From NCBI GenBank assembly GCA_013390905.1, contig JACATG010000001.1, positions 186,001-250,000 of the forward strand: 64,000 nucleotides of DNA, written 5' to 3'. Source of the DNA: Marine Group I thaumarchaeote (lineage in GTDB: Archaea > Thermoproteota > Nitrososphaeria > Nitrososphaerales > Nitrosopumilaceae). The position numbers and the translations under genes are program-made. Numbering within the stretch: the stretch's first letter is position 1; each line of letters begins with the position of its first letter. Shown in pieces: positions 1 to 64,000 of the stretch. The notes beneath the pieces are model-generated. The model worked only from the letters and a program-made list of their open reading frames with translations. It was not told where the DNA came from and did no database searches.

Positions 1-2
1 AT

Positions 3-248
3 CCTGATTTTATGTTTATCATGGGAGGTGTTTACGTTATTTTAGAAGACCCAAAAAAAGCACTTCCATATTATGAAAAAGCATTTCAACTAGACAACAA
101 TGATGTTGAAACACTTAAACTCAAAACTGATGTTCATTTGGCCCTGCAACAAAAAGATGAAGCAATAGATTGTTGTAAGCGAATTGTAAACTTAGAGCCA
201 AAAAACTATGAGGCCAAAGAATTACTTGAAGAACTTGAAAACCTCTAA
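3..248 (+). CDS. TPR-repeat protein, 3' end only
   Basis: The reading frame is open to the left edge of the window, so this is the C-terminal part of a longer protein; the ATG at 12 is probably internal. About 80 residues remain and show two tetratricopeptide repeats with the usual A-L-Y-Y-A-L/P spacing (ALPYYEKAFQLD and AIDCCKRIVNLEP, each followed by an N-x-E/Y-A pattern). TPRs are helical scaffolds for protein-protein contacts; no partner can be named. It converges on the gene at 258-743. The family call is safe; function and full length cannot be judged. Confidence 0.8.
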   Translation, partial: PDFMFIMGGVYVILEDPKKALPYYEKAFQLDNNDVETLKLKTDVHLALQQKDEAIDCCKRIVNLEPKNYEAKELLEELENL

Positions 249-257
249 TTGAAAGAC

Positions 258-743
258 TTATTCCTTCTTTTTCATCTGATAGACATTTTCCATTAACCAA
301 TCACAGAACGCTGTTACATTTTCATTAAATTCTGTCCAGATGTGTAGTGAATGAGGCAAGATGTCAATCTTCCAATTATCTGTGAAGACTCTTACTCCCT
401 CTTTACCTTCATACATGTATGCATCTTCAGTTTTTATATCTCCAAGCATCTCTTTTGCTTTTTGTTTGATTAACTCTCTATCTATCGGAAATCTTTTTCG
501 CTCATAATCAATAATCAAACTCAAATCCCTTTTTCCATACATGTCAAATTCATCAATCCTTCCTTCTTTTGGAAAATTTACTACTAGCTTGATATTGTAT
601 TTTTTGCCAACTTCTTTACCAATCTCCACAATTCTAGTATATGCCATCCCCTGATTTTTCTTTATAAGGAATCTGATTTGTGCCATGTCTCTTTTTAGTT
701 GAGCTTGAAGATCAGAAGTCAATTCAGAAAATATCATCATCAT
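258..743 (-). CDS. Conserved hypothetical protein, 161 aa
   Basis: I do not recognise this protein. It is soluble, with no membrane segment or signal peptide. It has a helical, charged N-terminus (residues 1-50), a mixed alpha/beta middle, and a C-terminal segment rich in aromatic residues (W, H, F) ending in Lys/Glu. Three Met codons open the frame (MMMIF), so the exact start is uncertain by a few residues. No metal-binding or catalytic motif stands out. Codon use matches its neighbours. It lies tail to tail with the TPR gene and is transcribed divergently from the gene at 822. Confidence 0.7.
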   Translation of the reverse strand: MMMIFSELTSDLQAQLKRDMAQIRFLIKKNQGMAYTRIVEIGKEVGKKYNIKLVVNFPKEGRIDEFDMYGKRDLSLIIDYERKRFPIDRELIKQKAKEMLGDIKTEDAYMYEGKEGVRVFTDNWKIDILPHSLHIWTEFNENVTAFCDWLMENVYQMKKKE

Positions 744-821
744 ATCACATGAAAATTCCTTTTATAATCATTAATTTTCTGTCAGGATTGGTTTTTTTAG
801 AACTTAGTTTAAAGCTAGAAC

Positions 822-1466
822 ATGGCAATGCCACAAGGCTATGACGGTACCAGAACTGATGATGAATCGGAGAGAACTACTAATGTTGATGAATACAGAC
901 GAACTTGCATTGATTTCATTGAAGATATTTCTCATAACTATGAGGAATGGGTTGATTATTACAAATTGCCTGAGGATGAAGACAAAAGAAGACGTGAAGG
1001 AATTCGCGCAACCATTACAAGAACAAATGAATGGATTGCAAAGGTTGCTCAATCTATCAAAGCAGTTGATATTGTTATGAACGATGGAATCCAAAAGATG
1101 GCCGAATCAACTGCCGGTAAACCCCTTGAGATTGGAATTTTTATAAATCATAAATCTAGCTTTACTGAAACAAAACCTGGAATTATTGATGTTATCGTTA
1201 AAGCAAGTGGAAGAAAGGGAAGAAAAACTAAACTTGGGTTTCATTTTAAAGATGATAGATTTAGAATAGAATCAACTTGTGGGGCATATTTTGATGAAAC
1301 TGATTTACCTACTGAAGAACTTGAAATGATGGATATACATCTGAAACTTCATGCAGAAAATGCCAAACAGCGCGATGTTATCTCATTTACGGTAACTGTC
1401 TGTGATGTTGAGAACGATGTTGAATTTGACAGAAGAGGAGTTACAACAATAGTTCATCTGGTGTGA
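822..1466 (+). CDS. Conserved hypothetical protein, 214 aa
   Basis: Unrecognised soluble protein. The N-terminal 90 residues are charged and probably helical (many Asp, Glu, Arg). Residues about 100-214 alternate hydrophobic and charged residues in a pattern typical of a beta-sandwich (EIGIFINHKSS, IIDVIVKASG, ISFTVTVCDVE, GVTTIVHLV). No enzyme motif is visible. The ATG at 822 gives the longest frame; ATG at 828 is an equally possible start. It ends one base before the stop of the convergent remnant at 1468. Several shorter overlapping frames here are shadows. Confidence 0.7.
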   Translation: MAMPQGYDGTRTDDESERTTNVDEYRRTCIDFIEDISHNYEEWVDYYKLPEDEDKRRREGIRATITRTNEWIAKVAQSIKAVDIVMNDGIQKMAESTAGKPLEIGIFINHKSSFTETKPGIIDVIVKASGRKGRKTKLGFHFKDDRFRIESTCGAYFDETDLPTEELEMMDIHLKLHAENAKQRDVISFTVTVCDVENDVEFDRRGVTTIVHLV

Positions 1467-1467
1467 C

Positions 1468-1818
1468 TTAACGTAGAATCTCTTCCTCAAGATACTCAAT
1501 AAATTTTCCAGTGTTTTCTAGTTTTATTAAATTAATTTCTTCTAGGTCATTAAAGGAATTCATCTTTAGATATCTTTCTGATACAGTATACAAGACATCA
1601 TCAATATAGAATGTCCTTGCATTTCCCATTCCATAATAACGTGAGTCATCTGCAGAGTGGGTAATGATTCCTTTGAGATTAAAACCATCTGAACTGTTCA
1701 AATCAAATACATAGAATCCATTCCAGCGATTGTAATCAGGTGCAAACATCTTGGAACTTGAATTTTCATTCAGGCTTTCCGCATCACCACTAATTGGAAT
1801 TAAGCGTGACTTCAATTG
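1468..1818 (-). pseudogene. Remnant of a C-terminal beta-propeller domain protein
   Basis: The 115 residues resemble the last part of the secreted beta-propeller family related to WD-40 repeats (Pfam Beta_propel): an IPISGD segment, GFYVFDLN, GFNLKGIITH, a YIDDVLYTVSERYLK blade strand and a terminal 'LEEIN-x-I-x-L' stretch. Full-length members run to several hundred residues with an N-terminal membrane anchor; here everything upstream is missing. An in-frame TAA at 1819-1821 lies just before the only possible (TTG) start, and the region beyond belongs to another gene (1790-2113), which overlaps it by 26 bases. The simplest reading is a deletion that fused the tail of a propeller gene to its neighbour. 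It is unlikely to make a folded product. Confidence 0.6.
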
Positions 1819-2113
1819 TTACCCTCTTCTCTTTTGCTTTTTTTTCACCCGGATATTTTAACTGGGAAATTTTTTTACTTAGTTCTTCATCTGTTACTAA
1901 CTTTGCCTTTCCTAAAAAAATAAAATTATTGTATTCTATTTTTACTTCAGAATTTATCAAGGCATTTTTAAACCAGTCTCCATCTGGTTTGTGTCTAGAA
2001 AAATAGATTTTTCCTTTGTAGTTGACTGCACGAAGCATTACGGAATGCTGTTTTCCTGTTTTTCTGCCTTTTGTGGTGAGAATTGGTCGGAACAAATCTT
2101 CTTTAATCTCCAC
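1790..2113 (-). CDS. Split-beta-barrel FMN/F420-binding-like protein (DUF385/nitroreductase type)
   Basis: The 107-residue protein carries the hallmark of the deazaflavin-dependent nitroreductase/DUF385 family: PILTTKGRKTGK-x-HSVMLRAV near residues 10-30, then a strand ending YFSRH and a 'DWFKNAL-x-N-x-V-x-I' helix. Members bind F420 or FMN in a split barrel and act as reductases or cofactor-binding proteins. The family usually has 120-150 residues, so this is short. The C-terminal end (VTLNSN) is read across the junction with the propeller remnant, so the true C-terminus may have been replaced. F420 binding is inferred from family only. Confidence 0.65.
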   Translation of the reverse strand: MEIKEDLFRPILTTKGRKTGKQHSVMLRAVNYKGKIYFSRHKPDGDWFKNALINSEVKIEYNNFIFLGKAKLVTDEELSKKISQLKYPGEKKAKEKRVTIEVTLNSN

Positions 2114-2201
2114 ACATAATTTTTTTCTGTCAAGTAATTTAATTCCATTGCTAGGAATTGCTGATATCTGGAATGATAAGGAAATCTAATCATTTACTAT
2201 T

Positions 2202-2654
2202 ATGTCCGTAAAACTAGAAGGAATGTCTAACAAATTAGTTACTGCAGATACCTTTACTGGAAAAAAAGTCATAGATAGAGACGGAATTGAATATGGTAAA
2301 GTCAAACACATACACATTAACCAAGATACTATTACAGTATCTGGCGTGACAATCCATCAAGGATTCAATAAAGACTATTTTCTTTCTGAGGATTAAATAG
2401 ACAAATTTTCTGAGGAAACATTGCTTCTCAGTCAACCCACTGTTAGAACAGGAATTCCAGTTGTTGATATTGATGGCCATAAAATTGGTAAAGTAAAACT
2501 ATTACATAGACATCCTGATATCAATGAATTAAAATCAATTGAAGTGAGTTATGGTTTGCTACATTCTAAAATTCTACCCAAATCAGAAATTTGGGGAGTG
2601 GGAGAAAAAGTCATTTTAAGAATGACCAAAGAAGAATTCAAGAATTTTAAATGA
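2202..2654 (+). pseudogene. PRC-barrel protein interrupted by an in-frame TAA
   Basis: Two consecutive open segments, 2202-2396 (64 aa) and 2421-2654, are in the same reading frame and are separated by one TAA at 2394-2396. Translated through, residues run ...DYFLSED-stop-IDKFSEETLLLSQ..., with no gap or frame change. The first half has the PRC-barrel pattern (TGKKVIDRDGIEYGKV) and the second repeats it (GIPVVDIDGHKIGKV), as expected of a two-barrel protein of about 150 residues. PRC barrels are small RNA- or partner-binding beta-barrels. A Tyr codon (TAT/TAC) is the likely ancestral codon. Either the gene is dead, or two half-proteins are made; the second half has only weak start codons such as TTG at 2421. 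Confidence 0.7.
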
Positions 2655-2693
2655 TCTCTTCCACACTTCTTTTTTCAAAATAACACTTTTTGA

Positions 2694-2792
2694 TTAATCT
2701 GTTTTTTTAGTACATATTACACAAACAGGAATTCCTTCTTGAACTGTTATTTCTACATTTGATGACTGACATTTATGACAAAGTCCTTTCAT
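2694..2792 (-). CDS. Very small zinc-ribbon protein, 32 aa
   Basis: A 32-residue frame starts at the ATG at 2792-2790 and ends with TAA at 2694. It has two CxxC knuckles (LCHKC near residue 5 and VCVIC near residue 24) separated by 15 residues, which is a complete zinc-ribbon spacing. Such mini zinc ribbons are common in archaea, usually of unknown role. The spacing and the absence of any competing gene between 2655 and 2870 support it as real. It is divergent from the ABC transporter operon. Confidence 0.6.
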   Translation of the reverse strand: MKGLCHKCQSSNVEITVQEGIPVCVICTKKTD

Positions 2793-2870
2793 AAAGTAAA
2801 TTCTTAAATTACTCTTTAAATTTTTTATGAGGATCGACTGAATCAATACTTAGCAATTTATAATTGAAAA

Positions 2871-3884
2871 ATGCGATCAAACATGTTGTATTCGATAGAA
2901 ATAAAATCCCTCACAAAGTCATTTGGGGATGTAACTGCTGTTAACAATATTTCTCTTTCAGTAAAAAATGGAGAGATCTTTGGATTCTTAGGACCTAATG
3001 GTGCTGGAAAAAGTACTACAATTATGATTCTCACTACATTGTTGAAACCAACATCTGGACAAGCTTTGATTTCTGGTTTTGATGTAGCAACAAATGCCAA
3101 ACAAGTCAGACAAAATATTGGATATGTTCAACAAGAAACAACTGTTGATGAGTATCTAACTGGAAGAGAAAATCTTCTGCTGCAAGCAAAACTCAATCAC
3201 ATCCCAAAAAACGAAATTGACAAAAGAATTGATGAAATTTTAACTCTAATTGAACTCACTGACAAACAAGACAAAACTGTTGTAACATATTCCGGTGGTA
3301 TGAGAAAGAGATTGGATATTGCAGGCGGCCTTTTGCATAGACCAAAGGTATTGTTTCTTGATGAGCCTACTGTTGGATTAGATATTCAAACTCGTAGAAA
3401 AATTTGGCAATATATTAAAAAAATCCATGATGAGTTTAAGATGACAATATTTCTAACAACTCACTATATGGAGGAGGCAGATCAACTATGTGACAGAATT
3501 GGAATAATTGATGACGGAAAAATTCAGGTGATTGATTCTCCAGAAAACCTAAAAAAAGCGATGGGAAACGAAGTCATTTCAATCATATTTGAAGAAGGAG
3601 AAAACCGTGATTCTTTCTTATCTGAGCTTGAAAAAATTGAATTTGTTAACAAGATAAACAAAGATGAGTCTAAACTAACTCTTTTTGCATCAAATGGCAC
3701 AGAAGTAATTCCAAAAATTTTCCAGATTTCATCAAAACTTAACATCAAAATTACTTCTATCTCTCTTACTCAACCCACTCTTGATGATGTGTTCATCTCT
3801 TACACTGGACATGAAATTAGGGATGATGATTCTATGTTTAATCAGAAACGTGAGCATGCAAAAATGAAGAGGTTACGAGCATGA
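2871..3884 (+). CDS. ABC transporter ATP-binding protein, DrrA/ABC-2 export type
   Basis: Cytoplasmic ATPase of an ABC exporter, 337 aa. Walker A (GPNGAGKST) is at about residues 41-49, the Q-loop near 'VQQETTV', a signature YSGGMRKRLD, Walker B VLFLDEPTVGLD near 160-172 and the H-loop in TTHYMEEAD. The C-terminal 100 residues are the extra domain typical of the daunorubicin-resistance (DrrA) branch. The second ATG (2883, giving MLYSIEI) is an equally good start. The next gene overlaps by four bases (ATGA) and encodes the permease, so the pair forms one exporter. The substrate cannot be read from the sequence. Confidence 0.92.
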   Translation: MRSNMLYSIEIKSLTKSFGDVTAVNNISLSVKNGEIFGFLGPNGAGKSTTIMILTTLLKPTSGQALISGFDVATNAKQVRQNIGYVQQETTVDEYLTGRENLLLQAKLNHIPKNEIDKRIDEILTLIELTDKQDKTVVTYSGGMRKRLDIAGGLLHRPKVLFLDEPTVGLDIQTRRKIWQYIKKIHDEFKMTIFLTTHYMEEADQLCDRIGIIDDGKIQVIDSPENLKKAMGNEVISIIFEEGENRDSFLSELEKIEFVNKINKDESKLTLFASNGTEVIPKIFQISSKLNIKITSISLTQPTLDDVFISYTGHEIRDDDSMFNQKREHAKMKRLRA

Positions 3885-4666
3885 ATACTTTGATGTATGA
3901 TACTTATACAATTTTTTGGAGGGAGTTAAAGAGATACAAAAAATCTAGAAGTGGAGTTTTAATTAGATTAATTCAACCTGCAATTTGGATTATTGTAATT
4001 GGAAATACTTTTTCGGGAACTCAACCACTAATTCAGTCCGTTGGTTTTCAAGGAGAATATATTGAGTTTATGACACCTGGCGTCATTATTCTTACCGCAA
4101 TTTTTACTAGCATCTTTGGAGGTGTCAATACTTTATGGGATAGGCGATATGGTTTTATGAACAAGGCGTTGACTTCGCCAATTTCTCGTTCCGCAATTGC
4201 TCTAGGCAAAATGTCTGCAATTTCTTTGATTTCAGCTTTGCAAGCTAGTTTGATTATAGGAATTGCTTTGGCAATAGGAGTTAATTTTCCAAATCCTATC
4301 ATGATTATCCCAATCATGGGAATTGTTATTTTGTTTTCGTTGGGATTCTCAGGAATCTCTGTAATGGTTGCAGCTACTGCAAAATCTCAAGAAACCTTTT
4401 GGGGGGTGATTAATTTTCTTGGAATGCCACTGTTTATGATAAGTCCCGCGTTATTCCCTTTGGAATTACTACCAGACTGGCTTGCTATGATTGCAAAACT
4501 AAATCCTGTTACCTACACCATTTTACTAGTAAGGGAAATGATGACCGGCGTGTCTGAAGGTGGAATTCCAATAATAATTAGCCTTGGTGTCCTCTTTACA
4601 TTTGTACTTGTAATGGCTGGCATTGCAAGCTATGTGTTTACACGTGAAGTAAACAGGCCATTTTGA
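3881..4666 (+). CDS. ABC-2 type permease, DrrB-like
   Basis: Integral membrane partner of the upstream ATPase, 261 aa with about six hydrophobic segments. It has the family's N-terminal WRELKRYKKSR stretch, the FMTPGVIILT segment, and the conserved ABC-2 region around LFMISPALFPLELLPDWL and LNPVTY. It overlaps the ATPase stop by four bases, so the two are translationally coupled. Members export lipids, drugs or polysaccharides. No substrate-specific neighbour is present: the next gene starts 200 bases later and belongs to phosphate uptake. Confidence 0.9.
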   Translation: MNTLMYDTYTIFWRELKRYKKSRSGVLIRLIQPAIWIIVIGNTFSGTQPLIQSVGFQGEYIEFMTPGVIILTAIFTSIFGGVNTLWDRRYGFMNKALTSPISRSAIALGKMSAISLISALQASLIIGIALAIGVNFPNPIMIIPIMGIVILFSLGFSGISVMVAATAKSQETFWGVINFLGMPLFMISPALFPLELLPDWLAMIAKLNPVTYTILLVREMMTGVSEGGIPIIISLGVLFTFVLVMAGIASYVFTREVNRPF

Positions 4667-4867
4667 CATAATGCTGGCAAAAATTGTTAGATTGCTAACT
4701 CTGGTAAAATTTTTCTAATTTTGTCGTGGTATCTAACTGATCGGTATTATTTTCCAACTGATTTCAGAAATGTTCTGTTGTTAAATTGTGCAAGCTAGAT
4801 TGTTTCTATATAGTACAATAGACTCTATGATGAGTAACCTTAATTCTAAATATACATTTGATTAATC

Positions 4868-5497
4868 ATGGTAATGTGGCTATCTTGGATAAAATCTAAT
4901 GAAAAAGAACTCTTAACAATTCTTGATAATTTAGCAAAAAAAGCAGTCGAAACCTCTAAAGCCGTAGTAGTTTTATTCTCGGATCTTAGTAATATTGAAC
5001 AAGGAAAAAAAATCCATAAACTTGAAACTGAAGCAGATGTTTTAACGCGTGAGATCTTTACAGAACTAAACAAGACATTCATTACTCCATTAGATCGTGA
5101 GGACATGCAAAGAATTGCATCAAAAATTGATGATGTGATTGATTTTATGGATGGTATCGCCGCAAGAGTATATAGCTACAAAATCACTACTTCTCCACCA
5201 TACTGTGAACAAATGGCTCAGGAACTAGTCAAAGCTACAAAAGAAGTCGAGTATATGATTTCAAAACTAAAACATATCAAAAATACTAAAGACATGATTC
5301 AACACTGTAGAAATACTAGTGACATTGAGCACACTATTGATGATCTGTATAGAGAAGCTATCAAAGAACTATTTGAGACTAATGATGCAATCCAAATCAT
5401 TAAACTAAAAGATATCTATGAAACTATGGAAACTGCATCAGACAGATGTGTAGATGTTGCAGATGTTATTGAAGATATTGTTCTGAAATATACTTAA
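4868..5497 (+). CDS. DUF47 (PhoU-like) phosphate transport accessory protein
   Basis: All-helical protein of 209 residues of the DUF47/YkaA family, which resembles PhoU and is commonly encoded next to Pit phosphate permeases. Visible family features are the E-x-D repeats in the helices (KLETEADVLTREIF, TPLDREDMQRIASKIDDVIDF) and the C-terminal 'ETASDRCVDVADVIEDIVLKY', which supply the acidic metal-binding clusters. The pit gene starts nine bases downstream, so they form one operon. It probably modulates the permease in response to phosphate. The start at 4868 could instead be the ATG at 4874. Confidence 0.9.
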   Translation: MVMWLSWIKSNEKELLTILDNLAKKAVETSKAVVVLFSDLSNIEQGKKIHKLETEADVLTREIFTELNKTFITPLDREDMQRIASKIDDVIDFMDGIAARVYSYKITTSPPYCEQMAQELVKATKEVEYMISKLKHIKNTKDMIQHCRNTSDIEHTIDDLYREAIKELFETNDAIQIIKLKDIYETMETASDRCVDVADVIEDIVLKYT

Positions 5498-5506
5498 GAT
5501 GATTCC

Positions 5507-6493
5507 ATGATTGAAATAGCAATAGCAGCAATAATCATTGCATTAATCTTTGATTTTGTAAATGGATTTAATGATTCAGCGAATTCTATTGCTACAGTTA
5601 TTGGAACACGTGTTCTAAAACCAATTCATGCAGTAACTATGTCTGCAATTGCAAATTTTGTAGGACCTTTTGTTTTTGGTGTGGCAGTGGCAACAACTAT
5701 TGCAAAAGGAATTGTGAGTCCTGATGACATCACAGTTTACATGATTGTTGGTGGCTTGGCAGGTGCAATAAGCTGGAGTGTACTATGTACATATTTTGGG
5801 TTGCCAATTTCTAATAGCCATTCATTAGTTGGTGGAATAATGGGTGCAGGTATTGCAGGGCTGGGATTTGAAACATTAGTTCTTGGTGGTCTGAGTAAAA
5901 TATTTGCAGGAATTGTTATTGCTCCAATAGGTGGTCTAATTTTTGGTCTTTTATTGACAGGATTAATAATTACAATATTTGCTAATCGTAGACCTGCAGT
6001 TGTAAACAAAACTTTTGGTAGATTACAAATAATTTCTTCAGCTTGGTTTGCTCTAACACATGGAGCAAATGATGGACAAAAAACTATGGGAATCATTGTT
6101 CTAATTTTATTTGCATCTGGAATGATACCTGAACTTGAAATGCCACTATGGGTAATCTTTGCAGCCGCTACTGCAATGGGACTGGGTACCTTCTTTGGTG
6201 GATACAAAGTCATTAAAACACTTGGTCTAAAAATCACAAAACTCAAACCATATCAGGGATTTGCAGCAGAAACTGCAGGTGGAATGATGTTGGCAGTTTT
6301 TGCTGTTCTTGGCATTCCTGCAAGTACAACTCATGCTATTACTGGTACTATTATGGGTGCTGGTGCTGCACGAAGAAAACGTGCTGTACGTTGGAAAGTA
6401 GGAAGGCAAATCGTCTTTGCATGGATTATTACAATTCCTGGCAGTGCCGGACTTGGAATTGGATTTACCTATTTGATTTACCTGTTTGTCTGA
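5507..6493 (+). CDS. pit: Inorganic phosphate transporter, Pit family
   Basis: Cation-coupled low-affinity phosphate permease, 328 aa, with about ten membrane segments. The two inverted PiT signatures are present: DFVNGFNDSANSIATV at residues 16-31 and the second repeat ALTHGANDGQKTMGI in the middle, plus LPISNSHSLVGGI and IPASTTHAITGTI. Length matches archaeal and bacterial Pit proteins. It sits directly after the DUF47 partner. Sequence-only evidence cannot separate phosphate from sulfate transport, but the DUF47 neighbour favours phosphate. Confidence 0.93.
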   Translation: MIEIAIAAIIIALIFDFVNGFNDSANSIATVIGTRVLKPIHAVTMSAIANFVGPFVFGVAVATTIAKGIVSPDDITVYMIVGGLAGAISWSVLCTYFGLPISNSHSLVGGIMGAGIAGLGFETLVLGGLSKIFAGIVIAPIGGLIFGLLLTGLIITIFANRRPAVVNKTFGRLQIISSAWFALTHGANDGQKTMGIIVLILFASGMIPELEMPLWVIFAAATAMGLGTFFGGYKVIKTLGLKITKLKPYQGFAAETAGGMMLAVFAVLGIPASTTHAITGTIMGAGAARRKRAVRWKVGRQIVFAWIITIPGSAGLGIGFTYLIYLFV

Positions 6494-6547
6494 TTTTGGA
6501 ATAACGTCTTGATTTTTATTTCAGCAATTTTTTTTTGAAATATTCAA

Positions 6548-7627
6548 ATGGAAGTTTTACAACTAATACAATCAAATCTTCTTACTCCAATAATTCTATT
6601 CTTTCTGTTTGGAATTATTGCTGCCAGAATAAAATCTGATTTAAAAATACCTGAAGCAATTTCAGAATTTTTACCAATTTATCTTCTTGCAGCAATTGGA
6701 CTTCATGGAGGAATAGAGATGAGAAATGCTGGATTTGAGAACATGTTAATTCCTATGTTAGTTGCAATTGGCATTTCACTTTTATTCACTTTGAATCATT
6801 ATCAAATTCTACGAAGACTAGGAAAATTCAATCTCTTTGATTCTTATGCATTAGCATCAACTTATGGTGCAGTAGGGGCTGTAACTTTTTCTGTTGGTTT
6901 GTCTTTTCTCAAGAATCAAGGTGTTACATCAGAGGGATATCTTGCAGCTATTCTGGCAGTTTTAGAACCAATCTCGTTTATTATGGCAATATTTTTGACA
7001 AACATGGCAGTCGCAAAACAAATTCGTGCAAAAAAACAGTCTTTCACAAATGATGATGTATCTGATATTGAAATTGGAATACAAGAAACCAAGACAAAAC
7101 TTTCTCAGGTATTACATGAATCGATTACTGGTAAAGCAATAGTTATTTTGCTTGGATGTATTGTAATAGGTTACATCATTGGTGAGGAAGGTTTTAGCTC
7201 AATCAAAATTGTATTTGATGAAATGTTTACAGGAGCTATAGTTATTTTTATGATTGAGATGGGAATTATTGCTGGTCAAAGATTGGGTGATCTTAAAAAA
7301 GTGGGTGCTTTTCTTATTGCATTTGCTATAATCATGCCTACATTTAATGGAATTATAGGTGTTTTAGTTGCAACCACGATGGGATTGAGTTTAGGTGGTG
7401 CAGTTTTATTTGGATTGCTTTTAGCTAGTGCATCATTTATTGCAGCACCTGCAATATTACGTCATGCAATACCTGAAGCAAAACCAAGCCTTTACATTAC
7501 ATCTGCATTAGGAATTACATTTCCTTACAACATTATTATCTTACTACCTATCATGTTTATTGTCTCATCTATTGCACATGATGTTGAAGGATCGATAGAC
7601 TTATTCAATTATATCACATGGAATTAG
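6548..7627 (+). CDS. sbtA: SbtA-like sodium-dependent bicarbonate transporter
   Basis: Membrane protein of 359 residues with about ten hydrophobic segments and a charged loop near residues 155-190, matching the SbtA family (DUF897). Diagnostic stretches include LPIYLLAAIGLHGG near residue 45, ASTYGAVGAVTFSVG near 105, and the second-half counterpart ASASFIAAPAILRHAIPEA. In cyanobacteria SbtA imports bicarbonate with sodium. Here the next gene encodes an SbtB-like PII protein, which is the known regulatory partner and greatly strengthens the call. Autotrophic thaumarchaea fix bicarbonate through the hydroxypropionate/hydroxybutyrate cycle, so direct bicarbonate import makes sense. That physiological link is inference. 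Confidence 0.82.
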   Translation: MEVLQLIQSNLLTPIILFFLFGIIAARIKSDLKIPEAISEFLPIYLLAAIGLHGGIEMRNAGFENMLIPMLVAIGISLLFTLNHYQILRRLGKFNLFDSYALASTYGAVGAVTFSVGLSFLKNQGVTSEGYLAAILAVLEPISFIMAIFLTNMAVAKQIRAKKQSFTNDDVSDIEIGIQETKTKLSQVLHESITGKAIVILLGCIVIGYIIGEEGFSSIKIVFDEMFTGAIVIFMIEMGIIAGQRLGDLKKVGAFLIAFAIIMPTFNGIIGVLVATTMGLSLGGAVLFGLLLASASFIAAPAILRHAIPEAKPSLYITSALGITFPYNIIILLPIMFIVSSIAHDVEGSIDLFNYITWN

Positions 7628-7629
7628 AT

Positions 7630-7932
7630 ATGAAACTCTATAAAGTAAAACTACTTACTGTTACATGTGAAATTCTTGCACAAAAAAATATTATTCAAAT
7701 TTTAAAAAAACATAACATTACCGGATACACAACTTATGAAGTAGAAGGAAATGGAGCACGTGGTTTACGTGGTCAAGGCTTCAAAAATGAAAAAAATGTC
7801 AAAGTTGAAGTAATTATGAGAGAAGATAAATTATCGGATATTGTCGAGGAGATCTCAAGAACAATGTTTGCCAATTTTGCTTTAGTGCTTTATGTAAACG
7901 ATATTAGCGTAGTAAGAACTGAAAAATTTTAA
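7630..7932 (+). CDS. sbtB: SbtB-like PII-superfamily regulator of SbtA
   Basis: About 100 residues with a PII-like ferredoxin fold: a first strand VKLLTVTCEI, a helix with 'IIQILKKHNITGYTTYEV', then the nucleotide-loop region GNGARGLRGQG, and 'VKVEVIMREDKL' followed by a second helix. The pattern aligns with cyanobacterial SbtB, which binds adenyl nucleotides and closes SbtA. The C-terminal Cys-Gly-Pro-Asp-Gly-Cys loop found in many cyanobacterial SbtB proteins is absent. The ATG at 7630 is two bases after the sbtA stop; a start at 7618 overlapping sbtA is possible but would add only four residues. It converges on arsR, overlapping by four bases. Confidence 0.75.
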   Translation: MKLYKVKLLTVTCEILAQKNIIQILKKHNITGYTTYEVEGNGARGLRGQGFKNEKNVKVEVIMREDKLSDIVEEISRTMFANFALVLYVNDISVVRTEKF

Positions 7933-8228
7933 CAACAAGTGTTCTTAGAGCATAAAACTGGAATTTCCTTGCTTGTCTTTGTGACATTTGATATTAGTTC
8001 TGATAATTGCTTGTTTGAAATTGTATACATAACCTTTTTTCCTTCATCTCTTGATTTGACAATTCCACATTTTTTTAATGTCTTTAGATGATGTGACACT
8101 AGTGGTTGGTCTTTTTTTAATTTCTTAACAAAATCATTTACGCAGAGTTCCTTGTTTTTCTGTAATAATTCTAAAATTTCAAATCTTGTTTCATCACATA
8201 TGCACTTTAAAAGACTAATTCCATTCAT
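7929..8228 (-). CDS. arsR: ArsR-family metalloregulator
   Basis: Winged-helix repressor of 99 residues. The helix-turn-helix is clear: ETRFEILELLQKN, then CVNDFVKKL and a recognition helix in DQPLVSHHLKTLKKCGIV, followed by the wing (DEGKKVMYTI). Cysteines are at 'LKCICDE' near residue 10, 'ELCV', 'KKCGIV' and a C-terminal cluster 'VLCSKNTCC', plausible As(III)-binding sites. It is transcribed away from the arsenate-reductase/aquaporin pair with only 41 bases between the start codons, so it most likely represses that operon and itself. The arsenic specificity is inferred from context. Confidence 0.85.
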   Translation of the reverse strand: MNGISLLKCICDETRFEILELLQKNKELCVNDFVKKLKKDQPLVSHHLKTLKKCGIVKSRDEGKKVMYTISNKQLSELISNVTKTSKEIPVLCSKNTCC

Positions 8229-8269
8229 ATCAACCTAAATTTATATAAACTAATATTTATATTAATTTA
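8229..8269. promoter_or_regulatory. Divergent promoter/operator between arsR and the arsenate reductase gene
   Basis: This 41-base, almost pure A/T intergenic stretch separates two divergent start codons. A TATA-like element TTTATATAAA at about 8239-8248 lies 22-31 bases before the ATG at 8270, and the reverse strand has TTAATATAAATATT for arsR. The spacing suits leaderless archaeal transcripts. Any ArsR operator must overlap these boxes. This positioning also supports 8270, not 8327, as the original start of the reductase gene. Confidence 0.55.
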
Positions 8270-8683
8270 ATGACTGACATTACAAATATCTTATTTATGT
8301 GCGTAGAAAATGCTGGACGGAGCTAAATGGCTGAGGCATTTTTCAAAAAATATGCACCAAAAAAATTCAATGTTATTAGTGTTGGAACAACTCCTTCATT
8401 TCAACTGAATCCTTTATCTGTCAAAGTTATGAAAGAGATTGGAATTGATCTTAATGATCAACAACCAAAACTATTATCAAATAACATGATTGAAAGTTCA
8501 TTTAAAACTATCAACATGGAGTGTATGGACAAAGAATCTTGTCCGTCACTATTTGTCAAAGAAGTACTTGATTGGAATATTTCTGATCCAAATGAAAAAT
8601 CAATAGATGAAGTACGAAAAATTCGTGATCAAATTAAAACTAAGGTGATGAATCTGATTGATTCTCTTGAGGAATACAGCTAA
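8270..8683 (+). pseudogene. arsC: Arsenate reductase/LMW phosphatase gene split by an in-frame TAA
   Basis: From ATG 8270 the frame reads 18 residues ending FMCVENAGRS, which is the complete CX5R phosphate-binding loop of thioredoxin-type arsenate reductases and low-molecular-weight tyrosine phosphatases. The next codon is TAA (8324-8326), followed at once by ATG and MAEAFFKKYAP..., the normal continuation. Family members have Gln here (RSQMAEAFF), so a single CAA to TAA change explains the break. The downstream open part, 8327-8683 (118 aa), keeps the rest of the fold but lacks the catalytic cysteine. Unless the stop is read through or is a sequence error, the enzyme should be inactive. The TAAATG junction would allow re-initiation. 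The gene overlaps the aquaporin by one base. Confidence 0.75.
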
Positions 8684-9366
8684 TGGTCTATTCAAATTTA
8701 CAAATTTTTATTGTAGAATTGATTGGAACTTTCCTCCTTGTAGTTTTTGCTACTGGCTCAATTGTTTATGATGCTGAAGTATTTGGTGGTAATCTGGGAA
8801 TTTCATTTGCAGCTCTTGCACCTTTTATTGCATTACTCATTGGTGTGTATGCTTTTGGAAAAATATCATTGGCTCATTTTAATCCAGCAGTAACTATCGG
8901 TTATTACATTACTGGGCACATTACAAAAATCCAAATTGTATATTATTTTACAGCAGAAATAATTGGTGCCTTCTTAGGTTCTTTTTTTATTTTGAGTTTT
9001 GTTGGAGAAAAGGCAAATCTTGGTGTAAATATACCAAACCATGATCTTTCAATATTTTTGATATTTCCTGTTGAAGTATTAGCTTCTGCAATGCTAATGG
9101 GAGTGATCTTTTATGTTGTTTATACAAAAGGCTTGAGGGGATTTAGTGGTGTTGCAATTGGAGGCATTGTTGGTTTAGATATTTTGTTTTTGGCATTTAT
9201 CTCGGGGGCTTCAATGAATCCTGCCAGAGCACTTGCACCTGCTTTATTATCTGGATCATTAAGTGATTTATGGCTGTATTTGACAGCACCATTTATTGGA
9301 ACAATTATTACCGCATTTCTTTTTCGTAACAAATTCCAAGCGCAAAAAGCCTCAAATTACGAATAA
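8683..9366 (+). CDS. Aquaporin/aquaglyceroporin (MIP family), probable arsenite channel
   Basis: Six-helix channel of 227 residues with both NPA boxes: HFNPAVTIGYY near residue 68 and SGASMNPARALAPALL near residue 180. The N-terminal 'ELIGTFLLVVFATGS' and the GLRGF loop are typical. It overlaps the interrupted arsenate-reductase gene by one base and sits behind a divergent arsR, an arrangement known from bacterial ars operons in which an aquaglyceroporin (AqpS) releases arsenite. Water or glycerol transport is an alternative role. Substrate is inferred from context only. Confidence 0.85.
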   Translation: MVYSNLQIFIVELIGTFLLVVFATGSIVYDAEVFGGNLGISFAALAPFIALLIGVYAFGKISLAHFNPAVTIGYYITGHITKIQIVYYFTAEIIGAFLGSFFILSFVGEKANLGVNIPNHDLSIFLIFPVEVLASAMLMGVIFYVVYTKGLRGFSGVAIGGIVGLDILFLAFISGASMNPARALAPALLSGSLSDLWLYLTAPFIGTIITAFLFRNKFQAQKASNYE

Positions 9367-9391
9367 TAATGACCCATAATACATCAAAATA

Positions 9392-10669
9392 TTGTCAAAC
9401 TCAAGGAAATTATTCAATAATGCCAAAAAAGTAATTCCATCAGGTGTTAATAGTCCTGTTAGATATTTTGAACCATATCCATTCTTTACAAAAAAATCTA
9501 ATGGTGCATACATTTGGGATGAAGACAATAATCGTTACATAGATTTTTGCAATGGCTATGGTGCATTACTTTTGGGACATAGAAGAAAAGAGATCATAAA
9601 TTCTGTTTCAAACCAACTTTTGAAAGGAACTCTTTATTGTACTCCAACTGAATCTGAAATAGAATTATCAAAACTAATTATTGGAAATTTTCCATCAATT
9701 GACAAAGTAAGATTAGTAAATACTGGTGGTGAAGCTACCATGACTGCAATTAGATTAGCTCGTGGATTTACAAAAAAGAAAAAAATAATAAAATTTGAAG
9801 GATGCTATCATGGTGCACATGACTCTGTCTTGGTAAAAGCAGGTTCTGGTTCTGCACATAATGGAATTTCAGTTTCTGATGGTATACTTGATGAAGTTTC
9901 AAAAAATACTCTGGTTGTTCAGTACAATAACATTGAAGATTTCAAAAAAATAATTAGAAAAAATAAAGACATTGCAGGAGTAATTGTTGAACCAATCTTA
10001 GCTAACATGGGTTTGATCTTACCTGAAAAGAACTTTCTTTCTGATCTGAGAAAAATTACTAAAGAAAATAATATACCATTAATTTTTGATGAAGTAGTAA
10101 CTGGATTTAGAGTAGCTCCTGGTGGTGCTCAGGAACATTTTGGAATCAAACCTGATATAACCACAATTGCCAAAGCCTTGAGCAACGGGTTTACAATTGC
10201 TGCAGTTGGTGGAAAAAAAGAGATTATGGACTTGCTCTCTCCAGGAGGTAAAGTCTATCAGGCAAGTACTTTTGCTGGTAATCCTATTTCTGTTAGTGCT
10301 GCAATTAGTTCAATTAAGACAATTAACAAAATAAAAAACAAACTTTATTCCAAACTTGAAAGATTCAATCTCTTGTTTACCACAACCTTGGATGATATGG
10401 CTACTGATATGGGAATTCCTCACCAGATTAATTTTACAGCATCAATGTTCCAGATTTTCTTTACTAACAAACCTGTTGTTGATTACAAGACATCAAAAAA
10501 TGCAAATGCAAAAAAATTCCAAAAAATGTTCAGAACCTTACTAAAAAAAGGAATTTTCATTGCACCTTCACAGTTTGAAGTTGTTTTCTTATCTGATGCC
10601 CATACTGAATATGATCTAAACAAAACACTTGATGCATATCATGCTGCATTAAAATCGGTGAAAAATTGA
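9392..10669 (+). CDS. hemL: Glutamate-1-semialdehyde 2,1-aminomutase
   Basis: PLP enzyme that converts glutamate-1-semialdehyde to 5-aminolevulinate in the C5 tetrapyrrole pathway. At 425 aa it matches the family. It has the N-terminal IPSGVNSPVR motif, the TGGEATMTAIRLAR and YHGAHD segments, FDEVVTGFR, and the PLP-lysine at about residue 261 in AKALSNGF. The start is TTG at 9392; the ATG at 9370 is out of frame. The hemC gene overlaps its stop, beginning the hemL-hemC-SUMT-hemD operon. The upstream partner hemA lies in a separate cluster at 26.4 kb. Confidence 0.94.
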   Translation: MSNSRKLFNNAKKVIPSGVNSPVRYFEPYPFFTKKSNGAYIWDEDNNRYIDFCNGYGALLLGHRRKEIINSVSNQLLKGTLYCTPTESEIELSKLIIGNFPSIDKVRLVNTGGEATMTAIRLARGFTKKKKIIKFEGCYHGAHDSVLVKAGSGSAHNGISVSDGILDEVSKNTLVVQYNNIEDFKKIIRKNKDIAGVIVEPILANMGLILPEKNFLSDLRKITKENNIPLIFDEVVTGFRVAPGGAQEHFGIKPDITTIAKALSNGFTIAAVGGKKEIMDLLSPGGKVYQASTFAGNPISVSAAISSIKTINKIKNKLYSKLERFNLLFTTTLDDMATDMGIPHQINFTASMFQIFFTNKPVVDYKTSKNANAKKFQKMFRTLLKKGIFIAPSQFEVVFLSDAHTEYDLNKTLDAYHAALKSVKN

Positions 10670-11601
10670 AGTACATAGTAGGCGCAAGAGGAAGTCAATT
10701 ATCTGTAGCACAGACAAATTGGGTTATCTCTGAATTAAAAAAAGTAAATCCTGATTCAGAATATGAAATTAAAACCATCACAACAAAAGGAGATACTGAT
10801 GATAGGCCATTATTTACAATAGATCAGAAAGGAATTTTTGAAAAAGAGATTGATAGAGCAGTTGCACAAAAGGAAGTGGATTTTGCTGTCCATAGTCTCA
10901 AAGATGTTCCTTCAGAAATAGATGATAGTCTTATTTTGGCTTGTATTCCCAAAAGAGAAGTAGTTAACGATGTCTTTATCTCTTCAGATGGATCAACACT
11001 TGAGACTATTAAATCAGGAGCAGTAATTGGAACAAGCTCACTTCGTCGTGCTGTGCAAGTAATTCGAAAGAGATCTGATGTCATAGTTAAACCAATTCGA
11101 GGCAACATTGAAACTAGAATTAAAAAAGCATCAGGGGAAAACTATGATGCAATAATACTTGCTCAAGCAGGAATCTCTAGATTGGGAGTTGATGTAAAGT
11201 TCTCTATATTATCAATCGATGATTTTTCTCCATCACCTGGCCAAGGTGCAATTGCAATAGTTGCACGAGCTGATGATTATCAAACAATATCTATGCTTAA
11301 AAAAATTGAAGATGCTGATTCTAGATTAGAAATTGAAGCAGAACGTGCTTTGTCTGACTTTGTTGATTCTGGATGTAGATTTCCAGTTGGTGCGTATGCA
11401 AAATCAAATGGTTTTGAAATGACATTGACTGTAACTGTATTTTCTGTGGATGGAAAAAAATCATTACAAGTTAACAAAACCGGAAATAAAAAAGATCCTA
11501 AATCCATTGGCAAAAGTGCTGGAGAAGAACTTCGTGAGAAAGGTGTAAATGAACTTGCATTAAATTGGAGAGAAAAAGTAGAGGAATGGAATAAGACATG
11601 A
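10666..11601 (+). CDS. hemC: Porphobilinogen deaminase (hydroxymethylbilane synthase)
   Basis: Condenses four porphobilinogens into hydroxymethylbilane. Family signatures are GARGSQLSVAQT at the N-terminus, VDFAVHSLKDVPS, GTSSLRRAVQV and RGNIETRI; the dipyrromethane-binding cysteine is C237 in DSGCRFPVGA. Length 311 aa is normal. The TTG start overlaps the hemL stop (TTGA), and its own stop overlaps the next ATG, so the four genes are tightly coupled. Confidence 0.95.
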   Translation: MKYIVGARGSQLSVAQTNWVISELKKVNPDSEYEIKTITTKGDTDDRPLFTIDQKGIFEKEIDRAVAQKEVDFAVHSLKDVPSEIDDSLILACIPKREVVNDVFISSDGSTLETIKSGAVIGTSSLRRAVQVIRKRSDVIVKPIRGNIETRIKKASGENYDAIILAQAGISRLGVDVKFSILSIDDFSPSPGQGAIAIVARADDYQTISMLKKIEDADSRLEIEAERALSDFVDSGCRFPVGAYAKSNGFEMTLTVTVFSVDGKKSLQVNKTGNKKDPKSIGKSAGEELREKGVNELALNWREKVEEWNKT

Positions 11602-12338
11602 CAGGAAAAGTGTATCTTGTTGGAGCTGGACCAGGAGATAGTAAATTAATTACATTGCGTGCAGTTGAATTATTACAAAAGGCAAATGTTGTTTTGTATG
11701 ATAGATTGGTCAGCAAAAAAATTCTATCTATGATACCCAAATCTGCAGAAAAAATCTATGTTGGAAGAGCAGTGGGAGATGATACCACTCATCAAATCAC
11801 AACTAATGATTTAATGCTAAAATATGCAAAATCTAAAAAAAATATAGTCCGGTTAAAGGGTGGAGACCCAATAATCTTTGGCCGTGGTGGAGAAGAAGCA
11901 GAGTTTCTCAAAGAAAATAAAATAAAATATGAAATAGTCCCTGGAATTACTTCTGGAATTGGTTCAGCAACTTACGCTGGAATTCCTCTAACTCACAGAA
12001 AATACTCGTCATCAGTAGTGTTTGTAACAGGACATGAAGATCCTGAAAAGAAAAAGGAAGTTGTCAAATGGAAAAGACTTGCAAAATCTGTAGACACTAT
12101 TGTGATAATGATGGGATTATCCCGAATTGATATTATATGTAAACAACTTATTGCTGGTGGAATGGACAAAAAAACTCCTGTAGCTGTAATTCAAAATGGA
12201 ACCACTTCCAAACAAAAAATGATTAAAGGAACTGTAACGAATATTGCAAAAAAAGTCAAAGAAAATAAAATCTCATCTCCCACTAACATCATTATTGGAA
12301 AAGTTGTTGATTTGTCAAAAACTATCGGGTGGAAATAA
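11598..12338 (+). CDS. Uroporphyrinogen-III C-methyltransferase
   Basis: SAM-dependent methylase that makes precorrin-2 from uroporphyrinogen III, the entry to siroheme, the alternative heme route and cobalamin. At 246 aa it matches the stand-alone (CobA/SUMT) form. It shows the VGAGPGDSKLITLRA nucleotide loop, the 'VLYDRLVS' strand, RLKGGDPIIFGRGGEEAEFL and the PGITSG segment. ATGA overlaps with both neighbours place it inside the hem operon, which fits a siroheme-based heme pathway. Confidence 0.93.
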   Translation: MTGKVYLVGAGPGDSKLITLRAVELLQKANVVLYDRLVSKKILSMIPKSAEKIYVGRAVGDDTTHQITTNDLMLKYAKSKKNIVRLKGGDPIIFGRGGEEAEFLKENKIKYEIVPGITSGIGSATYAGIPLTHRKYSSSVVFVTGHEDPEKKKEVVKWKRLAKSVDTIVIMMGLSRIDIICKQLIAGGMDKKTPVAVIQNGTTSKQKMIKGTVTNIAKKVKENKISSPTNIIIGKVVDLSKTIGWK

Positions 12339-13147
12339 TGCTTGATGGAAAAATTATCGCAATCACTAGATCTAAAGATGACTCCACTGAATTTATTCAG
12401 CTTGCCGAAAAAAATAACGCAAAGCCAATCACATTACCTACAATTGAACTTGTAAGTAAGGGTGAAAAGATTGTTGATGAATTCTTGGAATCAATTGAAA
12501 AGTACAATCCAGATTATTCTGTTTTTATGAGCTCAAAGGCAGTCAAACTACTATTTGATACTGCAAAACAAGTTGGAAAGTTTGAGCAATTGCAATTAGC
12601 AGTTGCAAATACTATTGTAATGTCAGTTGGCCCAAAAACTACTACTGCACTTGAGAAAGAAGGAGTCAAAGTGAATCATCAACCCACTATCTATTCATCA
12701 GTTGGTATTGGTGAGGAGTTTACTACTATTCATGCAGTTGGAAAAAAGGTAATTATTCCACGCAGTGGTGCATCCACTCCGTTTTTGAAAGAATTACTAA
12801 ACAAGATTGGAATTGATGTTTTGGAGATTCATTTGTATGACGTATGTACATTTAGAGATACTACTCAATGGAATGAATTTCGTGAAATATTCTCTCAAGG
12901 TAAAGTGGATGGTGTAATTTTCACTAGCGTGTCTTCAGTTTGTGGATTCTTCGATATAATGTCAAAAGACTATGATTCAGAAACCTTGCTTAATAATCTT
13001 GTAAAACTATCTGTAGTGTCTATTGGACCATTTACTGCAGATGAATTGAAAAAGTTCAATGTAAAAAACACTGTTGCAGAAGTTCATACTATTGCAGGCG
13101 CATTTGACTCAATGAAAAATTCCTTGACAGTTTTAAAACAACACTGA
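12338..13147 (+). CDS. hemD: Uroporphyrinogen-III synthase
   Basis: Cyclises and inverts ring D of hydroxymethylbilane. The family is weakly conserved, but the two-lobed pattern is visible: IAITRSKDDS at the N-terminus, 'DYSVFMSSKAVKLLF', VIIPRSGAS in the hinge region, and 'VDGVIFTSVSSVCGFF' plus 'VVSIGPFTADELKKF' in the second lobe. At about 269 aa the length is typical. I prefer the ATG at 12338, whose A is the last base of the previous stop (TAATG), to the GTG nine bases earlier. It is the last gene of the operon. Confidence 0.9.
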   Translation: MLDGKIIAITRSKDDSTEFIQLAEKNNAKPITLPTIELVSKGEKIVDEFLESIEKYNPDYSVFMSSKAVKLLFDTAKQVGKFEQLQLAVANTIVMSVGPKTTTALEKEGVKVNHQPTIYSSVGIGEEFTTIHAVGKKVIIPRSGASTPFLKELLNKIGIDVLEIHLYDVCTFRDTTQWNEFREIFSQGKVDGVIFTSVSSVCGFFDIMSKDYDSETLLNNLVKLSVVSIGPFTADELKKFNVKNTVAEVHTIAGAFDSMKNSLTVLKQH

Positions 13148-13153
13148 ATAAAA

Positions 13154-14149
13154 TTATCTGTATTCCCCACCACAATCTCCAATTATCTCAAAGAGATTAT
13201 TTGCTTTTGTTGTGACTGAAGCTATTGTGGAAAGATCATCTGAATCTAACTTTACGTCAAATGCTTTGTAATTGTCTTCAATGTGCTCTGAAATTCCTAG
13301 TCTTGCACCAATAATTGTTCCTGCAACTGCTGGTCTATCTAGAATGAATCTTGTAGCAACATTTGCAATGCTGCAATCATATTTTTTTGAAATAGTTTCT
13401 AATGTATTTAGTAATTCTTGGAACAACTTCCATCCTCCCCATTCTTGAATCATGTTGTAATATTTTTGAAGGCTTGCAGTGTCAAGGTCTGCTCTAGTTG
13501 GTTCATCTGTTCTAAGGTATTTTTCAGAGAAAAATCCTCCAAGCAGTACTCCATATGCTAATATTTTGATTTCATGCTTTTGGCAAAATGGTACCATCAA
13601 TTTTTCTGCTCTTTGATCTAGTATGGAGTATTGCACTTGGTTTGATATTGGCGTAAATCCTTTCTCAGTCATTATTTTGACTCTCTCTGTATCAAAGTTT
13701 GTCAGCCCAACATGTTTTATTTTTTGTTTTTCTTTAAGGGAAAACAAATGCTCAATTGCATCAATGTAGCTAAGATCATTGTAATCCCACCAGTGAAACT
13801 GTACTAAATCTAAAGTATCTGTATTCATTTTTTGCAAAGATTGATCAATGTAATGCTCTACAATACTTTTTGACATTGGACCTGGATTCGGAACAAATTT
13901 TGTTAGTGCTTGAGAGTTTGCTATCTGATCTGAGTTTAATTGTCTTCTAAATTCTCCAATGTATGATTCTGCTGGTCCGTAAATGTCTGCTAAATCCCAT
14001 GTTGTAAATCCTTTATTGTGATAGTCTATCATAGACTTGATTGCCGTTGGCTTGTCAATCTGCCCATGAGTTCCAGAGACTTGCCACATTCCATTTAAGA
14101 TTCTGCAGATTTGTAGATTACCAGCTAAATTGATAGTTTCCAGTTTCAC
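13154..14149 (-). CDS. Aldo/keto reductase
   Basis: NAD(P)H-dependent oxidoreductase with a TIM barrel, 331 aa. Visible are 'TTWDLADIYGPAESYIGEF' (catalytic Asp and Tyr region), a DLVQFHWWDY strand, HVGLTNF, 'ISNQVQYSILD' and a C-terminal cofactor segment GTIIGARLG. The substrate cannot be predicted. It converges on hemD six bases away, so it is outside the heme operon. A second member of the superfamily, from a different branch, lies at 29754-30752. Confidence 0.88.
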   Translation of the reverse strand: MKLETINLAGNLQICRILNGMWQVSGTHGQIDKPTAIKSMIDYHNKGFTTWDLADIYGPAESYIGEFRRQLNSDQIANSQALTKFVPNPGPMSKSIVEHYIDQSLQKMNTDTLDLVQFHWWDYNDLSYIDAIEHLFSLKEKQKIKHVGLTNFDTERVKIMTEKGFTPISNQVQYSILDQRAEKLMVPFCQKHEIKILAYGVLLGGFFSEKYLRTDEPTRADLDTASLQKYYNMIQEWGGWKLFQELLNTLETISKKYDCSIANVATRFILDRPAVAGTIIGARLGISEHIEDNYKAFDVKLDSDDLSTIASVTTKANNLFEIIGDCGGEYR

Positions 14150-14254
14150 CGCTTTTTCTTGCCTTGTTATATTCTAAATTCTTTTCTTCAGATTAGTTAG
14201 ATTTGCTAATCTCTAGATTTTAGCTCAAGCTATTTAGCTCTGCCTATTTTTCCT

Positions 14255-14288
14255 CATGTATTTATAATATAACGGGGTTATTTCCTAC
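14255..14288 (+). promoter_or_regulatory. Probable promoter of the suf operon
   Basis: A strong TATA-like box TTTATAATATAA starts at 14261, about 25 bases before the sufB ATG at 14289. This is the distance expected for an archaeal promoter driving a leaderless mRNA. Position and composition are read directly; no transcription start is known. Confidence 0.55.
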
Positions 14289-15689
14289 ATGGCAACTGAA
14301 AGTCTTAACATGGATTATTCAAAATATGATTTTAAAGACTCTACAGAAATGTATGTTCACCTTAGCAAGAAAGGTCTGTCTAGGGATACTGTAATTGAGA
14401 TCAGTAAACTAAAAGACGAACCACAATGGATGCTTGATTTTAGATTACGTTCCTATGAAATTTTTATGAAAAAACCAATGCCAACTTGGGGTGGTGATCT
14501 TAGTGCTATTGATTTCCAAAATATCTATTATTACATGAGAGCAACAGAGAAAGTAGAAAAGAACTGGGATGATGTTCCAGAAAAAGTCAAAAATACTTTT
14601 GAAAAACTTGGAATTCCAGAAGCTGAAAAGAAATTCTTAGCAGGTGTTGGCGCACAATATGAATCTGAAGTTGTATATCACAGTCTAAGAGAAGATTTGG
14701 CAAAACAAGGAGTTCTATTTTTAGATACTGATGCAGCTCTAAAAGAACATCCAGAGCTTTTCAAAAAATACTTTGGTAAAATTATTCCCCCAGAGGACAA
14801 CAAATTTGCAGCACTAAACAGTGCAGTTTGGAGTGGTGGTTCATTTATTTACATTCCACCTGGTGTCAAAGTCGATATGCCTTTACAAGCATACTTTAGA
14901 ATTAATGCAGAAAACATTGGTCAATTTGAAAGAACACTAATCATTGTAGATGAAGGTGCAGAAGTACATTACATTGAAGGTTGTACTGCTCCTGTTTATT
15001 CTTCAGAATCACTTCACGTTGCTGTTGTAGAACTAGTTGCACACAAAGATGCAAAACTAAGATATACGACAATCCAAAACTGGAGTAGCGATGTTTACAA
15101 TCTTGTAACAAAGCGTGCTTATGCATATGAAGGCGCAACAGTTGAATGGATTGATGGAAACATTGGAAGTAAATTAACAATGAAATATCCTGGAATCTAT
15201 CTTCTAGGTGAAAGAGCATATGGTGAGACGCTATCAATTGCCTTTGCCGGTAAAGGACAACACCAAGATACAGGCGCAAAAATGATTCATCTTGCACCAA
15301 ACACAACTTCTAAAGTTACATCAAAGTCCGTTAGCAGACTAGATGGTCGTTCTACTTACAGAGGATTACTTAGCGTAGCAAAAGGTGCTACAAATGTTAA
15401 AGCCACTGTAAGATGTGATGCATTATTACTTGATGACACATCAAGTACTGAGACTTATCCATACATGGAAATCAATCAGGAGGATGCAACAATCACTCAT
15501 GAAGCAACAGTTGGAAAAATTGGTGATGAACAAATCTTCTACCTTATGAGTCGAGGATTTAACGAAGAAGAAGCATTAACTCTAATTGTCAATGGATTCA
15601 TGGAGCCATTTACAAAAGAATTGCCAATGGAATATGCTGTAGAATTAAACAGACTCATTAAACTAGAAATGGATGACTCTGTGGGATAG
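14289..15689 (+). CDS. sufB: Fe-S cluster assembly scaffold SufB
   Basis: Core scaffold of the SUF machinery, 466 aa. It shows [18 protein letters not shown], the parallel beta-helix region with '[17 protein letters not shown]', the ATTLIG-like turn, and the conserved catalytic cysteine in [10 protein letters not shown] at about residue 375, followed by '[22 protein letters not shown]'. SufB works with SufC (ATPase) and SufD. Here sufD follows by 25 bases, but sufC is not in the operon; it lies at 31878-32657 on the other strand. Confidence 0.96.
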
Positions 15690-15714
15690 ACTCCCAATTA
15701 CACGTTGATTAATC

Positions 15715-17115
15715 ATGTCCCAAGAAACTCTTTCAAAACTTAACCTAAGTCATATCGAAAAGATTTCTTCATCAAGAAATGAACCTAATTGGCTGAAAGA
15801 ATACAGGCAAAATTCTTTATCTATATATGAGAAATTACCACTTGAAATATCTCCCCTTTACAATAAATACACTGATGCAAAAAAAATGGATCCACAACAA
15901 GTTTCACTATCTATCTCTACTACTGACACTGTTCCTCGTTTTCTTCAAAAAAGACTTGGAGAGTTAGAAAATGAAACATGTATAATTCAAATTGGAACCA
16001 ACACCTACAGAATCAATGTCTCTGATGAATTAAAATCAAAAGGACTTGTAATCTCTTCTCTAGCGGATGCAATTCAAAATAACTTTGATTTAGTAAAAAA
16101 AGCACTAGAGGCATCAAATTCTAATGAAGACAAATTTACTGCACTAAACAATGCTGCATTTAATTCCGGAGTTTTCATTCATATTCCACGAAATCTTGAA
16201 ATAGAAAAACCAATTCATATTTTGTCTTGTTTATCAGAAGATGGGATCTCTACTATCTCTAGAAATATTATTTTTGCAGATGAGAGTAGTAAAGCAACAA
16301 TTATTCAGGAATTATACTCCCCAAAAGCAGAAAAACAACAAGCATATCTAGAATTACTAAATACAAATCTCGCACCAAATGCCCAATTAGACATTACCAC
16401 CTTACAAATGATGGATCAAAGCTCAGTTAATTTCTGCACAAGAAGAACTGACTTGGCTCAAGATGCCAAGATTAACTGGTATTCTGGTTTGTTTGGTGCA
16501 ATGTTATCTAGATACAAGATCGAGTATTTTCTAAATGGACCTGGTTCATCATGTAATGATTCTGAAGTAATCTTTGGAAATAATGAGCAATCATTTGATA
16601 TTCAAACTAATGTGACTCATGCAAGTCCATCAACAGAAGGCAGAGTTGTTGAAAAATCAATTCTTCGAAATAAATCAAAATCTCTTTTCAAAGGAATGAT
16701 TAGAATTGAAAAAAACGCATCAAAATCAAATTCATTTTTATCAAGTCGTTCTATTCTACTTGATAAAGATGCAAAGTCTGATGCTATCCCTGGGTTGCAG
16801 ATTTTAACTAATGATGTTAAAGCTACTCACTCTGCATCTGTTGCCCAAATAGATGAAGAACAACTCTTCTATCTTAACACAAGATGTCTAAGCTATGCAG
16901 AAGCTGAACGTACAATTATTGAAGGATTCTTAGAACCACTTTCAAGAAAGATGTCTTTCCAAGTAAGAGCATGGATTGCATATCTGATTGAGTCTAAATG
17001 GGAAAATAAAGAACTGTCAATCAACACTGATGAGGAATTAGCCAAGTTTGTAGAAATTGAGGAGACTCGCTACAACGAAAACGCCGAAATTGAGCAACAC
17101 TACAAGTATAGGTGA
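15715..17115 (+). CDS. sufD: Fe-S cluster assembly protein SufD
   Basis: Paralogue of SufB, also 466 aa. The N-terminus carries NEPNWLKEYRQNSL, the middle is a beta-helix, and the C-terminal 'KATHSASVAQIDEEQLFYLNTR' contains the histidine that works opposite the SufB cysteine. The divergent N-terminal half and the absence of the SufB RCDALL cysteine separate it from SufB. Its TGA overlaps a GTG start of the Rieske gene. Confidence 0.92.
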   Translation: MSQETLSKLNLSHIEKISSSRNEPNWLKEYRQNSLSIYEKLPLEISPLYNKYTDAKKMDPQQVSLSISTTDTVPRFLQKRLGELENETCIIQIGTNTYRINVSDELKSKGLVISSLADAIQNNFDLVKKALEASNSNEDKFTALNNAAFNSGVFIHIPRNLEIEKPIHILSCLSEDGISTISRNIIFADESSKATIIQELYSPKAEKQQAYLELLNTNLAPNAQLDITTLQMMDQSSVNFCTRRTDLAQDAKINWYSGLFGAMLSRYKIEYFLNGPGSSCNDSEVIFGNNEQSFDIQTNVTHASPSTEGRVVEKSILRNKSKSLFKGMIRIEKNASKSNSFLSSRSILLDKDAKSDAIPGLQILTNDVKATHSASVAQIDEEQLFYLNTRCLSYAEAERTIIEGFLEPLSRKMSFQVRAWIAYLIESKWENKELSINTDEELAKFVEIEETRYNENAEIEQHYKYR

Positions 17116-17429
17116 TTATTTTGTCTGAATGGATTAAGGCTGGCAATTTAGAGCAGGTAAAAGAAGGCCAACTTTTTGGATTTACTCATGGTGATAAGAA
17201 AATTCTTCTAGCCAATCTCAAAGGAAAAATTCATGCAACGGATCTTATCTGTACTCATGCTAATGCAGATCTTTCTACTGGATTTCTAAGTGAAGACGGT
17301 GTAAGATGTCCGTTACATCTTTCTGTTTTCAATTTAGAGAATGGAGAACCACAAAACCTTCCTGCTGAAAATCCACTCAAGGTGTACAATGTTAAAATAG
17401 ATAACAACGAGATTTACGTAGAGGTTTAA
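17112..17429 (+). CDS. Rieske-type [2Fe-2S] ferredoxin
   Basis: Small soluble electron-transfer protein (105 aa or less) with the two Rieske ligand boxes: CTHANADL at about residue 47 and CPLHLSVF at about residue 70, spaced as in NirD/BphF-type ferredoxins. There is no membrane anchor. GTG at 17112 overlaps the sufD stop; the TTG at 17121 (MSEWIKAG) is a more typical N-terminus. Its place between sufD and sufS suggests it supplies electrons for cluster assembly or sulfur reduction, which is inference. Confidence 0.88.
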   Translation: MIILSEWIKAGNLEQVKEGQLFGFTHGDKKILLANLKGKIHATDLICTHANADLSTGFLSEDGVRCPLHLSVFNLENGEPQNLPAENPLKVYNVKIDNNEIYVEV

Positions 17430-17432
17430 AAC

Positions 17433-18677
17433 ATGCAAAGTACACGATCAACTTTTGAAAATTTGAGAAAAGACTTTCCAATTCTTCAAAGAACTGTTAG
17501 AGACAACAAACGTCTTGTCTATCTTGATAATGCATCTACAACACAAAAACCAAATCAAGTAATTGATTCTATTAGTGACTATTACAGGAATTATAATTCC
17601 AATATTCACAGAGCAGTGTATGCTTTAGCTGAAGAAGCAACTGAAGCATATGAAAAAACTCGAGATAAAATTGCTACTTTTATCAATGTAAAAGATCGTC
17701 AGGAAATTATTTTTGTTAGGGGGACCACTGAGGCAATTAATCTTGTTGCATATGCATGGGGTAGATCTCACATTAAAGAAGGTGACATTATTGTTACTAC
17801 TGAATATGAACACCACAGCAACATTGTGCCATGGCAACTTCTTACAAAAGAAAAAGGTGCCAAATTAGAATACATTGGAATGGATGATGATGGACAGTTA
17901 ATCTTGGATGATCTTGATAAATATCTTGCAACAGGCAAAGTCAAACTTGTAACCTTTAGCCTAATGTCAAACGTTCTGGGAACAATTACTGATGCTGATA
18001 AAATCATTAAAAAATGCAAAGCAGCAGGTGTCCTCACACTAATTGATGCTGCTCAGGCAGTACCTCACATGAAAGTTGACCTTGAAAAACTAGAATGTGA
18101 CTTTTTTGCATTTTCTGGACACAAGATGTTAGGTCCCACAGGAATCGGTGTTTTGTGGGTAAGAAAATCCGTCCTAGAGACTATGAATCCATTTCATGGC
18201 GGTGGTGATATGATTAGAGAAGTTCACAAATATGAGGCTACATGGAATGATTTACCATACAAATTTGAAGCTGGTACTCCAAATATTGCGGATGTTGTTG
18301 GATTTGGAGCTGCCATTGATTATCTTACAAAGATTGGAATGGATAATGTACGAGAACATGAAGTTGAGCTAACAAAATATGCTATAGAAAAATTATCTGA
18401 AGTTAAAGGAATTCATATCTATGGCACAAAGGATATTTCAAAACGCGGTGGCGTTATATCATTTAATTTTGCAGATGTACATCCTCATGATGTTGCACAA
18501 ATTGTTGATGGGGAAGGAATAGCAGTTCGTTCTGGTCATCACTGTGCACAAGTTTTGATGGAGCGACTAAATGTTGCTGCAACATCCAGAGTTAGCTTTT
18601 ACATTTACAATACCAAAGAAGACATTGATGCTCTTGTGAATTCATTAAATAAAGTAGCTAAGGTGTTTAAATTATGA
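17433..18677 (+). CDS. sufS: Cysteine desulfurase SufS
   Basis: PLP enzyme (414 aa) that removes sulfur from cysteine for Fe-S assembly. The PLP lysine is K231 in SGHKMLGPTGIGVLW, and the active-site cysteine C371 lies in RSGHHCAQVLM, which marks the SufS/CsdA group. Other motifs are YLDNASTTQKP at the N-terminus and 'EYEHHSNIVPW'. The downstream scaffold gene overlaps by four bases. Confidence 0.96.
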   Translation: MQSTRSTFENLRKDFPILQRTVRDNKRLVYLDNASTTQKPNQVIDSISDYYRNYNSNIHRAVYALAEEATEAYEKTRDKIATFINVKDRQEIIFVRGTTEAINLVAYAWGRSHIKEGDIIVTTEYEHHSNIVPWQLLTKEKGAKLEYIGMDDDGQLILDDLDKYLATGKVKLVTFSLMSNVLGTITDADKIIKKCKAAGVLTLIDAAQAVPHMKVDLEKLECDFFAFSGHKMLGPTGIGVLWVRKSVLETMNPFHGGGDMIREVHKYEATWNDLPYKFEAGTPNIADVVGFGAAIDYLTKIGMDNVREHEVELTKYAIEKLSEVKGIHIYGTKDISKRGGVISFNFADVHPHDVAQIVDGEGIAVRSGHHCAQVLMERLNVAATSRVSFYIYNTKEDIDALVNSLNKVAKVFKL

Positions 18678-19147
18678 GTGGCAATGCAGACATTTATCAT
18701 GAGATGATTGTTGATTATTCAAGAAATCCCACAAACTACGAAACCGAAGATCAGAGAAAGCTTGAAGATTCATTCTTCAAAAATACAGATGTAATATTCC
18801 ATGATTCAAATCCATTATGTGGTGATAGTATTGATATTGGTTTGAAAATTGATGATAACAAAGTTACTGATATTAAATTTTCTGGAAAAGGTTGTGCGAT
18901 TTGTATGGCCTGCTCTTCAGTCTTAACTGAAATAACAAAAGGTAAGAGCCTTGATGATGTAAGAAAAATTGAGAAAAATGATATTTTAAGTGAATTAGGT
19001 CTTGAACAACTTCAGGCTGTACGAATAAAATGTGCTTTACTTTCACTTAAAGTGCTCAAATCTGCTCTTTACACATATCTTGCAAAACATCTTGATGATT
19101 CTCAAGATGTAGATAAATTAAAAGAAGACGCAGCAAGTCTATACTAG
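18674..19147 (+). CDS. sufU: SufU-type Fe-S scaffold / sulfur acceptor
   Basis: 157-residue IscU-fold protein. Ligand cysteines occur in NPLCGDSI, in GKGCAICMACSSVL and in IKCALLSL, with the D-x-x-x-S pattern of SufU. SufU accepts sulfur from SufS via a zinc site; its position immediately after sufS (ATGA overlap) fits that role. The extra cysteines in CAICMAC are typical of the SufU branch. Confidence 0.92.
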   Translation: MSGNADIYHEMIVDYSRNPTNYETEDQRKLEDSFFKNTDVIFHDSNPLCGDSIDIGLKIDDNKVTDIKFSGKGCAICMACSSVLTEITKGKSLDDVRKIEKNDILSELGLEQLQAVRIKCALLSLKVLKSALYTYLAKHLDDSQDVDKLKEDAASLY

Positions 19148-19148
19148 C

Positions 19149-19496
19149 ATGAGTGATTTTACTCCTGTAATCCCAGTTGTACTACAAATAAGAAAAATAA
19201 TATTTGAAAAGTTCAATGATGTTGATATTAAATTCACGAACGATGAAATTTTTGAGATACTAAAAAAAAATGACGACATTGATCCGTCTTGGATTATTGA
19301 TGACCTTGAACCTTTATTCAATGAAATTTGTAATTCTGGTCTTGCAAGAAACATTGCACAGAACTTTACTACAATCTGGTTAAAGCTATTTGATCCTGTT
19401 GAAAAACTTCATTGTAATGCTTGCAACCAAGACATCTATCTTGGGACATCTGAAAAAAGAACTTGTCCTAATCCTTCTTGCAAATCTTCTATTTAG
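19149..19496 (+). CDS. Uncharacterised protein with C-terminal zinc ribbon
   Basis: 115 aa, not recognised. Residues 1-80 are helical with an acidic patch; residues 85-113 form a zinc ribbon with LHCNACNQDIYLG and RTCPNPSCKS (CxxC...CxxxxC). It starts one base after the sufU stop, so it is the last gene of the suf operon and may be a SUF-linked factor. Its end overlaps the convergent pgk by eight bases. Function is unknown. Confidence 0.75.
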   Translation: MSDFTPVIPVVLQIRKIIFEKFNDVDIKFTNDEIFEILKKNDDIDPSWIIDDLEPLFNEICNSGLARNIAQNFTTIWLKLFDPVEKLHCNACNQDIYLGTSEKRTCPNPSCKSSI

Positions 19497-20715
19497 ATCT
19501 GAATTTAATTGCAGCATCTTCAAGTGCTTTGATCATTGGCAACTTTTTTCCTGTAAGATAAAGTACCAAGGCACCTCCTGCTGTACTGTTATGATTGATT
19601 TTGTCTGCTAATCCTAGTTGTTTTAGCGCAGATGTTAAGTGTCCTCCACTGACAATTGTTGTTGCCATAGAGTTTGCAACTAAATTTAGTAGTTCGTTTG
19701 TTCCATAACTAAAGTTCTCTTTTTCAAAAAATCCTGCTGGACCACTGATAAATACAGTTCCTGCACCTGAAATTATTTTTGAATAATACTCAACAGTCTT
19801 TGGACCTATATCATAAATTTTATCACCTTTGCCCATCTCTCTGACATCCATTTCAACTCTTTCTCCATCTTTGTCAATTGCAATATCTACAGGTGTAGCA
19901 AAAACATCAGGATATTCACCTATCAGAGAGTGTGCTTTTGCTACGACCTCATCTTCCATTTTGATACCTAGAGGAGATTTGATTCTGGCTTGCGCACGCA
20001 TAAACACATTTCCAATCAATCCTGTTAAGAGAACATGGTCGGCGCGACCGTTTTGAATCAATAACTTGATTGCCTCAATTCTATCAGGTATTTTTGAACC
20101 TCCAAGAACAATCACATGTGGTGCCTTTGCAACAGTCATAATCTCATCTAGATTTCGAACTTCTTTTTCAACAATTCTTCCTGCACATGCTGGTAAAACT
20201 TGTGGAAAACCAACAATTGATGGATGTGATCTATGAGCACTTGGAAATGAATCTAACACGCAAAGATCAAATAATTTGGATAAACGACTAACCATAATTG
20301 TTTTGGCGGCATTCTCAGGTCTAAACTCATAATTTTCTTCAGCACACAATCGCAGGTTATCTAAAAGTAGAATGTCCCCATCTTTTAGATTCTTGATAGC
20401 ATTTTGTGCAGCTTCACCAATTACATCTTCAACATATTTTATTTTTCTATTCATAAATTTTTCAAGAACTTTTGCATGTTTGTCCATTCCAGTATAATCC
20501 TTATTTCCAACCCTACCTTGATGTGATGCAACCACTACCTTGGCGTCTTTTAATGAATTCAAAGTTTCAGCAGTTTCTTCAATTCTTTTGGTACCTGAAA
20601 TTTCCATTGTTTCTGGATCTATTGGGCAATTCATGTCGACTCTCAAAAAAACAGTCTTACTTTTCAAGTCAAAATCATCTAGTGTGAGTACCTTCACGAT
20701 TTTTCTATTATGCAC
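19489..20715 (-). CDS. pgk: Phosphoglycerate kinase
   Basis: Interconverts 3-phosphoglycerate and 1,3-bisphosphoglycerate, mainly in gluconeogenesis in these autotrophs. The 408-residue length is normal. Motifs are FLRVDMNCPID at the N-terminus, VVASHQGR, 'HRSHPSIVGF' with the conserved phosphate-binding Arg/His, VLGGSKI and the nucleotide-binding SGPAGFFEKE, ending in a Ser/Gly-rich STAGGA loop. The start may be the in-frame GTG eight codons in. It is monocistronic here. Confidence 0.95.
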   Translation of the reverse strand: MHNRKIVKVLTLDDFDLKSKTVFLRVDMNCPIDPETMEISGTKRIEETAETLNSLKDAKVVVASHQGRVGNKDYTGMDKHAKVLEKFMNRKIKYVEDVIGEAAQNAIKNLKDGDILLLDNLRLCAEENYEFRPENAAKTIMVSRLSKLFDLCVLDSFPSAHRSHPSIVGFPQVLPACAGRIVEKEVRNLDEIMTVAKAPHVIVLGGSKIPDRIEAIKLLIQNGRADHVLLTGLIGNVFMRAQARIKSPLGIKMEDEVVAKAHSLIGEYPDVFATPVDIAIDKDGERVEMDVREMGKGDKIYDIGPKTVEYYSKIISGAGTVFISGPAGFFEKENFSYGTNELLNLVANSMATTIVSGGHLTSALKQLGLADKINHNSTAGGALVLYLTGKKLPMIKALEDAAIKFRSK

Positions 20716-20838
20716 TTGGTTAAATTCTTTGAGCCGATCAGAATTATTTTCTCAAATCTTATTTCTAAACAGTGATTTACACTTACAAAACTTATCAATT
20801 GATAAAAATTAAAAGCGACGTAATTGAGGTTTAATTAA

Positions 20839-21507
20839 TTGCAAAATTGGATTTTTGATATCAGGTCACGTTCCTTTGTACTACTAACAATTTTGTTTCT
20901 AGTTCTTTCTGCTTTAGTATACTATGAAGTAACTGAAAGTTTTGATCAAAGTGTAATTTCATTTTTCTCTCAAAATGTTGGAAATCCCACATTAGACCTC
21001 ACTATGCAATATGTCACAGAAAGTGGCGAGGTTTTATGGATGATGGCATTTGCAATTTTGATGTTAATTATTCGAAAAACCCGTAGAATTGGAATTACTC
21101 TGATGATTCTGATTGTGCTTTCAACACTACTTACAGGATACATCAAATGTGGAATTGATAGAGACAGACCTGATTTTGAATATGAGGGGATGCCATTTCC
21201 TGTAGAAATTAGCCGTGATACATATGCATTATTTTGTGAAGGTGGCCATAATGCGTCATATCCTTCTGGTCATGCAGCAAGAGCTATGATCATAGCAATA
21301 ATTTTGGGCTATGCACTTTCAGAGCGATTCCCTAGAGGTGCATATTTGCTATTTCTCTATCCTGTGATGATTTCAATTAGCAGAATCTATGTCTTACAAC
21401 ATTTCCCTATGGATATCATTGGAGGTGCCGTTATTGGAATATTGCTTGCTGGGGTGATGGCAAAGAAAACAAAACTTTACCAAATTTTTGATAAATCAAA
21501 AACCTAA
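20839..21507 (+). CDS. PAP2-family membrane phosphatase
   Basis: Membrane-bound acid phosphatase of 222 residues with about six hydrophobic segments. All three PAP2 motifs are intact: KCGIDRDRP (KX6RP), PSGHAAR, and SRIYVLQHFPMD (SRX5HX3D). Members dephosphorylate lipid or isoprenoid pyrophosphates outside the membrane; in archaea a role in recycling polyprenyl pyrophosphate is plausible. The start codon is TTG. It converges on the gene at 21496 with a 12-base overlap. Confidence 0.9.
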   Translation: MQNWIFDIRSRSFVLLTILFLVLSALVYYEVTESFDQSVISFFSQNVGNPTLDLTMQYVTESGEVLWMMAFAILMLIIRKTRRIGITLMILIVLSTLLTGYIKCGIDRDRPDFEYEGMPFPVEISRDTYALFCEGGHNASYPSGHAARAMIIAIILGYALSERFPRGAYLLFLYPVMISISRIYVLQHFPMDIIGGAVIGILLAGVMAKKTKLYQIFDKSKT

Positions 21508-21807
21508 TTCTTCCAAAATGGTATTACTTATCAAAACTATTGCAAAATGATCTTCATCATGGTGATAAGTCCAATATTTGATATCTCGAATTTCATTTTT
21601 TTGTCTTAATCCTTGTGTTACCCCTGTTGTGATAGCGTATCCAATTCTTTTTGCAAGCTTTGTTTTTTTTGGCATCAAGACTTTAAATCCCTCTTTTCTA
21701 TTTTTGAATCCAAGTTTAACCATATCCTTAACTGCATCTGACGCATCTTTTTCGTCTTTTAGGACATATGTCTTTAATATTGGCAAATCTTTTGGATGAA
21801 AATCCAT
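21496..21807 (-). CDS. Conserved hypothetical protein, 103 aa
   Basis: Unrecognised small soluble protein. It begins MDFHPKDLPILKTYVL and contains a basic centre (KVLMPKKTKLAKRIGYA) and a 'YWTYHHDEDHFAIVLI' strand with four His/Asp residues that could bind metal. No membrane segment is visible. Nothing in the context points to a role. Confidence 0.65.
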   Translation of the reverse strand: MDFHPKDLPILKTYVLKDEKDASDAVKDMVKLGFKNRKEGFKVLMPKKTKLAKRIGYAITTGVTQGLRQKNEIRDIKYWTYHHDEDHFAIVLISNTILEELGF

Positions 21808-21942
21808 AATTTTAATGAAATCTCTTAACTAATATTTTTTAAAAAACAATTTTACCGATCAAAGTTAGTTAATTTTCTTAACCGCTAAGTCAAATCCTGA
21901 TCATATTAACAATTTAACCGACTCCCTTGTTTTGATTCAATC

Positions 21943-22887
21943 GTGGAGTCATTAGAAAAACTAGTAATTCAACTACGTCAAAAGAAACAGGAAGCAACAA
22001 AGCTAAAGAAAAAAGCTGAAAAACAACTCAAAGAAACCCGTTCTATTGAAAGACGTTCTTCTTCAGGTCTAAATTCAATAGATAGAAAAATAGAATCTGA
22101 ACGTGAAGATGTTTCTGATACATCTGATATCCTTACTCGAAAAACCTCTCAATTAGAAAGCATTGAAAGGCTAGTGGCTGTGGCCGAGGACCGATTGACA
22201 CGAGAAAAAGAAGCAATCGAACAGACTGAGCAAGAGATAGAATTCTCAGAAAATCCTGAAGAAAAAGAAGAAAATGAGGCAAAATTAAGATCTTTAAATG
22301 ACAGTGTTCAAGAACTAATTGCTGAAATTAAAAGCAGGCAAAAAACCGCAAAAAAGATTTTAGACGATGTTACTCAATATTCTAATTTTAAATCGAAGAT
22401 CACTTCAAAAATCCAAAAACAATCTAAATCAAAACCATCCTTACGTGAAACTATGGCAAAGAGTCACAAGGTTGCTGAAAAGTTTGTAAAAGAATTAGAA
22501 AGGCGAACCCGAGCAGAGGATTCTACTAAAAAAGCATTAGAAAAAGTATCTGGAAAATTCCAAGAACTCCTGACAAAGAAACGTAAAGCAGCTAAAAAAG
22601 CAGCAGATACAAAGAAACGTAAAGCAGCTAAAAAAGCAGCAGATACAAAGAAACGTAAAGCAGCTAAAAAAGCAGCAGATACAAAGAAACGTAAAGCAGC
22701 TAAAAAGAGACCAACTAAAAAGAGACCAACTAAAAAGAGACCAACTAAAAAGAAAGCAGCTAAAAAGAGACCAACTAAAAAGAAAGCAGCTAAAAAGAGA
22801 CCAACTAAAAAGAAAGCAGCTAAAAAGAGACCAACTAAAAAGAAAGCAGCTAAAAAGAGACCAACTAAAAAGAAATCTAGGCGTTAA
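21943..22887 (+). CDS. Coiled-coil protein with a long lysine/alanine repeat tail (histone H1-like C-terminus)
   Basis: 314 aa in two halves. Residues 1-205 are almost pure charged heptads, predicted to form long coiled coils, with no globular motif. Residues 211-314 are a low-complexity tail: three and a bit copies of a 12-residue unit (TKKRKAAKKAAD), then RPTKK x3, then four copies of a 10-residue unit (KAAKKRPTKK). The tail resembles the DNA-compacting tails of eukaryotic H1 and bacterial AlgP/HctB-like proteins. A GTG start at 21943 fits the frame. It is likely a nucleoid- or RNA-associated architectural protein; binding is inferred from charge alone. Confidence 0.75.
   Translation: MESLEKLVIQLRQKKQEATKLKKKAEKQLKETRSIERRSSSGLNSIDRKIESEREDVSDTSDILTRKTSQLESIERLVAVAEDRLTREKEAIEQTEQEIEFSENPEEKEENEAKLRSLNDSVQELIAEIKSRQKTAKKILDDVTQYSNFKSKITSKIQKQSKSKPSLRETMAKSHKVAEKFVKELERRTRAEDSTKKALEKVSGKFQELLTKKRKAAKKAADTKKRKAAKKAADTKKRKAAKKAADTKKRKAAKKRPTKKRPTKKRPTKKKAAKKRPTKKKAAKKRPTKKKAAKKRPTKKKAAKKRPTKKKSRR
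22573..22872 (+). repeat. Tandem DNA repeats coding the lysine-rich tail
   Basis: Near-perfect direct repeats: a 36-base unit at 22573-22608, 22609-22644 and 22645-22680 with a partial copy at 22681-22707; a 15-base unit at 22708-22722, 22723-22737 and 22738-22752; and a 30-base unit four times from 22753 to 22872. Copies are identical at the DNA level apart from the unit edges, so they are recent or kept uniform by recombination or slippage. All units are multiples of three, so copy changes leave the frame intact. Confidence 0.95.
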
Positions 22888-22931
22888 TTTTTAGATAATA
22901 AAACGAAATTAAAATCTAAGAAACTTCAGAT

Positions 22932-23246
22932 TTATTGAGGATTTATTTCCATCTTACCAAACTTACCTTTTGTTAAGGAAACTTCTCCTTTGAACTCATT
23001 AGTATATCCATTTGTAATGACAACTTTATCTCCAACATTTACTGCTTTGATGTCGTCACCCCATAATGTGAGTTTCATTTGGTCATCTTCAGTTTCGCCG
23101 TTAGAAATTATTGCATCGCAGACATCAATTGTTCCTCCACTTTTGAGATTTACAGTTCTTGATTCTCCTTTACTTTTAACTTCGGCTTCAACATTAACCC
23201 CACTCCGCATTTTTTTTGCTTCTGAAATTGGTATGAATTCTGACAT
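22932..23246 (-). CDS. OB-fold nucleic-acid-binding protein
   Basis: About 104 residues from the ATG at 23246 (MSEFIPISEAKKMRSG). It reads as a single OB domain of the RPA/SOSS-B kind: 'VNVEAEVKSKGESRTVNLKSG', then DAIISNGETEDDQMKLTLWGDD and 'VNVGDKVVITNGYTNEFKGEVSLT'. The TLWGD strand followed by a KVGD-type turn is characteristic. It probably binds single-stranded DNA or RNA. The frame can be extended 19 residues upstream, but that stretch looks non-coding. Confidence 0.75.
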   Translation of the reverse strand: MSEFIPISEAKKMRSGVNVEAEVKSKGESRTVNLKSGGTIDVCDAIISNGETEDDQMKLTLWGDDIKAVNVGDKVVITNGYTNEFKGEVSLTKGKFGKMEINPQ

Positions 23247-23367
23247 GTATTTTTGAATCAAATTCGCACAATTATAAGTTTTGTTAAAAAACCTACAAAA
23301 CAATGGATCTTTTTTCTAATTAATCATATTAGCAATCGAAAAATATCGGTCATTATTCAATCTCATT

Positions 23368-23468
23368 GCAGAGGTATCGAAGCCCGGTCAACCGAGAGGG
23401 ACTCAAGATCCTCAAAATAAGAAATCCCTTCTCTCAGGAGTTCGTGGGTTCGAATCCCACCCTCTGCA
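23368..23468 (+). tRNA. tRNA-Leu(CAA) with a short intron
   Basis: Acceptor stem GCAGAGG (23368-23374) pairs with CCTCTGC (23461-23467), followed by discriminator A. The T arm GTGGG-TTCGAAT-CCCAC is perfect, and a long variable arm (CTC-TCAG-GAG) marks a class II tRNA. The anticodon loop reads CTCAAG with anticodon CAA at 23404-23406. The 5' anticodon stem AGGGA (23397-23401) pairs with TCCCT at 23425-23429, leaving 16 extra bases (23408-23423) after position 37, the canonical archaeal intron site. CCA is not encoded. Confidence 0.9.
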
Positions 23469-23512
23469 TTAAATTTATATCAAAATTATAGTATTCAAAA
23501 AATTTCTAGTTA

Positions 23513-23635
23513 TTATACAACTAATGTCTTTACTTTAGTAATTGAATGATTTGAAATTTCTTTATGCATTTCAGCCAAATTTTCGTCCTTAAATGAAAGA
23601 TTGCATCTAAAACACTTCCAAACCATATTAGACAT
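23513..23635 (-). CDS. Small C2H2 zinc-finger protein, 40 aa
   Basis: A 40-residue frame with ATG at 23635 and stop at 23513. It contains one classical C2H2 finger: CFRCNLSF (C-x2-C), then 12 residues to H and H-x5-H (EMHKEISNH). The tail is short and basic. Tiny single-finger proteins of this type are widespread in thaumarchaea and are presumed nucleic-acid or protein binders. The finger spacing strongly supports a real gene. It lies just downstream of tRNA-Leu on the opposite strand. Confidence 0.65.
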   Translation of the reverse strand: MSNMVWKCFRCNLSFKDENLAEMHKEISNHSITKVKTLVV

Positions 23636-23818
23636 ATTAAATATAGGCATAATTTCCTTATAAAGATATTGAACAATTGATCCAATTTATCATAATCTGT
23701 GATAATTGTTTTGAAAAACTTGTAATTCTTTTAGTTTTTTAGATCATAATGAAATTTTTTCATGACTGCCATTGATACAAGGATTTAGAAACAAAAAAAA
23801 TGAGATAATCTTAGAAAG

Positions 23819-24439
23819 ATGATGGATATTTTTGAAATTTTTGGAGAATATTCGTATTTTGGAATTTTTCTAATTCTGATTGGAGTAAACGCTGCGCCAA
23901 TTTTAATGCCGCCAAGCTGGATTATCTTGACATCCTTCTATCTTCTTGATCCTAACCTCAATGTCATACTTCTTGCAGTGGTAGGTGCAACTGGAGCAAC
24001 TATAGGCCGGTTTTTTCTAAAAAAGATTAGCGGATATTTTAGAAAATTTGTTGGGAAAGAGCAAAAATCTAATCTTGACATGATTGGTAATTATCTAAAT
24101 AATAAAAAGTACGGTTATGTAATAGCATCTTTTCTGTTTGGTGCGACTCCTCTTCCAAGTAATATGTTGTTTATTACCTACGGTTTAATGCGTGCAAAGA
24201 GTATTGGAATCTATGTTGGCTTCTGGTTTGGTAGAATTGTCTCTTATATTATTATGATATATTTTGGAAACGCGGTTTTGACACCTTTTCTGGAAATCTT
24301 TGAAGACCGTCTTACTGGAATTTTATTAATTGATGGAGTTGGAATTGGAATGGTTGTTCTTTTTGCATCAATAAACTGGACTGTTTTAATTACTCAGAGG
24401 AAAATAAAATTTATCAAACCAAAACTGTGGAGATTCTAA
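23819..24439 (+). CDS. VTT/DedA-like membrane protein
   Basis: 206-residue membrane protein with five or six hydrophobic segments. The arrangement (an N-terminal re-entrant 'ILMPPSWIILTSFYL', a GATGATIGRFF motif, an amphipathic linker, then SFLFGATPLPSNMLFITYGLMR) resembles the VTT (SNARE-associated/DedA) fold, members of which scramble or flip lipids such as polyprenyl phosphates. The similarity is by pattern, not strict motif. The downstream HD-domain gene starts at the next base, so the two are probably co-transcribed. Confidence 0.55.
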   Translation: MMDIFEIFGEYSYFGIFLILIGVNAAPILMPPSWIILTSFYLLDPNLNVILLAVVGATGATIGRFFLKKISGYFRKFVGKEQKSNLDMIGNYLNNKKYGYVIASFLFGATPLPSNMLFITYGLMRAKSIGIYVGFWFGRIVSYIIMIYFGNAVLTPFLEIFEDRLTGILLIDGVGIGMVVLFASINWTVLITQRKIKFIKPKLWRF

Positions 24440-25060
24440 ATGAATGTTCTTGATTCTATTAAGAATGAAGTAAAAAAAAGAACGGAAAACGATTCTGCTC
24501 ATGACTTTGAACATACTATGAGAGTATACAAAAATGCCCAAAAAATCTGTAAAAAAGAAAAAGCAAATGAAAAGCTGGTTCTGAGTGCAGCTTTGCTACA
24601 TGATATAGTTTCATATCTAAAATCTGCTAAACACTCAAAAATGTCTTCAATTGAAAGTGCAAAAAAATCAAAAAATATACTTGAAAAATTTAATTTCTCT
24701 AAAGAAGAAATAACAATAATTTTAGATGCTATTAGTGATCATAGTTTTTCACAAAACAAAATTCCTAAAACCCTTGAAGGACAAATACTTCAGGATGCCG
24801 ATAGATTAGATGCATTAGGGGCAATAGGAATTGCAAGAGTTTTTGCTACAGGAGGTTCACTAAAGCGACCATTTTACAACATTGATGATCCTTTTTGTAA
24901 AAGAAGAATTCCAGATGATAAAATCTGGACAGTTGATCATTTCTTTCAAAAATTATTCAAACTAGAATCTTTAATGAACACAAAATCTGGAAAAGTAGAG
25001 GCAAAGAAGCGAACTAGAATTCTAAAAGAATTTCTTACTCATCTAAAACAGGAACTTTAG
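24440..25060 (+). CDS. HD-domain phosphohydrolase
   Basis: 206 aa with the metal-binding HD pattern: HDFEHTMRVYKNA near residue 22, AALLHDIVSYL near residue 55, DHSFSQN near 96 and LQDADRLDALGAIGIAR near 120. This is the uncharacterised YedJ/YpgQ-like branch of HD hydrolases, which act on nucleotides. It begins directly after the VTT-like gene and overlaps the convergent gene at 25057 by four bases. Confidence 0.88.
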   Translation: MNVLDSIKNEVKKRTENDSAHDFEHTMRVYKNAQKICKKEKANEKLVLSAALLHDIVSYLKSAKHSKMSSIESAKKSKNILEKFNFSKEEITIILDAISDHSFSQNKIPKTLEGQILQDADRLDALGAIGIARVFATGGSLKRPFYNIDDPFCKRRIPDDKIWTVDHFFQKLFKLESLMNTKSGKVEAKKRTRILKEFLTHLKQEL

Positions 25061-25368
25061 CCATAATCCACATATCTGTCATATCGCTTTTCAACATCTT
25101 CATTTTCTCCTGATATTATCTTCTCATATGCATCATTTTTTCTCAATTCAATATACTTGCAAATAGATGCAAATTCTTCTTCTTTTGGATAAGAGTAAAA
25201 GACTGGCTCAATCATCTTTAGATATTCAAGAACTTTCTCTCGATATTCTTCTCTAGTGGGTGTTTTGATTTCTTTCATTCTGAACCAAATAACTGCCCAA
25301 CTTGAGCCTACAATATGTGGCAATTGGTCAAATGCTCTTTGAATCTCATAACGTTCGTCGTTTCTCAT
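25057..25368 (-). CDS. Conserved hypothetical protein, 103 aa
   Basis: Unrecognised soluble, mainly helical protein with many Glu, Tyr and Arg residues. The start overlaps the hemB stop by four bases (ATGA), so it is translationally coupled to hemB and is the last gene of the hemA-hemB cluster. A role connected with tetrapyrrole synthesis is possible but unsupported by motif. Confidence 0.65.
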   Translation of the reverse strand: MRNDERYEIQRAFDQLPHIVGSSWAVIWFRMKEIKTPTREEYREKVLEYLKMIEPVFYSYPKEEEFASICKYIELRKNDAYEKIISGENEDVEKRYDRYVDYG

Positions 25369-26345
25369 GATTCTTGAAGAAACCTTGAGGCTGATTTTGC
25401 AAAATATGTTACAATCATGTCAGCTCCAGCTCTTTTAATTGAGTATAGAATCTCATCTGTAATGTCTTTTTCATTTACGTAACCTAGTTGCGAAGCAGCT
25501 TTTACCATTGCATACTCCCCAGAAACACTGTATGCTGCCACAGGAATATTGAATCTTCTTCTTGTTTCTGCTATTAAATCCAAATAAGCTAATGCTGGTT
25601 TAATCATTACAATGTCTACTCCTTCATCAATGTCTGTCTCTACTTCCAACATTGACTCTCTAGCATTTGTATATGGAACTTGGTATGTTTTTCTGTCTCC
25701 AAACTTTGGTGCACATTCCGCGGCATCTCTAAATGGTGCATAAAAGTTTGAACGATGTTTAGCTGAATGTGACATTATTGAAACATCTTTGAATCCTTCT
25801 TCGTCAAGCGCCTTTCTTATTGCAGCAACTTGGCCGTCCATCATTGCAGATGGTGATACAGTATCAACTCCTGCTTTTGCTTGACTGACAGCAATCTTCG
25901 CAAGTGTGCCAAGACTAGTATCATTATCAATCTTGTCTCCTTGAACAATTCCACAATGTCCAGTAGATGTAAACTGACAAAGGCAAACATCTGCCATTAT
26001 CACTATTTTATCTCCAAAATTTTGTCTGATCTGAACAATTGCCTTTTGAACAATTCCGTTATCATCAAAGGCAGAAGATCCTGCTTCATCTTTTTTAGTT
26101 GGAATTCCAAAAAGCATGATTGCAGGAATTCCTAAATCAGTAATGGTTCCCACTTCATCATTAATGTCATCTAAAGGAAGTCGCTCAATTTCTGACATTG
26201 ATTCTATCTTAACTCTGGTCTTAAGATCTTCTTGAACAAATACCGGACAAATGAAATCTTTTGGAGAAAGCGTAGTCTGTTGAACCAATTCTCTCATTTT
26301 TTCAGATGTTCTCAGTCTACGAAGACGTCTGGAAGGAAATGACAT
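25365..26345 (-). CDS. hemB: 5-Aminolevulinate dehydratase (porphobilinogen synthase)
   Basis: Condenses two 5-aminolevulinates to porphobilinogen. At 326 aa it matches the family. It has the cysteine-rich zinc site DVCLCQFTSTGHCG, 'MSHSAKHRSNFYAPFRDA' with the first Schiff-base lysine, and MIKPALAYLDLI with the second. The presence of three cysteines in the metal loop indicates a zinc-dependent enzyme. It is 30 bases downstream of hemA. Confidence 0.96.
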   Translation of the reverse strand: MSFPSRRLRRLRTSEKMRELVQQTTLSPKDFICPVFVQEDLKTRVKIESMSEIERLPLDDINDEVGTITDLGIPAIMLFGIPTKKDEAGSSAFDDNGIVQKAIVQIRQNFGDKIVIMADVCLCQFTSTGHCGIVQGDKIDNDTSLGTLAKIAVSQAKAGVDTVSPSAMMDGQVAAIRKALDEEGFKDVSIMSHSAKHRSNFYAPFRDAAECAPKFGDRKTYQVPYTNARESMLEVETDIDEGVDIVMIKPALAYLDLIAETRRRFNIPVAAYSVSGEYAMVKAASQLGYVNEKDITDEILYSIKRAGADMIVTYFAKSASRFLQES

Positions 26346-26375
26346 GTTAGAAATTCTCTTGGGTAAAATATAATC

Positions 26376-27647
26376 CTAGTCTACCTGGTTCTGTTTTTTA
26401 TAGTCAAACAGGTTGCTTGCTATCTCCACTACCTCAGATCTGCCTTGCTCTGATGCTTTTCTGATATTGTTCATTGGAGTTGAAACAATACTCTCAACAA
26501 CTGCCTTTGTTAATTCCTCAATAATTTTGATCTTCTTCTCATCTTTTTCACCAAGCATTTGAAGTGCTTTTTGCAATTCTTTTTCTCTAAGATATTCTAT
26601 GCTCTTGAAAACATCTTTTACAAGTGGTTCTGCATCTAGTCTTTTCATTGAGGCTTCTAATACAGATACTTCCTCATTAATTATATTTTCAATGGTTTTC
26701 ACCTTGTTTAATCGTGCATTCATATTCTTTTCAACCATCTCTGCAATTTGGTCAAGATTCATCAATTTTACACCGCTAATAGTTGCAACTTTCTCCTCTA
26801 CTGTTCTAGGATTTGATAAATCTAAAATCATCATTCCTTTGTTCTTATCTTTCATGGCATCAATGATTCTTTCATGTGTTACAAGAAAATACGGTGCTGT
26901 TGTTGCCACAAACAACACATTATAATTTTCAAATCCTAAAAGAACTTTTTCAAATTTAATTGGGGTTCCTCCCATTGTCTCACAAAATGCATGTGATCTT
27001 TGAACAGTTCTGCTTGCTACATCAAAGGCATATCCTCTTCTTTGTAATGATTTTGCAACAAGAGTAGATACTTCTCCAGTTCCAATCAACAAAATTTTCT
27101 TTGTCTTTAATTCATCAATATTTTCTTCAGCAAGCTTTACTGCTATAGACCCCACTGAAATCCCACCGCGGCCAATTCCACTAGAGTTTCTAATCCTAGT
27201 ACCAATTCTAATTGCCTTATCAAATAAAGTATTGAGATGCTGTCCAGATGCTTTTATTTTTCTAGCCGAAGTAATGGAATTTTTTATCTGACCCAGAATC
27301 TGCTCTTCACCTAACACCATCGAGTCTAATCCTGATGTTAGTTTTAACAGATGATGAAGTGCCTCTTTATTTTCAACAAACTCCAAGTTTTCATTAAATA
27401 TCTCTTCATCAAGTCCAGTAAGTGATGCCCACGTCTTCTTGATTTTGTCGAGATCATATGTTTTTGATTTACCAAACAACTCAATTCTGTTACATGTTTG
27501 AATAATTACACATTCATCTAGTCCTGAGTGCTTTTTGAATTGCTCATATGCATTTTCCACATCTTTTATTGTAAACTTTTCAAGAATGTGGATTGGTGAA
27601 TTACGAAAAGTTACACGTGCATTGATGATATTTTGATTCATTTCCAA
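26376..27647 (-). CDS. hemA: Glutamyl-tRNA reductase
   Basis: First committed enzyme of the C5 pathway: reduces Glu-tRNA to glutamate-1-semialdehyde. 423 aa with the catalytic cysteine in IQTCNRIELFG, LTSGLDSMVLGEEQILGQIK, the Rossmann loop LIGTGEVSTLVAKSL and a C-terminal dimerisation helix. The start overlaps the upstream precorrin-2 dehydrogenase by ten bases, or four if the second Met is used. Its partner hemL is at 9.4 kb. Confidence 0.96.
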   Translation of the reverse strand: MEMNQNIINARVTFRNSPIHILEKFTIKDVENAYEQFKKHSGLDECVIIQTCNRIELFGKSKTYDLDKIKKTWASLTGLDEEIFNENLEFVENKEALHHLLKLTSGLDSMVLGEEQILGQIKNSITSARKIKASGQHLNTLFDKAIRIGTRIRNSSGIGRGGISVGSIAVKLAEENIDELKTKKILLIGTGEVSTLVAKSLQRRGYAFDVASRTVQRSHAFCETMGGTPIKFEKVLLGFENYNVLFVATTAPYFLVTHERIIDAMKDKNKGMMILDLSNPRTVEEKVATISGVKLMNLDQIAEMVEKNMNARLNKVKTIENIINEEVSVLEASMKRLDAEPLVKDVFKSIEYLREKELQKALQMLGEKDEKKIKIIEELTKAVVESIVSTPMNNIRKASEQGRSEVVEIASNLFDYKKQNQVD

Positions 27648-28291
27648 TTCCTCAGTATTGTCACAGCTCTCTTTTCAGCTTTTTTTAACTGACCGTCTTT
27701 TATTAACTGTTCAACCTTATTGTCAGTTATAATACAATGTAGGTATTCTCTTCTTTGAGTTTGAGTGGGAATAATTTCTTTTGCTAGTTTTCTTGCGATC
27801 TTTTGAATCTTGATTTGATTAATGTCTTCTTTTGTAATAATCTTCTTGAATATTTTCTCTGATTGAATTCTAATCTTCTTTGACATCGCTGGACTACGAC
27901 CACCTGTAAAAATTGCTATCTGAATCATATTTTCAAAATCAATTATTGCAGGATTTGAAAAGTCACTGTCTTCTGGATTATCAGAACTATATACAATAAT
28001 CTTGTTTCTTTTCGCACTATTGATAATTTTCTGATTAAGATTTTTGTTATTGGTTGTTGTAATTATCATATTTGGTTTGAGTTTTGAAATAAATTCTGTA
28101 TCCTGAATTTTTTGTTTTTTTAATTTAATTTTGTTTGCTTTTACTAATTTGTTAATTTGTGAGTTGACCGAATCACTAATTACTAGAATCTTACAATCCT
28201 GCTTTAGCAAGGAATTGATTCTTTTTTGTGCCTCATTACCACCTCCGATGACAATTACTGTTTTACCCAAAAGATTTAGATCAACTATCAT
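27638..28291 (-). CDS. Precorrin-2 dehydrogenase (Met8p/CysG-N type)
   Basis: 217 aa. The N-terminal NAD-binding segment is VIVIGGGNEAQKRINSLL, then 'ILVISDS', TTTNNKNLNQKI and IQIAIFTGGRSPAMSKKIR, as in Met8p/SirC. It oxidises precorrin-2 to sirohydrochlorin and may insert iron; in Met8p both reactions share one active site. It lies at the head of the hemA-hemB operon and beside the siroheme decarboxylase gene, consistent with siroheme as the heme intermediate. Confidence 0.88.
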   Translation of the reverse strand: MIVDLNLLGKTVIVIGGGNEAQKRINSLLKQDCKILVISDSVNSQINKLVKANKIKLKKQKIQDTEFISKLKPNMIITTTNNKNLNQKIINSAKRNKIIVYSSDNPEDSDFSNPAIIDFENMIQIAIFTGGRSPAMSKKIRIQSEKIFKKIITKEDINQIKIQKIARKLAKEIIPTQTQRREYLHCIITDNKVEQLIKDGQLKKAEKRAVTILRNWK

Positions 28292-28361
28292 CGATCAAAA
28301 GGACTTCAGTTTCTATTTATGTATTAAAAATCAACGCGTAAAATCCTAGCTACATTTTTAA

Positions 28362-29411
28362 TTGAACAGACAAGTTACTGACATATTGACTTCCTTGGAT
28401 GAATTGGATAAAGAACTCCTTAATGAAATTCAATCAACATTTCCACTTGTAACAAGACCTTTTGATGCAATTGCTAAAAAATTTGATACTACTCCCAAAA
28501 TTATCAAAGAACATCTAAATAATCTAAAGAAAGTTGGAATTTTACGACAACTAAGTGCAATTTTTGATACCAGAAAGCTAGGTTACACAAGTTCTCTAGT
28601 TGCAATGGAGATTGAACATGATAAACTAGAATATGTTGCAAGTCAAATTAATCGCCATCCTGGTGTTAGCCATAACTATGAACGTGAACATCAGTTTAAT
28701 CTTTGGTTTACTTTGGCTGTTCCACCTGGTGCAGATTTGAAGACAGAGGTTGACAAGTTTAACGTACTAAAGGGAATCAAAAAGGTAAGAATGCTTCCTA
28801 CTCTACAACTATTCAAGATTGGTGTAAAACTAGACATGGTAGATGAAAAGAAACATGAGATTGCTCCCACTGAGAAGAAAAAAGAGATTAAAAATGTAAA
28901 ATTTGAACCCACAGAAGAAGACAAAAACTTTATCCGTGAATTACAAAAAGACATGGAAATAATTGATGAGCCATTTGTAAAGGCTGCAAAAAATCTTGGA
29001 ATTACTGAAAATGAATTGTTTGACAAGATGAAGCATTATGAAGATATTGGAGTGATGAGAAGATTTGCAGCAATTTTAAGACACAGAAAAGTTGGATTTA
29101 CTGCAAATGGAATGATAGTTTGGAAAGTTCCTGAAGATAGAATATCCGAAGTTGGAGAAAAGCTAGGTGCATTTCCTCAGGTTAGTCATTGCTATGAAAG
29201 ACCTACATACTCTGACTGGCCATACAATGTTTTTTCAATGATTCATTGCAAAACCCATGATGAGGCACATGAGATGGCAAAAACAATACAAGAACAAATC
29301 CAAGTTCCTGATTATGACATCCTCTTTAGTTCTCGTGAATTCAAAAAAATACGAGTTGAATATTTCGTAGAAAAATCCTTTACTTTCGAAGAGACTATAA
29401 CTGCTTCCTAG
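28362..29411 (+). CDS. ahbAB: Fused siroheme decarboxylase (AhbA-AhbB), Lrp/AsnC-fold
   Basis: 349 residues made of two homologous Lrp/AsnC-like halves. Half 1 (about 10-165) has a winged helix then 'LRQLSAIFDTRKLGYTSSL' and GVSHNYEREHQFNLWFT. Half 2 (about 185-340) repeats it: 'MRRFAAILRHRKVGFTANG' and QVSHCYERPTYSDWPYN. These are the AhbA/AhbB (NirD/L/G/H) signatures; the conserved His in VSHxYER and Arg of RR/RQ motifs bind siroheme. Elsewhere AhbA and AhbB are separate proteins that form a heterodimer; here one chain holds both. The TTG start is 70 bases divergent from precorrin-2 dehydrogenase. Confidence 0.85.
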   Translation: MNRQVTDILTSLDELDKELLNEIQSTFPLVTRPFDAIAKKFDTTPKIIKEHLNNLKKVGILRQLSAIFDTRKLGYTSSLVAMEIEHDKLEYVASQINRHPGVSHNYEREHQFNLWFTLAVPPGADLKTEVDKFNVLKGIKKVRMLPTLQLFKIGVKLDMVDEKKHEIAPTEKKKEIKNVKFEPTEEDKNFIRELQKDMEIIDEPFVKAAKNLGITENELFDKMKHYEDIGVMRRFAAILRHRKVGFTANGMIVWKVPEDRISEVGEKLGAFPQVSHCYERPTYSDWPYNVFSMIHCKTHDEAHEMAKTIQEQIQVPDYDILFSSREFKKIRVEYFVEKSFTFEETITAS

Positions 29412-29746
29412 AACTCGTTTTCATCATGTCCAACAACATGAATTGAACAAAAATACTGATCATTCATGTTACAATAGTATAGCGAATTTTTGCCACATAA
29501 TTTACATGGTGGCTTTTCATCTTCCTTTGACAATTTTGTATGATATATCTTACTTCTACTAGTAATGGTTGAATCCTTGTAAATTCTTGTTAGATTCGTA
29601 TGGTATTCAAGTTCTTCAGGGTTTAGTGGCTGTTCATTTTTAATTTTTTTAATAATTGCTTCCCATTTATCATACTTGCCAATTTTGGCAAGCTTCATTC
29701 TCTCTATTACTTCTAATGTTTTTTGTGAATCTATTGGAATGACCAT
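29408..29746 (-). CDS. Uncharacterised protein with C-terminal zinc finger
   Basis: 112 aa, not recognised. The first 80 residues are helical and charged. The C-terminus has PPCKLCGKNSLYYCNMND followed by YFCSIHVVGHDE, a CxxC...C...CxxH...H array like a short B-box/treble-clef zinc site. It overlaps the convergent fused decarboxylase by four bases and lies seven bases downstream of the aldo/keto reductase on the same strand. Confidence 0.7.
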   Translation of the reverse strand: MVIPIDSQKTLEVIERMKLAKIGKYDKWEAIIKKIKNEQPLNPEELEYHTNLTRIYKDSTITSRSKIYHTKLSKEDEKPPCKLCGKNSLYYCNMNDQYFCSIHVVGHDENEF

Positions 29747-29753
29747 TTGATGA

Positions 29754-30752
29754 TTAATTTACTTGAGGTGTCGCCTTTAATTCATACGAAGGCCATGTAT
29801 TGTACAATTCATCAATCTCTTTCATATCTGAGGTTGAAATGTATTTTCCATCTGTCATTTCTGCATAATTAATAATTTCTTCTTCACTGATCATTGTAGG
29901 AAATACTGACGCAAATCCTTTCTTTGTCATGATAAACTTCATTGCCAATTCTGTTATGTTTAACCCATTTCTTTCTGCAATGGGTCTGAGCAGTTCAACT
30001 TTTTCTAATGATGCCTTAATCCATTCTCCTTTTCTTACTGATCTATGATCCTTTTCATCAATCTTAGTATCTGCATTTACTTTTCCTGTTAGTATTCCTG
30101 ATGCTTCTGGAACTCTAACTAAAATTCCAACATTTTTTTCCTCAGCTCTTCTTAATAATTCATTTCCTGGAGTTTGTTCTAAGATATTGTATACTGTTTG
30201 AACTGCACTTAGATTTGGTCTATCCATCGCTTCTAGACCTTCTTGTGTCCAACCAATTGCCGGACCTAATGCTATTTGATATGTTTTGATAGTTTCATCT
30301 GCAACGAAACTATCAAGTACATTAAAAATTGAATCATCTCTTATGTGGTTAAGTTTTGGATTATGCAAACCATACATGTCAAGATGATCTGTTTGTAGTC
30401 TCTCTAAACTATTTCTTAATGCCATTCTTGTAAAATCTTCATCAAATTTCTGTGGAAGCTCAGTGTGTCCAATTTGCTCCACTCCTTCAAAATCATAACC
30501 ATACTTTGTAGAAATAACAATCTCGTCTCTCATATCTTTAAAAACTTTACCAATCAATCTCTCACTTTTTCCTTTACCGTACATATCTCCTGTCTCAAAG
30601 AAATTAATTCCCACATCGTATGCTTTTTTGAGCATTCTTTTTGCTTCATCTTCTTCAATCTTTTTGCCCCACCAATCAAGAGCAATTGCCCATGCTCCAA
30701 ATCCTAATTCTGATACTTTGATGTCTGTTTTTCCTAGTTTATTGTAATTCAT
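29754..30752 (-). CDS. Aldo/keto reductase, potassium-channel beta-like branch
   Basis: 332-residue TIM-barrel oxidoreductase. The N-terminus MNYNKLGKTDIKVSELGFGAW is characteristic; the catalytic Tyr lies in 'FETGDMYGKGKSERLIGK', a Lys in 'IVISTKYGYD', and a His in 'LDMYGLHNP'. The C-terminal cofactor segment is AMKFIMTKKGFASVFPTMIS. Substrate unknown. The gene order gives no metabolic hint beyond proximity to heme genes. Confidence 0.88.
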   Translation of the reverse strand: MNYNKLGKTDIKVSELGFGAWAIALDWWGKKIEEDEAKRMLKKAYDVGINFFETGDMYGKGKSERLIGKVFKDMRDEIVISTKYGYDFEGVEQIGHTELPQKFDEDFTRMALRNSLERLQTDHLDMYGLHNPKLNHIRDDSIFNVLDSFVADETIKTYQIALGPAIGWTQEGLEAMDRPNLSAVQTVYNILEQTPGNELLRRAEEKNVGILVRVPEASGILTGKVNADTKIDEKDHRSVRKGEWIKASLEKVELLRPIAERNGLNITELAMKFIMTKKGFASVFPTMISEEEIINYAEMTDGKYISTSDMKEIDELYNTWPSYELKATPQVN

Positions 30753-30920
30753 TTTTTTATCTCCTTTTGTTTTAATTTTATTCCCGTACCTTTCAAAACT
30801 GTTTTCCCATTTGAAATTTCATCATTTATGTTTATCCAAGATTTGCATTATTGATATTTAGTTTTATAAGGAAAATATTTTGAGATTCTGATACATGTTG
30901 GAATAATTTTTGTGATAAAT

Positions 30921-31595
30921 TTAGCCCATACTAATAATTAGAGGTATGATGTCTTTTTTAACGCATACAATCATAGGAATATCGTTTTTGACATATGCTG
31001 AAACTCTAGTCTCTCTCAAATCCATGATAAGATCTTGAAAATCTCTAATATCATCTACTTCAAATGCTAACAGAAAATCCTCATCATGGATTCCAAAAGA
31101 GTATGTTGTGTTAAGTACAATTTGTGGGTATTTCTTACTCACCTCAATATGTTCATCCATTATCTGTTGGCGTTTTTCTTTTGGTAACAGATACCATTCT
31201 CTTGTTTTTGTAAATGGATAAATAATTACGTGTTTTTTTGGTTCATTACCTGTCAGAAACCCGTGAGTCTTTACTTCTTTTGCATAAATTGACGGTCGTG
31301 TACATGACAAGTATGTGATTGATGGTATGATGTATTTTCCAAATACTGTCTTGTACAATTTTTCAATAACTGCTTGAATTTCTTCAACTGTCTTTGCTGC
31401 AAACCAGAACAAAAAGTCTGTATCGTCTCTTAATCCTAGATTTGAATAAGATCTAAACATTATCCCCGAATTTTTAATTATATTCTCAACTTCTTTTGCA
31501 GATTCTTCTTTTGCCAAATCTGCCATCCATCTCCATTTAGGATCTACTTTGAAAAATGAGAAATTAAAATAATATTGATCATTATCTTCTGACAT
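30921..31595 (-). CDS. Chlorite-dismutase-fold heme protein, coproheme decarboxylase-like
   Basis: 224 aa of the Cld/HemQ (ChdC) family. It has 'FFKVDPKWRWM' at the N-terminus, a 'LGLRDDTDFLFWF' strand, YPFTKTREWYLLPKEKRQQIMDEH in which Y, R, W and H match the ChdC substrate region, and a C-terminal 'SFGIHDEDFLLAFEVDD' strand. ChdC removes two carboxylates from Fe-coproporphyrin III to give heme b. Position 1.5 kb from the siroheme decarboxylase supports a heme-biosynthesis role; chlorite dismutation or another function cannot be excluded. Confidence 0.75.
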   Translation of the reverse strand: MSEDNDQYYFNFSFFKVDPKWRWMADLAKEESAKEVENIIKNSGIMFRSYSNLGLRDDTDFLFWFAAKTVEEIQAVIEKLYKTVFGKYIIPSITYLSCTRPSIYAKEVKTHGFLTGNEPKKHVIIYPFTKTREWYLLPKEKRQQIMDEHIEVSKKYPQIVLNTTYSFGIHDEDFLLAFEVDDIRDFQDLIMDLRETRVSAYVKNDIPMIVCVKKDIIPLIISMG

Positions 31596-31640
31596 GTTTT
31601 TCCAATCTTGAAACCCTATTTAAACAGAAAACTAGATTAT

Positions 31641-31853
31641 CTATTGCAAAATCTCGATAATTTTTTGCCTGGACTTGTGACCAGATTTTATATACACAAG
31701 TGCAGTTGATACTCCAAAATGTTTTGCCAATTTTTTGATGATCTCTTTATTAGCTTCTCCTTTGATTGGTTTTGATTTTATTCCAATGTTAATTTGATTG
31801 TCTTTTATTTCTAGAAATTCTTTAGAAAATTCTACTTGAACTTTGTAAATCAA
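31641..31853 (-). CDS. DUF167 (YggU) family protein
   Basis: 70 residues with the DUF167 fold signature: a beta strand, then SKPIKGEANKEIIKKLAKHFGV and the terminal 'IKSGHKSRQKIIEI'. The family is universal in archaea and many bacteria; its function is not established. Length matches short archaeal members. It lies between the Cld-like gene and sufC. Confidence 0.88.
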   Translation of the reverse strand: MIYKVQVEFSKEFLEIKDNQINIGIKSKPIKGEANKEIIKKLAKHFGVSTALVYIKSGHKSRQKIIEILQ

Positions 31854-31877
31854 TAGTTTTTTGAAAAAATATTCTGT

Positions 31878-32657
31878 TTAAATTTGATTAGGCTTTTGTT
31901 TTGTGACCCACTCGTAGCCTTCTGCTTCTAGTTTATCTGCAAGTTTTGCATCACCTGTTTTCATGATTTTACCATCAGCAAATACATGCACAAAGTCTAG
32001 TTTGTCTAAGAATTTTAGAATTCTAGCATAGTGAGTAATTATAATTGTAGTTGCCTTTTCGCCAGATACTTGACTAATTGCTTTTGCTACTGCTTGAACC
32101 GCATCAATATCTAAACCTGAATCTGGTTCATCTAAAATTGCAATTTTTGGTCTTAACACTGCCATCTGTAAAACTTCTGCACGTTTCTTTTCTCCTCCTG
32201 AGAATCCTTCATTGAGATATCTTGAAAGGAATTCTTCTTTTAATCCCACTTTCGCTAGATTTTCTTTTAGATATTTTTGAAATTCTCTCACTGTAATGAA
32301 GACTTCTCTGTCGTCTCCTTCAAGTGCTTTGCTTAAAGCGTTGTAAGCTGTTCTAAGAAAGTGAGAAAATCCTACACCTGAAACTTCTGTTGGATATTGA
32401 AATCCTAAAAATAATCCCTTCCTTGCTCTTTCATCTGCCTTTAAACCTAAAATGCTTTCACCATCAAACAAAATATCTCCTTGAGTAACTTTGTATTTTG
32501 GATGTCCAAGTAATGTGTAAGCTAGTGTACTTTTTCCTGAACCATTTGGTCCCATAATAGCATGTACTTCTCCAGGGCCTGTCTTTAGATTAACTCCTTT
32601 GAGAATTTCTTTATCTCCTATTGATACATGAAGATCTATAATTTCTAATACTGCCAT
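31878..32657 (-). CDS. sufC: Fe-S cluster assembly ATPase SufC
   Basis: ABC-type ATPase of the SUF complex, 259 aa. Walker A GPNGSGKSTL at about residue 36, the SufC-specific GLFLGFQYPTEVSGV, signature FSGGEKKRAEVLQ, Walker B AILDEPDSGLDIDA and 'ITHYARIL'. It energises SufB-SufD. It is separated by about 13 kb from the sufBD operon and transcribed on the opposite strand, an unusual split from the common sufCBD order. Confidence 0.95.
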   Translation of the reverse strand: MAVLEIIDLHVSIGDKEILKGVNLKTGPGEVHAIMGPNGSGKSTLAYTLLGHPKYKVTQGDILFDGESILGLKADERARKGLFLGFQYPTEVSGVGFSHFLRTAYNALSKALEGDDREVFITVREFQKYLKENLAKVGLKEEFLSRYLNEGFSGGEKKRAEVLQMAVLRPKIAILDEPDSGLDIDAVQAVAKAISQVSGEKATTIIITHYARILKFLDKLDFVHVFADGKIMKTGDAKLADKLEAEGYEWVTKQKPNQI

Positions 32658-32746
32658 GTTGCGCTCTATTTTGTTTCACTATATAATGCCGACGAAATTT
32701 AGCTAATCCTAACGGAGATTTTTTGTAATAAAATGAAGGGGGGGGA

Positions 32747-33703
32747 TTAATTTTTGGTCAGAGATGGTCTCAAAGTAATTTTGAGTTTGTAACTTGTTAG
32801 AATCTCTTTACATCTATTTCTGATAGTAACTTCTGTGACTCCTGCAACACTTGAAACGTCTCTTTGAAGTATGTTTTGTCCAAGCAGGACAGATGCAACA
32901 TACAGATATGCTGCTGCAATTCCATTTGGTGCTTTTCCATCTGAAATGCTACTATCTTTGGTTTTTTCTGCAATTTCCAAGGCTAGTCTTTCCACTCTAA
33001 CCTCAGTCTGTGTCATATTTGCTATCTTTGAGATGTATTTGTCCATGGTTACAACTGGGGCTGTAAATTGTCCCATTTCCATTACCATGATTCTATAGTA
33101 TCTTGCTGCAAGTTTTGTTTTTGATTTGACATCTTTTGCTGTACACATTCCTCTGCAAATTTCTTCTAATGATCTAATTACAGCACATTGTTTGCATGCC
33201 ATGTAAATTGTAGCAGCTGTAATGCTAACTACTGATTTTCCCTTTACATCTACATGTCCATCCAAATTTCTGTATATCATAGAAGCAGTTTCCAATACGT
33301 TCTTTGAAAGATTAAGACCGTCACATGTTTCGCCCATTTTTGCTAAAACATTTGCAAGTCTTCTTTCTCTTGGCGAGGAAACTCGTATTCTTTGTTGCCA
33401 TTTTCTGAGATTGTGCATTTGATTTGCAACTTCATGATTGATTGTTTTTCCACTAAAGTCCTTTGTACCAAGTGAGATCTCAGTTGTTATTCCCAAGTCA
33501 TGTTGAGAATAAGTCGTTTGTCCTGTCGCTCTTGCTAGCTTCATTTTGTCTTCAAGATTCGAACTAATTGTTTCTGGACCAAAGTCTGCAATCTGGTCAG
33601 CGACTACAACGCCACAACCAGAACAGATTATTTCACCATTCTGCATGTCATCAACTAATGTTGATTTACATTCAGGACAGCTTTGGGGTTCTACTATATT
33701 CAT
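32747..33703 (-). CDS. tfb: Transcription initiation factor TFB (TFIIB)
   Basis: 318 aa. The N-terminal zinc ribbon uses CPECKSTL and IICSGCGVVV (residues about 8-33), followed by the B-finger/linker and two cyclin-like repeats, the first around 'RRLANVLAKMGETCDGLNL' and the second around 'RVERLALEIAEKT', with the recognition helix 'LQRDVSSVAGVTEVTIRNR'. It bridges TBP, promoter and RNA polymerase. Its ATG overlaps the gar1 stop by four bases. Other TFB paralogues may exist outside the window. Confidence 0.95.
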   Translation of the reverse strand: MNIVEPQSCPECKSTLVDDMQNGEIICSGCGVVVADQIADFGPETISSNLEDKMKLARATGQTTYSQHDLGITTEISLGTKDFSGKTINHEVANQMHNLRKWQQRIRVSSPRERRLANVLAKMGETCDGLNLSKNVLETASMIYRNLDGHVDVKGKSVVSITAATIYMACKQCAVIRSLEEICRGMCTAKDVKSKTKLAARYYRIMVMEMGQFTAPVVTMDKYISKIANMTQTEVRVERLALEIAEKTKDSSISDGKAPNGIAAAYLYVASVLLGQNILQRDVSSVAGVTEVTIRNRCKEILTSYKLKITLRPSLTKN

Positions 33704-33969
33704 TTTTTTCTTCTCCTAAATTTTTTTGGTGTACTAACAGGAGGTTGTTCAATTGCGAAAACACTTTTGCCAATGTATTTTTTGATATTGTTTGTTAACG
33801 GAGTTGCAGATGCAAAGGGTCTTCTTACTGGACCAATCAATTCCATTACTTTTGCAACTCTAGTTCCTTTCTCATCACAGAGTATTTGTCCTTCAACTAG
33901 TTTGTTAGATAGTTGGATGATTACCCTGCCACTTCCGGCTAGGTGCATTATTTCGCCTACCTCCTGCAA
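33700..33969 (-). CDS. gar1: Gar1-like H/ACA RNP protein
   Basis: 89-residue beta-barrel protein: GEIMHLAGSGRVIIQL, 'VEGQILCDEKGTRVAKVMELIGPVRRPFAS' and a basic RRRKK tail. The GPVRRPFAS motif is the Gar1 hallmark. With Cbf5, Nop10 and L7Ae it forms the pseudouridylating RNP. The four-base overlap with tfb indicates co-transcription. Confidence 0.9.
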   Translation of the reverse strand: MQEVGEIMHLAGSGRVIIQLSNKLVEGQILCDEKGTRVAKVMELIGPVRRPFASATPLTNNIKKYIGKSVFAIEQPPVSTPKKFRRRKK

Positions 33970-34042
33970 TTAAAAATGCTAACATGGTATTACTATCATA
34001 GACTTCTGTCAACTTTACTTTAGTTAAGAGCTAGATTTGATT

Positions 34043-34342
34043 TTATTTTGACTGTTTGGACCTTTTCAAAATTAGTTTTTCAGAAATTTTGTTAAGAATT
34101 TTTGTTTTGGGAGATCCTTTTGGCAAAACAACATACCCTGACCTGACAAATGGTCTTTTAGGAAATCTTACTTTATCATTAGACTCTGTAATTTCAAATC
34201 CCGCAACTTTTGTTGCATCTATCAACTCTTTCAATGAAGGATCAAAAATACATTTTTCTAATCCTTGTCTCCTCCCTTTTGATTTTTTTAAATTTTTATT
34301 AAAATAATCCAACCAGATTACGATATGTTCGTAATCTTTCAT
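34043..34342 (-). CDS. srp19: Signal recognition particle protein SRP19
   Basis: 99 aa. The SRP19 pattern is seen: 'HIVIWLDYFNKNLKKSKGRR' (strand with IWLDYF), the RRQGLEKC helix cap, and 'VGSPKTKILNKISEKL'-like C-terminal segment. It binds helices 6 and 8 of SRP RNA to allow SRP54 binding; srp54 is at 55.4 kb. One base separates it from the S8e gene on the same strand. Confidence 0.88.
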   Translation of the reverse strand: MKDYEHIVIWLDYFNKNLKKSKGRRQGLEKCIFDPSLKELIDATKVAGFEITESNDKVRFPKRPFVRSGYVVLPKGSPKTKILNKISEKLILKRSKQSK

Positions 34343-34343
34343 T

Positions 34344-34727
34344 TTATTCCTTTAGTAAAACTGCGTTAACTATTCCGTTTTGTCCTGGTTTAGAAACTAT
34401 TCTGCACTTACCTTCTTGTATTTCTAGTATGGCACCTTTTGTAATGATGCCACGTCTTTTGTAATCATTATTTGTAGCATTCTCTAAAACTTTGAGAATT
34501 TTTGTCTTCTTTACTTTAGCATCTCCAGTAGATAGATTAACAAAATCAATTGTTTTCAAAGCTGTCTTTCTATTGTTTCCACGTACTCGTCTTGTTATTG
34601 TTACTTGAGCTCCATTGATAGGTTCATTTGGATATCTATCAATTTCATACTTTCGTCTAGTTCTAAGTGGGTGTCTTCTTCCTCCAGTAATTTTACTGGT
34701 TGCTAAATTCTCTACACACTTTTTCAC
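34344..34727 (-). CDS. rps8e: Ribosomal protein S8e
   Basis: 127-residue small-subunit protein. It has the N-terminal SKITGGRRHPLRTRRKYEIDRYPNE-type segment (shown here only in part: KITGGRRHPLR), 'RVRGNNRKTALKTIDFVNLS' and the C-terminal 'RIVSKPGQNGIVNAVLL'. This is the compact archaeal form. It probably shares a transcript with srp19. Confidence 0.95.
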   Translation of the reverse strand: MKKCVENLATSKITGGRRHPLRTRRKYEIDRYPNEPINGAQVTITRRVRGNNRKTALKTIDFVNLSTGDAKVKKTKILKVLENATNNDYKRRGIITKGAILEIQEGKCRIVSKPGQNGIVNAVLLKE

Positions 34728-34794
34728 AAAAACTTGTCTGAATTACTCTAATTTATACAAAACGCAAAAAATTAAGCCTGCATCAAAAAATCTA

Positions 34795-35373
34795 CTAGTT
34801 TAGTTCTGTAACAATTTGGGGGGTGAAATTTGTTTGGCTCATCCTAGCTGTTTTCCTCACTTTGGAGAAAAGTCTTTGTTTTAGATCTTCTACATCTCCT
34901 TGAATTCCAAAATACTTTTGGAACTTTTCTGTTGTAGAATAAATTTTTAGCCTTCCAACATTTTGATGACTGATGTAATCTAATTGTCGTAATTCTTTTA
35001 GATGTGCATAAACACCTGTTCCCCTCACTTCAACTAATTGCTTTGATGAGATTGGTTGACTATATGCAATGTAAGATAATGTCTTTAGTGCCGCATTTGG
35101 AAGAACAGGTTTTGAAGCATATCTTTTCACAGTAGAGCTGTATTCTGGCTTTAACTGAAATACGTATGATCCATCGGGAAGTATGACTACTTCAAGTGCT
35201 TTGAATGCTGACTTTGTATTTTTCATAATGTTGTTGAGTGATTCTAGCGTCTTTGTCCTAGATTCTGTGCCTGAGGCTCTGATTAAATCTTCTATTCTGA
35301 GAGGCCTGCCAGCTGAGTAAAGTGCTGCTTCAATTCTTGCCGTCGCTTCATCTATATTCATTATTTTAGCCAA
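34795..35373 (-). CDS. scpB: Segregation and condensation protein ScpB
   Basis: 192 aa with two winged-helix domains: 'RIEAALYSAGRPLRIEDLIRASG' in the first and AALKTLSYIAYSQPISSKQLVEVRGTG-like pattern in the second (ALKTLSYIAYSQPIS). It acts with ScpA and SMC in chromosome organisation. scpA lies 53 bases upstream on the same strand. Confidence 0.92.
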   Translation of the reverse strand: MAKIMNIDEATARIEAALYSAGRPLRIEDLIRASGTESRTKTLESLNNIMKNTKSAFKALEVVILPDGSYVFQLKPEYSSTVKRYASKPVLPNAALKTLSYIAYSQPISSKQLVEVRGTGVYAHLKELRQLDYISHQNVGRLKIYSTTEKFQKYFGIQGDVEDLKQRLFSKVRKTARMSQTNFTPQIVTELN

Positions 35374-35426
35374 TTATCTATCTCTCCCCTAAAATCTAGT
35401 TAAAGAAATCCTTTCTTCATTATTGA

Positions 35427-36128
35427 TCAGTTTGTTAATTCTTCTTTTATTACAGTAATTTTGATGTCGTCTTCAACTTGTTCAAGATCTACCTTTTGGT
35501 CTCTGGCCAAAAATAATATTGCAAAGAAACATCTGATTGAATCAATTTCATCTAGTTCTGTAATGATGTCTTGAAGTAACCCAAATCCTTTTAATGAAAT
35601 TTTTTTCATTACCAAGTCTTCGTATTTTCCAATGATATTTTCAAGTGAAATGAAATATTCATTAAAATCAGGCGCTTCAATTGGCTCAATCTCTAATCGT
35701 CTGTTTCTTCTTGATTGAGGATTGGCAATTGTACCAATAAGATTTTGAAGTAATCCCAGCAAATCATCTAATGAAACTGGATATGTAGATTCATGCCTAA
35801 ACGGAATATCAATTAATTGAATATCTACATCTGTTCTTTGGTGCATTGGTTTTTTCTCCATTGCTGCTCTTTGTAATGCAAAAATACTTTCAACTTTCAT
35901 TCTATAGATTAATGATGATGATAACGCTGCCATTCCTGCAACTTTAAAATCTTTTTTACCTGATTTTTCTAGAATTTTTATTAATAAATTCAAAATTTGA
36001 ATCAAGTCAATATCCCAAACATCTTTTTTGGCAACAGATGAGGGACTGAATAGAATATTCACTGGTTCTTGAGAAATACTATTGGGAGTTTGAGGGTCAC
36101 TCACAAGAGTATTTCCGTCATATTCCAT
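35427..36128 (-). CDS. scpA: Segregation and condensation protein ScpA (kleisin)
   Basis: 233 residues. The N-terminal SMC-binding helices contain VWDIDLIQILNLLI and 'FKVAGMAALSSSLIYRMKVE'; the C-terminal winged helix is about residues 170-230 with 'FFAILFLARDQKVDLEQ'. As the kleisin it bridges the SMC heads. Operon with scpB. The middle is variable, as usual for this family. Confidence 0.9.
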   Translation of the reverse strand: MEYDGNTLVSDPQTPNSISQEPVNILFSPSSVAKKDVWDIDLIQILNLLIKILEKSGKKDFKVAGMAALSSSLIYRMKVESIFALQRAAMEKKPMHQRTDVDIQLIDIPFRHESTYPVSLDDLLGLLQNLIGTIANPQSRRNRRLEIEPIEAPDFNEYFISLENIIGKYEDLVMKKISLKGFGLLQDIITELDEIDSIRCFFAILFLARDQKVDLEQVEDDIKITVIKEELTN

Positions 36129-36180
36129 AATATCTTAGGGCTCTATTTTTTTCTCACTTCCAGTCAACTCTTATATTGTT

Positions 36181-37275
36181 ATGACAAAAAATCACCCTAT
36201 GAAGTCTGCCAGAATCATAGGCCCAAATGAGCCTCTTGCAGTTATAGAATCTGATACGCCAAAACCTCAAGGAAATGAGGTTCTAATTAAAGTACAATCT
36301 GTAGGTGTTTGTCATAGTGATTTACACTTGTGGGAGGGTGGTTATGATCTTGGAGATGGACAATTTATGAAAGTTACAGATAGAGGTGTAAAATATCCTG
36401 TAACTCCAGGGCATGAGATTGCTGGCACTGTTGAAGAAATCGGTGATGCCGTTTCTGGAATATCAAAAGGTGACGAAGTTTTAATTTTTCCTTGGATAGG
36501 TTGTGGAGAATGTCCTGCATGTAAAGTAGGAAATGAAAATCTATGTGATACCCCAAAATCGATGGGTGTTTTTCAAGATGGTGGGTATTCTGATTATGCT
36601 TTAGTTCCTCATTCTAAATATTTAGCAAAACTTGATGGTGTTGATCCAGACTCAGCAACTTCTCTTGCTTGTTCTGGACTTACTGCGTATACTGCTGTAA
36701 AAAAAGCAAATGCAAATTCACCAGAATTTTTGCTGATAATTGGGGCTGGTGGTTTAGGACTGATGGCAATTCAACTTGCAAAAGCAATAACTAAAGCCAA
36801 AATTATCTGCATTGATAATGATGATAAAAAATTTGAAACTGCAAAAAAGATGGGTGCGGATTTTGTTGTAAATACTAATGTAATTGGGTCTATTTCTACT
36901 GGAACTGGAGGTCCAGTAGAAAAAATAATTTCTATTTGTAATGGCAAAGGGGCTGACAGTGTTATTGACTTTGTAAATGCTCCTCAAACTGTAAAAACAG
37001 CACTGGCAGTTTTACGAAAAAGGGGAAATCTGGTACTTGTTGGACTTTTTGGAGGCTCTCTAGAAATATCACTTGTAACAATTCCACTCAAATCAATTAC
37101 TATTCAGGGCGTTTACACTGGTAACTATAATGATATGGTTGAATTGATTGAGTTAGCAAAAAAAGGTGTAATAAAACCAGTTATATCAAAAAGATATACT
37201 CTCGATGAGGCAAATACTGCCTTGAAAGATCTCAAAGCACGAAAAATCATTGGCCGTGCTGTGATAAACCCATAG
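36181..37275 (+). CDS. Zinc-dependent alcohol dehydrogenase (MDR superfamily)
   Basis: 364 aa. The catalytic zinc site uses GVCHSDLHLWEGG and GHEIAG; the structural zinc has the four-cysteine loop CGECPACKVGNENLC. The Rossmann loop is IGAGGLGLMAIQLAK near residue 185, and the end carries 'LKARKIIGRAVI'. It oxidises or reduces alcohols/aldehydes with NAD(P). Substrate unknown. Single gene, divergent from scpA. Confidence 0.92.
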   Translation: MTKNHPMKSARIIGPNEPLAVIESDTPKPQGNEVLIKVQSVGVCHSDLHLWEGGYDLGDGQFMKVTDRGVKYPVTPGHEIAGTVEEIGDAVSGISKGDEVLIFPWIGCGECPACKVGNENLCDTPKSMGVFQDGGYSDYALVPHSKYLAKLDGVDPDSATSLACSGLTAYTAVKKANANSPEFLLIIGAGGLGLMAIQLAKAITKAKIICIDNDDKKFETAKKMGADFVVNTNVIGSISTGTGGPVEKIISICNGKGADSVIDFVNAPQTVKTALAVLRKRGNLVLVGLFGGSLEISLVTIPLKSITIQGVYTGNYNDMVELIELAKKGVIKPVISKRYTLDEANTALKDLKARKIIGRAVINP

Positions 37276-37385
37276 TTTGATTTTTCATTACAAAATCTTA
37301 TAAAATAAAACCATTGGATATTGGATTCAATTGTAAGTTGTGAGATTGCAGTTACACAACTTAAAAATAAACAATTCATTACTGC

Positions 37386-37787
37386 TCATAACTTATTCCT
37401 AAACCAAGCAGAATCTACTTGAATAATTACTAACATATCCCATTCTCCATCTATGTTTGCTACTAGAAGATAATTGTCTAATTTTGTAATGAATTCTTTG
37501 ATAGAATCTTTTACCGCTTCAAATGATTTTGATGGTTTTAGTTTCATCAATATAGCTTAATACTTGTTAATTTCAGATACATCTGTTAGAACCGCTTTGT
37601 AACCTTTTATGATTCCACTTTTCTCAAGACGTTCTATTCTTTTTCTGATTGTTCTATCTGAAACATCATAACCAGACTTTACAAGTTCTGTTGCAATTTC
37701 TTTTGATGGTGTTCTTGCATTGTTATTGAGAATCTCTATAATCTTTTGATCAACTTTATCTAGATTTGACCATGCATCTCCACTCAT
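37386..37787 (-). pseudogene. Lrp/AsnC-family regulator interrupted by an in-frame TAA
   Basis: The first open part (37557-37787, ATG giving MSGDAWSNL) encodes a complete AsnC-type winged helix: VDQKIIEILNNNART, KEIATELVKSGYDVSDRTIRKRIERL-type recognition region, and 'GIIKGYKAVLTD'. It ends at TAA 37557-37559 after EINKY. The same frame then continues AILMKLKPSKSFEAVKDSI... with a clear ligand-binding (RAM) domain start, 'NYLLVANIDGEWDMLVIIQVDS', before a second stop at 37386-37388. So one nonsense codon separates the DNA-binding from the effector domain, and the effector domain is cut short. A functional stand-alone HTH protein is still possible. Confidence 0.7.
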
Positions 37788-37869
37788 ACATAACAAAAGT
37801 TTTAGTGCCTTTTGAATTTTTGGTTGAAATTACCCTATCAGTTATATGCTCAGAACGTGAATGATACTT

Positions 37870-38181
37870 ATGGGTAAGCGCCAAGTAAAAAATGAAAGTG
37901 CTCTTAAAGAGATCCGCCTTCCTGAAGAAGGTGAACTTTTTGGACGAGTATTGAAAATGCTTGGAGGCGAAAATGTCATGATAAAATGTGCTGATAATAT
38001 TACCAGACGTGGTAGAATTAGAGGAAAACTAAAGAGAAGAGTTTGGATTAGAGATAATGATATTGTGATTATCGCACCGTGGGACTTTAAAGAAAAGGAA
38101 CGAGGGGATATTATTTGGAGATTTACACTTCCTCAAGTAACATGGTTAAAGGAACAAAATCATATTCCTAAAGATTTCTAG
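37870..38181 (+). CDS. eif1A: Translation initiation factor aIF-1A
   Basis: About 103 aa OB-fold factor: 'LPEEGELFGRVLKMLGGENVMIKCADN', TRRGRIRGKLKRRVWIR and 'IVIIAPWDF'. It binds the ribosomal A site during initiation. The start MGKRQVKNE at 37870 is preferred to the ATG nine bases earlier because it matches the family N-terminus. Transcribed divergently from the broken Lrp gene. Confidence 0.93.
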   Translation: MGKRQVKNESALKEIRLPEEGELFGRVLKMLGGENVMIKCADNITRRGRIRGKLKRRVWIRDNDIVIIAPWDFKEKERGDIIWRFTLPQVTWLKEQNHIPKDF

Positions 38182-38252
38182 CCACTATTGCCTTTTACTT
38201 GATCTGCTTTTGATAACTTAGTTAATATAGCGACAAATTATTTCAAAACTAA

Positions 38253-38444
38253 ATGGAACAAGGCACCGTAAAATGGTTTAACCGTACTAAGGGCTTTGGT
38301 TTTATCGAAAGAGAAGGTGGAGACGATCTGTTTGTTCACAAATCAGATGTTGAAGGATTCATCAACGAAGGCGATAAAGTCGAGTTTGAAGTAGGCGAAG
38401 GCCAAAAAGGCCCAGCAGCTCAAAAAGTCAAAAAAACAGAATAG
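38253..38444 (+). CDS. csp: Cold-shock domain protein
   Basis: 63-residue CspA-like protein: [17 protein letters not shown] (RNP1) and DLFVHKSDV (RNP2), with the '[17 protein letters not shown]' end. It binds single-stranded RNA/DNA and acts as an RNA chaperone. Cold-shock domain proteins are rare in archaea but present in thaumarchaea and some cold-adapted groups. The protein is intact and of normal length. Confidence 0.95.
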
Positions 38445-38543
38445 GCATTGAATTTTTTAATTTAAGATCTCATATTTGTTTTCTTAAATCCCGTCTATCT
38501 TTTTATTATTTTCAAAATTAATTTTTATTCATAGAAAACCTTG

Positions 38544-38670
38544 TGGTCCCAAGCGAAGGAATTGAACCTTCGACAACCCGGTTTCTGTATGCCTGATATG
38601 CTGTTATTCGGTCAGCCATCTAAAGCCAACAACTACAGCCGGAAGCTCTACCAGGCTGAGCTAGCTTGGG
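38544..38670 (-). tRNA. tRNA-Tyr(GTA) with a 50-base intron
   Basis: On the minus strand CCCAAGC (38670-38664) pairs with GCTTGGG (38554-38548), giving the archaeal tRNA-Tyr C1-G72 pair, discriminator A and a genomic CCA (38546-38544). TA at 8-9, D arm GCTC-AGCCTGGTA-GAGC and T arm GAAGG-TTCAATT-CCTTC are all canonical. Anticodon GTA is at 38636-38634. Stem TCCGG pairs with CCGGG only after removing 38583-38632, a 50-base intron after position 37. Confidence 0.92.
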
Positions 38671-38780
38671 ACAAGGAAAACGAAGATCTATACTATTAAA
38701 AAACTATCGTAGGCATTTTAGATTATATGATCGTAAACGCACTATACGCATAAATACTCTGTAAAGTTTTTGAAGATTTG

Positions 38781-39392
38781 ATGTCCAAGCTAGAACTATC
38801 TTATTCTGGTTATGTCTGTGCTCCATATTTGCACACACATGAATCGATTGAGCTAAAAGAATCTTGGATTAATTCAAAAAATATAGAAAAACTATTTTTT
38901 GTTACAGGTACATTTTCTAGTGAAAGCAAACCATATTTTTCTAATTCTACTAATCATTATCTTCTAGCCCAATTCAAAGATAGCACACAGATATCAGAAG
39001 ATTTTTCTATACACAACCAAGAAAAAACAGCTTTTGTATTTAATATCAAAGACGTTCTCTTCCAAAGAGAAGTTCAAGGAGAAACTAATTTTGTCTCCAT
39101 ATATTATATAGAATATGGAGAAAATAAAGAAGACTTGCAAGAAATTGCAAACATTTTACTGAAAAGAGCAAAAATTGAGAAAGCTGGACTTGGAAACATG
39201 GATACATATTGTTTAATCCCTTCAAAATTTACATTTCCATACTCTGAAAATATTGTAGTCATTGAAGTTACAAGTGAAAAGAGTCATCAAAGTGTAAAGA
39301 AATATTGTGATCAAACACGACGTGATGTAAACAGAAAAGGATTGATAATGACTAATTTGATGAGCCTCTCACTTCTTGAACAACTAAAGTAA
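38781..39392 (+). CDS. Uncharacterised protein, about 203 aa, next to the urease cluster
   Basis: I do not recognise it. It is soluble, with alternating strands and helices: 'LELSYSGYVCAPYLHTHESIEL', a FFVTGTFSSES strand, 'FVSIYYIEYGENKEDLQEI', and a C-terminal helix 'RDVNRKGLIMTNLMSLSLLEQL'. HTHES near residue 20 could bind metal. ATG 38781 is preferred to the TTG just before it. Its promoter carries a CACTATAC element like that upstream of the SSS transporter, so it may be co-regulated with urea genes. It converges on ureD. Confidence 0.65.
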   Translation: MSKLELSYSGYVCAPYLHTHESIELKESWINSKNIEKLFFVTGTFSSESKPYFSNSTNHYLLAQFKDSTQISEDFSIHNQEKTAFVFNIKDVLFQREVQGETNFVSIYYIEYGENKEDLQEIANILLKRAKIEKAGLGNMDTYCLIPSKFTFPYSENIVVIEVTSEKSHQSVKKYCDQTRRDVNRKGLIMTNLMSLSLLEQLK

Positions 39393-39420
39393 AAAGTTAA
39401 ATTTTTTCGCTGTATTTTGC

Positions 39421-40347
39421 TTAATTTTTTCTTATTTTAGTAAATGATGCTCCCAAAATTTTCTTTCTAGTAATTTCAAGTGTCTTAAAAACAACATCAA
39501 AAATACTGTCTGTCTTATTTCCTAAAATTCTGATGACTATCCCTGATTCATCTGGAAGAATAGACATCCCAACAGATACTATATCCGTATTTCTAATGTT
39601 TTTGATTATGGTATTTTCCAGTTCAATCACATCTTCCTTTCTGGTCAAGATGTAAACTGTTCCGACTATGCTATATTTTCCTAATATTCCAAAATTTCCT
39701 AACCTTTGTTTTTTTGGCTCAATCTTTTCATTTTCTATAAATCTTATTTTCTTATCCTGATTCTTACAGTGTGTTCTCAGGTAACAGATGTCATATTCAA
39801 AAGATTCCCCCATAGCAACTCGTCCTGAAGTTAAAATTTCTGAATAAATTAAGGTGGAGTTATTGTGTACGTTGAGATTCACTTTTTGATAATATCTAGA
39901 GTTCTTGTGTGGGATGATTTGATCAGGGATATATTCTAGATAACAATTCTCGTCAACTGTGATGTTTACAATTTGTGATGCAAAATTTGTGTTCATACTG
40001 TAGATACTAGTTGCACCTTGAGTCGTCATGTGGGCAATGGCCTTATTTTTTAATAATACATCAATCCTGTATCTATCTCCTTGTAAAATTCCTCCCGATG
40101 GTGACATGACATAAAGATACGCCATTTCTGGAAGTGAGTTTTCGGGATATAGTACTCGTTGAAATTGTAATGGTACTTGAGAAAATTGTCTTGTAACAAC
40201 TGTCTTACCTGTACTGTCTTTTTGAAGTTCCAAGTCAAGAATGCCCACTTTTCCTGATTTTCCAACTCCTAACTGTTTTACTTTAGCCTCATAGATCTGG
40301 ATTTCCTTTGGTATGTCATTTGGCGTAAAATATTCTAGTTTATTCAA
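39421..40347 (-). CDS. ureD: Urease accessory protein UreD (UreH)
   Basis: 308 aa. Family elements: 'YVMSPSGGILQGDRYRIDV', 'AHMTTQGATSIYSMN', YLEYIPDQIIPHKNSRYYQ, and 'SEILTSGRVAMGE'. UreD binds the apo-urease and serves as the platform for UreF-UreG during nickel delivery. It is the last gene of the ureEFGD operon and lies three bases after ureG. Confidence 0.92.
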   Translation of the reverse strand: MNKLEYFTPNDIPKEIQIYEAKVKQLGVGKSGKVGILDLELQKDSTGKTVVTRQFSQVPLQFQRVLYPENSLPEMAYLYVMSPSGGILQGDRYRIDVLLKNKAIAHMTTQGATSIYSMNTNFASQIVNITVDENCYLEYIPDQIIPHKNSRYYQKVNLNVHNNSTLIYSEILTSGRVAMGESFEYDICYLRTHCKNQDKKIRFIENEKIEPKKQRLGNFGILGKYSIVGTVYILTRKEDVIELENTIIKNIRNTDIVSVGMSILPDESGIVIRILGNKTDSIFDVVFKTLEITRKKILGASFTKIRKN

Positions 40348-40350
40348 TAA

Positions 40351-41007
40351 TCACACCTCTTGTGTAATTGTTGATTTTGGTACAGAATCAAGCAAAACAT
40401 CATGAATGATATGTTCAGTTATTTTCATTACCCCTTCATCAGTTTTGCAGTTGATAAATTCAAATGGTTTTTCACTTCTGATCTTTTTTGCATCATTTTT
40501 CATAACATCAAGATCTGCTCCTACCATCTTAGCTAAGTCAATCTTATTGATCACTAAAAGGTCACAACTCTCAATCCCTAAACCTCCCTTCCTTGGATAT
40601 TTGTCTCCTCCTGCAACATCAATTATGTAAATAGAATAATCTGCAAGAAGTGGGCTGAACGTAGTTGTAATGTTATCTCCCCCACTTTCAATTATTATAA
40701 GATCAAGATCAGTATGTTTTGATTCTATTTCTTCTATTACAGAAAGATTCATGGATGGATCTTCTCTAATTGCAGTATGTGGGCATCCACCTGTTGCAAG
40801 ACCTATAACTAAATTTTCTGGAAGTAATCCTCTATTCGTAGCCAAATTAGCTCTCATTCTATCAGCATCTTCTTTTGAAATCACATCGTTTGAGATTATG
40901 CATACACTGTATCCCTTTTCAGCTAACATTGGTACCAATCGTTCAATAAGCATACTTTTTCCTGAACCGACAGGTCCTCCAATACCAATTCTTGGAATGT
41001 GAGTCAT
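40351..41007 (-). CDS. ureG: Urease accessory GTPase UreG
   Basis: 218 aa nickel-inserting GTPase. P-loop GIGGPVGSGKSMLIERL at the N-terminus, 'LATGGCPHTAIREDPSMN' with the conserved Cys-Pro-His metal motif, ESGGDNITTTFSP, DVAGGDKYPRKGG and NKIDLAKMVGADL. It is intact and of normal length. Lies between ureF and ureD in the same operon. Confidence 0.96.
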   Translation of the reverse strand: MTHIPRIGIGGPVGSGKSMLIERLVPMLAEKGYSVCIISNDVISKEDADRMRANLATNRGLLPENLVIGLATGGCPHTAIREDPSMNLSVIEEIESKHTDLDLIIIESGGDNITTTFSPLLADYSIYIIDVAGGDKYPRKGGLGIESCDLLVINKIDLAKMVGADLDVMKNDAKKIRSEKPFEFINCKTDEGVMKITEHIIHDVLLDSVPKSTITQEV

Positions 41008-41024
41008 GATGAAAAAACCAATTT

Positions 41025-41732
41025 TTATGTAATAAACATTTTAGAATCCATCTTTTCATGTGACATTTGAAAAATATCAACTTGAGGCGCAAATTGCCAC
41101 ATTTCAAAAAGTGATTTATTTGAATATTCTTTGATGGTTTGACTGATAATTGGTTTTATACTGTGAATAATTTTTTGACCTTCAAAATGCTGAATTAATC
41201 CTAATCGTAGTGCTGCGCCTACAATACCAACAGTAAAACCATATAGCATCATCGTCATGCTTTTTCCTTTTTTGATTTTCAATGCATTACAGCAAACCGC
41301 AAATGACACCGGAAATACTCCATGTGCTTTGTTTTTTATTACATTATTTTTGTATTGATTCAAAATTTTATCATCTTTTACAAATTCTGACACACATTTG
41401 ATTAGTTGAACACCTGATCTTACTGATGCACTACGGATTTCTTTTATTAATTTTGTGGCAAAAACCATACTATCTGCCTCAACTACTTTGTCAAAATCCT
41501 GTTTGTTCGCACTATCAAACGCATTTGCAAGTGCAACACAATCTGATGGTCCTATCTGTTGAATAATGTTGATTCTAATCATCTCTATCAAATCTATCAT
41601 CCCTTTAATTTTTTTTTCTGTGAACAGAAATTCTAATCCATTTGAAGTAGCAAAAATACCAGTTGGAAAAAACGAGTCCGATAATTGCATTACTCCCAAT
41701 TCTTGTTCTATCTCATCAATGTTCATGTACAT
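41025..41732 (-). CDS. ureF: Urease accessory protein UreF
   Basis: All-helical protein of 235 aa. The N-terminal 'MQLSDSFFPTGIFATSNGLEF' (normally SDSxFPTGxFxHSxGLE) is the family mark, and 'GIVGAALRLGLIQHFEGQKII' lies near the C-terminus. UreF acts as GTPase regulator of UreG. It overlaps the ureE end by 17 bases. Confidence 0.92.
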   Translation of the reverse strand: MYMNIDEIEQELGVMQLSDSFFPTGIFATSNGLEFLFTEKKIKGMIDLIEMIRINIIQQIGPSDCVALANAFDSANKQDFDKVVEADSMVFATKLIKEIRSASVRSGVQLIKCVSEFVKDDKILNQYKNNVIKNKAHGVFPVSFAVCCNALKIKKGKSMTMMLYGFTVGIVGAALRLGLIQHFEGQKIIHSIKPIISQTIKEYSNKSLFEMWQFAPQVDIFQMSHEKMDSKMFIT

Positions 41733-42201
41733 TAGCTCCTGAATGAGAGGAAAATATTCGTTCTTCTACTATAATTTCAATATGGTTAATAATACTTTGA
41801 AATAATTTTGTGAATACTTCCTTTTCTGAATCTGCTTGAATTGGAAATGAAATCTCATTGCTTTTAATGGATATAGGTCTGTGTCTGTTTCCAATTATGT
41901 GTCCTAGAAGAACCATTACATCTGTCATATTTTTATTTTTTAGTCTAACAGTAATTATTTTTTCAGGTAATTGCTCTACAACAATTTTCATGTCTCCATT
42001 TTTAATGACATCTCCATGACGAAGTTTTATTCCTGGTTCCAAATTCAAACCAACATCTGTTCCACGATCAGTCTTTCTTCTCAAAATTCTTTTTTCTAAT
42101 TCCATTCGTGAGATTTTGAGCTTTTCAAAATTTCCACTTTTTAACTCATTAAATTCTTCATCAAGAAAAATATTTCCTATTGGTGAATTAACTTCTAACA
42201 C
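41716..42201 (-). CDS. ureE: Urease accessory metallochaperone UreE
   Basis: 161 aa. N-terminal peptide-binding domain with 'KISRMELEKRILRRKTDRGTDVGLNL' and the C-terminal metal domain with MVLLGHIIGNRHRPIS, whose His is the nickel site at the dimer interface. There is no long His tail, only a short SHSGANVHEH end. It begins the ureEFGD operon and is divergent from ureABC. Confidence 0.9.
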   Translation of the reverse strand: MLEVNSPIGNIFLDEEFNELKSGNFEKLKISRMELEKRILRRKTDRGTDVGLNLEPGIKLRHGDVIKNGDMKIVVEQLPEKIITVRLKNKNMTDVMVLLGHIIGNRHRPISIKSNEISFPIQADSEKEVFTKLFQSIINHIEIIVEERIFSSHSGANVHEH

Positions 42202-42290
42202 AAGTAACTTTGTTTTTTGACAAAGTTATACTTTGTTAGATTCTTGTAATATTTTTAATGATTAAATACTCTTGTACACCATTCAATTCA
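42202..42290. promoter_or_regulatory. Divergent urease control region with a perfect inverted repeat
   Basis: The region between ureE and ureA contains TAACTTTGT (42205-42213) and ACAAAGTTA (42220-42228), a perfect 9-base inverted repeat with a 6-base spacer, followed by a partial third copy (ACTTTGTTA at 42230-42238). TATA-like sequences follow toward ureA near 42262 (TTAAATAC). The symmetry and location suggest a protein operator controlling both operons. Confidence 0.5.
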
Positions 42291-42593
42291 ATGATGCTTA
42301 CTCCTAGAGAATTAGAAAAGTTAAATATTTTTGTTACAGCAGAACTTGCTCGTAGAAGAAAAAATCGAGGACTGAAACTCAATCATCCTGAAACAGTATC
42401 TATTATTGCTGATCATATCTTAGAAGGTGCAAGAGATGGAAGAACTGTTCCAGAACTTATGAGCTCTGGTAAACATGTTTTATCAAAAGACGATGTGTTG
42501 CCTGGTGTTGCAGAACTAATTCATTCCATTCAGGTGGAAGCAACTTTTGAAGATGGAACAAAGCTAGTAACAGTCCATGACCCTGTTGTGTGA
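42291..42593 (+). CDS. ureA: Urease subunit gamma
   Basis: 100 residues from ATG 42291 ([11 protein letters not shown]), which matches the family N-terminus; an ATG at 42258 would add 11 unrelated residues. Visible motifs: [30 protein letters not shown], '[10 protein letters not shown]' and VTVHDPV. Part of the (UreABC)3 nickel enzyme that hydrolyses urea to ammonia and carbamate. The stop overlaps the ureB GTG. Confidence 0.95.
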
Positions 42594-42967
42594 GAAATAT
42601 GATTCCTGGTGAATACTTTCTATCTGATAAGCCAATAATTGCCAACGTGGGAAAATCTATAACATCCGTTAGTGTAAAAAATACTGGCGATAGACCAATA
42701 CAGGTAGGATCACATACACACTTTTTTGAAGTAAATAAAGCACTTGAATTTCCACGAGAAAAATCCTACGGTTGTCATCTCAACATTCCTTCTGGAACAT
42801 CAGTAAGATTTGAACCAGGAGATACAAGAGAAATTGAACTAACAGAATTTGGTGGGGAAAAAATTGTTTATGGTTTTAGCGGTCTGGTAAATGGAAGTCT
42901 AGAAGAAAAACAAAATGAGGCATTCAAAAAAGCTACAGAACAAGGATTCAAGGGGCTTACATTATGA
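42590..42967 (+). CDS. ureB: Urease subunit beta
   Basis: 125 aa. [13 protein letters not shown], '[22 protein letters not shown]', [16 protein letters not shown]-like segment ([15 protein letters not shown]) and '[10 protein letters not shown]' are all typical. The GTG at 42590 overlaps the ureA stop; the ATG at 42599 also fits. Separate gamma and beta genes are the bacterial arrangement. It overlaps ureC by four bases. Confidence 0.95.
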
Positions 42968-44676
42968 CTCTAAACATTCCGAGAAAAACCTATGTTGATT
43001 TGTTTGGTCCTACTGTAGGTGACAGGATTCGTCTTGCGGATACTGAATTGATTATTGAAATTGAAAAAGACTTGATCAAATATGGTGATGAGGTTGTATT
43101 TGGTGGAGGAAAAAACATACGAGATGGACAAGGACAAGCAAGTGGAGTACCTAGAACAAAATCACTTGATCTTGTGATTACTAATGCAATAGTGATGGAT
43201 CCTATTTTGGGAATTGTCAAAGCGGATATTGGAATAAAAGATGGAAAAATTATTGGTGTCGGAAATGCTGGCAACCCTGATATCATGGATGAAATTGATA
43301 TGATAATTTCCTCAAACACTGAGATAATTGCTGGCGAGCATACAATTTGTACTCCTGGAACGATTGATTCACATATTCATTTTATTTCTCCTCAACAAGC
43401 AATACATGCAATCTGTAATGGTACTACTACAATGATTGGTGGTGGAACTGGCCCTGCTGATGGAACAAATGCAACAACATGCACTCCAGGTAAATGGAAT
43501 ATACATAGAATGATTGAATCCGTTGATGAATTACCACTGAACTTTGGATTTCTTGCAAAAGGAAATGATTCTCGTGAAACTGCATTACTTGAACAAATTG
43601 AAGCAGGAGCTTGTGGGCTAAAATTACATGAAGATTGGGGTTCAACTCCTGCCACAATTGATTCTGCTTTGCGGGTTGCAGATAAAACTGACACTCAAGT
43701 TGCAATTCATACAGATACTCTAAATGAATGTGGATTTGTTGATGATACCATTGAGGCAATTGCTGGAAGAACAATCCATACATATCATACTGAAGGAGCT
43801 GGAGGTGGTCATGCTCCAGATATTATAAAAATTGCAGGTGAAGAAAACATACTTCCCTCATCTACAAATCCTACAAGACCTTTCACAATTAACACACTAG
43901 CAGAACATCTTGACATGATGATGGTCTGTCATCATCTAAACTCATCAGTTCCTGAAGATGTGTCTTTTGCAATGTCTAGAATTAGAGGGGAGACTATTGC
44001 AGCAGAGGATGTACTACATGATATTGGAGTATTGAGTATGATGTCTTCCGATAGTCAAGCTATGGGGAGAGTTGGAGAAGTTACAACCAGAAACTGGCAG
44101 ACTGCTGATAAAATGAAAAAGATGGTTGGCGCTTTACCAGAAGACAATGCCCAAAATGATAATTTTAGAGTAAAGAGATATCTTGCCAAAATCACAATAA
44201 ATCCTGCCATAACTCATGGAATTTCTGATTATGTAGGTTCCCTGCAGCCTGGAAGATTAGCTGATATTGTAATTTGGTCCCCTCAATTCTTTGGAGTCAA
44301 ACCAAAAATGATCATTAAAGGCGGTTTTATTGCATATTCACTTATGGGGGATCCAAATGCCTCAATTCCTACTGCTGAACCAGTTCTGTATCGTCCTATG
44401 TTTGGGGCCCTTGGTCAAACAAAACATTCTACTTCTGTAATCTTCACATCACAACTAGCACTAGACAAAGGTATTGAATCCGAAATCAATTCAAAAAAGA
44501 AACTAGTTCCTGTAAGAAACTGTCGTTCTATTGGTAAGAAAGATATGCTGTATAATGATCTCACTCCAAATATTGAGGTCAATCCTGAAACATATGAGGT
44601 TAAAGTTGATGGAAAACTTGCAACTGTAGATCCAGCGGATAAAGTTTCTATGTCTAGACTTTACAACTTGTTTTAA
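42964..44676 (+). CDS. ureC: Urease subunit alpha (catalytic)
   Basis: 570 residues. Active-site elements are complete: [13 protein letters not shown] (two nickel-binding His), the carbamylated lysine in [33 protein letters not shown], the flap cysteine and histidine in MVCHHLN, and the nickel-bridging Asp in SSDSQAMGR. Length and N-terminus ([18 protein letters not shown]) match active ureases. With the ureEFGD genes and two transport candidates nearby, the organism should use urea as ammonia and CO2 source. Confidence 0.97.
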
Positions 44677-44694
44677 AATTTTTTAAATTCTATA

Positions 44695-45453
44695 TTAGTT
44701 AAATGAAAATAATTTATTATCTAATCCGATTGAAAATACAATATTAATACCAATAATGAAAGTTATACTAGCTATTGCATATCTAAGATATTTAGTTATA
44801 GAACTTATTTTTGATAATAAAATAAATGGTAAACCTATAACCCCGCTGGCAACAGTCATTCCAATTATACTTCCTGCACCAAATAAAATTAAAAAATAAA
44901 TCATCATATCAAAACCATTCATTGTAGAAGCAGTTAATGCTACAAGGCTACCACTACCCGCAATTCCATGAACACAACCTATTAGATATGCTCTGTGACC
45001 ATGTCTGTGATTTTCACTATGGGTATGAAGATGAGTATGAGAAATTCCGTTTGAATGTTTGTGAGGATGAATATGTTTTTGTTTAAAAATACTTCTGTTT
45101 GTAAACGTAAAAATTCCTAAAATAATCAACATAAAACCAACAACAACTTCGGCACTAACAAAAAAATTATCAGGTATGTTTAATGATAAACCGGCAATCA
45201 ATAAGCCAATTAGAATGATACTGGATGTGTGTCCCATTCCCCAAAGTGCTCCTCTTAAAGAAGAATTGATAGTTAGTCTCCTTAAGCCTCGTTTTTTTGA
45301 ACCAGTAGTATTATCATTATTTCTTAATAGTTGAGTGGAAACAGCACTAAGATGATCAGGCTCAAAAGCATGTACTAACCCAATCATCAGACCTGCAATT
45401 ATTATTAAAAAAGGATTGTTGGCTTGTAACATTCCCATTATTGTTTCAATCAA
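44695..45453 (-). CDS. NicO/UreH-type nickel transporter with His-rich loop
   Basis: 252-residue membrane protein with about six hydrophobic segments. GLVHAFEPDHLSA near residue 25 is the HX4DH-type metal motif of nickel/cobalt transporters. A cytoplasmic or external loop near residues 125-155 holds about eleven histidines in HxH patterns (IHPHKH, HTHLHTH, HRHGH). 'GMGHTSSIILIG' is a second conserved His. It begins with TTG, eight bases after the stop of the UreA-like gene, as the third gene of the ureohydrolase operon. Likely supplies Ni(II) for urease or for the ureohydrolase. Confidence 0.82.
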   Translation of the reverse strand: MIETIMGMLQANNPFLIIIAGLMIGLVHAFEPDHLSAVSTQLLRNNDNTTGSKKRGLRRLTINSSLRGALWGMGHTSSIILIGLLIAGLSLNIPDNFFVSAEVVVGFMLIILGIFTFTNRSIFKQKHIHPHKHSNGISHTHLHTHSENHRHGHRAYLIGCVHGIAGSGSLVALTASTMNGFDMMIYFLILFGAGSIIGMTVASGVIGLPFILLSKISSITKYLRYAIASITFIIGINIVFSIGLDNKLFSFN

Positions 45454-45461
45454 TCATCTCA

Positions 45462-45863
45462 CTACTCATATGCTATCTGTTTCCGTTCATCAAAAAAATA
45501 CTGATCAATTCGTATAGGTGCTGTAATAGATATTTGTTCACTATCAATATCATTTGTTGTAATTGTAAAAGATAATTTTCTCAAGCTTTCAGGAACCCCA
45601 ATCATAACTTGATGTGGTAAAAGAAGTTCTGGAATATGTTTTTGAATTTCGCTGATTGTTTTATGTTCATTTAATGAATTTATGACATATGCAACAAACA
45701 ACCCCAGTGTCTCGTTTATGTTTAACCGCATATTGTTTAAAAGGTGTTTTTTGATTAATTGTGTAGATTCAAAGAAAATTAATTCATGAGATTTTTCATA
45801 ATGATATATTTTAGTAAATGGTTTGATATCAGGATCTCCCTGTACCAATACTTCAATTTTCAT
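45462..45863 (-). CDS. Divergent UreA-like (urease gamma) paralogue
   Basis: 133 aa. From about residue 27 it aligns, almost without gaps, to UreA of this window: NMRLNINETLGLFVAYVI against [18 protein letters not shown]; then KTISEIQ against RTVPELM; VMIGVPESLRKLSFTI against [16 protein letters not shown]; and ISITAPI against VTVHDPV. The HPE and GARDGRT signatures are lost, so it is not a normal urease subunit. An extra 25 residues precede the match. It is coupled to an arginase-family gene (TAATG overlap) and followed by a nickel transporter. Homology is my reading by eye; function is unknown. Confidence 0.65.
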   Translation of the reverse strand: MKIEVLVQGDPDIKPFTKIYHYEKSHELIFFESTQLIKKHLLNNMRLNINETLGLFVAYVINSLNEHKTISEIQKHIPELLLPHQVMIGVPESLRKLSFTITTNDIDSEQISITAPIRIDQYFFDERKQIAYE

Positions 45864-46978
45864 TAATCTCTCTTTGGGATTTTAGACGTTGGATTGCCAA
45901 AACTGTATGTGTTTCCAGTACCCCTGTACGCATTTGGTCTTACAGGGTCTCCTCCATCCAAACCTCTCTTTGTTAATGACAATCCAGCTAATAGTTCGAT
46001 AACTAGTCTTTGTCCCAATCCAGATGTGATACCTCCATTGTAAGAACTTGAATCACTGACATCATATGCAGGAGCAATTTCTACCAAATCCATTGCAAAT
46101 CGATCAGGGTCAAATGATTTTGATAATAGACGTATCATTCTAATACCTTCTCTTGATGTAAGTCCGTTTGGTTCAGGTTCTCCAGTACCTGGTGCATAAG
46201 CAGGATCAAAAGAATCTATATCCCAACTAAGATAGACAGCATCTGTTCCATCATTTGCCCTGTCAGCTATTTCCTTTGCAATTACATCAATTCCTAATTC
46301 TTCAACATCAAGCATTGTAAACCATTGAAAATCTTGATCTGACATCCATTTGTACAAATCACGTCCTGGCCAATATCCTCTTGGACCTACTAGCGAATAG
46401 TTTTTTCCTTTTAGACAACCCATCTCCATTATTCTTCTAATGTGGGCTCCATGATCATACTTGAAACCAGTTAGTCCTTGTGGGGCGCAATCAGCATGTG
46501 TATCAAAATGAATCATACCAATATTTTTGAATTTTTTCTGAAAAGCTCTAACGTTTGCATAAGTGATTGAATGATCTCCTCCAAGCATTACAGGAATACC
46601 ATCTGCTTCTAACACTTCCTTGACTTTTATGGTCATTCTCTTGTGTGATTCTATTACATCGCCTGGTGAAACTATAACGTCACCATAATCTACTGTTCGA
46701 AAAGTTCCAAACGGATCTGCACCAGTTTCAATATTGAATCGTTCGAATGGAGGTGATGGAATTGTAGAAGCAGCTCTAATTGCTCTTGGTCCATATCTTG
46801 CTCCGGGGCGAATAGTGGTTCCAAAATCAAAGGGCTCCCCAATAATTGCAACATCAGGTTTTGCTTCAAGTAATTCTTTGTGTGTCCTTATCCAAGGAAG
46901 GTGTAAAAATGTATTAATTCCTATAAATGGTGCAACATCAGCACCTTGAAAATCATCACCATAAAATTCCATGCCCAT
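45863..46978 (-). CDS. Arginase/agmatinase-family ureohydrolase
   Basis: 371 residues. Binuclear-metal ligands are present: GGDHSITY, FDTHADCA (DxHxD) and WDIDSFDPAYAPGTGEPEPNG (DxDxxDP). Members cleave guanidino compounds (arginine, agmatine, guanidinobutyrate, or guanidine) to urea and an amine. The chain is longer than typical agmatinases (about 300) because of extensions at both ends. Some members of this superfamily use nickel in place of manganese; co-transcription with a UreA-like protein and a NicO transporter makes that worth testing. The urea product could feed the adjacent urease. Substrate cannot be assigned. Confidence 0.85.
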   Translation of the reverse strand: MGMEFYGDDFQGADVAPFIGINTFLHLPWIRTHKELLEAKPDVAIIGEPFDFGTTIRPGARYGPRAIRAASTIPSPPFERFNIETGADPFGTFRTVDYGDVIVSPGDVIESHKRMTIKVKEVLEADGIPVMLGGDHSITYANVRAFQKKFKNIGMIHFDTHADCAPQGLTGFKYDHGAHIRRIMEMGCLKGKNYSLVGPRGYWPGRDLYKWMSDQDFQWFTMLDVEELGIDVIAKEIADRANDGTDAVYLSWDIDSFDPAYAPGTGEPEPNGLTSREGIRMIRLLSKSFDPDRFAMDLVEIAPAYDVSDSSSYNGGITSGLGQRLVIELLAGLSLTKRGLDGGDPVRPNAYRGTGNTYSFGNPTSKIPKRD

Positions 46979-47023
46979 CTTAAATCAAATTCTATTTACA
47001 ACTTTGATAATTAAAGATTTCAA

Positions 47024-47032
47024 GTAAAGTAC
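47024..47032 (-). promoter_or_regulatory. Copy of the CGTACTATAC-like element upstream of the ureohydrolase operon
   Basis: Read on the minus strand, the site is GTACTTTAC, differing by one base from GTACTATAC found twice before the SSS transporter. It ends 45 bases before the ureohydrolase start codon, the same distance as the proximal copy before the transporter. A TATA-like TTTAATTA follows it. This may be an activator site shared by the two operons. Confidence 0.4.
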
Positions 47033-47140
47033 GTATCTTATATTTTAATTATTTAAAATCATCATATAACAAAAAAAAAAATTAAACAATGTGTAATATA
47101 CGATTTAACTATAAAAATAGCATTTGAGTGAAATATCCAT

Positions 47141-48379
47141 ATGATATTACAAAATTCAAAAAATGCATGGTATTTTTTGAATCAAGGTTTAACAGCAGTT
47201 TATTACAGTCAATTTAAAAAAGCTATTTCAAAATTTAACAAGGCTATTTCTCTAGAACCAGAAAATATTGTGGCTCAATTTCATAAAGGTACAACATTAT
47301 ACAAAATGGAAAATTTTGAACATGCTATGATCTGTTTTGATAATGTTTTATCTGTAGATCCAAAAAACCTAGACGCTTTGTACAACAAAGGTCTTGCACT
47401 AGAAAAGATAGAAAAATACGAAGAAGCAATATCTTCTTTTAAAAAATCTCTTGAAATCGATTCACAATATTCTGATTCATTAGCATCTATGGGATTGTGT
47501 GTTAGTAAATTAGGTCGTAATGAGGAAGCTCTAAAAATAATTGATCAAGTTTTGTTGAACAACCAAAAAAACTCTGCTGCTCTTTACAGTAAAAGTTTGA
47601 TTCTGGGAAGATTAAAAAAAAGTTCAGAAGCAATGCTATTCTTACAAAAAGCTGTTGATGAAGATTCTAGACAATCTAATATTCTATATGAAAAAGGACA
47701 AAAGCGTACAAAGCAAGGAAAACATGAGGAAGCAATCAAATTCTACACCAAGGCTTTAGAGATTGATAGTAAAAACACTAAAGCACTAGTGGCCAAAGGA
47801 TGGACGCTTGATTTTGCGGGATTTTCGAACAAAGATATTTTTGTGTTTTATGATGAGGCTCTAAAAATTGATCCAAAATGTACTGATGCCCAATTTAATA
47901 AAGGAATAGTATTGGATAGAACACGTCTATACAAAAAGGCCATAGTGTGCTTTGATAAAATTTTAGAATATGACTCTAATAATGTTAGAGCACTTTATAG
48001 TAAAGGAACATCTTTATCTCAATTGAAAAAGTTTGGCCAAGCAAGATTTAATTTTGAATGTGCATTAGCAATTGAACCAAAAAATGTCGTTGCTTTGTGT
48101 ACAATGGTATGGTTTCTAGAACACACAAAAAAATATGATGAGGCCCTTGAATTCTGTGATAAAGCATTAAAAATCAACCCAAATTACGTATATGCAATAA
48201 GCTATAAGGGAAAATTACTTTTATTATTAAAAAAATATGAAGAATCTCTAAAATGTTACAATAAAGCAATAGAACTTGATCCAAATAATCAAACTGCAAT
48301 TTTTCACAGATTTAAAGTGGAAGGAGAATTAGACAAAATGAAAAAAGATTCATTTTTAAAAAGACTTACAAAATTATGA
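47141..48379 (+). CDS. TPR-repeat protein, 412 aa
   Basis: Soluble protein built of about eleven tetratricopeptide repeats across its length (for example AISKFNKAISLEPEN, AISSFKKSLEIDSQ, AIKFYTKALEIDSKN, SLKCYNKAIELDPNN). No catalytic domain, signal peptide or membrane segment. TPR arrays mediate complex assembly. It lies between the ureohydrolase operon (divergent) and the SSS transporter, so a role as scaffold in this region is possible but unproven. Thaumarchaeal genomes carry many TPR proteins. Confidence 0.88.
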   Translation: MILQNSKNAWYFLNQGLTAVYYSQFKKAISKFNKAISLEPENIVAQFHKGTTLYKMENFEHAMICFDNVLSVDPKNLDALYNKGLALEKIEKYEEAISSFKKSLEIDSQYSDSLASMGLCVSKLGRNEEALKIIDQVLLNNQKNSAALYSKSLILGRLKKSSEAMLFLQKAVDEDSRQSNILYEKGQKRTKQGKHEEAIKFYTKALEIDSKNTKALVAKGWTLDFAGFSNKDIFVFYDEALKIDPKCTDAQFNKGIVLDRTRLYKKAIVCFDKILEYDSNNVRALYSKGTSLSQLKKFGQARFNFECALAIEPKNVVALCTMVWFLEHTKKYDEALEFCDKALKINPNYVYAISYKGKLLLLLKKYEESLKCYNKAIELDPNNQTAIFHRFKVEGELDKMKKDSFLKRLTKL

Positions 48380-48446
48380 TACTTATAGAAAAAAACGAAA
48401 ATTAAATTTAGAATATTTTTATATTCGTTCTCTGTAAGATTTAGTA

Positions 48447-48698
48447 ATGCAGAGTGTTAGCACACAAGAGGACATTGATAGAGAATCTCGAAGAATAATT
48501 AATGCACTATATGGAGATGTAACAGACTTTAGAGTTAATGAAACATTTCAAATTCCTGAAAAAGGACCTAGAGAAGCTTGGGACGTTCAAGTTAATTTCA
48601 TGATAGATGGTTTGAAATATACTGTAGACCTTGAAATCCAAGAAAAAGATGGCCATGTAGTTAACGCACGATTAATTGACACTATGACTCCACTCTAA
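48447..48698 (+). CDS. Uncharacterised small protein, 83 aa
   Basis: Unrecognised. Soluble, acidic, with a helical start (TQEDIDRESRRIINALYGDV) followed by beta strands (EAWDVQVNFMIDGLKYTVDLEI). The pattern helix plus three strands suggests a small alpha/beta domain. A TATA-like TTTTTATATTCG lies upstream near 48417-48428. No metal or catalytic motif. Confidence 0.65.
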   Translation: MQSVSTQEDIDRESRRIINALYGDVTDFRVNETFQIPEKGPREAWDVQVNFMIDGLKYTVDLEIQEKDGHVVNARLIDTMTPL

Positions 48699-48740
48699 TT
48701 TTTTTAATGTTTTAAAAATTTAGATTATAACAAATGATAT

Positions 48741-49253
48741 TTACAGTGTTAAGATTTCTTTTGCTGCTTTAATCTTTACAAGTAATTCATTAATGTAGCT
48801 ATCTGCAAATCGTTCAAAGCTAGAAATTCCTTGACGATTATTTTTCTGTTTTTTATACTCTACATGAAGCCAATTAAAATCTGCTTCCTTTAGACTAATA
48901 GCATGGTTTTGAGCATCACTTTTTGATTCAAGCATGTTAATGATAAAATAACATACAAATTTTGTAAAGCATTTTACATTGTATCTTTCTTCATATTCTT
49001 TCCCAAGTTTTTCATGATTTTCTACTAGCCATTCTTTAACATCAGATCTAATAGTTATGGTGTAATAGCGGCCAGATAGTTCCAATTTTATTTTATGAGG
49101 TTCAACTGAGTAATACCCTTTCTTAATTTCATTCATTATGATGATTAAAGTACTAGGTAGAAACATTCCAGGATAACTTTTATCGGTTGCTTCTTGTAAT
49201 CTAGCTGTAACTACAGGTTTCATACCAAAAGTGGAATATCCTTTCCCTGGCAT
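48741..49253 (-). CDS. Uncharacterised protein, 170 aa
   Basis: Unrecognised. It begins MPGKGYSTFGMKPVVTARLQEA and continues with hydrophobic and charged segments: 'FLPSTLIIIMNEIKKGYYS', YYTITIRSDVKEWLVEN, then 'FVCYFIINMLESK' and a lysine-rich C-terminus. The first 70 residues look like a beta-alpha DNA- or ligand-binding unit ('VTARLQEATDKSYPGMFLPSTLI' resembles a ribbon-helix-helix arrangement), but this is weak. It sits next to the SSS transporter and might be its regulator; unproven. Confidence 0.6.
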   Translation of the reverse strand: MPGKGYSTFGMKPVVTARLQEATDKSYPGMFLPSTLIIIMNEIKKGYYSVEPHKIKLELSGRYYTITIRSDVKEWLVENHEKLGKEYEERYNVKCFTKFVCYFIINMLESKSDAQNHAISLKEADFNWLHVEYKKQKNNRQGISSFERFADSYINELLVKIKAAKEILTL

Positions 49254-49307
49254 ACAAAATAGATCTATTCAATGTTAATATTATTTTATGAATTATGAAA
49301 GTTAAAA

Positions 49308-49481
49308 TTACTTTTTTTTCAATTCTTTTATTAATCGAATTAATACCCAAAATGTTCCCATTGCTATGATTCCTATGCCAAGACCACTGTAAAACGGGTT
49401 GGATGAACCAGATTGATTTAGACCGAGTCCTAAGATAATTAGAATAACTGCAACAGCATATTGTTTATCCACGTTATGCAT
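49308..49481 (-). CDS. Small two-segment membrane protein, 57 aa
   Basis: ATG at 49481 and stop at 49308 give 57 residues: a first hydrophobic segment YAVAVILIILGLGL, a short polar loop with SGSSNPF, and a second segment LGIGIIAMGTFWVLI ending in a lysine-rich tail. The topology (two helices, positive end) is that of many tiny archaeal membrane proteins. No family recognised. It is divergent from the SSS transporter. Confidence 0.55.
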   Translation of the reverse strand: MHNVDKQYAVAVILIILGLGLNQSGSSNPFYSGLGIGIIAMGTFWVLIRLIKELKKK

Positions 49482-49754
49482 AAGAAGATTAATTTAATAA
49501 GATTTTGAGTTTTTAATTTAAGTTAAATTTTAGAAATGAAAATGTAATTACAAATTTTTACGATCTAGTGATAACAAGTTCACACTTTCATTATTTTACA
49601 AAATAATATATCTGTAAAATTAAATTTATATCAAAATTGCCAAATTTACACAAATTTTTTAATTAAATGTACTATACGTCTAAATTATTCCTCATAAAAC
49701 GTACTATACCTGAAAAATTCAATACTAATATAGCTTGTCAAATTCAATCAAGTA
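49482..49754 (+). promoter_or_regulatory. Upstream region of the SSS transporter with two GTACTATAC repeats
   Basis: 273 bases without a gene, strongly A/T-rich. GTACTATAC occurs at 49669-49677 and again at 49701-49709, 32 bases apart (three helical turns). AATACTAATAT at 49721-49731 is a likely TATA box about 25-30 bases before the ATG at 49755. The two identical sites directly upstream of the TATA box look like activator-binding sites. Nothing else is seen here. Confidence 0.5.
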
Positions 49755-51362
49755 ATGGTGGAAATGGATAGTTTTGGCATTGCCGTTGCTGTTTTCATAA
49801 TCATTACGCTTGTAGTTGGTGTATTTGCAAGTAAACTAGTCAAAAACAGCGGAAAGCGGCTGATCGTTGCAGGAAAAAGTTTGCCTTTGTTTATGGTTGG
49901 AACTATGCTTGCAGCACAAGCAGTTGATGGAAATTCATCGTTAGGAAATGTCGCACTTGTATTTGAATTTGGATTTTGGGCCGGAGCAGTAATTCCTATT
50001 GGTTTAGGATTATGTCTGTTTATGGTAGCTGCATTCTATGCAAAACCCCTAAACAAAATGTCAATGATTACGTTACCAGATTTCTATTTTAGAAGATTTG
50101 GAAATGGAGCAGAAGGCCTTTCTGGTATTCTTATGATTATTAGTTTCCTAATTCTTGTTGCAGGTAATTTAGCTGCTAGTGGATTTATTTTAGAAGTTGT
50201 GTTTGGTATAGATTATTTCTATGGTATTGCAATTTCAGCTATAGTTGTAGTGATATACACAATTGCTGGCGGACTATTTGCATCAGCCTATACAAATCTG
50301 TTCCAAGTTTATCTTGCAATAGGTGCATTCTGGGCTGGATTCCTATTCTTTTACGGAGGTTTCGCAGATACGCCTTGGGATGTCATTTACAACAACGCCC
50401 CCCCAGAGTTTATGGATCTTTCGGGATTATACGATGTGGCTAATGGAGCGCTGATCAATTGGGGAGCAATTCTTGCACTAGGATTGGGTGATATAGTTGC
50501 GCTTGACTTTATGGAGAGGGTATTTTCAGCCAAGAACCCGAAAACAGCACAGAGAGGTGCACTGATGGGTGGAGCACTAACAATGTTTACAGTAATTCCT
50601 ACAAGCATGCTAGGAATTGTAGCATTCTTCTATCTCCCAATAGATATTGATCCAAACATGGCTTTACCTTTGTTATCTACAGAAATCTTACCGTTTGCAA
50701 TTGGCGCAGCAATACTGATGGGAGTAATTGGAGCATCAATGTCTACTGCCAGTGGAGGACTATTAGCAATATCCAGTGTAATCTCCAGAAATATGATGCA
50801 GAGAATTATCAGAAGACGATGGCAACAAAAACCAAATTGGAGTGATAGTCAACTACTCAAAGTTACTCGTATTGCAATTATTCCAATGATGATCGTTGGA
50901 TTGGCAATTGGTTATTTTATACCTGCCCCAGGAATTTATCTTATCTTAGCATTTGACATAGTTTTTGCTGGAGCATTTGCTCCTCTAACATTTGGGTTAT
51001 TCTGGAAAAAGGCAAACATGCCAGCAGCTGTTGTATCACTTGTTGCAGGTTCACTAATACGATTAGCTTTCTTCTTTATAATGCCAGAAGATATCACTGA
51101 ATTTCCACAGGCAGGATTGGATACAATGATACCTCCAATCATTGCATTTGCTCTGTTTATCATAGTAGCCCTTGCAACCCAAAACAAGTATCCGGGTAAA
51201 GCAAGACATGATGTCAGAGATTATGTCCCACCAGAAGAAGATGTTATTTCAGGAGAAGATTTGAAACACTTCAAAGAAGATACTACAGCAACAAGTGCAG
51301 GAGGACCTGACTCTAGCACACCTGGACCTAATGAAGACATCCCAAGTAAGAATACAACGTAG
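49755..51362 (+). CDS. Sodium:solute symporter (SSS family), probable urea transporter
   Basis: 535 aa with about thirteen hydrophobic segments. SSS features are visible: 'IVAGKSLPLFMVGTMLAAQAV', 'DFYFRRFGNGAEGLSGI', a TIAGGLFASAYTNLFQ segment and the 'GASMSTASGGLLAISSVISRN' signature. The last 50 residues are a polar, proline- and serine-rich cytoplasmic tail. The family includes DUR3-type urea transporters; the position near a complete urease cluster makes urea the best guess, though polyamines or other amines are also possible. Confidence 0.82.
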   Translation: MVEMDSFGIAVAVFIIITLVVGVFASKLVKNSGKRLIVAGKSLPLFMVGTMLAAQAVDGNSSLGNVALVFEFGFWAGAVIPIGLGLCLFMVAAFYAKPLNKMSMITLPDFYFRRFGNGAEGLSGILMIISFLILVAGNLAASGFILEVVFGIDYFYGIAISAIVVVIYTIAGGLFASAYTNLFQVYLAIGAFWAGFLFFYGGFADTPWDVIYNNAPPEFMDLSGLYDVANGALINWGAILALGLGDIVALDFMERVFSAKNPKTAQRGALMGGALTMFTVIPTSMLGIVAFFYLPIDIDPNMALPLLSTEILPFAIGAAILMGVIGASMSTASGGLLAISSVISRNMMQRIIRRRWQQKPNWSDSQLLKVTRIAIIPMMIVGLAIGYFIPAPGIYLILAFDIVFAGAFAPLTFGLFWKKANMPAAVVSLVAGSLIRLAFFFIMPEDITEFPQAGLDTMIPPIIAFALFIIVALATQNKYPGKARHDVRDYVPPEEDVISGEDLKHFKEDTTATSAGGPDSSTPGPNEDIPSKNTT

Positions 51363-51472
51363 CAAAATCAAATAATATACAAATTACTGTTCAATTGATT
51401 TTACAGTCTTTTTTTTACTAAATTAAACTTGTTAGGAAGTATGTTTTAATATCTAAAACGAGGCTAAAAGTG

Positions 51473-53164
51473 ATGAAATATCCTGGTTTACTTGGTCAAG
51501 ATATCTCACGTGTTGGATTACAAGAATCACAAATGTATAATCTAATTTCAGGTAAACTTGTTACAGAAATAGTTAAAACATCTCTTGGTCCACGTGGTAT
51601 GGAAAAAGTGTATATCGATATTATTGGAGAAGATACCATAACATCTCATGGCGGTGCCTTTTTGAGAAAAGTTGATGTTGATCATCCGGCAGCTAAATCT
51701 GTAATTGAGGCTGTTAACACAGTTGATACTCATGTTGGAGATGGTACAACATCAACAGCTATTTTGATAGGTAGTTTACTCAGCCATGCTGAAGGATTAT
51801 TAAAAATTGGAATTCCTGTTGCTACAATTACAAGAGGTTATGAACGGAGCCTTGATTATGCTTTACAAACATTAGATGAAATCAAGATAAAATCAAACAG
51901 AAGAGATAGAAAAACAATGAGACAATTACTAACTACATGCTTGGAGGGAAAAGCAATTTTTGATTTACAAGAAGAAAATACAAAGATTATAGATATTATC
52001 CTTGAAGCAATATGTGCTATTGCCAACTTGGAAAAGGGACAGATAGATATCGACGACATTAAGATTGAAGAAAAAATAGGAAATGTTTCAGAAATACAAT
52101 TGATTAAAGGTACAGTTATTGACAAAACAATAGATAGCTCGGCAATGCCTAAAACTATCAAAGACGCTAAGATTTTGTTAATTAATGAATCATTAGAAAC
52201 AATGAGGACAAGAACAGAGGCAGAGATAGAGATAGAATCACCAAAACAAATGAGCCAATTTCTAAATCAAGAAAACAAAGACTTGCTTGCTCTTGTAAAA
52301 AATATCGTAGATTCAGGAGCTAATGTAGTGATATCAAGGAAAGGAGTTAATGAGTTTGTTCAAGAAGCTCTTGCAAAAAAAGGTATTATCTCTATGCGAC
52401 GAGTAAAATACAATGATTTATGGTGGCTAGAAAAAGCAACAGGCGCTAAAACCTGTAAAAATATAGAGAAAATATCAAGTGATGAATTAGGTTTTGCAAA
52501 AAAAGTTTATGAGAAAACTGTAGGTGGAGACAAAATGGTTTTTGTAGAGGGTGGCAATAACCCAAAATCTATAACTTTGTTATTGAGAGCAAGCTCAAAA
52601 CGATATCTTGATGAATTCCACAGAAATGCTTTGAATGCCTTTTATGTACTAAGAAATTTTATTGAAAATCCGTTTATTGTACATGGTGCTGGTTCAGTTG
52701 AAGGAATTATAGCACAAAAAATTAGAAAACGTGCTGTAACTGTTGAGGGTAAGGAACAGATTGCCATAGAGCGATTTGCAGATGCTGTAGAAGAAATACC
52801 ATTGACATTAGCACATAATCTGGGAATGGATGTTTTAGATACATTAACACAATTTCGTGCAAAACTTGCAAAGTCTAATGGAAAAATAAAATGGTATGGG
52901 ATAAATTCCAACATCAGAAAAATATCCGATATGTCATCCTCTGAAATTATAGAAACTGTAGTAGTAAAACAACAAGTTTTCAAAACTGCAGTTGAAGCAA
53001 CCAACATAATACTAAACGTCGATGATGTGTTTATGAAGAATTTGATTGACAACACACATTGTCATATTGACGGAACAGTTCATGCTCACCATGATGGGGG
53101 AAAAACTCATAATCACTTTGAGCAAGAAGGATTGGAACAAAGACAAATGCATCATCATTTCTAG
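51473..53164 (+). CDS. Degenerate group II chaperonin (thermosome-like) with His-rich tail
   Basis: About 563 aa, co-linear with thermosome/CCT subunits: TSLGPRGMEKV, 'VDVDHPAAKSVIEAV', VGDGTTSTAIL, and 'GKEQIAIERFADAVEEIPLTLAHN'. The expected NDG loop is SHG (His about residue 60) and the expected HDAL is RNAL (Asn about 386, numbered from the overlapping GTG), so both aspartates needed for ATP hydrolysis in GroEL/thermosomes are gone while GDGTT is kept. The C-terminus adds a tail with ten histidines in 35 residues (VHAHH, HNH, HHH) in place of the usual Gly-Met tail. It follows the SSS transporter by about 110 bases. A metal-binding, ATP-hydrolysis-deficient holdase for this region is my inference. 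Confidence 0.85.
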   Translation: MKYPGLLGQDISRVGLQESQMYNLISGKLVTEIVKTSLGPRGMEKVYIDIIGEDTITSHGGAFLRKVDVDHPAAKSVIEAVNTVDTHVGDGTTSTAILIGSLLSHAEGLLKIGIPVATITRGYERSLDYALQTLDEIKIKSNRRDRKTMRQLLTTCLEGKAIFDLQEENTKIIDIILEAICAIANLEKGQIDIDDIKIEEKIGNVSEIQLIKGTVIDKTIDSSAMPKTIKDAKILLINESLETMRTRTEAEIEIESPKQMSQFLNQENKDLLALVKNIVDSGANVVISRKGVNEFVQEALAKKGIISMRRVKYNDLWWLEKATGAKTCKNIEKISSDELGFAKKVYEKTVGGDKMVFVEGGNNPKSITLLLRASSKRYLDEFHRNALNAFYVLRNFIENPFIVHGAGSVEGIIAQKIRKRAVTVEGKEQIAIERFADAVEEIPLTLAHNLGMDVLDTLTQFRAKLAKSNGKIKWYGINSNIRKISDMSSSEIIETVVVKQQVFKTAVEATNIILNVDDVFMKNLIDNTHCHIDGTVHAHHDGGKTHNHFEQEGLEQRQMHHHF

Positions 53165-53183
53165 ATGACTAACACAGTACAGA

Positions 53184-53399
53184 CTATGGATTGATAGAAA
53201 TTGTCATTTCTTTTTCCATCTCTGGATTTTTTTCAAAGTTCAGTAAATTTCTGTCATCTATCTCAATCAGAGATTCTGATTCATCTGAAGAGTCAAATCC
53301 AAAATAGAAAACCAAATTGATAATAACAAACATTATTGCAATGAAAATGAGCCTAGTCTTCATAGATAGTTTTCTATTAGAATCTGGTCTGTGAGACAT
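53184..53399 (-). CDS. Small single-pass membrane protein, 71 aa
   Basis: Unrecognised. A basic N-terminus (HRPDSNRKLSMKTR) precedes one hydrophobic segment LIFIAIMFVIINLVFYFGF, then an acidic tail with SSDESESLIEIDD. The positive-inside rule places the tail outside. It may be membrane-anchored with an exposed acidic peptide. It converges on the chaperonin gene. Confidence 0.6.
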   Translation of the reverse strand: MSHRPDSNRKLSMKTRLIFIAIMFVIINLVFYFGFDSSDESESLIEIDDRNLLNFEKNPEMEKEMTISINP

Positions 53400-53478
53400 A
53401 ACGTAAATCCCAATCTCTTCTTTTTATCTATGCCTAAGACAAGGATTACTCCATAAGATTTAAAATTGAACTTGACAT

Positions 53479-53727
53479 TTGAAAATAAATTTGAATGAAA
53501 ATAAACTTGAAGAGTATGATGAAATTTTTGATTTTATAGTGGATAATCACCCCGATTGGGAGAAATTACTGACAGATGGTCATATCAAAATCAAAACAAA
53601 TCAAAATAAAGTACAATTTTCCCAAATAGAACAAATTTTACAAAAATTTAATCTTAGGCTCACTGATATTTCTTATTCAGACTATTATGGTATAGTTTTT
53701 GGAATCGAAAAACTTGAAACTGTTTAG
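53479..53727 (+). CDS. Uncharacterised small protein, 82 aa
   Basis: Unrecognised soluble protein with Asn/Glu/Asp-rich composition and an alternating helix-strand pattern ('EYDEIFDFIVDNHPDWEKLL', 'IKIKTNQNKVQFSQIEQILQ', SYSDYYGIVFGIEKL). TTG at 53479 is the annotated start; TTG at 53491 is also possible. It precedes the roadblock-like gene on the same strand. Confidence 0.55.
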   Translation: MKINLNENKLEEYDEIFDFIVDNHPDWEKLLTDGHIKIKTNQNKVQFSQIEQILQKFNLRLTDISYSDYYGIVFGIEKLETV

Positions 53728-53794
53728 ATTTAGAATTTAATTACTTACTTCCTGATGAATTAGATTTTAATAATCAATTAACCATTAAATTTCA

Positions 53795-54160
53795 TTGGAT
53801 TTTGATAAACTGTGCAAAAATATTCTTGAATTAGATTCAAAGATACGATTTGCGGGAGTCGTTAATACAAAAGGGGTTCTAATTAATAATTTGGAACAAA
53901 AGGGAATAAAACAATATTTGTCCCCTGATGAATTGAAAATGTCCATTCATTACTCGATGTGGGAATGGGAAAAATCTCAAAACCTATCCCACGAACTTGG
54001 TTTTGAGAGATCTTCAGTTTTAGAATATGACAAAGTTACTTTAATCAGCGTTCCCATAGACAATAGTAACCTACTTGTTGCAAGTATTGAACCTAACGAA
54101 GATTTTTTTAAAATGATTATAAAAATAAAATCATTGATACAAACTGCTACCAAAAAATAG
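53795..54160 (+). CDS. Roadblock/LC7-like protein (DUF6659 type)
   Basis: 121 residues. 'LCKNILELDSKIRFAGVVNTKGVLI' resembles the roadblock-fold N-terminus (helix, strand, NxxG turn), followed by LISVPIDNSNLLVASI and a terminal helix. Archaeal roadblock proteins regulate small GTPases or act in signalling. The start is a TTG. The assignment rests on pattern alone. Confidence 0.5.
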   Translation: MDFDKLCKNILELDSKIRFAGVVNTKGVLINNLEQKGIKQYLSPDELKMSIHYSMWEWEKSQNLSHELGFERSSVLEYDKVTLISVPIDNSNLLVASIEPNEDFFKMIIKIKSLIQTATKK

Positions 54161-54228
54161 ATTCTGATTATAATTAAGACTATTATCCAATTAGAAAAGT
54201 TAAATATTCACCGAAAAACTGTTTTTGC

Positions 54229-54639
54229 ATGAGTAAACCCTCAGATCTTGGTTCTTTGAAAATTGGTTCTTACATTCTATTACCACATTCTGATCAACCA
54301 AGTGGAGAGCCATGCAGAATTGTTGAATATGATACATCAAAACCAGGAAAACACGGTTCAGCAAAAGCAAGAATTGTTGCCCAGGGAATCTTTGATGGTC
54401 AAAAAAGACCTCATGTAGGGCCAGTTAGCATGCAAATTCACATTCCATTGATTAACAAGAAAATTGGTCAAATCATCTCAATTAATGGCGACACCATCCA
54501 AGTAATGGACTCAGAAACATTTGAGACAATTGATGTAGCTATGATTGATGATGAAGTTAAAGGCAAATTGGAAAATGGGCAAAATGTCGAGTACTGGGTT
54601 GTTATGGATAAAACTAAAATCATGCGCATTAAGAACTAA
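54229..54639 (+). CDS. eif5A: Translation initiation factor aIF-5A
   Basis: 136 aa. The hypusination loop is TSKPGKHGSAK at about residues 44-54, with the lysine that would be modified between PG and HG. N-terminal SH3-like domain and C-terminal OB domain ('GDTIQVMDSETFETIDV') are both present. It relieves ribosome stalling at proline runs. A C/D sRNA candidate follows immediately. Confidence 0.96.
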   Translation: MSKPSDLGSLKIGSYILLPHSDQPSGEPCRIVEYDTSKPGKHGSAKARIVAQGIFDGQKRPHVGPVSMQIHIPLINKKIGQIISINGDTIQVMDSETFETIDVAMIDDEVKGKLENGQNVEYWVVMDKTKIMRIKN

Positions 54640-54643
54640 TGTG

Positions 54644-54706
54644 GATGCTGATGATGAGCGGAAAAGCCGTCTGACTTTTGATGAGGATTATGAGTAATGA
54701 AGCATC
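54644..54706 (+). ncRNA. C/D box sRNA candidate, predicted to guide Cm34 of elongator tRNA-Met
   Basis: Terminal stem GATGCT (54644-54649) pairs perfectly with AGCATC (54701-54706). Inside are box C ATGATGA (54651-54657), box D' CTGA (54671-54674), box C' TGATGA (54679-54684) and a non-standard box D ATGA (54697-54700). Spacers are 13 and 12 bases, the archaeal range. The D guide GGATTATGAGTA complements ACTCATAATCC, the anticodon arm of archaeal elongator tRNA-Met; the D+5 rule selects C34 of the CAT anticodon, a known archaeal methylation. The D' target was not identified. Confidence 0.7.
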
Positions 54707-54755
54707 TATTTTCAACAAATTTCAAAAGTTTGTTGAATTGAATATTTTTTAGATC

Positions 54756-55445
54756 ATGAATCTCGGTTCTCTTTTTTCAGGTGGAAAAGACAGCACTTTT
54801 GCTATCTATCTGGCACAAAAACAAGGACATAAGGTTACATGTCTTCTAACTGTCTTTGCAAAATCCGAAGAAAGTCATTTACTACATCATCCTAATTTAC
54901 AATGGACAAAATTACAATCCAAATCTATGAAAATTCCTCAATTAACCATTAACTCTGAGTCTGATGAAACTAATGATGAATTATTTGCACTAGAGACTTT
55001 ATTGAAAAATGCTAAAGAACAATTTCATATTGAAGGATTGGTTCATGGTGGAATCAAAAGTCAATTTCAAAAAGAAAAATTTGAGACTCTTTGCTCAAAA
55101 TTAGACTTGATTGCAGTTGCACCATTATGGAATACTGAACCAGAACAATACATGAATGATTTACTAGACTCTAATTTTGTTTTTATTATGACAACTGTGT
55201 CTTCTGGTGGCTTAGATGATACTTGGTTGGGAAAGACAATATCCAAATCTGATATTGATACTCTGAGACAATTATCTGACAAATTTGGATTCAACTTAAA
55301 CTTTGAAGGAGGCGAAGCAGAAACATTTGTGGTTGACTGTCCTCTCTTTTCAAATTCGATCAAAATTAATCAAGCCAAAAAAATATGGGATGGATACAGA
55401 GGAAGGTTTGAAATAATGGATGCGGGATTGAATTACAATGCTTGA
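54756..55445 (+). CDS. dph6: Diphthine-ammonia ligase (Dph6), ATP-binding PP-loop protein
   Basis: 229 aa. N-terminal PP-loop FSGGKDSTFAIYLAQ and C-terminal 'NFEGGEAETFVVDCPLF' are the Dph6 signatures, with LVHGGIKSQFQKEKFE between. It amidates diphthine on elongation factor 2. Length matches archaeal members (about 220-230). The srp54 start overlaps by eight bases. Confidence 0.9.
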   Translation: MNLGSLFSGGKDSTFAIYLAQKQGHKVTCLLTVFAKSEESHLLHHPNLQWTKLQSKSMKIPQLTINSESDETNDELFALETLLKNAKEQFHIEGLVHGGIKSQFQKEKFETLCSKLDLIAVAPLWNTEPEQYMNDLLDSNFVFIMTTVSSGGLDDTWLGKTISKSDIDTLRQLSDKFGFNLNFEGGEAETFVVDCPLFSNSIKINQAKKIWDGYRGRFEIMDAGLNYNA

Positions 55446-56766
55446 TGGACTTAAGGATAGTTTAGGTGCTGCAATCAAAAAGATTTTAAAATCTTCAGGA
55501 ATAGATGAGGAACTTATCAAAGAGCTCTCTAAAGATGTTCAAAGGGCGTTATTGCAATCCGATGTAAATGTTAGATTAGTTCTTGAAATTACAAAACAAC
55601 TGGAAGAACGAGCACTAAATGAGACTCCCCCTCCTGGTCTTTCGCGTAAGGATCACATTATAAAAATCCTTTATGATGAGCTTTCAAAATTACTAGGAAA
55701 TGAATCTGATTTTGATTTCAAACCTGGAAAGCAAAATAAGCTAATTTTGATTGGAATTCAAGGCAGTGGTAAAACTACTGTTACAGCCAAGCTTGCCAAG
55801 TTTTTGACTAGACAAGGATACAAAGTTGGAGTTGTGGGTGCTGATACCTATAGGCCTGGTGCGTTAGTTCAACTTAGAACAATGTGTGAAAAATCAAATG
55901 TTGAAGTGTATGGTGAAGAAAACAACAAAGATTCTCCTAACATTGTAAAAAATGGTTTAAAACATTTTGCAGGACAACCATTAGATGTAATTCTAATTGA
56001 TACAGCAGGACGTCACAAAGAAGAGAAAGACTTGCTTGACGAAATGGCTAGAATTAACAAAGTTGCAGAACCTGATTTAGCATTACTTGTAATAGATGGA
56101 ACTATTGGACAACAATGCTACAGTCAAGCAGAAGCATTTCACAAAACTATTCCTGTGGGCGGTGTAATTATTACAAAATTGGATAGTTCTGCAAAAGGTG
56201 GTGGTGCACTTGCCGCATCAGCAGCTACTGGTGCACAAATAATGTACATTGGCACTGGTGAACGAATTGATGATTTAGAAAAATTCTCTCCTACACGATT
56301 TGTTGGACGATTACTTGGAATGGGTGATATTCAAGCAGTACTGGATTTGGCAAAACGATTAGAAGATGAAGGTGATGATGTAAGAATGAAAAGAATCTCT
56401 AGTGGAAAAATGAACATGGAGGATTTCTTATTTCAGTTAGAAGAAGTTACCAAAGTAGGCTCACTGAAAGGAATTCTTGAGAGTATACCTGGAATGTCAG
56501 GAATGGTAAAAGAAGATCAACTAGATCAGATGGAAGGTAGAGTAGAAAAATGGCGATACATCATTCAAAGTATGACCAAAGCTGAAAAAGCCAATCCCTT
56601 GGACTTGCTTAACTCATCAAGAATCAAACGAATCGCTCGCGGCTCTGGATGGCCAGAAGGTGAAGTTAAAGAACTTATCAAAAATTACAAAAACTCCAAG
56701 AATATGATGAAAGCTTCGAAAGGACGCCAAATGCAAGGCACACTTAGAAAAATGGGATTAGGATAA
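55438..56766 (+). CDS. srp54: Signal recognition particle GTPase SRP54
   Basis: 442 aa with N, G and M domains. GTPase motifs: GIQGSGKTTVTAKLAK (G1), DTYRPGALVQL (G2), DTAGRHKEEKDL (G3), TKLDSSAKGGGAL (G4). The M domain carries 'SIPGMSGMVKEDQLDQMEGRVEKWRYII'-type helices (shown in part) and methionines for signal-peptide binding. It works with SRP19 (34.0 kb) in membrane protein targeting. Confidence 0.96.
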   Translation: MLDGLKDSLGAAIKKILKSSGIDEELIKELSKDVQRALLQSDVNVRLVLEITKQLEERALNETPPPGLSRKDHIIKILYDELSKLLGNESDFDFKPGKQNKLILIGIQGSGKTTVTAKLAKFLTRQGYKVGVVGADTYRPGALVQLRTMCEKSNVEVYGEENNKDSPNIVKNGLKHFAGQPLDVILIDTAGRHKEEKDLLDEMARINKVAEPDLALLVIDGTIGQQCYSQAEAFHKTIPVGGVIITKLDSSAKGGGALAASAATGAQIMYIGTGERIDDLEKFSPTRFVGRLLGMGDIQAVLDLAKRLEDEGDDVRMKRISSGKMNMEDFLFQLEEVTKVGSLKGILESIPGMSGMVKEDQLDQMEGRVEKWRYIIQSMTKAEKANPLDLLNSSRIKRIARGSGWPEGEVKELIKNYKNSKNMMKASKGRQMQGTLRKMGLG

Positions 56767-56792
56767 TTTTACAAACAATACTTTCTTCTAAC

Positions 56793-57938
56793 ATGTCTGA
56801 TTATCAAAAAATCATCCCTATTGCAAATCAAATCCTAAAAAAATATGAATTGTGTGACAACTGTTTAGGTAGATTATTCTCAAAACAATTACATCTTTCA
56901 TCAAACAAACTTCTTGGCAAAAAACTTGGAAAAAATACAAACTGTGTTCAAAAGTGCTATATCTGTAAAAATCTATTTGATAATCTAAATCATTTTTTGA
57001 AATTGATGCTTGATGTCTCGTCAAATTATTCTTTTTCATCATTTAGTGGGGGGGCTATGATCAAACCTTCTATCATTGATAGGGATGATTACATTCGTTC
57101 AAAATACAAACTAAAAGGGATTGATAGCGTGAAGACTGACATCTCCAAAGAATTAAGAAAATTATTTTCTAGAAAAACAAAAAAAACTATTGATTTTCTG
57201 GATCCAGACGTAACTTTTACAATAAACCTGAAAGATGAATCTTGTCAAATACGTTCAAAATCCATATTTCTTTCTGGAAGATATATCAAAACCTTAAGAG
57301 GAATTTCACAAAAGCAAAAGTCTTGTGAAAATTGTTCTGGGAAAGGATGCAGAACTTGTCATTTTCATGGAATCTCTGAATTTGATAGTATTGAAGGAAT
57401 AATTTCTCAATTCCTTTTTAAAAAATTTGGTGGTTCTACTGCTAAATTTACATGGATTGGCGGTGAAGACAAATCTAGTCTGGTTTTAGGTACTGGCAGA
57501 CCATTTTTTGTTAAAATTAAAAATCCTCTTAAAAGAAATTTTAAATTAACTAATTTGACATTTGATTTTCTCAAAATCACCAATCTCAAAATTGTCCCAG
57601 AATCTCCCAAAAATCCTCTTAAATTTAATTCATCAATAGAATTGAAAATTTCTACTGAGGATGAAATTGATTCAAAAAATCTGAAAAAATTAAAAGATCT
57701 CCAAAAACATCCTATAGTAATTTATGAAAAATCTGGAAAGCGTTCTGAGAAGAAAATATTCGCTGTAAAATACAAAAAGAATTCTAGTAATACCTTTACC
57801 TTGTTTATAATAGCTGAAGGGGGATTTCCGGTTAAGAGATTTGTGAATAGTGATGATGTCTTCCCTGGAATTTCTCAAATTCTTAATACATCGTGTATAT
57901 GCCAACAATTTGATTTTCTTGATATCCAAGTAAAATGA
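56793..57938 (+). CDS. pus10: tRNA pseudouridine synthase Pus10
   Basis: 381 aa. The N-terminal zinc/THUMP-like part has LCDNCLGRLFSKQ and KCYICKNLF. The catalytic domain contains WIGGEDKSSLVLGTGRPFFV, with the active-site Asp in GED. 'ENCSGKGCRTCHFHGIS' supplies further cysteines. It makes pseudouridine at 54/55 of tRNA in archaea. Starts 26 bases after srp54, so it is probably in the same transcript. Confidence 0.9.
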   Translation: MSDYQKIIPIANQILKKYELCDNCLGRLFSKQLHLSSNKLLGKKLGKNTNCVQKCYICKNLFDNLNHFLKLMLDVSSNYSFSSFSGGAMIKPSIIDRDDYIRSKYKLKGIDSVKTDISKELRKLFSRKTKKTIDFLDPDVTFTINLKDESCQIRSKSIFLSGRYIKTLRGISQKQKSCENCSGKGCRTCHFHGISEFDSIEGIISQFLFKKFGGSTAKFTWIGGEDKSSLVLGTGRPFFVKIKNPLKRNFKLTNLTFDFLKITNLKIVPESPKNPLKFNSSIELKISTEDEIDSKNLKKLKDLQKHPIVIYEKSGKRSEKKIFAVKYKKNSSNTFTLFIIAEGGFPVKRFVNSDDVFPGISQILNTSCICQQFDFLDIQVK

Positions 57939-57972
57939 TAACAATTATCTAGCACTGAAATCGTAAAAAAAT

Positions 57973-58071
57973 ATGCCAATAAGAAAAAAAAATAAACACA
58001 AAAGACATGCTGATCAAATGGCTGATAGACGTAGAAAAAAGAAAGCAAAAGCTGGAAAACCTAGATCCTAA
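57973..58071 (+). CDS. Very small basic protein, 32 aa
   Basis: ATG at 57973, stop TAA at 58069-58071. The peptide begins MPIRKKNKHKRHADQMADRR and continues KKKAKAGKPRS, about half Lys/Arg/His. Such short, basic, mostly disordered peptides include ribosomal L41e-like and other RNA-binding proteins. It is located between Pus10 and an HExxH protein in a translation-linked neighbourhood. No family is recognised. Confidence 0.5.
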   Translation: MPIRKKNKHKRHADQMADRRRKKKAKAGKPRS

Positions 58072-58113
58072 CCAAATCAACATTTTTACATCCAAAACTG
58101 TCGAAGAGAAATA

Positions 58114-58821
58114 TTGGATCCATTAGTACGTTTGAAAGAAGCACATGATAAAAAAATAATTCCTGATGATGTGTATGATCTTATAATAGAACGATTTCCT
58201 ATCACTGTTGCAGGAATAAATAGAATTGAAAAAGCCTCAGGAATAAAATTTCCCACTGCTTATGTGGAACCTTCTCTTGTAATATCATCCCCCAACCCAA
58301 ATTCTTATGAGTTTGGAATCTTGTTTGCAAGAACAATTCCTGTTATGTTTGAAGAAAAATTTCAGGTTGTAATCCAGATTTCTGCACCTTTGGTTGCTTA
58401 TGGGCTCAAAGGAACAATTCATGCAATTTTGGCACACGAGTTTTTACATTTTCTGGAATTAATGAGAAAAATTTCAAAGATGGAATTACTTTCAGACGAA
58501 ATTTCTGGAAATTTATTTGAAAATGTTTACAGTGATGAAACTAGACTGTTTGAACCTAGAGTTGTCTTTAAAGATCGTACTTTGTTAGATCATATCACAA
58601 AAAAATTCCCTGCTGGGTTTCGTGATTTTAAACTTGAAGACAAGGTAATGAAGTTTTGGGCTGACAGAGATCTTCCAAAATCTAATATCTCTTTGGATAC
58701 TAATACTGTAAAATTATCTGTAGAATCTCTTTCTAAAATTAAATTAGTTCCTGCGTTTATTTCAAAAATTGAACAACTAGAAGAAAAAAGTTCTAAAATC
58801 CATAAAAAAAAATTATATTAA
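58114..58821 (+). CDS. Putative zinc metallopeptidase with HExxH motif
   Basis: 235 aa, not assigned to a named family. The zinc-binding core HEFLH occurs at residues 108-112 in 'IHAILAHEFLHFLELM', with downstream acidic residues such as LLSDEIS that could provide the third ligand. No signal peptide. The N-terminal 60 residues are helical; the C-terminus is lysine-rich. TTG start at 58114. The HExxH alone does not prove protease activity. Confidence 0.6.
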   Translation: MDPLVRLKEAHDKKIIPDDVYDLIIERFPITVAGINRIEKASGIKFPTAYVEPSLVISSPNPNSYEFGILFARTIPVMFEEKFQVVIQISAPLVAYGLKGTIHAILAHEFLHFLELMRKISKMELLSDEISGNLFENVYSDETRLFEPRVVFKDRTLLDHITKKFPAGFRDFKLEDKVMKFWADRDLPKSNISLDTNTVKLSVESLSKIKLVPAFISKIEQLEEKSSKIHKKKLY

Positions 58822-58925
58822 AATTAAATAATTTTTTATTACTTAAATTCTGTTGTACCACAAAAAATGTGGACTAATCACATACTTTTTGATGCGAAAG
58901 GTCTTGTATACCAAGATTTTCTTTA

Positions 58926-59015
58926 TTAGAGAATAAAATTCATTAACAAAAAGTAAGAAATTATTGCTCCAGCAATCATTACAATAGAAATTATTGTGTT
59001 AGAACTTATTTTCAA
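58926..59015 (-). CDS. Possible 29-residue single-pass membrane peptide
   Basis: TTG at 59015 and TAA at 58926-58928 frame MKISSNTIISIVMIAGAIIS followed by YFLLMNFIL, one continuous hydrophobic segment. It fits a mini membrane protein, but the TTG start and tiny size leave it uncertain. Confidence 0.35.
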   Translation of the reverse strand: MKISSNTIISIVMIAGAIISYFLLMNFIL

Positions 59016-59041
59016 TTTAATCAACTACCAAAATTCCTTGA

Positions 59042-59185
59042 CTATTTTCTTTTTTCCATACCCCATTTAAGGGCGAATTCTTCTTTGGTAATTTTGATTA
59101 AAGATTTGCATTTTAGACATCTACGTGTTTTATTGGTCTTAGAATATCTCCAAAGATGAGCTTCACTTTTTTGATGACAGTTCAT
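59042..59185 (-). CDS. Small zinc-binding protein, 47 aa
   Basis: From the ATG at 59185 (MNCHQKSEAHLWRYSKT) to the stop at 59042. The metal pattern is C-x-H...H then RRCLKCKSL (CxxC). The C-terminus EEFALKWGMEKRK is a basic helix. The longer frame starting at 59251 is probably non-coding upstream of the Met. No function known. Confidence 0.5.
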   Translation of the reverse strand: MNCHQKSEAHLWRYSKTNKTRRCLKCKSLIKITKEEFALKWGMEKRK

Positions 59186-59342
59186 GGTTAACTGTATTTG
59201 CACCCATATTTGTACCGACTGTTGATTTGGTATAATTCTCATTCTTCCCAAAAAATAATTTCAAATCAATCATGTTGGAATTGAATGAATCTTTTCTTCA
59301 CAAAGTAATTATACTATATTCCGAGAGTAATTTTAATAATAA

Positions 59343-59420
59343 ATGACAATAATTTTCATTCCAATACGTCCCAGTAGACGAAATGATGATCAAGACGAAA
59401 AGGACAGCACAGACGAATAA
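59343..59420 (+). CDS. Possible 25-residue peptide
   Basis: ATG at 59343 gives MTIIFIPIRPSRRNDDQDEK plus DSTDE, then TAA. A hydrophobic start, a basic turn and an acidic tail give it a protein-like bias, and a TATA-like CTATATT lies upstream near 59314. The stretch 59186-59453 otherwise contains nothing recognisable. Low confidence. Confidence 0.25.
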   Translation: MTIIFIPIRPSRRNDDQDEKDSTDE

Positions 59421-59453
59421 TTAACTAGAACAACGTAAACTAATCAGTATTCA

Positions 59454-59624
59454 TTATTTGAATTCTGTCAGTCCACACTTTCCACACGTGTGTCTATCTT
59501 TGTGTTCTGACATAAATACACCTTTTCCACATCTTGAACAAATCTTTCTTAGTCTTGATATTTTATCTCCATCTATTTTGAAATACTTGTAAACATTTGG
59601 ACTTGAGCCTTTCTTACCTGCCAT
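59454..59624 (-). CDS. rps27ae: Ribosomal protein S27ae
   Basis: 56 residues: start [15 protein letters not shown] at 59624 and stop at 59454. Zinc ribbon [12 protein letters not shown] plus [11 protein letters not shown] (CxxC...CxxC) is diagnostic. It is coupled to rps24e, whose stop overlaps the S27ae ATG by one base (TAATG). Confidence 0.95.
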
Positions 59625-60031
59625 TATTCAGATTTACCCTCTTTGGATTCTTCAGCAGGTTTCTCATCTACTCTTACTTCTGTTTCTTTAGCTGGTGATT
59701 CCTTCGTAGTATCTTCTTCTGTTGCTTTTTCAGCTTCAACTAATTTTGTTTTTGTTTTTTCTAATCTTGAGAAAATTGTTGGGTTAATGTGCTTTTTTGC
59801 TAATTCTTCATTATCATAAACATAGAAAGTTCCTGTAATTGTTGGTTTTCCTACCTGATTTTTTAATCCCATTGGAATTACAACCTTGCCATCTAGTTTG
59901 AATTCCTTAGTAATCATATCCACTGCTTCAAGTTTTTTGAGTTTACCTCCCAATCCTGTAAAATTACATGTTATCTCTCTTCTTGATAGGAAGGTATTAT
60001 CTACGTCTGTGACGGTCTCAATAATAGACAT
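59624..60031 (-). CDS. rps24e: Ribosomal protein S24e
   Basis: About 135 aa starting at [12 protein letters not shown]. Motifs: '[33 protein letters not shown]'-type N-terminus (shown in part: [10 protein letters not shown]), a conserved '[22 protein letters not shown]' and [10 protein letters not shown]. The C-terminal 40 residues are an acidic, low-complexity tail rich in Glu, Lys and Thr, longer than in most archaea. ATG 60058 would add nine residues. Confidence 0.9.
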
Positions 60032-60114
60032 GTACCAAAAATCCTTTGGATATTTCATATAAACCTTGATTGTAATTAGAAAAGAAATTTAAGAAATTCC
60101 TGTAAACTAATATC

Positions 60115-60675
60115 ATGGAACGCTATATGCTACATTTCAAAAATAAAGCCTATGGTCCTGAGCATTCCCGTGAGATAATTAACAAGGCTAGAGATCTTAC
60201 ATCTGACATGAATGTGTCTGTAAGAGTTGCCAGAATTGCCACAAAATTTGTAGAGTTTGACGTGGGGGTTGAAAAAGAGGACCTTGACGCACTTGTTGAA
60301 AAACTATCCTCAATTGGACCTATAGATAATATCAGACATGTCATCGAAGAAGAGATCGATAAAGATCAAGGTGTCAAAGATGGAATTTTCTACTTTAACA
60401 ATGAAAGATTTTGGGAATGTCATGAGGCATTTGAAGGTTCTTGGAAAAAGTCTTTTGGACGAGAAAAAGAAATTATTCAAGGAATTCTTTTATTTGCAGT
60501 TGCATTTGCTCATGCTCAAGAAGATGAACTCAGTATTGGCGTTGGAATGCTAAGTCGAGTTTTAGAAAAATTAGGTACTTCACCTTCCATGTATAATTCA
60601 ATAGATCTAGACAGAATTAGAAACAAAGCAGTTGAAATGCAACAAGCAAACAACTTAGTTATATTTGAGATTTAA
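60115..60675 (+). CDS. DUF309-domain protein with N-terminal extension
   Basis: 186 aa. The C-terminal domain has the DUF309 signature: FYFNNERFWECHEAFEGSWKK followed by 'FGREKEIIQGILLFAVAFAHAQ'. The first 75 residues form a ferredoxin-like alpha/beta unit not part of DUF309. Function unknown; DUF309 proteins are all-helical and probably metal-binding via the FWExHE motif. It overlaps the convergent apgM by 17 bases. Confidence 0.82.
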   Translation: MERYMLHFKNKAYGPEHSREIINKARDLTSDMNVSVRVARIATKFVEFDVGVEKEDLDALVEKLSSIGPIDNIRHVIEEEIDKDQGVKDGIFYFNNERFWECHEAFEGSWKKSFGREKEIIQGILLFAVAFAHAQEDELSIGVGMLSRVLEKLGTSPSMYNSIDLDRIRNKAVEMQQANNLVIFEI

Positions 60676-61945
60676 TTAGTTCTATAGATTTTGAAACTAC
60701 TTCTGCTCCTTGAAGCAAACCAATACTTCCTTTCTTAGCTTGCTCTTCAGTCAATCTTGTAGTTCCATCATTTTTTATAAAATCACCTGAAACTATAATT
60801 GGAACAGGATCATCACTATGCCCTTTGTAAATACACGGCGTTGAATGATCAGCTGAAATGATAATTGCAACTTTACTTGAATCAATGTTTTCAACAAGAG
60901 TTTTGAAGAATCTCTGATCAATCTCCTCTATGTTTTTCATCTTACCAACTGCGTCTCCATCATGGCCAAACTCATCTGGTCCCTTGAGATGAACGTATAT
61001 TGCATTTTGAGTCTCCATTGCCTTTGCAGCAACTCTTGCTTTTTCTTCATAGTCTGTTAATCCACCAGCTTCAAATGTTTTCATCTTGAGAACTTCTGAA
61101 ATTCCAAGCTCAACTGGCATGTCAACTATGCATGAAAATTTCATAGCATATTTTTCATTAATTGGAATCACATCTGGAAGTTTGTTGCCTGCATCTCTAA
61201 GTAAAATGCAACTGAGCTGCTTTTTATTTTGCTCTTGTCGTCTCTTGTTAATTTTACTCTCTTTCAGAATATTGATTGATTGCTCTGAAAACTCATTTAC
61301 TAAATTTGCAGTAAATTTAGAATCTTCAGTTTCTTCTAGAGGTAAACATTTTTCAATTTTTAAGAAATCTCCAACAGCTTTTGCTACTCCCATGCCGCCA
61401 ATATTACTATATGCTGGATCTGTATTGGTAATTTTTGAAGATAGTTTTCTAGAGTCTACTCTAATTCTAACAGTTACTCTATGTCCAATTGTTGGAGAAA
61501 CCACAACTGATGTGTTCGGATGTGAAAATTTGATCTTTTCTTCAATTTCTTTTGCTACTCCATCTGCATCTTCTTTCTCAATTTGTCTTCCAGCTCTTCT
61601 ATCTATGATTATTCCTTCTTCATCTAATGTAGAATAATTACCTCTTAGTGCTAAATCTCCGTCCTTAAAGTCAATACCAATCCCTATTCCTTCTATCACT
61701 CCTCTACCAACATAATCTGTGTAATTGAATTTGTAACCTAACATGTTGAAAACAGCAATGTCTGATTCAGGCGCAATTCCTTTTCCAACAGAAATTACCT
61801 CTCCTATTGATCCATTACTGGCAATTTTGTCTAAAGTTGGTGTATTTGCAGCCTCTAGCGGTGTTTTTCCATCTAAATCCGGATGTGGAAGATCTCCAAC
61901 TCCATCTAAAAGAACGTAAATCATATGAATATTAGAATTATCCAT
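60659..61945 (-). CDS. apgM: 2,3-Bisphosphoglycerate-independent phosphoglycerate mutase, archaeal type
   Basis: 428 aa. 'LLDGVGDLPHPDLDGKTPLEAANTPTLDKI'-type N-terminus (core LDGKTPLEAANTPTLD), the phosphoryl-acceptor Ser in APESDIAVFNMLGY, and the metal sites in 'HLKGPDEFGHDGDAVGK' and ISADHSTPC. Interconverts 3- and 2-phosphoglycerate. With pgk (19.5 kb) it belongs to the gluconeogenic route. Confidence 0.94.
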   Translation of the reverse strand: MDNSNIHMIYVLLDGVGDLPHPDLDGKTPLEAANTPTLDKIASNGSIGEVISVGKGIAPESDIAVFNMLGYKFNYTDYVGRGVIEGIGIGIDFKDGDLALRGNYSTLDEEGIIIDRRAGRQIEKEDADGVAKEIEEKIKFSHPNTSVVVSPTIGHRVTVRIRVDSRKLSSKITNTDPAYSNIGGMGVAKAVGDFLKIEKCLPLEETEDSKFTANLVNEFSEQSINILKESKINKRRQEQNKKQLSCILLRDAGNKLPDVIPINEKYAMKFSCIVDMPVELGISEVLKMKTFEAGGLTDYEEKARVAAKAMETQNAIYVHLKGPDEFGHDGDAVGKMKNIEEIDQRFFKTLVENIDSSKVAIIISADHSTPCIYKGHSDDPVPIIVSGDFIKNDGTTRLTEEQAKKGSIGLLQGAEVVSKSIELIKSQI

Positions 61946-62140
61946 AATATTCCCTGTTCATTCAAGTTCTGATACTTTCCTTTAAAGTTTGCATCGGAAT
62001 ACACGATCAAATTAAAACATACATTTTTGATGAAACTATGATTTACCTAATTTTATGAAAATTCTATTGCACTTTTTTTATTTGTAATTTAATCATACTT
62101 TAGTAAACATTTTAACATCGATTTACTTCCAATAATAATT

Positions 62141-63157
62141 ATGGGAGATATGCGCAAGGGTTATGTTTCTGAGCGCTTCATGATTGTTACAAAAAAAGAC
62201 GACAAAGTTGTTGATCCAAGTAAATTTCCTTATGCTCCTGGTAATGAATCTATGACAAATCCTTCTGTTTTGTCTCTTGTTGCAAGAGAGGGAATGTTAC
62301 AACGTCTTCAAGACAATGAAGATGAATATGTAAAGAATTGGTCAATTAGAGTTTTTGAAAGTAAAAACCCAATTGTTTCAATAGAAGCTGAAAACTCTTA
62401 CAGTGAGAGACCCTTCTATAGCGAACCTGCATATGGTTATCATTACATTGTAGTTGCAACACCAAATAAAAAAGACACATTTGCAACAATTGACATTGAA
62501 CAATGGTCAAATGTTCTAGTCGTTGTTCAAGATAGAGTAAGATGGCTCTATACACAAAAAGGGGTAACTTATGTCTCAATTTATGGTGATCATGGTGAAC
62601 TAGCTGGGAATACAAATCCTCACCCGCACCTTCATCTTCTAACCTTTTCTACAATCCCACCAATTATTGAAGAGGAAGCAGAAGCCTCACACAAAATTCT
62701 AAATGAAAAAGGTGTTTGTCCAATGTGCCAGGTCATAAATGAGGAGACTGCTGGTCCAAGACAGGTTCTTCAAACAGATGGATTTATTGCATTTTGTCCA
62801 TGGTCTCCCTCTTACCCATACGAATTTTGGATTTCTCCTAAAAAACATGCCACTAGTTTCTCGAGAATTACTCAAAAAGAAATCAATGATTTGTCATTAA
62901 TTCTAAGGTCAACTTTGGGCGGCCTTTCAAAAACTATTAAAAATGTTTCATATAATTTGGTATTTCATCTTTCTCCTGAAAAGAAAAATAGTAAACAAAT
63001 TCATTGGCATCTTGAAATTTATCCAATTACAAAACCTTGGTCTGGATTAGAACGTGGATATGGAATTTTCTTAAATGATGTCTCTCCTGAACAAGCTGCA
63101 GAACAACTTGGTGCAGCATGTAGAAAAGAATTAGCTAACCTAGTTGGAATTACTTGA
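62141..63157 (+). CDS. galT: Galactose-1-phosphate uridylyltransferase-like (HIT superfamily)
   Basis: 338 aa. The GalT/HIT histidine sites are NPHPHLHLL near residue 160 and QIHWHLEIYP near the C-terminus. A zinc site GVCPMCQV is also present. It transfers nucleotidyl groups between sugar phosphates. A long upstream non-coding gap of about 195 bases (61946-62140) shows no recognisable feature. Substrate uncertain; related enzymes act on other sugar or nucleotide phosphates. Confidence 0.85.
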   Translation: MGDMRKGYVSERFMIVTKKDDKVVDPSKFPYAPGNESMTNPSVLSLVAREGMLQRLQDNEDEYVKNWSIRVFESKNPIVSIEAENSYSERPFYSEPAYGYHYIVVATPNKKDTFATIDIEQWSNVLVVVQDRVRWLYTQKGVTYVSIYGDHGELAGNTNPHPHLHLLTFSTIPPIIEEEAEASHKILNEKGVCPMCQVINEETAGPRQVLQTDGFIAFCPWSPSYPYEFWISPKKHATSFSRITQKEINDLSLILRSTLGGLSKTIKNVSYNLVFHLSPEKKNSKQIHWHLEIYPITKPWSGLERGYGIFLNDVSPEQAAEQLGAACRKELANLVGIT

Positions 63158-63199
63158 TTTTCTGAATGGTTTATTTATCAACTAAAATTTGTTAGAATT

Positions 63200-63640
63200 A
63201 TGGCAACTGAGACATGGCTTACAATTCTCAGTGTTTGTTTATTTGCAATGTTTGTAGGGGAAATGATTTCAGTTTACAACTTTTTAATTAATATCCCTGA
63301 AGATGATGGATTTCTGAGAGCATTTTCAGCAGATGCAAAAATACTGCAGTTCATTTCCATTGGCATTGCACCAGCTGGAATTTTAGCTGGAATTGCCTTC
63401 ATCATGTCGAAACATTATGGTTCAAAACGAATTGGTGGAATGATTATTGTAGGTGGAATAATTTTGTTAGTTGGAATGTATGTTTGTTATTCAATGCTAG
63501 ATAAAATTGATGATTATTATATTACAGATTCTGTAAAGTATTCACCAATTTTGTTTATGGTGCTGTCTGTTCCTGTAATGGGTGTTGGGGCTTATTTGAT
63601 GAAGCTAAAAAAAAGGCGACCTAAAAAACAATACTTCTAG
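63200..63640 (+). CDS. Uncharacterised four-helix membrane protein, 146 aa
   Basis: Four hydrophobic segments (about residues 6-30, 48-68, 80-98, 115-135) with a lysine-rich end KKRRPKKQ. No family motif. The GALAGI-like and GGMIIVGGIIL segments suggest a small integral membrane protein. It overlaps the convergent acetyltransferase by four bases. Confidence 0.65.
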   Translation: MATETWLTILSVCLFAMFVGEMISVYNFLINIPEDDGFLRAFSADAKILQFISIGIAPAGILAGIAFIMSKHYGSKRIGGMIIVGGIILLVGMYVCYSMLDKIDDYYITDSVKYSPILFMVLSVPVMGVGAYLMKLKKRRPKKQYF

Positions 63641-64000
63641 ATATGATCAAATCTTAATTCATTTGCAATATGCTTAAACCCAAGTTTTTCATAAAATGGT
63701 TTTACATCATCCGTGCAATCTAAAATTGTCTTGTAGCAACCTCGATTTTTTGCAAATTCAAGAAGATACTTCATAATTTTTTCACCAATTCGCTGTCCTT
63801 GAAAATTCTTATCTACCACAACATCTTCAATATGACCAACTAATCCTCCACTGTGAATAAATTTTATCTCTATCAGAAGTGTTGTGGTTCCTACTATTTT
63901 TCCATCTAATTCGGCAACTACTATGACATGATCTGGGTTTGAACTAATTTTTTCAAAAATCTCTTCAGCTTTATTTCGTTCAATATCACTTGTTTGTCTT
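63637..64000 (-). CDS. GNAT-family N-acetyltransferase, 5' end cut by the window
   Basis: The frame is open to the right edge, so this is partial; the visible 121 residues include an N-terminal 'VIVVAELDGKIVGTTTLLIEIKF', the acetyl-CoA-binding QGQRIGEKIMKYLLEFA and the terminal 'DDVKPFYEKLGFKHI'. The pattern, including 'GLVGHIEDVVVDKNFQG', is close to glucosamine-6-phosphate N-acetyltransferase (Gna1). Substrate not determined. Confidence 0.82.
   Translation of the reverse strand, partial: RQTSDIERNKAEEIFEKISSNPDHVIVVAELDGKIVGTTTLLIEIKFIHSGGLVGHIEDVVVDKNFQGQRIGEKIMKYLLEFAKNRGCYKTILDCTDDVKPFYEKLGFKHIANELRFDHI

Follow-up and report, generated by a model that had tools for sequence, protein, structure and literature searches.

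An arginase-family ureohydrolase encoded with a UreA homologue beside the urease genes of Nitrosopumilaceae

Organization of the locus

Which substrate is split by an arginase-family enzyme whose gene overlaps that of a small UreA-like protein next to a urease gene cluster, and what does the UreA-like protein do there? These questions were raised by one locus in a stretch of 64,000 nucleotides (the window), which is part of a contig (C11) of a genome of 1.23 Mb (20 contigs, 98.5% complete). The locus was also found on a contig of a Nitrosopumilus MAG (L007).

Three genes follow each other on the minus strand. The first encodes an arginase-family ureohydrolase of 371 aa (UREO; positions 45863..46978), the second a UreA homologue of 133 aa (UreAL; 45462..45863), and the third a His-rich membrane protein of 252 aa (44695..45453) that is probably a UreH-like nickel transporter, as judged from the annotations of its homologues. 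By direct reading, the stop codon of UREO and the start codon of UreAL overlap in TAATG (45861..45865, minus strand), and 8 bases separate the end of UreAL from the TTG called as the start of the transporter gene; were translation to begin at the in-frame ATG of codon 6, the gap would be 23 bases. The tight three-gene operon beside urease that had been described in an earlier, sequence-only reading was recovered with the same coordinates, open reading frames, strand, overlap and 8-base gap. Junctions of UREO and UreAL overlap or abut across the loci of the family, and the TAATG overlap likely couples the translation of the two genes.

The UREO operon converges with ureA, ureB and ureC (42258..44676, plus strand), which encode the presumed consumer of the urea released by UREO. 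The genes ureE, ureF, ureG and ureD for urease nickel maturation (39421..42201, minus strand; assigned from ORF sequence and order) are located further out. One true ureA, separate from UreAL, and two arginase-family genes besides UREO are present in the same genome. A scan of a collection of genome contigs (genome_contigs) with UreAL returned a single locus. Opposite ureC, Rfam reports the 5' ureB antisense sRNA (43124-43407, minus strand; 50 bits), possibly a mere echo of the conserved urease coding sequence.

UreAL as a homologue of UreA

UreAL is a true homologue of UreA, the urease gamma subunit. It matched PF00547 with 30.7 bits (cut-off 23.9), a model that was matched by 40 of the 43 members of the UreAL family. 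The family profile matched Klebsiella UreA with an E-value of 1e-14, and hhalign of UreAL against archaeal UreA gave 3e-11, a statistically supported match. Residues 27-105 were aligned with the UreA of the window without gaps, at an identity of just 20% and with a blastp E-value of 2e-5 for this single pair. The AlphaFold2 model was confident (pLDDT 87, pTM 0.80), and the top 17 PDB matches obtained with it in Foldseek were all urease gamma subunits or domains (probability 1.00). Pfam model, profile and fold agree with the derivation from UreA proposed at the outset, and both the near gap-free alignment from residue 27 and the lack of HPE and GARDGRT noted then were seen again, with NINET and NSLNEHKT at the equivalent positions.

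Sequence and fold are common to the two proteins over residues 25-118 of UreAL. Unlike UreA, UreAL has an additional N-terminal beta hairpin, its operon contains neither ureB nor ureC, and it coexists with a true ureA. UreAL remained below the UreA equivalog cut-offs (TIGR00193, 29 versus 82.3 bits; NF009712, 29.7 versus 123 bits). Invariant residues were N48, V86, G89, V90, P116 and I117, and dN/dS values of 0.19-0.33 indicated purifying selection, milder than that on UREO. The profile matches, the fold and the dN/dS values ruled out a chance match or a decaying copy of ureA. Across the 43 sequences, no His or Cys is conserved; UreAL is therefore unlikely to carry metal itself, and a function as metal-carrying chaperone was rejected.

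A relative of UreAL, UreAL2 (123-132 aa; hhalign E 1.5e-9, with no significant match to UreA itself), was found in urease clusters (L156:8118-8516:-, L157:10901-11272:+, L159:13648-14040:+ and L161:13239-13634:+). Its gene stands between those of a large symporter and of a protein that is probably secreted, and three of its four genomes lack UREO.

Enzyme type of UREO

UREO matched PF00491 with 266 bits (cut-off 22; E 4e-79). The metal ligands H136, D159, H161, D163, D253 and D255 were invariant in 26 sequences, as were E300, a Glu of the catalytic region, and T55 in the motif GTTIRPG. T55 aligns with the GTT of both guanidinases (GdmH) used as references, those of Synechocystis (7ESR/7OI1; Thr at position 97) and Nitrospira inopinata (9FEK). 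UREO and GdmH have in common the arginase fold, the six metal ligands, the second Thr of GTT, E300, a PEPxG loop and nickel genes nearby. H176 of UREO aligns to His222 of N. inopinata, with an alignment gap adjacent. UREO and GdmH differ in their neighbours, which for UREO are UreAL and a sodium/solute symporter, and in the specificity loop GTGEPEP (UREO residues 264-270; 46169..46189, minus strand), which is invariant in the orthologues of ammonia-oxidising archaea (AOA) and haloarchaea. Here Glu267 takes the position of the specificity Trp of the guanidinases (305/313) in every orthologue examined, AOA and haloarchaeal; agmatinase and guanidinobutyrase types carry Thr at this site.

The published residue rule for guanidinases demands Thr, His and Trp, and a 2024 survey based on it detected no genes for guanidine use in AOA (PMC11410670). 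UREO fails this rule because Glu267 replaces Trp. In the dimethylguanidine and metformin hydrolases (DmgH and MefH), loop residues 288-290 influence activity (PMC11399263); this loop presumably corresponds to UREO position 267. Glu267 hints that the substrate carries a further positive or hydrogen-donating group, or that guanidine is held in a different way. Guanidine itself is a doubtful candidate for the substrate. No guanidine riboswitch was found in the window.

In profile searches of the PDB, the best match of UREO was the Synechocystis guanidinase (5e-64), followed by the guanidinobutyrase GbuA (3NIO) and then the comammox guanidinase. GbuA differs from UREO in having Thr and Ser at the two specificity positions, and it fell outside the group formed by UREO and the guanidinases in the tree. 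This group had a support of 94/85 and carries a long-branch warning; its placement is informed by neither of the two other arginase-family genes of the genome, as L003 was absent from the tree and L004 had a branch of 6.8.

UREO might instead be a conventional Mn-dependent agmatinase that serves polyamine synthesis and stands in an incidental neighbourhood. This would agree with its matches to agmatinase models, all below the equivalog cut-offs (TIGR01230, 156.9 versus 174.3 bits; NF002564, 205.7 versus 302 bits), and with the 2-3 copies of speB reported for most AOA (PMC10753782). UREO-type genes appear to have been counted among these copies. However, the genome holds the two other arginase-family genes, UREO is patchily distributed and linked with genes for urease, the symporter and nickel, and both Glu267 and the grouping with guanidinases speak against this assignment, which is considered very unlikely. 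UREO adds a new clade to a known superfamily; UreAL is a new form of a known subunit, and its association is likewise new.

Conservation and loss of the UREO-UreAL pair

A sample of 200 Nitrosopumilaceae genomes was surveyed; each UREO locus was retrieved and its neighbours were mapped. Orthologues of UREO were present in 48 genomes (49 loci, identity 77-97%). UreAL was encoded directly downstream in 46 of the 48 assessable loci, where one locus at a contig edge was left out and one broken by an assembly N-run (L078) was counted as present. The pair also occurred in all three loci of soil AOA from another family of the same order (L140-L142). The order UREO-UreAL is conserved in Nitrosopumilaceae and soil AOA; of the three-gene order originally pointed out, the last member varies, since the transporter follows in just 32 of 49 loci.

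UREO is extremely constrained (dN/dS 0.005-0.06). In one genome (G164) UreAL is reduced to its first codons and a C-terminal scrap beside an intact UREO, the constraint on which equals that on other UREOs. In a second (G036) UreAL is cleanly deleted, and the transporter gene overlaps an intact UREO. UreAL is therefore not always needed, as these two lineages do without it. Orthologues of UREO with 47-50% identity are encoded on haloarchaeal plasmids, and no UreAL was found at these loci. The locus of G081 (L158, just upstream of 8730) is a decayed operon: UREO is missing, and about 50 codons are left of UreAL, immediately before an intact transporter gene and urease.

These losses bear on the view that UreAL serves UREO as a structural or regulatory subunit, for instance by capping the three-fold axis of a hexamer, and takes no part in nickel loading. 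Translational coupling, the near-constant adjacency of the genes, the hexameric state of UREO relatives (PMC11410670) and the requirement of metformin hydrolase for a non-catalytic partner subunit (PMC11399263) all fit such a subunit, yet in G164, G036 and haloarchaea UREO is kept where UreAL is missing. Moreover, UreAL evolves fast and UREO is almost frozen, as would not be expected of proteins that share a large fixed interface. A purely structural or regulatory subunit is accordingly rated as improbable, whereas physical contact of some kind between UREO and UreAL seems rather likely. A read-through fusion of the two, in frame in G056 and G089, was modelled with a pLDDT of 49, at which no interface was readable.

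Co-occurrence with urease and a symporter

The gene ureC was present in 44 of the 48 genomes with UREO and in 37 of the 152 without it; two of the four exceptions (G195 and G135) have urease genes at the UREO locus itself. This co-occurrence supports the idea, put forward from the window, that urea passes from the ureohydrolase to the neighbouring urease. After UreAL, the tightest genomic partner of UREO is a sodium/solute symporter (SSS) of 535 aa located 2.8 kb away (49755..51362, plus strand; PF00474), a candidate substrate importer that had been missed before. It was found in 43 of the 48 UREO genomes versus 3 of the 152 others and, among urease genomes, in 42 of 44 with UREO versus 3 of 37 without. 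Fisher p values for co-occurrence were 3e-17, 2e-34 and 6e-17; as the genomes are related, these overstate the number of independent events. A relative of the symporter is encoded near the Haloarcula and Halalkalicoccus orthologues (L136, L137 and L139), and the Natronorubrum orthologue (L138) adjoins a urease cluster. It is probable that the symporter imports the substrate of UREO.

In genomes without UREO, larger symporters of 667-769 aa are encoded beside urease. A sodium/solute symporter of 749 aa that adjoins urease (L156:5906-8155:+) carries a C-terminal universal stress protein domain, and similar genes for symporters of 749-769 aa are present in related loci.

UreAL might alternatively act on urease, by modulating UreA or competing with it during assembly, and owe its place in the operon to shared regulation. 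Its derivation from UreA and the presence of its distant relative UreAL2 in urease clusters of genomes lacking UREO point that way, and the latter leaves room for a role on the urease side. On the other hand, UreAL tracks UREO, urease genomes without UREO lack UreAL except for the remnant in G081, and UreAL no longer carries HPE and GARDGRT, the motifs of UreA. An action on urease is therefore held to be quite unlikely.

Probable nickel supply

The third gene of the operon had been taken for a His-rich NicO-type transporter. The His-rich loop and an H-x4-DH motif (HAFEPDH) were observed; the Pfam model NicO (PF03824) was not matched by the window transporter. Plasmid homologues are labelled as nickel transporter, urease accessory protein or member of the sulfite exporter TauE/SafE family. 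Further homologues come from genomes that lack UREO or urease, which weakened its candidacy as a UREO-specific gene. In a soil locus (L140) a NixA-type transporter takes its place. In two other genomes (L106:612-2061:- and L108:10764-12176:+), UREO-UreAL is followed in the same direction by genes for a NikR regulator and then a NixA-type transporter. Depending on the lineage, three kinds of nickel module are hence found downstream: a UreH-like transporter, NixA, and NikR with NixA. These modules and the grouping with nickel guanidinases provide context for the nickel dependence assumed in the sequence-only reading; the metal itself is inferred, and nickel is the probable one.

HypA (PF01155) was above the cut-off in none of the 200 family genomes, so that UreD-E-F-G are the sole nickel chaperones identified; ureE-F-G-D is also present at other UREO loci. 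UREO thus lacks chaperones of the HypA/HypB type. The Synechocystis guanidinase has dedicated ones, and that of N. inopinata is also without them. A parallel in operon design is offered by MefH/DmgH, likewise a nickel ureohydrolase (the nickel of UREO being presumed) whose operon also encodes a nickel transporter and a partner that is not catalytic (PMC11399263). In that system a degenerate ureohydrolase acts as the partner and HypA/HypB are the chaperones, whereas the partner of UREO is derived from UreA.

UreAL, as a protein derived from the gamma subunit, could serve as an adaptor through which UreD-E-F-G mature UREO in place of HypA/HypB, and AOA would thereby draw nitrogen and energy from a guanidino compound. 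In a cryo-EM structure, the mutation-tested contacts of UreD with urease are on the alpha and beta parts (PMC10121161), and the idea of a UreA mimic that recruits UreD is therefore weakened. The adaptor is regarded as unlikely, and a nickel-loading role of UreAL in the wider sense as somewhat less so, while still tentative.

Proposed role

The reading preferred here is that UREO is a nickel ureohydrolase acting on a guanidino compound taken up from outside, with urea passed on to urease and UreAL as an accessory protein; taken as a whole, it is judged to stand at about an even chance. The Na+/solute symporter would import a small guanidino compound, and UREO, probably with nickel, would split it to release urea. 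Urease would then turn this urea into ammonia for growth. UreAL, likely coupled to UREO in translation, would not be a catalytic subunit and may aid the assembly or nickel loading of UREO.

Should guanidine or a related compound prove to be the substrate of UREO, about one quarter of the sampled Nitrosopumilaceae would gain a source of nitrogen and energy, and UREO would point to a nitrogen source that AOA are not yet known to use. UreAL would be, to our knowledge, the first UreA-derived protein to serve an enzyme other than urease, and it would bear on the metal supply of nickel ureohydrolases where HypA/HypB are missing.

Additional features of the window

Two small proteins without a Pfam or NCBIfam match are encoded at 48447-48698 (plus strand) and 48741-49253 (minus strand); both recur near UREO in most loci of the family and in soil AOA. 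Two tRNAs, at 38547-38670 (minus strand) and 23368-23468 (plus strand), were seen by Rfam and missed by ARAGORN. Their lengths of 124 and 101 bases suggest introns.
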